From Deltaproteobacteria bacterium (lineage in GTDB: Bacteria > Desulfobacterota > RBG-13-43-22): DNA of 32,896 bases. Location: assembly GCA_016219225.1 (NCBI GenBank), contig JACRBX010000032.1:1-32896 (forward strand), read 5' to 3'. The notes beneath the pieces are model-generated. The model saw nothing but the letters and a program-made list of their open reading frames with translations. It had not been told where the DNA came from and made no database searches. Numbering within the stretch: position 1 is the stretch's first letter; each line of letters opens with the position of its first letter. This document shows, one piece after another, positions 1 to 32,896 of this stretch. Both the position numbers and the translations under genes were made by a program.

Positions 1-2
1 AA

Positions 3-272
3 AGGATCCTGGCCGAGAAAGGGGTTCACCCTAAAAGCACCCTGGTCTTCCACAGCGTGGAGATTCTGAAGCGGTGCGCCCGGCAGGGCGTCGGGGTTAC
101 CCTCCTGCCTGAGACGGCAGTAAAAGAGGAGATCGCCAACAAAAGATTAGCGCCCCTTCCGTGGGAGGAAGGCCGACCGGAAACGGCCTTTATGATGATC
201 TGGTATCAGGAGCGCTGGCTCTCCCCTACCCTTAAGGCCTTCATGCAGATTACCAGGGAGATCTTAAAATAA
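3..272 (+). CDS. LysR-family transcriptional regulator, C-terminal fragment (5' end outside window)
   Basis: The reading frame is open from the first bases of the window to a TAA at 270-272, so only about 89 C-terminal residues are present. What remains resembles the end of a LysR substrate-binding domain: a segment reading GVGVTLLPETAV (the usual 'G.GI..LP' strand-turn of the effector domain), a short 'LAPLPW' strand, and a final helix with an aromatic/Arg-rich stretch before it. The DNA-binding helix-turn-helix would lie upstream and cannot be seen. The gene ends 25 bp before a co-directional MFS transporter, so the two may be co-transcribed, although LysR regulators more often control divergent genes. 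GTG at 57 is only an internal codon; the frame continues upstream of it. The family call rests on the domain end alone and no effector can be inferred. Confidence 0.7.
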   Translation, partial: RILAEKGVHPKSTLVFHSVEILKRCARQGVGVTLLPETAVKEEIANKRLAPLPWEEGRPETAFMMIWYQERWLSPTLKAFMQITREILK

Positions 273-297
273 CGGTCTATTAAGGACCGGCTATAAG

Positions 298-1560
298 GTG
301 GAAAAATTGAAGGACTATACCCGTATCGCCCGAAAGATAACCATCGTGTTGTTTTTGTCCCAAAGCCTCAGCTCGGCCGGATTCATCGCCGCCTTCGCCG
401 TCAACGCCCTCGTCGGCGTTGACTTGAGCGGACAGCGGGCCATGGCGGGCGTGCCCGGTGCGGTTTATGTCCTGGGACAGGCTTGCGGCGCCCTGGTCTG
501 GGGCTTCAGCATGGATCGAATCGGCCGGCGGGGAGGCTTTACGTTAGGCCAGGTCATCGGGGTAGTCGGATCGATGATCGCCGTGAGCGCGGTGGCCGGC
601 CGTTCTTTCTTTCTATTCCTGACAGGCCTTACTCTGGTGGGGATGGCCAGGTCGGCCGTAGATCTGGGCCGTTTCGCCGCGGCTGAAGTACACCTGCCGG
701 CCGAGCGGGGAAGGGCCATTTCGCACGTCGTGCTGGGGAGCACCGTAGGAGCGGTGGTCGGTCCGCTCCTGGTGGGTCCTACCGGGGGTTTAGCCCGCTG
801 GGCAGGATTTCCGGAATTAGCCGGACCTTATAGCGTCGGTCTTGTCGGCCTGCTCCTGGCGGCGATTCTGATCTTTGCGGGTCTGCGGCCGGACCCCCGC
901 GATGTCGGACGGGAACTCGCCCAGCGCTATCCGGAAACGGTCCCTCGGGAGGGAACCCGCTCCCTGTTAGAAATCGTGCAGCAGCCGGGGGTAATGGTAG
1001 CCATGGTGTGCGTGATCTTTGCCCAGATGGTGATGGTGGTACCCATGTCCATTACCCCGGTTCATATGAAGGCACACGAACACTCCTTGAGCGCCCTCTC
1101 CCTGGTGATCTCGGCCCACACCTTAGGAATGTTCGCCTTCTCCATGGTTTCCGGGCGAATGACCGACCGCTGGGGGCGGACCAAGGTGATTATCCTGGGT
1201 TCGGTGGTGCTGATCCTCTCCTGCCTCATGGCCGCCCCTTCAACAGGCCTGTTGCCCCTGATAGTCGCCTTATTCCTGCTGGGACTGGGCTGGAACTTCG
1301 CCTACGTGGCCGGGTCCGCCCTGCTGGCCGACCAGCTTTCGCCCGGAGAGAGGGCCAAGACACAGGGTTTTAACGATCTGCTTCTGAACCTGGCCTCGGC
1401 CGTCGGTCAGGTTGTCAGCGGGGTGGTCTATGCGGCCCACGGGTACGGAGTTATGGCCATAACGGCCGCAGCAGCAGCGCTGGCGCCGCTGGTCTTTTCC
1501 CTATGGTGGCAGGCGGCAGGCCGACGGATTGCGGTAACCCGCCAACCGGGGGGAAGTTAA
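298..1560 (+). CDS. MFS transporter
   Basis: A 420-residue, highly hydrophobic protein of about 12 predicted membrane segments, the normal size for a major facilitator superfamily permease. The loop between helices 2 and 3 carries DRIGRRGG (residues 73-80) and the matching loop in the second half carries DRWGRTK (from residue 290). These are the two copies of the MFS 'motif A'. The cytoplasmic linker at about residues 197-225 is charged. Start is GTG 298, with AAGGA at 282-286 as a plausible but slightly distant ribosome binding site. It follows the LysR fragment by 25 bp. The substrate cannot be read from sequence. Solute:proton symport or drug efflux are both possible. Confidence 0.85.
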   Translation: MEKLKDYTRIARKITIVLFLSQSLSSAGFIAAFAVNALVGVDLSGQRAMAGVPGAVYVLGQACGALVWGFSMDRIGRRGGFTLGQVIGVVGSMIAVSAVAGRSFFLFLTGLTLVGMARSAVDLGRFAAAEVHLPAERGRAISHVVLGSTVGAVVGPLLVGPTGGLARWAGFPELAGPYSVGLVGLLLAAILIFAGLRPDPRDVGRELAQRYPETVPREGTRSLLEIVQQPGVMVAMVCVIFAQMVMVVPMSITPVHMKAHEHSLSALSLVISAHTLGMFAFSMVSGRMTDRWGRTKVIILGSVVLILSCLMAAPSTGLLPLIVALFLLGLGWNFAYVAGSALLADQLSPGERAKTQGFNDLLLNLASAVGQVVSGVVYAAHGYGVMAITAAAAALAPLVFSLWWQAAGRRIAVTRQPGGS

Positions 1561-1636
1561 TTTGGTTATTCTTTTGATCGTCGTCGCTGAGGTTGTTTGG
1601 GTCTGGCAGAAAGCTTACAGTCCGGACCTGATCGCC

Positions 1637-1666
1637 TGAGGCTTATTTTATTCTGGTCAAGCCTCA
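1637..1666 (+). other. 8-bp inverted repeat between the MFS and acyl-CoA synthetase genes
   Basis: TGAGGCTT at 1637-1644 is followed by a 14-nt loop and AAGCCTCA at 1659-1666, a perfect 8-bp stem. No U-run follows, so it is not a standard intrinsic terminator. It could be a weak terminator for the MFS gene or a structured leader for the downstream gene. Confidence 0.35.
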
Positions 1667-1711
1667 TGGACTGTGATAAAAATCAGGCCGGAAAAGAATG
1701 GAGGAGGAATC

Positions 1712-3160
1712 ATGGAACCAGACCCCAAGCTCTTTGATTATATCTTTAATCCCCGCCGGGTGGCCATCATCGGGGCATCCCCCCATGATCTGGCCACCCT
1801 CGCCCAGATGAAAACCAAAATAAAGGATCGGTTGTTTCTGGTAAATCCAAAATATAAGGAAATTTTTGGAAAGAAATGCTACTCCGGAATCGGGGAGGTG
1901 GAATCCGAGATAGATTATGTCATCCTCGGGGTTTCAGCCTCGGTTCTGCCGGCCGTTTTGGAGGATTGCATTCGAAAAGGGGTCAAGGCCGCTCAAATTT
2001 TTACAGCCGGATTCAGCGAAACGGGGCTCCCCGAAGGGATCGAACGGGAAAAGTCCCTGAAAGAGATGACCGCCGGCCGTATCCGCATCATCGGTCCCAA
2101 TTGTTTCGGGGTCTATTGCCCTTCCTCCGGCCTGTCCATTATCCCTGAGGCCCCCACCGAGAAAGGCCATATCGGCGTAGTGGCCCAGAGCGGGAGTGTG
2201 GCTGAATCCTTCTCTTATCTGGCCTATACCAAAAACCTGCGGTTCAGCAAGGTGGTGAGTTATGGCAACGCCGTTGATCTGGACAGCCCTGATTTCCTGG
2301 AATACTTGGCCGACGATGAGGAAACCCATCTTATCGCCCTTTATGTTGAAGGCACCAGAAATGGCAGACGGCTGAAAACGGCTTTAGCCAAAGCCGCCAG
2401 GCAAAAGCCGGTGATCGCCATTAAGGGGGGAATGACCGAACAGGGTATGCGGGCGGCTACCTCCCACACCGCTTCCCTGACCGGGACCCCCGCCGTCTGG
2501 CGCTCTTTTTTTAAACAAACCGGGGCCCTTCAGGTAGACAGTTTTGATGAGATGGTGAACACCATCATGGCCTTCCAAAACACCCCTCTTCCGTCCGGTC
2601 GGGCCGCAGCCCTGATCAGTAACTCAGGGGGATTCAGTGTAATCCAAACGGACCTCTGCATGAAAGCCGGGATCGAGGTGCCCAGATTCTCCCAGGAGAC
2701 TATTGACTCCCTTCGGACACTCGTCCCTCTGGCCGGGACCAGCATCGGCAACCCCCTTGATGCCTGGCCCATATACTATAACCTGTCTTCCTCGGGAAAC
2801 CTGGCTGACATCATCAGGATGGTTTCCTCAGACCCCCGGATCCATTCCCTGATCTTTCAATTTGACCAGTTTCGCTATTTGCGCCGGGTGTTGGGTAAGC
2901 GAGTGGAAGCCCACATGAGCCGATTAATCGAATTGATCGTGGAGGGGTGTCTGTATACCCGGGAAGAAGAAAAAAAACCGGTCTTATTTTGCGTCTCCCT
3001 GGATCCCTACCTGGAAGACGAGGAGGAAAGACACTACAATCTCCTGATGAAAAAGGCCTTCATCTCCAAAGGGTTTCCGGTCTATGCCAGCCTGGATGGC
3101 GCGGTTAAGACCCTTTCCCATTTATGCACATTCAGTCACACCCGCCGGTTAAGCCGCTGA
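1712..3160 (+). CDS. acyl-CoA synthetase (NDP-forming) alpha-type protein, no ATP-grasp domain
   Basis: Related to the alpha subunit of ADP-forming acetyl-CoA synthetases, which interconvert acyl-CoA, ADP and phosphate with the acid, CoA and ATP through a phospho-histidine. The CoA-binding Rossmann domain is at the N-terminus (VAIIGASP at residues 17-24), GPN at 128-130 marks the next conserved turn, and the succinyl-CoA ligase-like domain contains the conserved 'SHTASLTG' with the predicted phosphorylated His at 252. NPLD near residue 349 is also typical. The start at ATG 1712 is chosen because a strong GGAGGAGG lies just before it; a GTG at 1673 is in frame but has no such signal. The protein is 482 residues. 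The ATP-grasp (beta) part needed for nucleotide chemistry is neither fused nor adjacent, so it must lie elsewhere or the protein acts differently. Substrate unknown. Confidence 0.85.
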   Translation: MEPDPKLFDYIFNPRRVAIIGASPHDLATLAQMKTKIKDRLFLVNPKYKEIFGKKCYSGIGEVESEIDYVILGVSASVLPAVLEDCIRKGVKAAQIFTAGFSETGLPEGIEREKSLKEMTAGRIRIIGPNCFGVYCPSSGLSIIPEAPTEKGHIGVVAQSGSVAESFSYLAYTKNLRFSKVVSYGNAVDLDSPDFLEYLADDEETHLIALYVEGTRNGRRLKTALAKAARQKPVIAIKGGMTEQGMRAATSHTASLTGTPAVWRSFFKQTGALQVDSFDEMVNTIMAFQNTPLPSGRAAALISNSGGFSVIQTDLCMKAGIEVPRFSQETIDSLRTLVPLAGTSIGNPLDAWPIYYNLSSSGNLADIIRMVSSDPRIHSLIFQFDQFRYLRRVLGKRVEAHMSRLIELIVEGCLYTREEEKKPVLFCVSLDPYLEDEEERHYNLLMKKAFISKGFPVYASLDGAVKTLSHLCTFSHTRRLSR

Positions 3161-3662
3161 TCAGGACTAGGCCATCTAATGAACTGCGTAATGAATCCTA
3201 TTATTCATCTTCGGCTATCTCTCCCACCACTTCCCGTTTGGCCTTCACCCAGGGAAGGAGGAGCGTTATACCCCATAACTTCGGGACTACCTCGAAAATT
3301 GAAATGTAACTTAATGATAAACTGACTGTTTTGTCAAGAAAATTTACGGACCTGATTTTCCCGAAACGCCCGATTTTCTCCTTGACTCTCATTTCCTCCC
3401 TACTTTATACTTATTTCATCCGGAAGCCATTTTCTTATCATAAGGATTCGGACAATTACGTCGATCTCTTCTAAGTCCGTCACAAAATGCATCGGCCGCA
3501 TCATCAAGGGTTCGGCCATGGGCGCCATTACAGAACTTCTCAGCTTCCGTCCCCAGGTTGTTTTATGATGATCAGTCAACGCTGAGGCTCGGCATGAAAG
3601 AGGGACCGCCCGGTGGTCTGAAGCAGGGAGGCTGTCCGGGAAGGCTCTCAGGGAGGATCACG
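3161..3662. other. 500-bp intergenic stretch, probable decayed sequence plus promoter
   Basis: No convincing gene was found. A 63-codon frame on the minus strand (3201-3392) ends with a plausible protein-like tail (LWGITLLLPWVKAKRE), and a 42-codon minus-strand frame lies at 3400-3528 (MAPMAEPLMMRPMHFV at its start). Neither is recognised, neither has a clear ribosome binding site, and both may be remnants of lost genes. A promoter-like TTGACT/TATACT pair on the plus strand is listed separately. Confidence 0.4.
3382..3411 (+). promoter_or_regulatory. possible sigma70 promoter upstream of the alcohol dehydrogenase
   Basis: TTGACT (3382-3387) and TATACT (3406-3411) are separated by 18 bp, each one base from consensus. 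Transcription would start near 3418, leaving a leader of about 245 nt before ATG 3663. The long leader lowers confidence. Confidence 0.4.
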
Positions 3663-4823
3663 ATGACTACCAACGAAAAACCGGATCTGAGGAAATTCGT
3701 CGTTCCGGATATCGTTTTCGGGGAAGGGGCCTTGAGCCTGATAGGGCAATATGCAGCCAACTTCGGCGCTCGTAAAGTACTCCTGGTCACCGACCCCGGT
3801 GTGCGGGCGGTCGGTTGGGCCGGCTCTGTGGAAAAGGCCCTGAAAGAAACCGGGATCTCTCTGGTGGTTTTCGATGACGTGACGCCCAATCCCAAAGACC
3901 ACGAAGCCATGGCCGGCGCAGACCTGTATTGTTCTGAGAAGTGCGACGTTATCGTGGTCGTGGGGGGCGGCAGCCCCATGGACTGCGCCAAGGCCATCGG
4001 CATCGTCGCGACCAACCAGCGGCACGTCCTGGAGTTTGAAGGCATCGACGAGGTGGTCATTCCCGGCCCGCCACTGATCTGCATTCCCACGACGGCCGGT
4101 ACCTCGGCCGACGTTTCGCAGTTTGCCATCATCACCGACACGGTGCGACAGGTAAAGATCGCCATCATCAGCAAAACCGTGGTTCCCGACGTGGCTTTGA
4201 TTGACCCGACCACTACGGTCACCATGCCCGGAGAACTGACCGCCGCCACCGGAGTGGATGCGCTGGTGCATGCTGTCGAGGCCTATGTTTCAAACGCCAG
4301 TTCGCCGCTGACCGACCTGAATGCGCTGGAGGCCATCCGCCTGGTGATCCGTCACCTGCCCGGCGCAGCCCGGGATCCCCGGGACATGGAGTCCCGCAAC
4401 GGCATGATGCTGGGCAGCCTGCTGGCCGGATTGGCTTTTTCCAACGCCAGTCTGGGGCTGGTTCACAGCATGGCCCACGCCTTAGGTGGGCGGCTGGATC
4501 TGGCCCACGGTGACTGCAATGCCATTCTGCTTGAACACGTGGTCCGTTTCAATTTTGAGGCCGCCGCCGAGCGATACCGGACGATAGGCCGGTTGATGGG
4601 GCTCGACCTGCCGGGATCGGCCGACGATGGATCAAAGCTGGCGGAAGCTTTTGGCCGTCTGCGCCGGCAGGTGGGCATCCGCCAAACGCTGGGCCAGTTA
4701 GGGGTGCCCCCTGACGATATTCCGGATATGGCGCGCAAGGCCTTACGCGATCCATGTCTGGCGACCAATCCCATTTTTCCGACGGCCCGGGAAATCGAGG
4801 TGATCTATGAGCAAGCCCTCTGA
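3663..4823 (+). CDS. iron-containing alcohol dehydrogenase (group III)
   Basis: NAD(P)-dependent oxidoreductase interconverting an alcohol and an aldehyde or ketone. The 386-residue length is the family norm. The dinucleotide-binding GGGS is at residues 101-104 with D107 following, and the 'PTTAGTSAD' stretch comes near residue 140. The four metal ligands can be placed as D199, H203, H268 and H282, with spacing almost identical to FucO-type enzymes. The start ATG 3663 has AGGGAGGA at 3650-3656; longer in-frame starts upstream lack the family's N-terminus and a comparable signal. The stop codon lies 17 nt inside the next gene, a hybrid histidine kinase, so translation of the two is probably coupled. 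Substrate cannot be inferred; relatives act on small alcohols, propanediol, or hydroxy acids. Confidence 0.9.
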   Translation: MTTNEKPDLRKFVVPDIVFGEGALSLIGQYAANFGARKVLLVTDPGVRAVGWAGSVEKALKETGISLVVFDDVTPNPKDHEAMAGADLYCSEKCDVIVVVGGGSPMDCAKAIGIVATNQRHVLEFEGIDEVVIPGPPLICIPTTAGTSADVSQFAIITDTVRQVKIAIISKTVVPDVALIDPTTTVTMPGELTAATGVDALVHAVEAYVSNASSPLTDLNALEAIRLVIRHLPGAARDPRDMESRNGMMLGSLLAGLAFSNASLGLVHSMAHALGGRLDLAHGDCNAILLEHVVRFNFEAAAERYRTIGRLMGLDLPGSADDGSKLAEAFGRLRRQVGIRQTLGQLGVPPDDIPDMARKALRDPCLATNPIFPTAREIEVIYEQAL

Positions 4824-6543
4824 GGGACAACCGGACCGGTCTGAAATGAGGACCAAGATCATGGGACTGGGAGAACGGGCCGGCCGCAAGAGCTTTTACC
4901 CCCAACTGCAGGCCCGTATCCGGGAATTGGAAGAGCATAAGGTTCACCTGGAAGAAAAGTCGGCGGCCCTTTCCAATATGCTGCAAGAACTTGACGGTGC
5001 CTGTCGCAGGGCCGAGGAAGGCGAAAAGCGGTTTCGAGAGCTGGCCGAGCTTCTTCCACAGACCGTTTTCGAAACGGATCTGGCGGGTCGAGCCACCTTT
5101 GTCAACCGTTTTGCTTTTGAGATGTTCGGATACACTCCTTCTGACTTTCAACAAGGCTTAAACGCCCTGGACCTGTTAGTGCCCGGGGAACGTGACCGGG
5201 TGCGAGCCGATATGTCCAGAAGACTGCAAGGCGAAGATCTTCCGGGTCAGCAATATACAGCCCTGCGAAAGGATGGCAGCACCTTCCCCTGCATCATCTA
5301 TACGACGGTTATCCGAGATGACGCCGGAATAAAAGGTTTTCGGGGGATCGTCGTTGATATCACCGAGCCGGTGCGACTCCGGGAGCAGAAAGATTCGATT
5401 GAAGAACAATACCACCAAGCCCAGAAGATGGAAGCTATCGGCCGGTTGGCGGGTGGGGTGGCCCACGACCTCAACAACCTGCTTTGCCCCATCCTCGGTT
5501 ACGCCGAGATGCTTCTCGACCAATTTTCACCGGAAGACGAGCGGCACCATTCGGTCGAAGAAATCCACCGGGCGGGGTTGAGGGCCAGGGACCTGGTGCG
5601 CCAATTGCTCGCTTTCAGCCGCAAACAGGCCCTGGAGATCAAGGTGGTCGATCTGAACCGGGCCATCTCGAGCTTCGAGACGTTGTTGCGGCGAATGCTC
5701 CGGGAGGATATCGAAGTCCGGACGAAGCTTTCCCCTTCCAGGACGACCGTTTTAGCGGATGTGGGGCAAATCGAGCAGGTCATCATGAACCTGGCCGTCA
5801 ATGCCCAGGACGCTATGCCCGACGGCGGCCGGATCTCCATCGAGACGGAGATAGCGGAGCTCGACGAGACCTATACTGCCGAGCATCATGGGGTGCAGCC
5901 GGGTCCCTACATCTTACTGGCCATGAGTGATACCGGCCAGGGCATGGACGCCGAGACCCGGGAACACATCTTCGACCCTTTCTTTACCACTAAAGAAAAG
6001 GGGAAAGGAACGGGGCTGGGTCTGGCCACGGTTTACGGCATTGTCAAGCAACATGGCGGCAGCATCTGGGTTTATAGCGAGCCGGGCAAGGGATCGACTT
6101 TCAAAATTTTCTTACCGTCTGCCCAGGCGGCTGTTACGGATTCGATCACCCCACTTGCGATGCCCAAAAACGGTCGCGGTACCGAGACCATACTCCTGGC
6201 AGAGGATAGCGAAATGGTCCGCAATCTGACCGTGCACATCCTGGAGAGGCAGGGCTACACCCTAATTTCGGGATCAAACGGGACGGAGTGCCTTCGACTT
6301 CTGGCGGATCATGACGGCCCTCTTGATCTGCTGATCACCGATGTGGTTATGCCCGATATGAACGGCAAGATGCTCTTCGAACGGGTGGCGACCCGCTGTC
6401 CGGGCATAAAAGTGCTCTACATGTCCGGCTATACCGACGACGTGATCGTTCAGCACGGTATTCTGGATGAAGGGATCGCCTTTATCCAAAAGCCTTTTAC
6501 CGTCCAAAGCCTGGTCGCCAAGGTACGGGAGGTATTGGACTGA
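4807..6543 (+). CDS. PAS-domain hybrid sensor histidine kinase with C-terminal receiver
   Basis: A soluble 578-residue hybrid kinase with no membrane segment, so it probably senses a cytoplasmic signal. In order: a charged coiled-coil stretch (about residues 30-75); a PAS/PAC domain (about 76-190); the HisKA dimerisation helix with the phospho-acceptor H220 in 'GGVAHDLNN'; a HATPase_c domain with the N box '[14 protein letters not shown]', the G1 box 'DTGQGMD', the F box 'FDPFFTTK' and the G2 box 'GTGLGLATV'; and a receiver domain (about 460-575) with predicted phospho-acceptor D512 ('[10 protein letters not shown]') and the conserved Lys in 'IQKPF'. ATG 4807 overlaps the end of the dehydrogenase gene by 17 nt. 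A later in-frame ATG at 4846 is possible. No output domain is fused, so the phosphate must pass to another partner. Confidence 0.9.
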
Positions 6544-6551
6544 GCAAGGCT

Positions 6552-7289
6552 TTAATCCCGAACGACATAGCGCAATAAGAATCGAGCCACCTTTTTTCTG
6601 GCCTCTATAAATTTGGGCTCCCGGAAACCATGCCGCCAGGTCATTCCGGAAAGATCATCGGAGACGATCAAAATGGCGGCCCCTTCTATCCCTCGAAAGG
6701 CACTGACGGTAAAAAAGGCCGAAGTTTCCATATCCACTCCCAGGACCCCTTGAGATTGAAAGGATTTAACCTTTTCTATCGTTTCCCGATAAGGGGCATC
6801 GGTGGTCCAAACCGGCCCTTGTCTAAAGGGCAGCCCTTCTTCTTCCATGGCCTCCCGGAGATCTTTAAGCAACGACGAGGCAGGTCGGGGCTTTCTCTGG
6901 TTGGAGTAATGACGGGAAGTCCCTTCTTCGCTGAAGGCCTTATCCGGCAAGACGAGGTCTCCGGGGGATAAGCCCGGACTGAGACCTCCTGTCCAGCCCA
7001 GGAAGATAATACGCCGGGCACCGAGGGCTATCAACTTTTCCAGAATCATCACCGCCTGAGGGGCACCGACCGCCGGGCCGGCCAGTCCTGTGGCTCTAAG
7101 GGATTCGTTCAGTTGAAAAACCCGCAAAAAATTATTATTAAAGCCCGGGAACCCGGTTTCCCCAAAAAACCTGGTCAGCCGCTGCAGATCTCCGGGAAGG
7201 GCGATTAAAAGGGCCAGCGGATCGAGGCCGGGTTCTGAACGGGCCCTTTTAGGATTGATCAGGCAAGGGGAGGAATCAAACAGGATCAT
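6552..7289 (-). CDS. nucleoside phosphorylase / nucleosidase superfamily protein
   Basis: A PNP/UDP phosphorylase-family enzyme of 245 residues, acting on the glycosidic bond of a nucleoside or related compound. Visible family marks are the phosphate/base-site loop 'GWTGGLSPG' (about residues 98-106), 'TTDAPYRET' around 162, the ribose-binding 'GVDMETSAFF' with M187 and E188, and the late 'SDDLSG' with the Asp expected to contact the base. The start ATG 7289 is preferred to a TTG at 7316. It lies 8 bp downstream of a modular repeat whose head lies at the recN stop, so the gene probably belongs to a recN transcript. It converges on the histidine kinase gene with 8 bp between the stops. Purine, uridine or futalosine-type substrates cannot be separated by eye. 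Confidence 0.75.
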   Translation of the reverse strand: MILFDSSPCLINPKRARSEPGLDPLALLIALPGDLQRLTRFFGETGFPGFNNNFLRVFQLNESLRATGLAGPAVGAPQAVMILEKLIALGARRIIFLGWTGGLSPGLSPGDLVLPDKAFSEEGTSRHYSNQRKPRPASSLLKDLREAMEEEGLPFRQGPVWTTDAPYRETIEKVKSFQSQGVLGVDMETSAFFTVSAFRGIEGAAILIVSDDLSGMTWRHGFREPKFIEARKKVARFLLRYVVRD

Positions 7290-7296
7290 AATTATT

Positions 7297-7441
7297 AGTT
7301 CAAAAAAAGATTCCAATTTCGGATTTCGGAATTTAAAAGAAACTCTCCTTCAACATTCATGATTCATGATTCATGATTCGATATTCGATATTCGATATTT
7401 TCATGCTTCGTGGTGCCCGCTTCGGGCGGCATCACTTCCTG
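7297..7441 (-). repeat. modular heptamer repeat, copy R1
   Basis: Read on the minus strand: a GC palindrome, the head CACGAAGCATGAAAAT, tandem 7-mers ATCGAAT (three) and CATGAAT (three), then a stretch ending TTTTTTTGAAC. A 54-nt core following the ATCGAAT array is identical to copy R3 (13391-13522) in opposite orientation; R1 has two more CATGAAT units. The element begins within the last codons of recN and stops 8 bp before the start of the nucleoside phosphorylase-family gene. Confidence 0.85.
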
Positions 7442-9138
7442 GCCTGAATCAACATTTCCCTGGCCGTAGACAGGGTCTTGGGGGAAGGCGATATCCCGCC
7501 CAACATCCGGGCCATTTCTTCAACCTGTTCGTCTTCTTTCAGGAGGCGGATTTGGGTCTGGGTCCGCTGATCCCGGGTTTCTTTAACCACCTGAAAATGG
7601 GTTTCGGCAAAGGCGGCGATTTGGGGGAGATGGGTGATACAAATCACCTGGTGGGCCTGGGATAGTCGGCGCAATTTCCGGCCTACAGCCCCGCCCAGAC
7701 TTCCCCCTATACCGGAATCTACCTCGTCAAAGATCAGGGTTTCCAGGGAATCCTGATGGGACAACAAACCCTTGAGAACCAATAAAATCCGGGAGAGTTC
7801 TCCGCCTGAGGCAATCCGGGCCAATGGTCGCAGACCTTCTCCCAAATTGGGGGCGATATAAAACTCCCCTTTTTCTATTCCGGTCTGACTTAAAATCAGG
7901 CCTTCATAAAGAAAATTTTCATCCGCCTCCCGCTCGGTGGCAACCGGGGAAAAGACGATTTGAAATTGGCAATCCCCCATTCCCAGACCTTTTAATTCCC
8001 CCTCAACCCGGCAGGCCAGGTCCAGGGCGGCTTGTTTTCTTTTCCGGGACAGGTCCAGGGAGGTTTCGAAAAGGCGTTTACGTCCGGCTCGGATCATATC
8101 TTCCAATTCTTTACGCCGGGCGCTTTGGTCGTCTCCTTCTTTCAAATTTTTTTCCGTCTGCGCAAGATACGCCAAAACATCCTCGACCGTCGGGCCGTAT
8201 TTAACAGTCAGCCGCTGAATCCGCTCCAACCGATCCTCAACCTGATCTAAAATCTGAGGATCAAAAACCAGACGGGAAAGGTAATCCCTCAATCCGATGT
8301 CGACCTCGGCCATTTGGAGTTGAAGGGATTCCAAATCCTGATACAGGGGTTGAAGGGTTGGATCAATAGAGGTTACCGATCGGATCAGGTCTTTGGAAAG
8401 AGACAGGGTGTTCAGACTGGAGTGTTCTTCTTCGGATAATACCTGCCTGGCCTGATGAACCTTCTCCCAGATCTTTTCCGCCTGTTGGAGAACCCTTTTC
8501 CGTTGCTGCAATTCCAGATCTTCTCCGGGTCGGAGTTCGGCCTGCTGAATCTCTTGAGATTGAAAAAGCCATAAGTCTTTCTGGGCTTTACGTTCCTGTT
8601 CCTTCCGGTTCAGCTCCCGCCAGGCATTAATCTCTTCTTCCAGTGCGGCAAATTGGTTCCGAACTTCTTCCCGCAAGGGCAACAGACCGGCAAAACGGTC
8701 TAAGAGATAAAGATGCTGAACCGGATTCAACAGGGATTGATGTTCATGCTGATTGGAAACGCCGACCAGGGAGCGGGTTACCCGACTTAAAACCGACTGG
8801 TTGATCAGGCTCCCATTGATCCAGGCCCGTGTTTTTCCACCGGGCTGGACCAGACGTTTGATCAGGATTTGTTCCTCGGCCGGTAAGCCCAGGGATTCAA
8901 GGACCCCCTGCAGCGGGTGTTGTAATGGAATGGAAAAAAGCGCTTCGACCCAGGCATCCTTGGCGCCTTGCCGGATCGTGTCCGGAGGTGGCTTTTCTCC
9001 TAACAGGAGATTGACGGCCTTGATAATAATGGATTTCCCGGCCCCAGTTTCCCCGGAGAGGATATTGAGTCCCTTTGAAAAAGAAAGGGCTACCCGATCG
9101 ATGAGGGCCAGATTTACAATTTGAATTTGGTCGAGCAC
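7432..9138 (-). CDS. recN: DNA repair protein RecN
   Basis: SMC-like ATPase of double-strand break repair that tethers DNA ends and assists RecA. 568 residues, the normal length. The Walker A motif GETGAGKS is at residues 29-36, a long central coiled-coil region follows (about 150-360, rich in Glu, Gln, Leu and Arg), then the ABC-type signature 'SGGELSR' near residue 445 and Walker B 'LIFDEVDSGIGG' near 470. The start is GTG 9138; no upstream alternative keeps the conserved 'IQIVNLALID' at the N-terminus. The last codons and the stop overlap the palindromic head of repeat R1. The gene lies downstream of cspA on the same strand, with an intrinsic terminator between them. Confidence 0.95.
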   Translation of the reverse strand: MLDQIQIVNLALIDRVALSFSKGLNILSGETGAGKSIIIKAVNLLLGEKPPPDTIRQGAKDAWVEALFSIPLQHPLQGVLESLGLPAEEQILIKRLVQPGGKTRAWINGSLINQSVLSRVTRSLVGVSNQHEHQSLLNPVQHLYLLDRFAGLLPLREEVRNQFAALEEEINAWRELNRKEQERKAQKDLWLFQSQEIQQAELRPGEDLELQQRKRVLQQAEKIWEKVHQARQVLSEEEHSSLNTLSLSKDLIRSVTSIDPTLQPLYQDLESLQLQMAEVDIGLRDYLSRLVFDPQILDQVEDRLERIQRLTVKYGPTVEDVLAYLAQTEKNLKEGDDQSARRKELEDMIRAGRKRLFETSLDLSRKRKQAALDLACRVEGELKGLGMGDCQFQIVFSPVATEREADENFLYEGLILSQTGIEKGEFYIAPNLGEGLRPLARIASGGELSRILLVLKGLLSHQDSLETLIFDEVDSGIGGSLGGAVGRKLRRLSQAHQVICITHLPQIAAFAETHFQVVKETRDQRTQTQIRLLKEDEQVEEMARMLGGISPSPKTLSTAREMLIQARK

Positions 9139-9169
9139 TGCCGCTTTCCGTCTTAAGGAGGATACTCAT

Positions 9170-9208
9170 AAAAAAGGCCCTCCAGTTCTCACAATCCATA
9201 GAGGGCCT
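9170..9208 (-). terminator. intrinsic terminator after the cold-shock gene
   Basis: On the minus strand an 8-bp stem AGGCCCTC/GAGGGCCT with an 18-nt loop is followed by a U-run. It lies 27 bp past the cspA stop and upstream of recN, separating the two transcription units. Confidence 0.75.
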
Positions 9209-9235
9209 CCAATCAAGATTCCGGGTTGGTTAATT

Positions 9236-9439
9236 CTATGCCTTCATGACATTGGCGGCCTGTGGACCTTTATCCCCATCTTTAACTTCGAACTCCACAT
9301 CTTGTCCTTGCTTCAAGGTTTTAAAACCATCCATCTGGATGGCCGAATAGTGAACAAAGACATCCGATCCCCCCTCCTGTTCAATAAACCCAAAACCCTT
9401 CGCATCATTAAACCATTTCACTTTCCCTTTACTCTTCAT
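9236..9439 (-). CDS. cold-shock domain protein (CspA family)
   Basis: A 67-residue single cold-shock domain, a small OB-fold protein that binds single-stranded RNA/DNA and melts RNA structure. The RNP1 motif KGFGFI is at residues 14-19 and RNP2 DVFVHY at 26-31, with the usual 'KVKWFN' start and 'GPQAANV' end. ATG 9439 is preceded by AAGGAGGGG; a second ATG at 9443 is out of frame. A promoter-like pair lies only about 25 bp upstream, so the leader appears short, unlike the long structured leaders of enterobacterial cspA. This gives no sequence support for RNA-thermometer control here. It is flanked by two intrinsic terminators and is probably monocistronic. Confidence 0.95.
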
Positions 9440-9464
9440 TCATGCCCCTCCTTATAAAAATAAA

Positions 9465-9492
9465 GCTATACGGAATCCCTATCCGTTGTCAG
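9465..9492 (-). promoter_or_regulatory. likely cspA promoter
   Basis: On the minus strand CTGACA (9492-9487) and TATAGC (9470-9465) are 16 bp apart, at 5 of 6 and 4 of 6 consensus positions. The predicted start near 9458 leaves a leader of about 20 nt that contains the Shine-Dalgarno sequence. Confidence 0.45.
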
Positions 9493-9504
9493 GCAGAATA
9501 AAAA

Positions 9505-9539
9505 AAAGGTAAAAAAGTCGTCCGCCCTTTTTTACCTTT
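9505..9539 (-). terminator. intrinsic terminator, end of the minor pilin operon (bidirectional in form)
   Basis: A perfect 13-bp stem (AAAGGTAAAAAAG / CTTTTTTACCTTT) with a 9-nt loop is flanked by A-runs on the left and T-runs on the right, so it could work in either direction. It lies 96 bp past the stop of the PilX-like gene, which it most likely serves, and just upstream of the cspA promoter. Confidence 0.8.
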
Positions 9540-9634
9540 ATTTTTTTTAACGAGTTTCATAGAGGAAATCAAATGTCTTTGACAGGAAAGCTAACATATC
9601 CTTTTTTGTTCTGTCAAGGATTTTTATTACTTTT

Positions 9635-10753
9635 CTAAATCTGAGACCAGCCCCCGATGACAAAGGAATAGGTCGGTGGGGTCGGCGGCAGAAAGGCCTT
9701 TGAAATCTGGGAAATCCTATGAAATAGGCAGCCGTCTAAGGGCCCGATAGTGCCCTGGCAAACCATGGCCCCTCCCAGCTTTCCGGATCCCATGGATTGA
9801 ATCGAACCATTGGACCAAAACACCCCAAGAATTTCAGAGAAATCCTTAAGGTTAATATCCCGGCCGGCGATAAAGGCCGTATCCAGGGCACGGTCTCCCG
9901 GCAGCGCAGTCGAGCCGCTCAGGGTGATCGATCCCGTAACTACAAGAGTTACACCCGACAACTGGTTTCCGGTAAGGGTCAGATCGCCATCGACAAAAAC
10001 CAAAAGACCTTTCTGATCACCATTCAGGGTCAGGTTCTGATGACCCAGGAGAATCTGATTTCCCTCCTGTTGGGCTATGCTCCGATAGGCTTGAAATTCC
10101 TTTTCCGAGATCGGCGGAATATTCGGGGAAGAAAGATAATCCGAACGGGTCGGGTCCAGGGACTGGGTAACAGAAAATTGTCTTTTCTTGAGATCTTCAA
10201 TGATTGAAGGGGGATCGATGGCATATCCCCGGTTGGCATGGAGGTTCCCAAAAATTTCCAGGGTGTTTTTAAGTTGGAGTGTTCCGGCTGTCACCATGCC
10301 GGTCTGAAAAATGGAAGGCACTCCCGAGGCTCCCCCTGATTGGGTACCATAAATAGTGGCCCGAACCCGGGCCATAGAATTCTGGTTGGTCTCTTTTCCC
10401 ATCATAATGACTTCCGCATAGGTCGGTGTCACCTGGGGATCGTATCGCAAGTTTACAATCCAAAATTTGGTCCCCGGCCCGTTCGGACCCTGTGGTTCAG
10501 CCGCAGGCAAGTTCATTTCCTGGGCTGTTTTCCCCTGAAAAAAATAAAGGGGATTTTGACGATAAACCGACAAAAGCTGTTGCAATCCCGCTTCAGCCGC
10601 ATATAAGGCCTGGAGACTTTGATTATACTGGGAACTGATCTTGAGTTCGGTGGTGCTGTTAAGAAAGGCCGTGGTGCCCAAAAGGGTCAGAATCAACAAA
10701 CCCATCATGACTCCTATTAAGGCCGCCCCCTCTTGTTTTTTTAATGAAGACAT
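9635..10753 (-). CDS. PilX-like pilus assembly protein with a long C-terminal beta-rich domain
   Basis: The N-terminus has the PilX layout: a short basic leader ending KKQEG (cleavage after G9), a hydrophobic helix from ALIGVMMGLL, then 'ALYAAEAGLQQ', the hallmark of PilX_N proteins. The mature residue 5 is not Glu, as is common in PilX relatives. At 372 residues it is about twice the length of classical PilX. The extra part (about 185-330) is rich in short strands with repeated 'L.L.G..L.G..LV' spacing, suggesting a right-handed beta-helix that would be carried at or near the pilus tip. ATG 10753 follows AAGGAG. It is the last gene of a three-gene unit (FimT-like, PilW-like, PilX-like) and is followed by a strong terminator. 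Confidence 0.75.
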   Translation of the reverse strand: MSSLKKQEGAALIGVMMGLLILTLLGTTAFLNSTTELKISSQYNQSLQALYAAEAGLQQLLSVYRQNPLYFFQGKTAQEMNLPAAEPQGPNGPGTKFWIVNLRYDPQVTPTYAEVIMMGKETNQNSMARVRATIYGTQSGGASGVPSIFQTGMVTAGTLQLKNTLEIFGNLHANRGYAIDPPSIIEDLKKRQFSVTQSLDPTRSDYLSSPNIPPISEKEFQAYRSIAQQEGNQILLGHQNLTLNGDQKGLLVFVDGDLTLTGNQLSGVTLVVTGSITLSGSTALPGDRALDTAFIAGRDINLKDFSEILGVFWSNGSIQSMGSGKLGGAMVCQGTIGPLDGCLFHRISQISKAFLPPTPPTYSFVIGGWSQI

Positions 10754-10798
10754 GACACTCCTTTTCGTTTCATCCGAAGGGTTTCTTGCCTTTCCCGT

Positions 10799-11680
10799 TC
10801 AATTCCGTTTCATAATATAGGTGCTCAAGGTCAAACTATTTTTCTTGGCAGCTTGGGAAGCCGTTGGAGAAATCCCGATCCCGACGGAAACCTGAAGGTG
10901 AAATAATTCGGGTTTTATCGGGCTCACTCTTAAGTCGGTTATATCCTCCGCCAGGGGTTCAAAACCGCCGGCATTGATCTTTCTTTTCAAAACAGGGACA
11001 CCCAGGTCGTGATATTTTCCGCCCGGATCATTGTGATCATTAAAGACCGCATAACTGACCAGACTGATCTCACCGACCTCCGTTCCGGCCGGATAGGCCT
11101 TTTTCAGTCCCTGGTTGCCCGGTTGGAAAGGATCGGTATCGATAAGCAGGGTTGATCCTGATATCTTATCGATTTGGGCCAATTCAGGCGGTTTGCCGAT
11201 ATAAACCAGATCGGAACGGTTGTACTGGGCATTGGTTTCCGAGCTGTTTAAACCCAGTGGAAGGAAGGTATCACCGGCCAGGACCCCCTGGGAAAGGGTA
11301 GTGGGATTGGTATCGCCTGAGAGGACGATCAACAGAGAAAGGCTATCCGGGTTATTTCCCCCCGGAGTTAAGGTGGCAACCCCGCTCAGGGAGACGGTCT
11401 GGGGGACCTTGGGGATAAAGGAATCGGGAATCCAGGCGGTCAGACCGGCCAAGAAGGACGGATCCAAAGCCGGATACCCGGCGCTTCTGAAATCACGGGC
11501 GATTATTTCCAAAGCGGCCCGCAATCTTTGTTGTCTCTGGGTGATCCGGGCTTGTGTTTTATAGGCATCGGCCTGGGACAAAAAAATCTGGCAAACCGTA
11601 CCCAGAGCCACTCCTAAAAGGGTCAATGCGACCAGAACCTCCACCAGTGTAAATCCCCTGCGATTTTTTTTATTTTTCAT
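10799..11680 (-). CDS. PilW-like minor pilin (prepilin-type protein)
   Basis: A 293-residue prepilin: NRRG-FTLVEVLVALTLLG, with cleavage after G9, Phe as first mature residue and the conserved Glu5 at residue 14. A hydrophobic assembly helix follows, then 'RLRAALEIIARDFRSAGY', a segment characteristic of PilW proteins. The C-terminal part is a strand-rich globular domain. It probably primes pilus assembly as part of the minor pilin tip complex. The start lies 1 bp past the stop of the FimT-like gene, indicating translational coupling. The neighbours upstream and downstream are also minor pilins; no pilV or pilY1 gene is present between them. Confidence 0.85.
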   Translation of the reverse strand: MKNKKNRRGFTLVEVLVALTLLGVALGTVCQIFLSQADAYKTQARITQRQQRLRAALEIIARDFRSAGYPALDPSFLAGLTAWIPDSFIPKVPQTVSLSGVATLTPGGNNPDSLSLLIVLSGDTNPTTLSQGVLAGDTFLPLGLNSSETNAQYNRSDLVYIGKPPELAQIDKISGSTLLIDTDPFQPGNQGLKKAYPAGTEVGEISLVSYAVFNDHNDPGGKYHDLGVPVLKRKINAGGFEPLAEDITDLRVSPIKPELFHLQVSVGIGISPTASQAAKKNSLTLSTYIMKRN

Positions 11681-11681
11681 T

Positions 11682-12164
11682 TCAGCCTTCTTGGACTTTA
11701 GCCCTGCCCTGAGATGACAAGGTGATTCTTTTTTGACCCGCAGAATTTTTCAAGACGATGGTAGTCCCCACCACAGACCCCCGGGGGGAAAAAACCGGAT
11801 GATTAGTGCTGCTTGCTAAATCCACTCCTGGATAGTAATAAGGATTCCCTACCCTATTGAACTTCCGCAGCGTCCCTTCCTGGACCCCCGGCCAACGGGA
11901 AGTCCCGGAGAAAGATTCCCGTTCTAAAAAATAATGATCCTGTTCGGGGTCCATCTGAATGCGGTAAAAACAATTTTGCCCAATAGCTTTCATTCGGGCC
12001 AACTGAAAGTCAGAGATCACATTTTGCACCGCCCCTTCCAAACGATATTTAGGGATCAATTGGTTAAATCCATAACAACCGATTGAACCAAGCAAGCTGA
12101 TCAGGGACAGGGTAATAATCATCTCCAATAAAGAAAAACCGGCTTGATTATCTCTTCGTTGCAT
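11682..12164 (-). CDS. GspH/FimT-family pseudopilin
   Basis: A 160-residue type II secretion/type IV pilus pseudopilin. The leader ends NQAG (cleavage after G9) followed by FSLLEMIITLSLISLLG, with Glu5 at residue 14. The region 'AVQNVISDFQLARMKAIGQN' matches the GspH/FimT helix, and the tail 'ITLSSQGRAKV' matches the usual 'ltfsprGra' end. ATG 12164 has a strong Shine-Dalgarno AAGGAGGT at 12173-12180. It is the first of three tightly spaced minor pilin genes. The prepilin peptidase that would process it is encoded upstream, separated by a 212-bp repeat-containing gap. Confidence 0.88.
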   Translation of the reverse strand: MQRRDNQAGFSLLEMIITLSLISLLGSIGCYGFNQLIPKYRLEGAVQNVISDFQLARMKAIGQNCFYRIQMDPEQDHYFLERESFSGTSRWPGVQEGTLRKFNRVGNPYYYPGVDLASSTNHPVFSPRGSVVGTTIVLKNSAGQKRITLSSQGRAKVQEG

Positions 12165-12189
12165 CGTTGGTTACCTCCTTTCTTGGAAT

Positions 12190-12335
12190 ATTTATTTTTC
12201 CCAGCAGAGGCTCAGAGAACCCAGAGGCGAACCTCTTGTTCGCAAAGCGATAGGTTGGTTTTTCTTTGGCGGTTTTTCCCGCCAAAGAAAAAGATAAATT
12301 CTCTGTGTCCTCTGTGTCTCTGGGGTAAATGAATT
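12190..12335. repeat. intergenic repeat with 14-bp hairpin (CTCTGTG-type)
   Basis: Between the prepilin peptidase and FimT-like genes. A perfect 14-bp stem TTTTTCTTTGGCGG/CCGCCAAAGAAAAA (12259-12272 with 12279-12292, 6-nt loop) lies between a left stretch rich in CAGAGG-type words (12201-12230) and a right stretch CTCTGTGTCCTCTGTGTCTC (12301-12320). The outer stretches are roughly inverted relative to each other. No U-run follows the stem on the minus strand, so a repeat element or attenuator is more likely than a terminator. Confidence 0.5.
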
Positions 12336-12376
12336 AAATGAAAGGATTTTATTAAACGAACAGAAAAAGAAGACCC

Positions 12377-13156
12377 TTAACCGAGATACCAAATCAAAAG
12401 GGTTGGGCCGAAGAATAGGTGAATCACAGCCCCCAGGGAAAGAAAGGGGCCGAAAGGGATGGGGTAGGTGCGGTCTTTTTTCCAGATCAGGATCAGCCCA
12501 AGGCCCACCACAGTACCGGCCAGGGAACCCAACAAAAGGGTAACCAAAACCCCGGGCCAACCCAGGAAGGCACCGATCATGGCCAATAATTTGATATCCC
12601 CTCCCCCCAGTCCTTCTTTTCGGGCCAAACGCTCGTACCCCAAGGCCAAGAGCCAGAACAAACCACCGCCTAAGAGCAGGCCGATCAGAGAGGACCACCC
12701 GCCGGGGACCCCAATCAGCCAGGAAAGCGCCCAGCCAACGACTATACCGGGGAGGGTAATAACATCGGGGATGATCTGATGCGTCAAGTCGATCACTGAA
12801 ATGACCAAGAGGGCCCCGAAAAAAAGCAGGGCTTGAAAAAAGGCCCAGGAAAGGCCGAACTTCCAGCCAATCAGGACCGTTGCCAAACCATTCAGGCCTT
12901 CGACCACAGGATATTGATAGGAAATCGGACCATGACAATAGCGACATGATCCTTTTAATAGCAAAAAGCTTACCAAGGGCAGGTTATCCAGAACCGAAAG
13001 GGGATGTCGACAATGAGGGCATCGGGAACCGGGCCAGACAATGGATTCATCCAGGGGCAGACGATAGATGCAGACATTGTAAAAACTACCGAGAACCAAT
13101 CCGAGGAGCGCCAGGGCCAGATAAAACAATAGGGGATGAATAGCCAAAAGTGTCAC
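12377..13156 (-). CDS. pilD: type IV prepilin peptidase / N-methyltransferase
   Basis: Integral membrane aspartic protease that cleaves prepilin leaders after Gly and methylates the new N-terminus. 259 residues. The cytoplasmic loop near the N-terminus has two CxxC pairs (C46/C49 and C71/C74), as in bifunctional PilD proteins. The catalytic aspartates are D123 ('VIDLTHQIIPD') and D187 ('GGGDIKL'), 64 residues apart as in characterised TTCP enzymes. About eight membrane segments are visible. The start is uncertain: GTG 13156 is only 2 nt after AAAGGA, whereas a TTG at 13147 has better spacing. The Shine-Dalgarno lies in the tail of repeat R2. It probably processes the minor pilins encoded just downstream. 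Confidence 0.93.
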   Translation of the reverse strand: MTLLAIHPLLFYLALALLGLVLGSFYNVCIYRLPLDESIVWPGSRCPHCRHPLSVLDNLPLVSFLLLKGSCRYCHGPISYQYPVVEGLNGLATVLIGWKFGLSWAFFQALLFFGALLVISVIDLTHQIIPDVITLPGIVVGWALSWLIGVPGGWSSLIGLLLGGGLFWLLALGYERLARKEGLGGGDIKLLAMIGAFLGWPGVLVTLLLGSLAGTVVGLGLILIWKKDRTYPIPFGPFLSLGAVIHLFFGPTLLIWYLG

Positions 13157-13248
13157 AATCCTTTAATACGAAAATAAAGTTTCAAGATGCAAGCTTCGAG
13201 GGTGAAAAACCTTGAACCTTGAACCTTGAACCTTTTTTCATGAAGTGT
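13157..13248 (-). repeat. modular heptamer repeat, copy R2
   Basis: On the minus strand: head CTTCATGAAAAAAGG, three GGTTCAA 7-mers (plus-strand CCTTGAA from 13210 to 13230 plus a partial unit), CTTGCATCTTGAAACTTT, and tail TATTTTCGTATTAAAGGA. The tail abuts the prepilin peptidase start and supplies its Shine-Dalgarno sequence. Confidence 0.8.
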
Positions 13249-13255
13249 TATTTTC

Positions 13256-13284
13256 TGTATAAAAGTAAAGAGATCGTTTGACAA
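13256..13284 (-). promoter_or_regulatory. possible promoter for the prepilin peptidase
   Basis: On the minus strand TTGTCA (13284-13279) and TATACA (13261-13256) are 17 bp apart. The -35 box overlaps that of the divergent plus-strand promoter by five bases. The predicted transcript starts about 90 nt before pilD and would include repeat R2. Confidence 0.4.
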
Positions 13285-13307
13285 GGTTTTTTTCTTCAAG
13301 ATATAAT
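13278..13307 (+). promoter_or_regulatory. sigma70-type promoter towards the Sua5-family gene
   Basis: Perfect TTGACA (13278-13283) and perfect TATAAT (13302-13307) with an 18-bp spacer. The transcript would start near 13314 and run through repeats R3 and R4 before the coding start at 13678, giving a leader of about 365 nt. Confidence 0.6.
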
Positions 13308-13390
13308 GAACCGACTTTTTATTGGTGACCACTCGAACCAAATTGTGAACTTTATTGTCAGGGATAGAAACCCTGATATTCAGAATAAGC

Positions 13391-13522
13391 CCTCATGCCC
13401 CTTGGGGGCATCACGAAGCATGAAAAAGCGAATATCGAATATCGAATATCGAATCATGAATGTTGAAGGAGAGTTTCTTTTAAATTCCGAAATCCGAAAT
13501 TGGAATCTATTTTCGAACTAAA
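13391..13522 (+). repeat. modular heptamer repeat, copy R3
   Basis: A palindrome (ATGCCCC/GGGGCAT type) precedes the head CACGAAGCATGAAAA. Six consecutive 7-mers starting GAA follow from 13430 (three GAATATC, then GAATCAT, GAATGTT, GAAGGAG). Two TCCGAAA units come next, and the tail is CTATTTTCGAAC. It matches R1 over most of its length in the opposite orientation. Confidence 0.85.
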
Positions 13523-13672
13523 CCCTCATGACTCATTGGGTCACCACGAAGCATGAAAATTTTTTAGGCGATGGGCTATGGGCAAAATTAAATGGGTTTA
13601 TGGGCTTTATTCGCCTATAGCCTATAGCCTCGTGCCTATAGCCTGAATTTTTCTATTTTCGTATTAAAGGAG
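13523..13672 (+). repeat. modular heptamer repeat, copy R4
   Basis: Begins with a small palindrome (TGAC...GTCA) and the head CACGAAGCATGAAAAT. A TATGGGC-type array follows, then five 7-mers at 13613-13647 (GCCTATA twice, GCCTCGT, GCCTATA, GCCTGAA), then the tail CTATTTTCGTATTAAAGGAG. The tail supplies the Shine-Dalgarno of the Sua5-family gene. Together R2, R3, R4 and the divergent promoters fill the 520-bp gap between pilD and the next gene; a 71-codon frame at 13306-13521 is not a gene. Confidence 0.8.
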
Positions 13673-13677
13673 CTTTT

Positions 13678-14286
13678 ATGGTTTTCCGGATCAACTCTTC
13701 CAATCCCCAGAAGCGACTGATTGATAAGGCCGTCGACCTCTTAAAGGACGGAGGAGTCATCGCCTACCCGACCGATACGATCTACGGGTTCGGGTGTGAT
13801 ATGTACAACAAAAAAGCGATCCAACGTATCTACCAGATCAAAAAGAGAGACCTCCAAAAACCTTTCAGTTTTATCTGCTCGGATTTAAAAAACATCAGTT
13901 TATACGCCCAGGTCACCAATCAGGCCTATAAAATCATGAAACGTTGTCTGCCGGGGCCCTACACCTTTATCCTCCCGGGTACCAAACTGGTTCCCAAGAT
14001 CATGGTGACCAAAAGAAAGACCGTGGGCATCCGGGTGCCCAATAACAATATCTGCCTGTCTCTGGTCAAGACCCTGGGAAATCCGATCATCAGCACCAGC
14101 GTCGGACTCTCCGGCGGAGAAGTCTTTTCCGATCCTTCTTTGATCGAAGAAACCTTCGGTGCCCAAATCGATCTGACCATCGACGGGGGCATCCTGGCCA
14201 GCCAGCCGTCAACAATCATTTCTCTGATTGATGATGAGGTCGAGGTGATAAGGGAAGGGTTAGGAGAATTCCGTCAATTCTTATAA
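13678..14286 (+). CDS. Sua5/YciO/YrdC/YwlC family protein (threonylcarbamoyl-AMP synthase-like)
   Basis: A 202-residue single YrdC-like domain. Members make threonylcarbamoyl-AMP from Thr, bicarbonate and ATP for tRNA t6A37 synthesis, or are YciO-type relatives of unclear role. Visible marks: 'YPTDTIYGFGCD' (about residues 30-41), 'IKKRDLQKPFSF' (57-68), 'LPGPYTFIL' (87-95), 'VGIRVP' (112-117). Where TsaC proteins have the SxN motif, this one reads 'STSVGLSGG', so the Asn is replaced by Gly; that makes a YciO-type assignment possible. ATG 13678 follows AAAGGAG. No Sua5 C-terminal domain is present. Its last 13 nt overlap the convergent sppA gene. Confidence 0.82.
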   Translation: MVFRINSSNPQKRLIDKAVDLLKDGGVIAYPTDTIYGFGCDMYNKKAIQRIYQIKKRDLQKPFSFICSDLKNISLYAQVTNQAYKIMKRCLPGPYTFILPGTKLVPKIMVTKRKTVGIRVPNNNICLSLVKTLGNPIISTSVGLSGGEVFSDPSLIEETFGAQIDLTIDGGILASQPSTIISLIDDEVEVIREGLGEFRQFL

Positions 14287-15176
14287 AAAATAGGCGGGAT
14301 CAGGTTGAGTTGGGCCGGCCAATCGGTTTGAAGGGACTGGATGATCTCCCCGATCATTTTACTGAAAATAAGATCCCACACAGAGAGCCTTTTCTTTTCC
14401 GGATAAATCAATTTGACTTCGCCGGAAAGGCCGACCATCTTTTTAGTCAGGTCTATGGCGTCTTCGAAACTTCCCAATTCATCGATCAACCCCAGGGCCT
14501 TGGCCTGTTCTCCGGTGAAGATACGCCCATCGGCAATCTTCTCCACCTGTTCCCGGCTCAACTTTCGCCCTTTAACGACAACCTCGACAAATTGTTGATA
14601 GACATTGTTAATAACCTCTTCCAAAAGACGCCGCTCTTCCGGCGTCATCTCCCGTACCGGTGAACCGATGTCTTTATAAGGACCGCTTTTAACCGTTTCC
14701 CGGCTTACCCCGATTTTTTTAAGGAGTTCTTTAAAATTGGGCAGATCCAGGATTACCCCGATGCTTCCGGTCAAGGTTGCCGGATTGGCCACAATTTTAT
14801 TGGCTGCCAGGGCGACATAATATCCTCCGGAAGCCGCCACATTTCCCATGGAGGCCACCACTTTTTTCTTGGAAACGGTCCTCTGGATTTCTCGATAAAT
14901 CTCCTGGGACGCGGCGGTACCCCCTCCTGGGGAATCGATACGGAGAAGGATCGCCTTGACCCGGTCGTCTTTACGATATTTTTTTATTAACTCCACCACC
15001 GGCTTGGAATCGGAAATGATTCCTTTTATGGAGACCACCCCGATCCGATTTCCAAAGCGTAGGCTGGAATCCTCATCAAGGAGAAAAGATACCCCCCCGA
15101 ACAAAAGACCCAACCCCACAATCACCAAACCGGAAATCAGGATACCGAAAAGAATGGGGTGTTTTCTTTCTGACAA
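14274..15176 (-). CDS. sppA: signal peptide peptidase SppA (36-kDa type)
   Basis: Membrane-anchored serine protease that degrades cleaved signal peptides. 300 residues, the short single-domain form. One N-terminal membrane segment (about residues 8-30) is followed by the ClpP/crotonase-like fold with 'RIDSPGGG' (79-86), the nucleophile S116 in 'NVAASGGYY' and the general base K168 in 'SGPYKDIGSP'. The Ser-Lys spacing of 52 residues equals that of Bacillus SppA. The order cmk-rpsA-sppA on one strand recalls the proteobacterial cmk-rpsA region. About 310 bp of repeat-rich sequence separates it from rpsA. It overlaps the convergent Sua5-family gene by 13 nt. Confidence 0.93.
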   Translation of the reverse strand: MSERKHPILFGILISGLVIVGLGLLFGGVSFLLDEDSSLRFGNRIGVVSIKGIISDSKPVVELIKKYRKDDRVKAILLRIDSPGGGTAASQEIYREIQRTVSKKKVVASMGNVAASGGYYVALAANKIVANPATLTGSIGVILDLPNFKELLKKIGVSRETVKSGPYKDIGSPVREMTPEERRLLEEVINNVYQQFVEVVVKGRKLSREQVEKIADGRIFTGEQAKALGLIDELGSFEDAIDLTKKMVGLSGEVKLIYPEKKRLSVWDLIFSKMIGEIIQSLQTDWPAQLNLIPPIFYKN

Positions 15177-15485
15177 GGCCCTAACCTTAATAATAAGAAG
15201 TTATGAGTGAAGAGTTCGGAGCCAAATACTTAGCCAAAAAGAAATTTGGTAACAATTTAGCCCGTTGAAAATTTGTGACTTTCACCTGAAAATTCTGACT
15301 TTCTCATAGGTCATTCCCGTGAAAACGGGAATCCAGGTTCTTTTCAGCTCAGCATAACACCTGGATTCCCTTTTTCACGGGAATGACCGAGAAGTTATCG
15401 GTGTGTTTTCAAAAAGTTAAACTGATACGAGATTTTAAATTCTGGATTTTTAGCCTCACCAGAATATCAAGACCAGTTTATAAAA
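15177..15485. other. rpsA-sppA intergenic region: inverted repeat and weak terminator
   Basis: Holds the 30-bp inverted repeat listed separately and, nearer rpsA, a 7-bp stem ATTCTGG/CCAGAAT (15439-15445 with 15459-15465, 13-nt loop) followed on the minus strand only by a mixed A/T stretch. The latter may end the rpsA transcript weakly. No gene is seen. Confidence 0.5.
15309..15388. repeat. 30-bp inverted repeat of the ATTCCCG...CGGGAAT type
   Basis: Arms at 15309-15338 and 15359-15388 match at 29 of 30 positions when one is inverted, with a 20-nt centre. Each arm contains its own smaller palindrome (ATTCCCGTGAAAACGGGAAT in the left arm), the pattern of the widespread dRS3-like repeats. Transcribed, the pair would form a very stable hairpin between rpsA and sppA. 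A truncated relative (GTCATTCCCG) occurs at 24134-24143 inside repeat R6. Confidence 0.85.
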
Positions 15486-17270
15486 TCAGGATTCGGAAGA
15501 ATCCAGGGCGAATTTGTTTTTGTTTTCCATTTCCTCTCTAAGTAAATCGCCCAGATTGGAACTGGCTTCTTTGGAACCGCCCATGTATTCTTTGATCAAA
15601 GTCTGCTCTTCATCTTTCTTGGCCCGGCGGATGGAAAGCCCTATTCTTCTTTCTTTCTTGGCAACATTGATGACCTTGGCCGTGATCGTATCCCCCACCT
15701 TAAAAAGGCCGACGGGCGTTTTGATCTTTTCCTTACTGGCCTCTGATACATGGACCAATCCTTCTACCCCTTCTTCAATCTCGACAAATATTCCAAAATC
15801 GGTGACATTGGTGATGACGCCGTTGACCATAGCCCCGGTAGGATATTTCTTGGGAATTTCCTCCCACGGGTCGGGCTCCAACTGCTTGATCCCTAATGAA
15901 AACCGTTCTTGTTCCTTATCGATGTGCAAGACCTTGGCCTGCACCTCCTGCCCTTTTTTGTACAATTCCGAAGGATGCTTCACCCGCTTGGTCCAGGACA
16001 TATCGGAAATATGCACCAAGCCGTCGATCCCTTCGTCAATACCAATAAAGAGACCGAAATCGGTGATGTTTTTTATCTTTCCTTCAATCACTGTGCCTAC
16101 CGGGTATTTTTCAGCAATCACATCCCAGGGATTGGGTTCGACCTGTTTCATCCCCAAAGAAATCCTTTTTTTATCGGAATCCACCGACAGGACCAAGGCC
16201 TCGATCATGTCCCCCACGGAAACGATTTTAGAGGGATGTTTGACCTTTTGGGTCCAGGACATTTCGGAAACATGAATCAAACCTTCGACCCCATTTTCCA
16301 ATTCCACAAAGGCCCCATAGTCGGTTAAGTTGACGATTTTCCCTTGTATCCTTCGGCCGATAGGGTACCGTTCCGTCACCGTGGTCCAGGGATCGGGATA
16401 GAGTTGCTTCAACCCTAAGGAAACCCGATGACGGTCCCGGTCAAAATTCAGGACCTTAACACGGAGGATATCTCCAACCTTGCAAAGTTCGGAGGGATGA
16501 CTGGCCCGGCCCCAGCTCATGTCGGTGACATGCAACAGGCCGTCAATTCCCCCCAGATCGATAAAAATCCCATAATCGGTAATATTTTTCACCACACCTT
16601 CCATGACCTGGCCGGTTTCGATCGTGTTCAGAATGGTATTTCTTTGTTGTTCCCTTTCCTTTTCCAGGAGAGCCCGGCGTGAAAGGACTACGTTATTCCT
16701 TTTTTTATTGTACTTGAGTATCTTGAACGGGAAAGAGGCCCCTAAAAGACTATCCATTTCTCGAACGGGTTGTAAATCGATTTGAGAGCCTGGAAGAAAG
16801 GCCGGGATGCCGATGTCCACCGTAAGTCCGCCTTTGACTTTTCCGATGATCTTGCCTTCGACCACTCCATCATCCCGATAAATTCGGCTTATTTCATCCC
16901 AGACCAGGATTTTGGCGGCCCTTTCTTTAGAAAGGAGGATATCCCCTTCTTCATCGTCCCGTTTTTCAATCAGAACGTCCACCCCTTCGCCGATCTGTGC
17001 GGTTATCTCCCCTGAAGGGGTCATGAATTCATGAATGGGAATACGGCCTTCTGATTTATAACCGATATCGATCATCACAAATTCCTTGTCGATACTGACA
17101 ATCCTTCCTTTTACCACTTCCCCTTCTTGAAAAGTCTTAAGGCTTTCTTCATACAGTTCCTTAAACTCTTCTTCCCCCTGGCTTCCCTGGGATCTTTCCT
17201 GCACAGTGGTCATCTCTTTGGCTTTGGTTTCGTTTTCTTGGTTGCCCATTTCCTCTGTCCTTTTTTCCAT
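15486..17270 (-). CDS. rpsA: 30S ribosomal protein S1
   Basis: Six S1 (OB-fold) RNA-binding repeats begin near residues 50, 134, 221, 306, 393 and 480. The last four have the strongest 'NITDYGIFI..GIDGLLHVTDMSW' type signatures, the usual pattern in which domains 1-2 contact the ribosome and 3-6 the mRNA. The length of 594 residues slightly exceeds the enterobacterial protein because of an acidic, Gln-rich N-terminal tail (about 35 residues). In-frame ATGs at residues 8 and 20 are alternative starts; ATG 17270 has AAAGG close by. The downstream neighbour is sppA and the upstream neighbour is cmk, with repeat R5 in the cmk-rpsA gap. Confidence 0.95.
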   Translation of the reverse strand: MEKRTEEMGNQENETKAKEMTTVQERSQGSQGEEEFKELYEESLKTFQEGEVVKGRIVSIDKEFVMIDIGYKSEGRIPIHEFMTPSGEITAQIGEGVDVLIEKRDDEEGDILLSKERAAKILVWDEISRIYRDDGVVEGKIIGKVKGGLTVDIGIPAFLPGSQIDLQPVREMDSLLGASFPFKILKYNKKRNNVVLSRRALLEKEREQQRNTILNTIETGQVMEGVVKNITDYGIFIDLGGIDGLLHVTDMSWGRASHPSELCKVGDILRVKVLNFDRDRHRVSLGLKQLYPDPWTTVTERYPIGRRIQGKIVNLTDYGAFVELENGVEGLIHVSEMSWTQKVKHPSKIVSVGDMIEALVLSVDSDKKRISLGMKQVEPNPWDVIAEKYPVGTVIEGKIKNITDFGLFIGIDEGIDGLVHISDMSWTKRVKHPSELYKKGQEVQAKVLHIDKEQERFSLGIKQLEPDPWEEIPKKYPTGAMVNGVITNVTDFGIFVEIEEGVEGLVHVSEASKEKIKTPVGLFKVGDTITAKVINVAKKERRIGLSIRRAKKDEEQTLIKEYMGGSKEASSNLGDLLREEMENKNKFALDSSES

Positions 17271-17330
17271 TAACCTTTTTTCCCCCTAAAATTCCTTTTT
17301 TTTCTTCTAAGGCGTTTCCCTTCTTAAACC

Positions 17331-17424
17331 CGCAGGCCCCATTGGGCGCTACGAATCATGAAAATAGATTCAACATCCAAGGTTTTCATAACTTGAAACT
17401 TGCATCTTGTCACTTTATTTTCGC
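17331..17424 (+). repeat. modular heptamer repeat, copy R5
   Basis: Head ACGAATCATGAAAATAG (17351-17367), a CCAAGG motif, three CTTG-type 7-mers from 17392 (CTTGAAA, CTTGCAT, CTTGTCA), and tail CTTTATTTTCG. It lies between rpsA and cmk and is oriented against them. Confidence 0.75.
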
Positions 17425-17507
17425 TAATTGATTATGCCTAATCGATAATAAATATCAAAAATATTCATTAAAATCAAGTTTATTTGAAGCCCCCTTTATC
17501 CCCTGAT

Positions 17508-18206
17508 TCAAGCCCGTTGGGGATCGGCATTTTTTCTTAATAAAATATGGGAAAGAATTGTTTTAACCACCTCTTCGGAAGATAAATGAGAAGTATCGAT
17601 CCGTCGGGCATCCTGGGCGGGGAAAAGGGGGGCCAAGGCCCTTTCTTGATCCTGACGGTCCCGGGCCTCCATCTCCCGTTTCACTTCCTCCAGGGATACG
17701 GATTGCCCTCTTTGGGAAAGCTCTTCATATCTTCTTTGAGCCCTGATCTCAAGAGAAGCATCCAAAAAAAATTTATAATCCGCCTGAGGGAATATAATCG
17801 TCCCCATGTCTCTCCCTTCGGCGATCAGACCTCCCTTTTCCCCATAGGCCTTCTGCTTCTCTGCCAAAATGGAACGTACCTCGGGTTTCATGGAAACCGC
17901 TGAAGCCAATTGACTGATTTCCGGAGTTCGAATTTCCTGGCTGATATCCCGGCCTTGAACCCAGACCTTCTGGGCCGGACCATTTCCTTCAATGATAAAA
18001 TCCAGCTCCTGCAATAAAAGAAGCAAGGCTTCTCCGGACAAGGCTTCTTTTTTGTGCTCCCTGAGGAACCAGGCCACAACCCGGTACATAGCCCCGGTAT
18101 CGAGACACTCCAGCCCCAGTTGATCGGCCAACAGTCTGGTAACGGTGCTTATTCCCGCCCCGGCCGGGCCGTCAATGGTGATGATGATATGAGTTGCTTT
18201 AGCCAT
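17508..18206 (-). CDS. cmk: cytidylate kinase with altered P-loop
   Basis: Phosphorylates CMP/dCMP with ATP. The 232-residue protein has nearly all Cmk landmarks: 'LDTGAMYR' (CMP site, about residues 35-42), 'EGRDMGTIIFP' (about 130), 'FFLDAS', the lid 'RRYEEL', and 'RDRQDQERALAPL'. The Walker A motif, however, reads GPAGAGIST: residue 19, normally the catalytic Lys, is Ile (codon ATA at 18152-18150, one base from AAA). ATG 18206 is chosen over TTG 18230, which would add eight residues outside the family. The next gene on the strand is rpsA, as in many proteobacteria. Either the enzyme is impaired, or this base is an assembly or sequencing error. Confidence 0.88.
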   Translation of the reverse strand: MAKATHIIITIDGPAGAGISTVTRLLADQLGLECLDTGAMYRVVAWFLREHKKEALSGEALLLLLQELDFIIEGNGPAQKVWVQGRDISQEIRTPEISQLASAVSMKPEVRSILAEKQKAYGEKGGLIAEGRDMGTIIFPQADYKFFLDASLEIRAQRRYEELSQRGQSVSLEEVKREMEARDRQDQERALAPLFPAQDARRIDTSHLSSEEVVKTILSHILLRKNADPQRA

Positions 18207-18299
18207 GGCCAATCTGAGAATGCATCTCAAAAACAGGTTTTTTCTTCGCTTAAGTCTCGGTTTTTATATCACCCCTTAATAAAAATCAATGAAAAAGTC

Positions 18300-18327
18300 T
18301 TGCCTTTTCAGGAAAAAGAGGTATAAT
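18300..18327 (+). promoter_or_regulatory. likely promoter of the HU/IHF gene and SRP RNA
   Basis: TTGCCT (18300-18305) and a perfect TATAAT (18322-18327) are 16 bp apart. Transcription would begin near 18334, about 45 nt before the coding start. Confidence 0.5.
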
Positions 18328-18378
18328 ACTCGAATATAATTAATTTAATCCTTACTATTAAAGAAAGGGAATCTAAAG

Positions 18379-18654
18379 ATGAACAAGTCCCAGTTGATTG
18401 AAGCCTTAGCCAAAGACCAGGACCTGACCATCAAAAATGCTGAATTAGTGGTAACCCACTTTTTTGAAAGCATTGAGGAGGCCCTGGCCGAGGGGGAGAG
18501 GGTTGAAATCCGCGGTTTTGGGAGTTTTAAGGTCAAAAATTATCAAGGATATAAAGGAAGAAACCCGAAAACCGGTTCCATAATCAATGTCTCCGAAAAA
18601 AGACTCCCTTTTTTTAAGGTCGGAAAAGAATTAAAAGAACGGGTTGATGCCTGA
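18379..18654 (+). CDS. HU/IHF-family DNA-bending protein
   Basis: A 91-residue nucleoid protein of the DNABII family. It has the N-terminal helices ('NKSQLIEALA', 'VVTHFFESIEEALAEG'), the beta segment 'RVEIRGFGSFKVK' and the arm tip 'GRNPKTG' that inserts into the DNA minor groove. IHF and HU subunits cannot be told apart safely by eye. The position next to cmk-rpsA resembles ihfB in gammaproteobacteria, but here the gene is divergent. ATG 18379 is preceded by AAAGGGAA. The stop codon lies only 6 nt before the SRP RNA, so both probably share one transcript. Confidence 0.93.
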   Translation: MNKSQLIEALAKDQDLTIKNAELVVTHFFESIEEALAEGERVEIRGFGSFKVKNYQGYKGRNPKTGSIINVSEKRLPFFKVGKELKERVDA

Positions 18655-18660
18655 TACTTT

Positions 18661-18930
18661 CTTGGCCGTGCTAAGCGGGGAGTTGGCGGTGCCCTGTACC
18701 CGAAATCCGCTCATGCGGGGCTGAATTTCCTTTTGAGGATTGTAACGACAGCAAAGAACCCTTTTCTAAAGTCCACATTGGACGGTACGCAACAAACGGT
18801 TATGAACCCCGTCAGGTCCGGAAGGAAGCAGCGGTAAATAATGCGGTTTGTGTCGTATCTATCTCTAATGCTGGTCTTTGGACAAAGGACTTCGCTGGCG
18901 TGGATTCGAGAAAGGATGCACGGCCAAGAT
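18661..18930 (+). ncRNA. ffs: signal recognition particle RNA, long bacterial form
   Basis: The RNA scaffold for Ffh in co-translational membrane targeting. The ends pair perfectly over 11 bp (CTTGGCCGTGC at 18661-18671 with GCACGGCCAAG at 18918-18928). The 5' part has the Alu-domain pattern of long bacterial SRP RNAs ('GCGGGGAGTTGGCGGTGCCC', then 'GCGGGGCTGAATTTCC'). The conserved helix 8 motif GTCAGGTCCGGAAGGAAGCA with its GGAA tetraloop is near 18810-18830. The length of about 270 nt fits the long form rather than the roughly 110-nt 4.5S form. A short U-run follows the last helix. No separate promoter is obvious in the 6 nt after the HU/IHF gene, so processing from a joint transcript is likely. 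Confidence 0.93.
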
Positions 18931-19284
18931 TTTTACCCTCCCTCCCTTCTTCTTCACAATCCAGAATAAACCCTAAATCCTTTAATGATTGATACTCATT
19001 CTTAATTCTGGCTCCTGAATTCTTAAATCTCAAATACTTTTGGTTAGTATTCCCTTTGGTCAACACTGTCGGTTTTCCTCCCCCCGGCTCAGCCCCCAGA
19101 GGATAAACCGGCCTAACCATTTGTCCTAACATGGAAAAACCCAATAAATTTCTTGACAGAATCGATAAAATTAGGGATAGTGAAAGTAAAAAGGGGATTG
19201 TCGATAGAGTCAAGAGGCCGCAGGCATGATTATTATTTAAATAAATACAATAAGTTATATACCATGATCCCAAAATAAGAAGAT
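18931..19284. other. intergenic region upstream of pilM
   Basis: AT-rich, with no recognisable gene. Apart from the promoter-like site at 19153-19181 nothing specific is seen. A minus-strand frame covering 18812-19273 runs into the SRP RNA and is not credible. Confidence 0.5.
19153..19181 (+). promoter_or_regulatory. likely pilMNOPQ promoter
   Basis: Perfect TTGACA (19153-19158) and GATAGT (19176-19181, 4 of 6) with a 17-bp spacer. The leader would be about 95 nt. Confidence 0.4.
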
Positions 19285-20346
19285 ATGATGTGGTTTTCCG
19301 GAGCCAAAAAAGATAAATATATTGGAGTAGATATCGGCTCTCAAGCCATTAAGGTCTGTCATCTGATCCAACGTCAGAAAGGGATTTTTCTAAACAATTT
19401 CGGTCTGGCCAATCTACCCCCCTCCTCGATAGTCAACGGAGCTATCAAGGAACCTCAATTAATCGCCAAGTCTTTACAATCTTTATTTACCCACCTGCAA
19501 ATACCTTCTAAAGAGATCGTTTTTGCCATTTCAGGCTATTCGGTTATTATAAAAAAAATCAACCTGCCGTCTATGACCGAAAAAGAGTTGTCCCAATCAA
19601 TACAATATGAAGCCCAACAGCATATTCCTTTTGATATTAAAGAAGTTAACCTGGATTTTCAAATCCTGGGTCCCCTTAAGGAAGACCCTGATTCCCTGTC
19701 CGTCCTTTTGGTTGCCGTCAAAAAAGAAACCCTGAATGCCTTCCTGGAAGTCTTTAACCTGGCGGGACTTGAAGCCTGTATTGCCGACGTAGCGGCCTTG
19801 GCCTTAGCCAATGCCTACGAAATGAAATATCCTTTAAGTGGCAGCCCGGTGGCCTTGATTAATCTAGGGGCCAGCCAAATCACCGTTCACATCTTAAGCC
19901 AGGACGGCCCGGTTTTTACCCGGGACATCTTTTTAGGAGGCCGGCAACTCACGGAACAAATACAATCCCAATTAGGTCTTTCTTTTGAGGAGGCCGAAAA
20001 GGTTAAACTGATGTGGGACCGTTCCCCGGACCAACTGGATCAAATCGGTCCTTCCTTCTTATCGGTTGTCCAAACCTGGATGGATGAGATTAAAAAGATC
20101 CTTGATGTTTTAACCGCATCGGACCCGGAAACCAAACCGACGAAAATCGTCTTGTCAGGCGGCTCTTCGTTGTTACCCGGTCTTCCTCAATTTTTATCGA
20201 AAGGGCTCCAGCTCCCGGTTGAATTATTTAATCCCTTTTCCCTGGTCCAGACAGATCCTGATCTTTTCGACCCCAAGTATATCCAAAGTCTTGGACCTCA
20301 AATGGCTATTGCCTTCGGCTTAGCCTTACGACAAAAGGGGGCCTGA
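19285..20346 (+). CDS. pilM: type IV pilus assembly protein PilM
   Basis: Actin-like cytoplasmic ATP-binding protein that binds the PilN N-terminus and starts the inner-membrane pilus platform. 353 residues. The first phosphate-binding strand reads 'YIGVDIGSQAIKVCHL' (about residues 12-27); 'VALINLGASQITVHI' (about 192-206) is the second, and 'KIVLSGGSSLLPGL' (about 289-302) the adenosine-site segment. Two adjacent ATGs (19285 and 19288) are possible starts. The stop overlaps the pilN start in a TGATG arrangement, so the pair is translationally coupled. It is first in the pilMNOPQ order shared with many proteobacteria. Confidence 0.95.
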   Translation: MMWFSGAKKDKYIGVDIGSQAIKVCHLIQRQKGIFLNNFGLANLPPSSIVNGAIKEPQLIAKSLQSLFTHLQIPSKEIVFAISGYSVIIKKINLPSMTEKELSQSIQYEAQQHIPFDIKEVNLDFQILGPLKEDPDSLSVLLVAVKKETLNAFLEVFNLAGLEACIADVAALALANAYEMKYPLSGSPVALINLGASQITVHILSQDGPVFTRDIFLGGRQLTEQIQSQLGLSFEEAEKVKLMWDRSPDQLDQIGPSFLSVVQTWMDEIKKILDVLTASDPETKPTKIVLSGGSSLLPGLPQFLSKGLQLPVELFNPFSLVQTDPDLFDPKYIQSLGPQMAIAFGLALRQKGA

Positions 20347-20924
20347 TGATCCGGATTAATTTGTTAGCCGCCCATGAGGTCCGAAAAGGGAAGGGACGGT
20401 TCAGGCTGTTTCAGGGTATCGTTCTGATTTATGGACTCCTGATAACAGCCTTCCTTCTGGGATATTGGAAGTTAGGGGTCGAAGTCCAAACCCTCAAGGA
20501 AGAAAAAGGGGTTTTAGTAAAACAAACGCAGGCTGCTGCAACCCTCCAGAAAGAAATCAAAGAGCTTAAGGAAAAAAAAGAAACGGCCCAAACCAGGCTG
20601 GATCTGCTTCAAAATCTGGAAAAAGAGCGGCATGGCCCGGTTCGTCTGATGGAAGTTCTTTCAACCATACTGCCGGTCAACCAGCTCTGGCTGATCAGTT
20701 TGCGGGAAACCGGTTCCGAAGTCCGGATAGATGGGATGTCCTTCAGTAACGAGACCCTGGCCGAGTACATGAGACGTCTTCAAAACGCACCCTTCGTGAG
20801 TCAGGTCGATTTGGTTCAATCCACCCAGGCCAATTATAAGGATTTAAAAGTAAAACAATTCACCCTGACCGCCCGGCTGAAATCTCCGGCTCCGCCAGGT
20901 GAGAATACTGTCGAGAAAAAATGA
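20346..20924 (+). CDS. pilN: type IV pilus assembly protein PilN
   Basis: Bitopic inner-membrane protein that pairs with PilO. It begins with the conserved PilM-binding motif MIRINLLAAHE, followed by one membrane helix (about residues 20-43), a Lys/Glu-rich coiled coil (about 45-95) and a small ferredoxin-like periplasmic domain ('LWLISLRETGSEVRIDGMSF...'). 192 residues, a normal length. The start codon overlaps the pilM stop by one base. The next gene, pilO, begins 7 nt after the stop. Confidence 0.93.
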   Translation: MIRINLLAAHEVRKGKGRFRLFQGIVLIYGLLITAFLLGYWKLGVEVQTLKEEKGVLVKQTQAAATLQKEIKELKEKKETAQTRLDLLQNLEKERHGPVRLMEVLSTILPVNQLWLISLRETGSEVRIDGMSFSNETLAEYMRRLQNAPFVSQVDLVQSTQANYKDLKVKQFTLTARLKSPAPPGENTVEKK

Positions 20925-20931
20925 GGGGCCG

Positions 20932-21549
20932 ATGAATCCCTTACCGGACATCACAGACCGTCTGACCCAGCTCCCCCTGGCCCAAAAAATATTACTGGCG
21001 GTTTTGGGGATGGTTCTTTTAGGAGCGGTTCTGGGATTTTTCCTGCTTAGACCCCGTTGGGAAGAATCAAAAGCCCTCCAGGGAGAGATCGACCGGGAAA
21101 AAATCAAATTAGCCCAAATTATCCGGACCCGGAGCCAGATTGCCCGTTTCAAACAAGAGCTGGCTGAAATGGATGTCCGATATAAAGTGATCCTGAATAT
21201 GTTACCGGAAGCCAAAGAAATCCCTCTCCTGCTTAAAACCGTTTCCAACCTGGGTCAACAGCAAGGACTGGAATTTCTTCTTTTTAAACCGGAAAAGGAA
21301 AACCCCAGAGAATTTGTGGCGGAAATCCCGATCACCATACATATCAAAGGGACTTATCATGAGATCGGAATATTTTTTGACCGTCTCCGGCGGCTGCCCC
21401 GGATTATTAATGTGAAACAACTGGAGTTAGGGGCCTTTGAGGAAAAGACCGGCCGCATTAATGCCCGCTGTCAGATAACCACTTTTCGGGTCTTGCCCCT
21501 TCCGCCGCCATCCCCGACACCGGCAGCGAAGGCTGAAAAGAAAAAATAA
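20932..21549 (+). CDS. pilO: type IV pilus assembly protein PilO
   Basis: Partner of PilN in the periplasmic ring that links the platform to PilP and PilQ. 205 residues: a short cytoplasmic part, a membrane helix (about residues 18-40), a coiled coil (about 45-85) and the PilO core with 'IHIKGTYHEIGIFFDRLRRLPRIINV' type sequence (split here into IHIKGTYHEIGIFF and RLRRLPRIINV). The C-terminus is Pro/Lys rich. ATG 20932 with GAGGGG just before it is chosen; an in-frame start at 20899 would overlap pilN without need. Confidence 0.93.
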   Translation: MNPLPDITDRLTQLPLAQKILLAVLGMVLLGAVLGFFLLRPRWEESKALQGEIDREKIKLAQIIRTRSQIARFKQELAEMDVRYKVILNMLPEAKEIPLLLKTVSNLGQQQGLEFLLFKPEKENPREFVAEIPITIHIKGTYHEIGIFFDRLRRLPRIINVKQLELGAFEEKTGRINARCQITTFRVLPLPPPSPTPAAKAEKKK

Positions 21550-21552
21550 CCG

Positions 21553-22107
21553 ATGAAAAAAGGTTTGATCCTATTTATCTTTTTGTTCTTGTCCTTAGGG
21601 GGCTGCCATGAAAAGGGTCAGGAGGATGGTTCGACCCGGAAATTGCTTCCCCTCCCCCAACCCATGCCCCAAAAGGCTTGGACAGGAAAAACACCCCCCC
21701 CCCAGGCCCCTGTGGTCCCACAGGCCCCGGTGGTTTCTTTGAAAAAAACCGAACTACCGGAACCCGACCCCCTTTATAATCCGATCGGAAAACCGGACCC
21801 CTTTCAACCCGTGAGCACCCAACTCGAGGCCAAAGGTGAAGGGAAGGCCAAGATCTTACCCTTGGAACAATTTGAAATCAACGAATTTGAGTTAGTCGGG
21901 ATAGTCTCCGGTTCAGGAGTTAAAAAGGCCATGGTCCAGGACATGACCGGAAAGGGATTTTTAGTGCAGGTAGGAAGCCGAATAGGTAAAAAGGGGGGGA
22001 AAGTAATCCGGATTGCCGACAAGGAAGTCATTATCGAGGAACCTTTTCAGGATTTCTTAGGCCGAAAAGGTGTCCGGAAAATTTCTTTAAAGATGCCTCA
22101 ACAATGA
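21553..22107 (+). CDS. pilP: type IV pilus lipoprotein PilP
   Basis: Periplasmic lipoprotein joining PilN/PilO to the PilQ secretin. The 184-residue precursor has a hydrophobic signal ending in the lipobox LGGC, with Cys18 as the lipid site. A Pro-rich linker follows (about residues 28-70) and then the compact beta domain, beginning near 'FEINEFELVGIVSGSG' and including 'GFLVQVGSRIGKKGGKV'. The start is 3 nt after the pilO stop. The last four bases overlap the first ATG of pilQ (ATGA). Confidence 0.93.
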   Translation: MKKGLILFIFLFLSLGGCHEKGQEDGSTRKLLPLPQPMPQKAWTGKTPPPQAPVVPQAPVVSLKKTELPEPDPLYNPIGKPDPFQPVSTQLEAKGEGKAKILPLEQFEINEFELVGIVSGSGVKKAMVQDMTGKGFLVQVGSRIGKKGGKVIRIADKEVIIEEPFQDFLGRKGVRKISLKMPQQ

Positions 22108-24083
22108 GAAACAATAAACTGCACCATTTATTATTGAGAGCTGACATGAACAGACACAGAAGACTGATCCTTACCTTTTTTACAGGCTTGTTGTTTTTTC
22201 TTTTTGGTTCCGGAGATAATGGTTTTTCTCTCTGGGCTAAAAGCAAAAACCCCTCCCCGAAACCGCGCTTACTGCTGATAGAGGACCAGGTCCTACCGGA
22301 TCGCTTGCGGGTTATCCTTAAAACAAGCCTGCCCGTTTCCCATCGTTCTTTTATCCTCACCGCACCCTACCGGGTGGTGGTCGACTTGAGTCCCTGTGTT
22401 TTGGAGAAGGGCCATTCTTTTAAGATTAAAGACCCCTTGATTGAAGGATTGAGATTTTCCCAATTCAACAAAAAGACGGTCCGGATTGTTTTCACCTTTT
22501 CCCAACCTGCGACCTATCACATTTCCACCCAAAAAGAAAAAGGCTATTTCCTTTTTGCAGACTTTCCCAAAATCGAACCTTTAATGGCGAAACCCCTTCC
22601 CCCCAAAAAGGACCGGGATTATCTGCCGGAGATGACTATCGAGGAATTCAAAAAGGAAAAAAATATCCAGGAATATCGTCACAAGGAGGAAAAATCCCTT
22701 TCAAAAAAACCCCTCGTCACCTTTGATTTTTATATGACCAATCTCCACAATGTCCTGCGTCTAATCGGCGAAACCGGGGGAGTCAATATCGTGGTCGGGG
22801 ATGATGTCAAGGAAAAAAAGGTGACCTTAAGCCTGAAAGAAGTCCCCTGGGACGAAGCCCTGGATTCCATCCTGGATGCGAATAATCTTAAAAAGGACAG
22901 CCGTGGTGAAAAAACTTTTTTGATAATCACGACGGAGAATTATAAAAAAATACTGGACGATCAAAACAAAAGGCACCTGGAGGCCCAGAAAAGGGAAGAG
23001 GAATCCTTGAAAAATGAAGAGCGTCGCCAAAAAGTCGGAAAAGTTCTCTGGAACACCAGGGAATTCCAGATCAAATACGTGGATGTAAAGTTGGTGGAAG
23101 ACCTGATTCAGGGATCGCTCGAAAAAGAAAAGAAGATGGCCAGTGAAAAACAGCCCGGTAGCGAAAAGGTGACCCTGACGGAAACCACCAGGATCCTGGG
23201 ATCTAATGTGCATGTCATCAGTGTGCCCCATACCAATATCCTGATTGCTAGAGGGCTTGACCGGGAGCTGAATTATATAGAAAACCTGATAAAAAAGATT
23301 GACCAGCCCATTTCCCAGGTCATGATCGAGGCCCGTATTGTCGAAGCCGATGCCAATTTCACCAGGGACTTGGGGATTCGCTGGGGAGGGGCTTATTCCT
23401 TCGCCAATGCCTCCGGGCCTTTTGCCGGGACCATTCGAGGTACGGAAACGGTGACGGGAACCGGCAATAATTATGCCGTCAACCTTCCGTTTACCACTGC
23501 CTCTACCGCTTTTGGCGGTCTTGGCTTTACTTTTGCGTCAACGAACTTGAATATCGATGCCCGCATTCAAGCTATGGAGCAAGCCGGCAGGGGAAGGACC
23601 ATATCTTCCCCCAAGGTATTAACCCTTGACAACAAAGAGGCGACTATCAAACAGGGGCAATCGATTCCAGTGACGACACGAGATCAAAACAATACCTTTT
23701 CCACCACCTACAAAGATGCCGCTCTGGTCCTTTCCGTTACCCCCCATATTTCCAATATTAAAAAAATCCGGATCAAGGTGAAAATTTCTAAAAATGAACC
23801 GGATTTTACCAAAGTGGATTCCCTGGGAAATCCGACTATTAATACCAAAGAAACAGACACGGAAATGATGGTCAATGATGGGGATACGGTCGTGATCGGC
23901 GGGATCCTTTTTAAAAAGGAAACTTATCTGGAAAACAAGGTTCCTGGCCTGGCGGATATCCCTCTCTTGGGCTGGCTTTTCAAAACCCGTTACAAAACCA
24001 CCCAGGACTCCGAACTGCTTATTTTTATCACCCCTAAAATATTTAAAACCTCCCTTTCCGAACGATTTAGCGGGGAGAATTAG
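22104..24083 (+). CDS. pilQ: type IV pilus secretin PilQ
   Basis: Forms the outer-membrane channel through which the pilus passes. 659 residues as drawn. A hydrophobic signal segment lies at about residues 19-45; an AMIN domain (about 60-150) is expected to bind peptidoglycan; an STN/N0 domain (about 205-275, 'TFDFYMTNLHNVLRLIGE') and an N1 domain follow. The secretin core starts near 'VMIEARIVEADANFTRDLG' and includes the hallmark 'VPGLADIPLLGWLFKT' near residue 620. ATG 22104 overlaps pilP by 4 nt but has no ribosome binding site; ATG 22146 would put the signal peptide at the very N-terminus and is a good alternative. Repeat R6 begins directly at the stop codon. Confidence 0.94.
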   Translation: MRNNKLHHLLLRADMNRHRRLILTFFTGLLFFLFGSGDNGFSLWAKSKNPSPKPRLLLIEDQVLPDRLRVILKTSLPVSHRSFILTAPYRVVVDLSPCVLEKGHSFKIKDPLIEGLRFSQFNKKTVRIVFTFSQPATYHISTQKEKGYFLFADFPKIEPLMAKPLPPKKDRDYLPEMTIEEFKKEKNIQEYRHKEEKSLSKKPLVTFDFYMTNLHNVLRLIGETGGVNIVVGDDVKEKKVTLSLKEVPWDEALDSILDANNLKKDSRGEKTFLIITTENYKKILDDQNKRHLEAQKREEESLKNEERRQKVGKVLWNTREFQIKYVDVKLVEDLIQGSLEKEKKMASEKQPGSEKVTLTETTRILGSNVHVISVPHTNILIARGLDRELNYIENLIKKIDQPISQVMIEARIVEADANFTRDLGIRWGGAYSFANASGPFAGTIRGTETVTGTGNNYAVNLPFTTASTAFGGLGFTFASTNLNIDARIQAMEQAGRGRTISSPKVLTLDNKEATIKQGQSIPVTTRDQNNTFSTTYKDAALVLSVTPHISNIKKIRIKVKISKNEPDFTKVDSLGNPTINTKETDTEMMVNDGDTVVIGGILFKKETYLENKVPGLADIPLLGWLFKTRYKTTQDSELLIFITPKIFKTSLSERFSGEN

Positions 24084-24173
24084 GAATAGGTCCAAGGTGC
24101 AGGGTTCAAGGTTTGATGACTATGTAAACACTCGTCATTCCCGCTTGAAACTTGCATCTTGCAACTTTTTTTG
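24081..24173 (+). repeat. modular heptamer repeat, copy R6
   Basis: Starts at the pilQ stop codon with TAGGAATAGGTCCAAGG, which parallels GAAAATAGGTCCAAGA of copy R8. It contains a fragment of the ATTCCCG-type repeat (24134-24143) and ends in 7-mers CTTGAAA, CTTGCAT, CTTGCAA, CTTTTTT (24144-24171). It fills the gap between the convergent pilQ and FlgO/CsgG-like genes. Confidence 0.7.
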
Positions 24174-24175
24174 TT

Positions 24176-25315
24176 CTAAAACGGCAGGGATTTATTCTGG
24201 GGATCAATAATATAACGGACCCGGACCTCAGGCTCGGCCGATGGTTCGGACAAAATAGTAAAGAAAAGATAATTGGTAGTCCCCTTTTTAACGGAAAAGG
24301 ATTTCAAAAGGGTCTTATATTGATTTTTAGGCGGAATTTTGGAGAAGCTGAAAAAAATCGAATGAGGGCCTTCTTCTATCCCATTGTCAAACCAGATCGT
24401 ATCGGCAGCAAACCCGCTCAGTATATCGTGGTATTCCTTTTTCTTCGACCCCTCCCAATCGGTAATGATTGTTAGTTCCTTATCATCCAGCCAACAGGTA
24501 AAGTCACTGTTGGATTTTGTCTTCAAGCCCGGATCTTGAACAGCTTCCGACAGGGTTCTGGAGGCAATCACCGGAGATGAATTTTTGTCAGGTCCAGGAC
24601 TTCTCTCTTTCTCTTTGACCGAAAGAGAAACAATAACCAAACGCCCTTTCGGCACCTGGGGACGTCGAATAACGGTTAATGCCCGGGAAATCTCCTGCGG
24701 GGACAGAATCGGGCCGAGAAACTGCTCTGTTGAAATGTCGCTTCTACCGCTTTCCGTTTCAACCAGGTTTATGGGTTCATAAAAAGGGATCAGGTTTACT
24801 GAAACTTTCAATTGGTTCCCAGGAGTCGGGCTGACCTGCCCGGTAATAACCAAATCGACCGGAAAGGCCTTAAAGTTTTTTACCAGGTCCTGCTGGAAAT
24901 TTCTCTGAGAAGTGACCCGCCATGAAGGATCCGAAGCGAGGCTGGTTTTCAGGCTTTGGCTGGCAGGGTGCTCTTTCCCGTAAACATGAAATTGTTTTTC
25001 TTTATCGAGGGCCGCCCGTATGGCCGTAGCGATCTCCTCTCCGATGACGATTTCTTCCCCGGAGGGATTATCAAAATCAGCGATAAGGACCCCGATAACC
25101 GGTCTTTTCTGATAATCAAAGATCAGGTGGGCGGCTCGGAAAGAAATGGCCTGGGTCAGTTTCTGGATAAAGGCTGTTTTGATCTCTTGCGGATTCGGTT
25201 GGTTAACCGGGGCTGCGGATTGTTGGGCCGAGGCGGTTCCCATCGTCCCCCCCCAACCAAACAAACCGAAAAAAGCCACCACAAAAAAGAGGAAATTCTT
25301 CATCTGATCCCGCAT
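24176..25315 (-). CDS. secreted protein with FlgO/CsgG-like N-terminal domain
   Basis: A 379-residue exported protein with a Sec signal peptide (about residues 1-30, ending ASAQQ). Residues about 65-220 read as a CsgG/FlgO-type alpha-beta domain: 'IGVLIADFDNP.G' strand, an 'EEIATAIRAAL' helix, a 'FHVYGK' strand, then 'VDLVITGQVS', 'LKVSVNLI'. This is the pattern of outer-membrane accessory proteins such as FlgO. The C-terminal 150 residues are beta-rich and not recognised. ATG 25315 has AAGGAAG 8 nt upstream. The gene is the last of a close-packed run (DUF1573, HAD, FlgT-C-like, this gene) and faces pilQ convergently. Assignment is by pattern only; a role in the pilus or flagellar outer-membrane ring is an inference. 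Confidence 0.5.
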   Translation of the reverse strand: MRDQMKNFLFFVVAFFGLFGWGGTMGTASAQQSAAPVNQPNPQEIKTAFIQKLTQAISFRAAHLIFDYQKRPVIGVLIADFDNPSGEEIVIGEEIATAIRAALDKEKQFHVYGKEHPASQSLKTSLASDPSWRVTSQRNFQQDLVKNFKAFPVDLVITGQVSPTPGNQLKVSVNLIPFYEPINLVETESGRSDISTEQFLGPILSPQEISRALTVIRRPQVPKGRLVIVSLSVKEKERSPGPDKNSSPVIASRTLSEAVQDPGLKTKSNSDFTCWLDDKELTIITDWEGSKKKEYHDILSGFAADTIWFDNGIEEGPHSIFFSFSKIPPKNQYKTLLKSFSVKKGTTNYLFFTILSEPSAEPEVRVRYIIDPQNKSLPF

Positions 25316-25335
25316 GGTTTTCTCTTCCTTTTCGG

Positions 25336-25734
25336 TTAATTCTCCGGGAAATAAATCCGGTCTCCAACCACCACTTCTCTTTGGCTGGAAACAATCTCAC
25401 AGAGCAATAGACTTTGCCCGGTGATCTCCAGGATAATCACCTGGCCTACTTTGGTGAATAAAAAATCCTTATTATCTTTCCCGGACAAAATGGCTGGCTG
25501 AAAAATCTCCAGGAGATCCCCTTTTTTAACCGGGCGGGCCTGGTCTAAAGACACAAAAATCTTGTCGCCGGCCGACAGGGCTTGCTTTCTCTCTTCCATC
25601 GGAGCCGCAATGGTCCCCGCCAATTGGGAAATAGGGCGTACTTCCTGGGATACCCCAAAAGCATAGATCAAAGAACTGAAAAAAGAGAGGAGCAGAACAA
25701 CTCCTTTTAAGGTCCGATGGTTCTTAAAGATCAT
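25336..25734 (-). CDS. exported protein resembling the FlgT C-terminal domain
   Basis: A 132-residue protein with a signal peptide or membrane anchor (about residues 12-30) and one beta-rich domain. The pattern 'AGTIAAPMEERKQALSAGDKIFV', written here in parts (AGTIAAP; ALSAGDKIFV), followed by 'PVKKGDLLEIFQP', 'KVGQVIILEI' and 'VVVGDRIYF', resembles the C-terminal SH3-like domain of FlgT and similar domains often attached to LysM proteins in deltaproteobacteria. ATG 25734 has GAGAGG upstream; a longer frame to 25809 would overlap the HAD gene. It lies 10 nt after the HAD gene and 20 nt before the FlgO/CsgG-like gene, suggesting the two exported proteins act together. Confidence 0.5.
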   Translation of the reverse strand: MIFKNHRTLKGVVLLLSFFSSLIYAFGVSQEVRPISQLAGTIAAPMEERKQALSAGDKIFVSLDQARPVKKGDLLEIFQPAILSGKDNKDFLFTKVGQVIILEITGQSLLLCEIVSSQREVVVGDRIYFPEN

Positions 25735-25744
25735 GGGTTGCCTC

Positions 25745-26431
25745 TCAACTTTCCCCGGCCGACACCAGGGGAGCGGGTATGAATAGGTGGTTATTTTTTT
25801 TGAAGGCATCGGTTAATTCCGAAAACCCTCCGACATGGAGGGCGGCGGTCAACTCTTCATTTTTATAAGCTACTAAAGGCACCCCGGCACTCAAGGCGGT
25901 TTGGGCATCCACTTCCGAATCCCCGATAAAAAGGCACTCTTCGGGGCCGACCTTAAAATAGGACATGATTTTATAAATCGATTCCGGATCCGGTTTCGGT
26001 CGATCCACATCCAAGGCACTGACCACCAGATCAAACCAGGGGTCTAAGGAGAAAAGGGTCAATACCGGGCCGATGGTGGTTGTCCGATTGGTGGAAATGG
26101 CGGTCTTGGCCCAGGGACGGATAAAAGCCAGAAAGTCAAGAAGTCCCGGTTCCATTTCCATCATGCGGAAAAAAGAAGTATAATCCAAATTCTGTCGATA
26201 AAGATCAACTTGGTCTCGGAGAGAACCATCCCGAAACAAAAATTCAACCGATTCCGTGACCGTATGCATATGCACATAATGCAAAGCGGCTTCGGTCAGG
26301 GGGGGCTTTCCAAAGTGCGTTAACAGCTGATTATAGAAAAATTGATTGGACTTTCGGGAGTCAAAGAGCACTCCGTCGCAATCAAATATGATCACCTGCA
26401 CTGGTGTAAGGAAACTCAGGGGCATGTCCAT
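25745..26431 (-). CDS. HAD-superfamily hydrolase (phosphoglycolate phosphatase-like)
   Basis: A 228-residue phosphatase of the haloacid dehalogenase superfamily. Motif I is 'FDCDGVLFDS' with nucleophile D17 and acid/base D19; motif II 'ISTNRT' has its Thr/Ser; motif III is 'RPKPDPE'; motif IV 'FIGDSEVD' holds the Mg-binding acids. The helical cap at about residues 25-90 fits subfamily I. Small phosphate esters such as phosphoglycolate or sugar phosphates are likely substrates, but the exact one cannot be read. ATG 26431 lies inside the downstream half of the DUF1573 frame if that frame is read through its TGA (50-nt overlap). Confidence 0.82.
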   Translation of the reverse strand: MDMPLSFLTPVQVIIFDCDGVLFDSRKSNQFFYNQLLTHFGKPPLTEAALHYVHMHTVTESVEFLFRDGSLRDQVDLYRQNLDYTSFFRMMEMEPGLLDFLAFIRPWAKTAISTNRTTTIGPVLTLFSLDPWFDLVVSALDVDRPKPDPESIYKIMSYFKVGPEECLFIGDSEVDAQTALSAGVPLVAYKNEELTAALHVGGFSELTDAFKKNNHLFIPAPLVSAGES

Positions 26432-26810
26432 AAAAACGTATACGCATTTCCGGGTTTTTGGGGTCGTTGCTCAAGACGGTCAGGATTCTTTCAAATTTTC
26501 CATTTAAGCGGTTAGGCTCCAGTTCCACCACTATTTCACCCTGACCGCCGGCCGGGATGTACGGATCCCACCGTACCAGATTGGTGCCTCAGGTAAATTT
26601 AATCTTGGAGATATAGAGGGAGGAATCCCCGAAATTTTTAACGACGATGCTTCGTATGACCGATTTGGGGGGTACCAGCTCCCCGACATTTAAAGAAGTC
26701 GGATTCAAAAAAATCGAGGGTTCTGAACTCCTCACTTCTCCGGCCCTTAGGGAACTCCCCAAGGTCATCAGACAGATAAATCCGCTTATTAACAGAATCC
26801 GCTTAACCAT
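26382..26810 (-). CDS. DUF1573 protein, candidate selenoprotein (in-frame TGA at codon 74)
   Basis: Read from ATG 26810 the frame meets TGA at 26591-26589 after 73 codons, then stays open and homologous to the next stop at 26384-26382. The result is 142 residues if TGA encodes selenocysteine. A signal peptide (about residues 1-24) precedes one DUF1573 (ASH-like beta) domain: 'VGELVPP', 'VVKNFGDSSLYISKIKFT', then TGA, then 'GTNLVRWDPYIPAGGQGEI' and 'ILTVLSNDPKNPE'. Family members normally have Cys-Gly-Cys at the TGA position. A hairpin fitting the bacterial SECIS rule follows. If the TGA is a true stop, the product is a truncated half-domain (26589-26810). It starts 73 bp past the qrcD stop. 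No strong ribosome binding site is visible. Confidence 0.6.
26559..26591 (-). promoter_or_regulatory. candidate bacterial SECIS element after the in-frame TGA
   Basis: On the minus strand TGA (26591-26589) is followed by 12 nt, then a perfect 6-bp stem GTACGG/CCGTAC (26576-26571 with 26564-26559) closing a 6-nt loop TGGGAT. The loop begins 18 nt after the TGA and has G at its second position, within the published limits for bacterial SECIS hairpins (loop 16-37 nt from UGA, G among its first two bases). The hairpin lies inside coding sequence, as bacterial SECIS elements do. Confidence 0.5.
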
Positions 26811-26883
26811 GGAGAAATTTTGACCTTTTTAAGGCCGGATGTCAAGAAAAAACCACAACACAAAATAGTATGGAGTCGATCCC

Positions 26884-28131
26884 TTATCCATTCAGTTCCC
26901 TCTCCTGCGGAAAGACCGGCAGGTAACGATAGGACAGGGAGATAATCAGGGCGCCGTAGGCCAGGATGGACAAGGAGGATCCCCATTCCTGCCAACTGGG
27001 CCAGTAGGTCACAAAGCGGTCGAAGGGCATCACCGGCAGGGCCAGGGAGACCACGGTAAAGACAAAGCGGTTAAAGACCACCCCGCTGCAGGCAAGCAGG
27101 CAGGCCAGGGTCAACCAGCCGGGATGCATCCGTATTTTCCGGTTTAGCAGCATGAGGGCCGGGAGGATACCGAAAACCCCTAATTCGGCCACCACCAGCC
27201 AGAATCCATAAGGCGATCGATACTGTTCCCAAAAGCCCATCCCCCGGGCCGGCAGGATCGAGGCCGCCCAATAAACCGTATCGGCCAATTTCAGAACAAG
27301 ATAAACGATCAGTAACCGGCCGGCGATCTTGCCCATCAGGGCCAGTATGTCTTGCCGGACTAATTGCCGGCCGGTCCATTTCTGGACCAGAGAAGTGATT
27401 AATACCGTAAAGGCCGGGCCGGAGGCGATGGCCGAGGCGATAAACAGAAAAAAGGTCCAGGGCCAGATAAATATCCCTTCCCGGAAGGCAAAAGGCCGGG
27501 CAAACATAACCCCGAACATGCCCCCCAGGGAGCCTTGATGGAAAAAGGATAAAAAGGTCCCGGTAGCGGCAAAGATAAACATCAGATCATGGAGGTTGTG
27601 GGCGAAATAATGGGCCCCCGGGTTGGCGTTGATTTTCCGGTTTTCCAATACCAGGGGCAGGTATTCGATCATCAGGACCCCGAGATAGAGGGTAATGCAG
27701 AACATCACCTCGGTCAGCATGGAATGGATATTCGGGTGCCAGAACCCGTACCAGGCCCGCAAAGGCTGCCCTATATCCAGGTTCAGGATGAGAATAGCCC
27801 CGCTATAGCAGACAAAACCGATAATAACCGCAAAATTGATAATGGCCTTGAGTTCCTGTTTGCGCCAGATATAGAACAGGAAGCCGGTAAAAAAGGCCCC
27901 GGCCCCAAGGGCAATGATGGACAGATCAAAGGTGATCCACAAGGCAAACCCGAAATAATCATTCATATTGGTCTGATTCAAACCCTTCCAGAGGATCAGC
28001 ACAGCGGCCACCAGCCCCCATCCCAATATCAGGAGCAGGAAGACAATCCACAGGGAAAATTTAAGCAGGGAACACCGGGGCAAACCTTCAGGAATGATCG
28101 GGCTGTCCTTGGAAATCACGATTTGGTCCAT
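26884..28131 (-). CDS. qrcD: NrfD/PsrC-family membrane subunit, Qrc-type
   Basis: A 415-residue integral membrane protein with about ten hydrophobic helices, the size of NrfD-like quinone-interacting subunits. After a polar N-terminus (about 25 residues), helix 1 starts near 'FSLWIVFLLLILGWGL'. Conserved-type features include 'RAWYGFWHPNIHSMLTEVMF' and 'HNLHDLMFIFAATGTFLSFFHQ', rich in His near the membrane faces. In the Qrc complex this subunit binds menaquinone and takes electrons from the FeS protein. The start ATG 28131 has AGAGGT upstream, at the very tail of repeat R7. The gene order cytochrome-molybdopterin-FeS-NrfD identifies the complex; two repeat copies separate it from qrcC. Confidence 0.85.
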   Translation of the reverse strand: MDQIVISKDSPIIPEGLPRCSLLKFSLWIVFLLLILGWGLVAAVLILWKGLNQTNMNDYFGFALWITFDLSIIALGAGAFFTGFLFYIWRKQELKAIINFAVIIGFVCYSGAILILNLDIGQPLRAWYGFWHPNIHSMLTEVMFCITLYLGVLMIEYLPLVLENRKINANPGAHYFAHNLHDLMFIFAATGTFLSFFHQGSLGGMFGVMFARPFAFREGIFIWPWTFFLFIASAIASGPAFTVLITSLVQKWTGRQLVRQDILALMGKIAGRLLIVYLVLKLADTVYWAASILPARGMGFWEQYRSPYGFWLVVAELGVFGILPALMLLNRKIRMHPGWLTLACLLACSGVVFNRFVFTVVSLALPVMPFDRFVTYWPSWQEWGSSLSILAYGALIISLSYRYLPVFPQERELNG

Positions 28132-28140
28132 TTCTTACCT

Positions 28141-28280
28141 CTTAGTTCGAAAATATCGTTGCGGGTTTCGGGTTTAAAACCAACCTTACTTCGACATTCA
28201 TGATTCGATATTCAATATTCGATATTCGATATTCGCATTTTCAATGTTTCGTTGTGCCACGCCCTAAGCGTGGTATGAGG
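28141..28280 (-). repeat. modular heptamer repeat, copy R7
   Basis: On the minus strand: a palindrome (CCACGC/GCGTGG), a diverged head CAACGAAACATTGAAAAT, 7-mers GAATATC, GAATATC, GAATATT, GAATATC, GAATCAT, GAATGTC, and the tail TATTTTCGAACTAAG. It is a diverged relative of R1 and R3. Its tail ends 10 bp before the qrcD start and leads straight into its Shine-Dalgarno. Confidence 0.8.
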
Positions 28281-28378
28281 GCTTCGTTTGAAAATACAGT
28301 TGCACGATGCAAGTTGCAAGTTTCAGCCTGAAAAACCTTAAACCTTAAACCCTGGATCTTGGACCTATTTTCATGAAG
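28281..28378 (-). repeat. modular heptamer repeat, copy R8
   Basis: On the minus strand: head CTTCATGAAAATAGGTCCAA, in which TGA is the stop codon of qrcC, then 7-mers of GGTTTAA type (two) and CTTG-type units, ending CTGTATTTTCAAAC. It is placed head-to-tail with R7 between qrcC and qrcD. Confidence 0.75.
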
Positions 28379-29138
28379 CCTTTCTGGCCACTTCTTCTTT
28401 TAAGACATTATCCCCCTGGCGACGGACCCAGTCCTGGGTAGACAGGTAATAAACCTTGGGCTCGCTCCCTAATTTTTCCAGGAGCCGAAAGGCCTTTGGA
28501 CTTTTTTTCAGTTTGGCGACCTGACTTTGAGGGTCCTTAAGGTTACCGAAGGCGATGGCTTTGGTCGGGCAGGCCTCGGTGCAGGCCGTGATGTATTCGC
28601 TTTCTTTGAGGTCCCGCCGGTCTTCCATATAGGCCCGATCCTTAGCCCGTTGATAGCGATGGTTGCAAAAGGTACATTTACTGACTACCCCGCGCATGGC
28701 CACGGAGATATCGGGATTCAAATAATTCTCCAGTCCTTTGGGAAAGACCGGGTCCCACCAATTGAAATAGCGGACATGATAAGGACAGGCGGCCATACAA
28801 TACCGGCAGCCGATGCAGCGGGAATAGATCTGGCTGACAATACCTTTTTCATCCATTTGCGTGGCCGTGACCGGACAGACCGAGACACAAGGGGTATGAT
28901 GCTGACAGTGCATACAGGGCCTGGGCAGGTAAACCACCCGGGTCCTGGGATAGGGCTGCCCGTTGCTCAGGCGGTAGAGCCGCATCCAGGTGGCGGACTT
29001 CAGTTTATCCGTCTCATCATACCGGAAGGCCAGGTTGTTTTCAGCCATACAAGCCACGGCACAGGCCCCGCATCCGATGCATTTATCCAGGTCAATGACC
29101 ATGCCATACAATTCTTTTCCCCCTGAGGACTTTTTCAT
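28371..29138 (-). CDS. qrcC: 4Fe-4S ferredoxin-type subunit, Qrc-type
   Basis: A 255-residue electron-transfer subunit with 16 cysteines in four clusters: 'CIGCGACAVAC' near residue 20, 'CMHCQHHTPCVSVC' near 75, 'CIGCRYCMAAC' near 105, and the split set 'CTFC' ... 'CTEAC' (about 150-190). This is the four-cluster layout of DmsB/PsrB/QrcC proteins that pass electrons between the molybdopterin-family subunit and the membrane subunit. No Tat signal is present, so it would be exported by piggy-back on the Tat-bearing partner. ATG 29138 is the only sensible start. The stop codon is shared with the head of repeat R8. Confidence 0.88.
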   Translation of the reverse strand: MKKSSGGKELYGMVIDLDKCIGCGACAVACMAENNLAFRYDETDKLKSATWMRLYRLSNGQPYPRTRVVYLPRPCMHCQHHTPCVSVCPVTATQMDEKGIVSQIYSRCIGCRYCMAACPYHVRYFNWWDPVFPKGLENYLNPDISVAMRGVVSKCTFCNHRYQRAKDRAYMEDRRDLKESEYITACTEACPTKAIAFGNLKDPQSQVAKLKKSPKAFRLLEKLGSEPKVYYLSTQDWVRRQGDNVLKEEVARKAS

Positions 29139-29205
29139 AGGTGACAGACTCCTGCATTGGCTTTCATAATCATCATTTCCAAAAGATCTGGACAGGTGAA
29201 ACCAT

Positions 29206-31494
29206 TCAGACCTTCACAATCTTTACCCGGGTGGCCCAAGCCACTTCCATACCGGTCTGGGGATCCACCACGCTATCCAGGATGGGATAAGGATTGGCTC
29301 CCCGGTCTTTGAGGGTGGGGTCAAAGGCCTTGTGTCCCATTCCAAGGGGGACAAAGACACATCCGGGCCTGGCCCCTTCAAAGAGATGGATCAGGGCCTT
29401 GATCCGGCCGTTGGCCGATTGGATCTCAACCGGGCTCCCTTCCGACAAAGAAAGAGATCGGGCCGTCTCCGGATGGATTTGTACGACCAGGGTGTTCTTT
29501 ATTAAAACCTCTTCCCCCAGGTATTTGGTAAGAAAAGGGGGATTAGGAAGATATCCTGATTGGAGCAGCATCAGGGACTGGGGGATCAACCAGAGAGGAT
29601 ATTCTTTTAGAGATTGGGGCCTGGGTGCCGGGGCCTGAAGGGTGGCGGCGGAAAAATCCCATTTGCCCTTCCCTCCTTCGGACTTGTTTTCCAGGTCATA
29701 CCAGGTGCCCTGGGCCACTAATTGTTCCCAGAATTTATCGAAGGATTCAAAATGGGCCGGAGCATACTTCCCGGCCTCCGGCAGCGGGCCGTCGGTCAGG
29801 CGGCCCTTCTTGGAATTAAACAGGCCCCTGGCCGCCTGTTTGAAGACCTCTTCTATTTTTTCAAATGGAAAAGCTTCCTCGACCTTCTCACCCAGATTTT
29901 TGGCCAGGGCCAGAATGGTCTCCCCGCTCGATTTAGTGTCATAAAGGGGAGGGAAAACCGGTTTGGTCAAACCATAGATCGGAAAAGGCACTCCCTGGCA
30001 GTTATAGCTATCATCCCAGCGTTCCAGAAAGTTGGAAACCGGCAGTATCAGGTCGGCCAGATTGGCGGTCTCATCCATAAAAGAAGAAAAACAGACGACA
30101 AAAGGGATCTTTTCCAAGGCCCGGAGAAAATGCCTTTCTCCCAAACAAAAAACCGGATTGACCTCGTTGAGAAAAAGGAGATTAACCGGATAAGGGGTTT
30201 TTCGGGCGGCATTTTCAAAGAGATTACAGGCCAGATTGCCGGTCTTGGGGTATTTGGGGGACATAGCCCCGTCCAGCCGGGGTTGGGCCAGACCCTTTTC
30301 GGCTGTTTTATCTAAGGAGAGTTTCGGCCAGGAAATGTATGGGAATCCGGGCTGCAAATAGACCCCGCCCGGCCTGTTGATCGAACCGGCTAAGATATTC
30401 AGGATATGTATGGCCTGAGCCTCAAACAAACTGATGGGCAATTCCCCCTTGCCCTTGCCCCAAAGGGCCACCGGCTGTTCGGCCGAGGAGAAGTCCTGAG
30501 CCAGTTTTTCAATGGTTTCCTTGGGAATCTCAGTTGTTTTGGCCGTCTGGTCAGGGGTATAATTCTTATTTAACAGATCCCTCAAGCCCTCCAGTCCGAT
30601 AGTCCTGGCCTGGACCAGTTCTTTGTGAAACCAGCCTTTCTCGATCATCACCTGGGCCAACCCGAGGGCCAGTATCCCTTCCGTTCCCGGCCTTATGGCC
30701 ACCCATTCGTCAGCCATAGAGGCCGTTGTCGAAGCCAGGGGTTCAATTTGGACCAGTCTGGCCTTTGCCTTCTGGGATTCCTGTCGCCATTCCTGAAAAG
30801 CCTGACCCACCCAGGAGGGATTCCCCCAGCCATCGAGCAAGGCAGCACCGAAACTCAAGATATAGCGGGACCGGGGAAGGTCGAGGGTTATCCCGGCCCG
30901 GACCCCGTGTAGGGTTTGGGTAACTATTTCTTCCAGCTCGCTTAACTGGAAGGGACGGATATAATTAGGAGAGCCGTAGGCCTTTAAAAACCGGGCCAGC
31001 AGTTGACTTTGACTTCCTGGTTTTTCGCCATCCACCAGGGCAACTGTGTGGGGGAGGTCTTTTTCTCTTAATTCCTTTAACCTGACTGTTATTTGATATA
31101 AGGCCTCTTCCCAGGTAATGGGTCTCCAGTCCCCAAATCCCCTGGCTCCGTCCCGTTTCAAGGGGGTTTTAATACGGTTCTCTTCATAATACAGATATTG
31201 AAGACCGGCCAGGCCTAAAGGGCAGAGGCCGCCCCGATTGACCGGATGGTTGGGGTTACCTTCGATCTTGACGGCCCTTTTCTGTTCGATCAGTCTGATA
31301 CGGATCCCGCACCCCCCGGGGCAGAGTCTGCACACGGAATTAAGAAAGGAAGTCCCCCCTCTTTGAAGGACCGGGCCCCAGCGCTGGGTCCATTTGGCCG
31401 CTTCGTCCATGGAAACCCAGGGCAAAGGGGTGAGCATGGTTCCTACCGCCCCACCGACCGCGAATTTCAAAAAATCCCTTCGATCAATCGCCAT
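29206..31494 (-). CDS. qrcB: molybdopterin oxidoreductase-family subunit, Qrc-type
   Basis: A 762-residue periplasmic protein of the DMSO-reductase family. It starts with a Tat signal (RRDFLK at residues 5-10). A 4Fe-4S site follows, C55-x2-C58-x3-C62-x28-C91. The rest shows the family's domains II-IV, e.g. 'WRPITWEEAL' (about 122), 'GNLACNLFENA', 'FLNEVNPVF', 'LPVSNFLERWDDSYNCQG', and the C-terminal beta-barrel 'VVQIHPETARSLSLSEGSPV'. No Cys, Ser or Sec clearly placed as molybdenum ligand was found in the segment after residue 165. This agrees with QrcB, which is reported to lack the metal cofactor. It sits between the cytochrome and FeS genes. A Psr/Phs-type reductase is the main alternative. 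Confidence 0.85.
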   Translation of the reverse strand: MAIDRRDFLKFAVGGAVGTMLTPLPWVSMDEAAKWTQRWGPVLQRGGTSFLNSVCRLCPGGCGIRIRLIEQKRAVKIEGNPNHPVNRGGLCPLGLAGLQYLYYEENRIKTPLKRDGARGFGDWRPITWEEALYQITVRLKELREKDLPHTVALVDGEKPGSQSQLLARFLKAYGSPNYIRPFQLSELEEIVTQTLHGVRAGITLDLPRSRYILSFGAALLDGWGNPSWVGQAFQEWRQESQKAKARLVQIEPLASTTASMADEWVAIRPGTEGILALGLAQVMIEKGWFHKELVQARTIGLEGLRDLLNKNYTPDQTAKTTEIPKETIEKLAQDFSSAEQPVALWGKGKGELPISLFEAQAIHILNILAGSINRPGGVYLQPGFPYISWPKLSLDKTAEKGLAQPRLDGAMSPKYPKTGNLACNLFENAARKTPYPVNLLFLNEVNPVFCLGERHFLRALEKIPFVVCFSSFMDETANLADLILPVSNFLERWDDSYNCQGVPFPIYGLTKPVFPPLYDTKSSGETILALAKNLGEKVEEAFPFEKIEEVFKQAARGLFNSKKGRLTDGPLPEAGKYAPAHFESFDKFWEQLVAQGTWYDLENKSEGGKGKWDFSAATLQAPAPRPQSLKEYPLWLIPQSLMLLQSGYLPNPPFLTKYLGEEVLIKNTLVVQIHPETARSLSLSEGSPVEIQSANGRIKALIHLFEGARPGCVFVPLGMGHKAFDPTLKDRGANPYPILDSVVDPQTGMEVAWATRVKIVKV

Positions 31495-31541
31495 CTTGTT
31501 TCCTTATAAAAAACTTTTTTGACAGGATTTACAGGATTATC

Positions 31542-32078
31542 TTACTTATGACAAACAAAACAGGCGTTGCTTATCCCCTTTTTTTCATGACAGGTTTCGC
31601 AGGTTTTCATCGTCATGGCTTCCGGGGCATATCCGGAAATCCATTTATAGCGATAGGTCGGATTTTTATCGGTCTTGCCGCCTACGGACTGATGACAGGT
31701 CTTGCATTCTATTTTGGCCATCTTAATGTGGGCGATGTGAGAGAAAAAGACGTGATCGGGTTGTTTGGAATAAATGTGCCAGGCCAGACCCCTTTTTATA
31801 AGATCTTGTTCCTCTTCGGTTATCTCCAATCCGCCATGGCATTCCAGACACTTGGTTATAGGCGGTATGCCGGCGAACGTGCCGTCAGGCTTAAAAAAAT
31901 GGCAGTCTTCGCATTTTAAGGTGGCCTCTTCCCCATGCTTCAGGTGACTGAACCGGACCGGTTGTTCTTGCGCAACCTGAATTATCTTTGGAAAAGCAAC
32001 CCAACCCAAACTTAAGGAAGCGATCAGCCCGATCCCAAAAAATAACCATTTGCCCCTGGTCTTGCCCTCTTTTTCCAT
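31542..32078 (-). CDS. qrcA: membrane-anchored multihaem cytochrome c, QrcA-like
   Basis: A 178-residue cytochrome with an N-terminal membrane anchor (about residues 10-30) and five CxxCH haem sites at 56-60, 77-81, 125-129, 160-164 and 173-177. His pairs such as 'FSHLKHG' (44-50) and 'FFSHIAHIK' (111-119) are likely distal ligands, a class III/c7-like pattern. In Qrc this subunit accepts electrons from soluble type I cytochrome c3. Desulfovibrio QrcA is described with six haems; only five canonical motifs are found here. First gene of the operon; the next, qrcB, follows after 47 bp. ATG 32078 has only a weak ribosome binding site. Confidence 0.82.
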   Translation of the reverse strand: MEKEGKTRGKWLFFGIGLIASLSLGWVAFPKIIQVAQEQPVRFSHLKHGEEATLKCEDCHFFKPDGTFAGIPPITKCLECHGGLEITEEEQDLIKRGLAWHIYSKQPDHVFFSHIAHIKMAKIECKTCHQSVGGKTDKNPTYRYKWISGYAPEAMTMKTCETCHEKKGISNACFVCHK

Positions 32079-32581
32079 AGACTTTGCCCCGGTCCTTTTT
32101 GCTTTATCTTTTATTGGGGGATAGTTTCACGCTTGCCCCTGCCGAAGCACCGGCGAAGCATGAAAATTACCCCTGTCCCCACCCCCCACATTCCCCTCGG
32201 AGGGGAAAAGCAAAGGTAGGGGGAGCGCAACGAAGCATGAAAATAGCTTCAAAGTACAAGGTTTTTCTCACTTGCATCTTGCACCTTGAAACTTTATTTT
32301 GAAACCTGTTCTTTTGTGTTACCTGAATATGTACTGCGAGTGCCCGCCCCTGATCTCTTTTGAGACCGAAAGGGGCCGTCATTGGAAGCAAGGAAAAATA
32401 TTTTTATCCTTATTGGTGAATCCGCCGGAGGCGGAGTATCCGCTAAAGGTCCGCCGGAGGCAGACCGGGAAAACAAACCTCTTTTGAAAATCGGTTGACA
32501 GGGTTTAATTAATTTTCATCCGGAAACTCAAAATTACCGGATGAAGCTTATTTTCTTTTTACTTCCCTTTTCTCTAACAGG
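32079..32581. other. 500-bp intergenic region rich in repeats
   Basis: No gene is supported. The left half holds repeat R9. Near 32414-32462 are two copies of the palindrome CCGCCGGAGGC(GG), and near 32191-32203 CCCCTCGGAGGGG, both common forms of dispersed GC palindromes. TTGACA at 32495-32500 has no matching -10 box and no plus-strand gene behind it. A promoter for the qrc operon must lie here but none is clear. Confidence 0.5.
32128..32302 (+). repeat. modular heptamer repeat, copy R9 (two heads)
   Basis: Two heads, GGCGAAGCATGAAAATTA (near 32151) and AACGAAGCATGAAAATAGC (near 32229), are separated by a CCCCTC/GAGGGG palindrome. They are followed by a CAAGG motif, the 7-mers CTTGCAT, CTTGCAC, CTTGAAA (from 32272) and the tail CTTTATTTTGAAAC. 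Confidence 0.75.
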
Positions 32582-32896
32582 TCAAGAAAATTTTTTATAA
32601 ATTTGATAAGCTTTCCGTATAACTCCTTCCGTGTCCCGGTGCAGGTTAAATGGTCCCAAATGATCCAGAGGGAAAAAACCGGCCTCTGCGGCATCGCTGC
32701 CGGCCTTGACCAACCCGCCGTTAAGCCGACACAAGTAATCCAGGACCACATAATGATAAAGAATTTTCCCTTGCGGGTCAGGCAGTATCCGTTCAAAGAC
32801 TTCGATAAAGGCCGACACTTCCACCTGCAAACCGGTTTCCTCTTCCACTTCCCGCCGGACGGCCCTTTCAATGGTCTCTCCGAGGTCCACTACCCC
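32582..32896 (-). CDS. Nudix hydrolase, C-terminal fragment (5' end outside window)
   Basis: The frame is open to the right-hand edge of the window and ends at TGA 32584-32582, leaving 104 residues. A complete Nudix box is seen at once: G-x5-E-x7-REVEEETGL, with the metal-binding Glu residues in 'REVEEE'. The remaining 'YHYVVLDYLCRL' strand and the final helix fit a small house-cleaning Nudix enzyme that hydrolyses a nucleoside diphosphate linked to another group. The N-terminal strands are missing. Substrate unknown. It is on the same strand as the qrc operon but 500 bp upstream of it. Confidence 0.85.
   Translation of the reverse strand, partial: GVVDLGETIERAVRREVEEETGLQVEVSAFIEVFERILPDPQGKILYHYVVLDYLCRLNGGLVKAGSDAAEAGFFPLDHLGPFNLHRDTEGVIRKAYQIYKKFS

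Follow-up and report, generated by a model that had tools for sequence, protein, structure and literature searches.

The window, that is, the whole stretch of 32,896 nt analysed here, carries on its minus strand the four genes of a QrcABCD-type menaquinone reductase, followed by a short DUF1573 gene and a gene for a HAD hydrolase. The Qrc genes lie upstream of the DUF1573 gene and all four scored above the cut-offs of their NCBIfam models: qrcA for the multihaem cytochrome c subunit (31542-32078; NF041781, 185.5 bits, cut-off 180), qrcB for the molybdopterin-binding-like subunit (29206-31494; NF041783, 462.6 bits, cut-off 440), qrcC for the iron-sulfur subunit (28371-29138; NF041782, 412.4 bits, cut-off 400) and qrcD for the integral membrane NrfD-like subunit (26884-28131; NF041784, 650.8 bits, cut-off 570). 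The adjoining quinone reductase operon that had been recognized in a sequence-only reading of this DNA can thus be named qrcABCD. The HAD gene (25745-26431; PF13419, 85.6 bits) shares a 50-bp overlap with the 3' end of the DUF1573 gene. Within this overlap (26382-26431), the stop TGA of the DUF1573 gene is located inside the HAD codons for the catalytic motif FDCDG, and the overlapping HAD gene may fix the DUF1573 stop as TGA.

The DUF1573 gene (26382-26810, minus strand) starts with ATG at 26810, and its final TGA at 26384-26382 was taken as the stop. Its frame is interrupted by one TGA at codon 74 (26589-26591) and then continues for 68 further sense codons, with no second internal stop and no frameshift, giving a predicted product of 142 residues with selenocysteine (Sec) at position 74. 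The match to PF07610 covers residues 38-122 (26445-26699) and spans the TGA, and its score of 39.4 bits (cut-off 26.1) places the protein in the DUF1573 family. The sequence-only reading had reported this interrupted frame with the same coordinates, which stand; the strand, which it did not name, is minus. Judged by eye from the translation, the N-terminus (MVKRILLISGFICLMTLGSSLRA; 26742-26810) is a probable cleaved signal peptide, and similar hydrophobic N-termini are found in the orthologues, so that the protein is probably exported. The AlphaFold2 model (pLDDT 87.9) is an Ig-like sandwich, and the nearest solved folds found by Foldseek (2qsv, HYDIN, CEP192 and PapD-like chaperones) also support an Ig/ASH/PapD-like beta-sandwich for the domain, while a PDB sequence search with the protein returned nothing useful. 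In this model, residue 74 sits in a beta-hairpin turn, flanked by strands 65-72 and 76-81. In the homologue alignment, codon 74 occupies the column of the first Cys of the Cys-Gly-Cys motif of DUF1573 proteins, as had been proposed. The second Cys of that motif, whose loss was overlooked in the sequence-only reading, is replaced by Thr in this gene, giving the motif U-G-T. The predicted mature protein has no Cys at all, and Sec would be its only chalcogen residue besides Met.

The TGA is conserved. In the genome to which the window belongs (G000; 5.9 Mb in 353 contigs), all three DUF1573 genes contain exactly one TGA at the same column. The third of them (L002; G000:C274, near 20766-21092) has the motif UGC and a sequence that departs from its relatives; its frame stops short close to the end of the contig and may be truncated. 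The order and class searches gave an identical set of five genomes, in which one TGA was found in nine of the ten DUF1573 matches; the remaining match is a 933-residue multidomain protein without TGA. Orthologues of the window gene in three other genomes of two genera (L026, L024 and L025) carry TGA at the same codon; the relatives with names are Deltaproteobacteria bacterium RBG_13_43_22, NC_groundwater_1644 and Thermodesulfobacteriota Prado115. A wider scan of genome contigs found no relatives beyond these three, and a scan of viral contigs found no relatives. The phylum search gave many more DUF1573 matches with one TGA. Among the better-scoring matches we read 66 TGA loci and 52 Cys loci: the TGA stands at the first Cys of the CGC motif in all 66, and the Cys loci share this column. 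Thus, the alignment of homologues that had been suggested as a check shows TGA or Cys at exactly this position.

We also compared substitution patterns on both sides of the TGA. By Nei-Gojobori counts, dN/dS between the window and L026 was 0.46 before the TGA and 0.19 after it, and between L024 and L025 it was 0.21 before and 0.07 after. In both pairs the part downstream of the TGA is more constrained than the part upstream, and dN/dS after the TGA is 0.07-0.20 in the subfamily of the window. The codons downstream are translated and are under strong purifying selection. These results bear on a fresh nonsense mutation (TGC or TGT to TGA) in a decaying gene, which had been named as the alternative. 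It would fit a frame that is open but for one TGA, the additional loss of the second Cys and the fact that G004, a genome of the same genus, gave no DUF1573 match. This explanation fails because the TGA is common to the orthologues of two genera; moreover, the frame has gained no further stop or frameshift, the downstream codons are constrained, and the same column holds TGA in 62 more loci. We rejected it as highly improbable.

With regard to the machinery for Sec incorporation, selA (628 bits), selB (390 bits) and selD (394 bits) were all found above cut-offs in the same genome, and its selD is itself Sec-containing, with an in-frame TGA in GARAAGUASKL followed by a hairpin. The search for the Sec machinery suggested in the sequence-only reading was thus answered in full for these three genes and in part for selC. 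The gene for tRNA-Sec is intact in three relatives (G001, G002 and G003), whereas our assembly contains only its 3' 66 nt, identical to G003 (contig C145:159-224; L028 and L192). The piece has a foreign 5' side and resembles the attachment site of an integrated element. The 3' fragment would be accounted for by integration into the tRNA-Sec gene if the intact copy fell into a gap of the assembly. ARAGORN found no tRNA-Sec around selA and selB of this genome, the Rfam tRNA-Sec model gave nothing informative or above cut-off in it, and G004 had no match to the tRNA-Sec pattern. The open and constrained frame after the TGA would also be expected if TGA were translated as some other amino acid, or if read-through were general, with no selenium involved. 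This idea was likewise rejected, with as little probability left to it as to a nonsense mutation, since the TGA is confined to the Cys column and the genome has a dedicated Sec machinery with a Sec codon in its own selD.

A hairpin just downstream of the TGA, with a small apical loop containing G, is characteristic of bacterial SECIS elements (PMC1088965). The hairpin GTACGG-TGGGAT-CCGTAC pointed out earlier is indeed present at such a distance, on the minus strand at 26576-26559, where it begins 12 nt after the TGA and has a 6-bp stem and a G in the loop. Its support comes from the family level and is modest for the window alone. Over the 33 nt downstream, at similar G+C in both groups, the median hairpin energy was -10.1 kcal/mol in the 66 TGA loci against -6.4 in the 52 Cys loci (p 6e-8), and the median longest stem was 7 bp against 4 bp (p 4e-10). 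Relatedness among the sequences makes these p values smaller than they should be, but the contrast between TGA and Cys loci is still clear. Compared with synonymous-codon shuffles, the mean z was -1.41 in the TGA loci, all 66 of them being negative, and -0.27 in the Cys loci. The window hairpin by itself was not significant (z -1.05, with 14% of shuffles as low), and another structure was preferred when 60 nt were folded. One stem pair is compensatory, A-T in the window and G-C in L024 and L025. The Rfam model SECIS_1 (RF00031) gave no match, whether in the whole genome or close to the gene, and it was silent in all 14 control genomes as well. Taken with the conserved TGA column, the Sec machinery and the purifying selection after the TGA, the family-level hairpin bears out the earlier proposal of a Sec-containing protein. 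From these comparisons of sequences, we put the probability that codon 74 encodes Sec in a real selenoprotein gene at about 94%.

DUF1573 selenoproteins, also called OS_HP2, were reportedly first found in a symbiont of Olavius algarvensis. The features shared with this family are the DUF1573 domain, Sec at the first Cys column, the downstream hairpin and the occurrence in Desulfobacterota. DUF1573 has been listed as a selenoprotein family with the motif UGC from the Olavius symbiont study (PMC9312934; PMC13188914), and OS_HP2 has been described as pfam07610 with the motif UxC (PMC2398784). The subfamily of the window differs in that the second Cys is replaced in all four members, with UGT in the window and UGS and USM among the orthologues, so that none has UxC. 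On the other hand, the TGA members that we read outside this subfamily all keep the second Cys, as UGC or, in L001, as UAC. L001 (L001:1429-2133) also has a very strong hairpin with an 8-bp stem and lies downstream of a multihaem cytochrome c gene. The NCBIfam model for the OS_HP2 (seleno)protein, NF041425, gave 51.5 bits for the window and 52-55 for its orthologues, below the cut-off of 100, whereas the UGC members tested, including one of the same class, scored 100-126 bits. As the phylum tree has few columns for its number of rows (105 for 118), we relied only on the clade formed by the four subfamily members, which stands on a long branch with an SH-aLRT of 99. We therefore regard the window gene as a divergent, clade-specific form of OS_HP2, in which Sec has been kept and the partner Cys lost. 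Since our census was made from the better-scoring matches, there may be weaker DUF1573 members elsewhere that also lack the second Cys. Whereas Sec in DUF1573 was known before, two features seem to be new, the missing partner Cys and the setting beside qrcABCD.

The gene neighbourhood offers two candidate partners. A qrcD-type gene precedes the DUF1573 gene in the window, L024, L025 and L070; L070 is the same place as L026. The DUF1573 genes of L024 and L025, like that of the window, are neighbours of an NrfD-type gene and a HAD gene, and L070 has qrcB, qrcC, qrcD and HAD genes. In L070 (RBG_13_43_22), an insert of about 1.5 kb between qrcD and the DUF1573 gene (L070:4440-6000) contains small minus-strand frames resembling a toxin-antitoxin pair. 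The flanks read around the other DUF1573 genes examined contained no Qrc genes, so the link with Qrc could be incidental. Moreover, a HAD homologue of 42-50% identity stands beside a UGC Sec DUF1573 gene in six other genera (L172, L178, L180, L181, L182 and L185). These pairs resemble the window in the order of a Sec DUF1573 gene and then a HAD gene, but they keep the partner Cys and have no Qrc genes in the flanks read. The HAD gene, which the sequence-only reading passed over, is thus the more widely conserved neighbour of DUF1573, and because this pairing recurs elsewhere in the phylum, a role specific to Qrc is uncertain. DUF1573 is not among the four named subunits of the menaquinone reductase of sulfate reducers, and no library model ties it to Qrc.

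Accordingly, there is about an even chance that the protein is a selenoprotein whose working partner is found elsewhere, for example in the product of the paired HAD gene, the nearness of qrcABCD in this class being incidental. The HAD pairs in the six other genera and the insert that parts qrcD from the DUF1573 gene in L070 agree with such a partner. It is hard to picture a direct joint action, however, when the HAD protein looks cytosolic, with no signal seen by eye, and the DUF1573 protein exported, and the 50-bp overlap may mean co-expression alone. A Qrc-linked function of the DUF1573 protein is the less likely case, possible but rather less likely than not. Its fuller version, a Qrc-associated one-selenol Ig/PapD-like periplasmic protein that acts on the menaquinone reductase or helps to assemble it, is slightly less likely still.

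For the Sec reading of codon 74 itself, we favour the following mechanism. SelB carrying Sec-tRNA-Sec would bind the hairpin 12 nt downstream, and TGA 74 would be read as Sec. The mature protein would consist of one Ig/PapD-like domain that has its Sec placed in a beta-hairpin turn and lacks any Cys. Instead of an internal Se-S bond, the selenol of Sec74 would enter a short-lived selenenylsulfide with a partner protein or a small thiol, or would bind a metal or haem. Most likely, the product works as a periplasmic Ig/PapD-like protein through a single selenol, and we infer a redox or assembly factor of this one-selenol type, for which the adjoining QrcABCD may be the client.

Finally, genes interrupted by TGA in this way will be split or dropped by gene callers, and the curated family model NF041425 misses the variant that lacks the second Cys. 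Our census indicates that Sec is common in the DUF1573 proteins of Desulfobacterota and always at one site. Retention of Sec without the partner Cys separates two ideas on its action, namely an internal Se-S pair and a lone selenol working on a partner. For this domain of unknown function, the HAD and Qrc neighbourhoods supply partners that can be tested.
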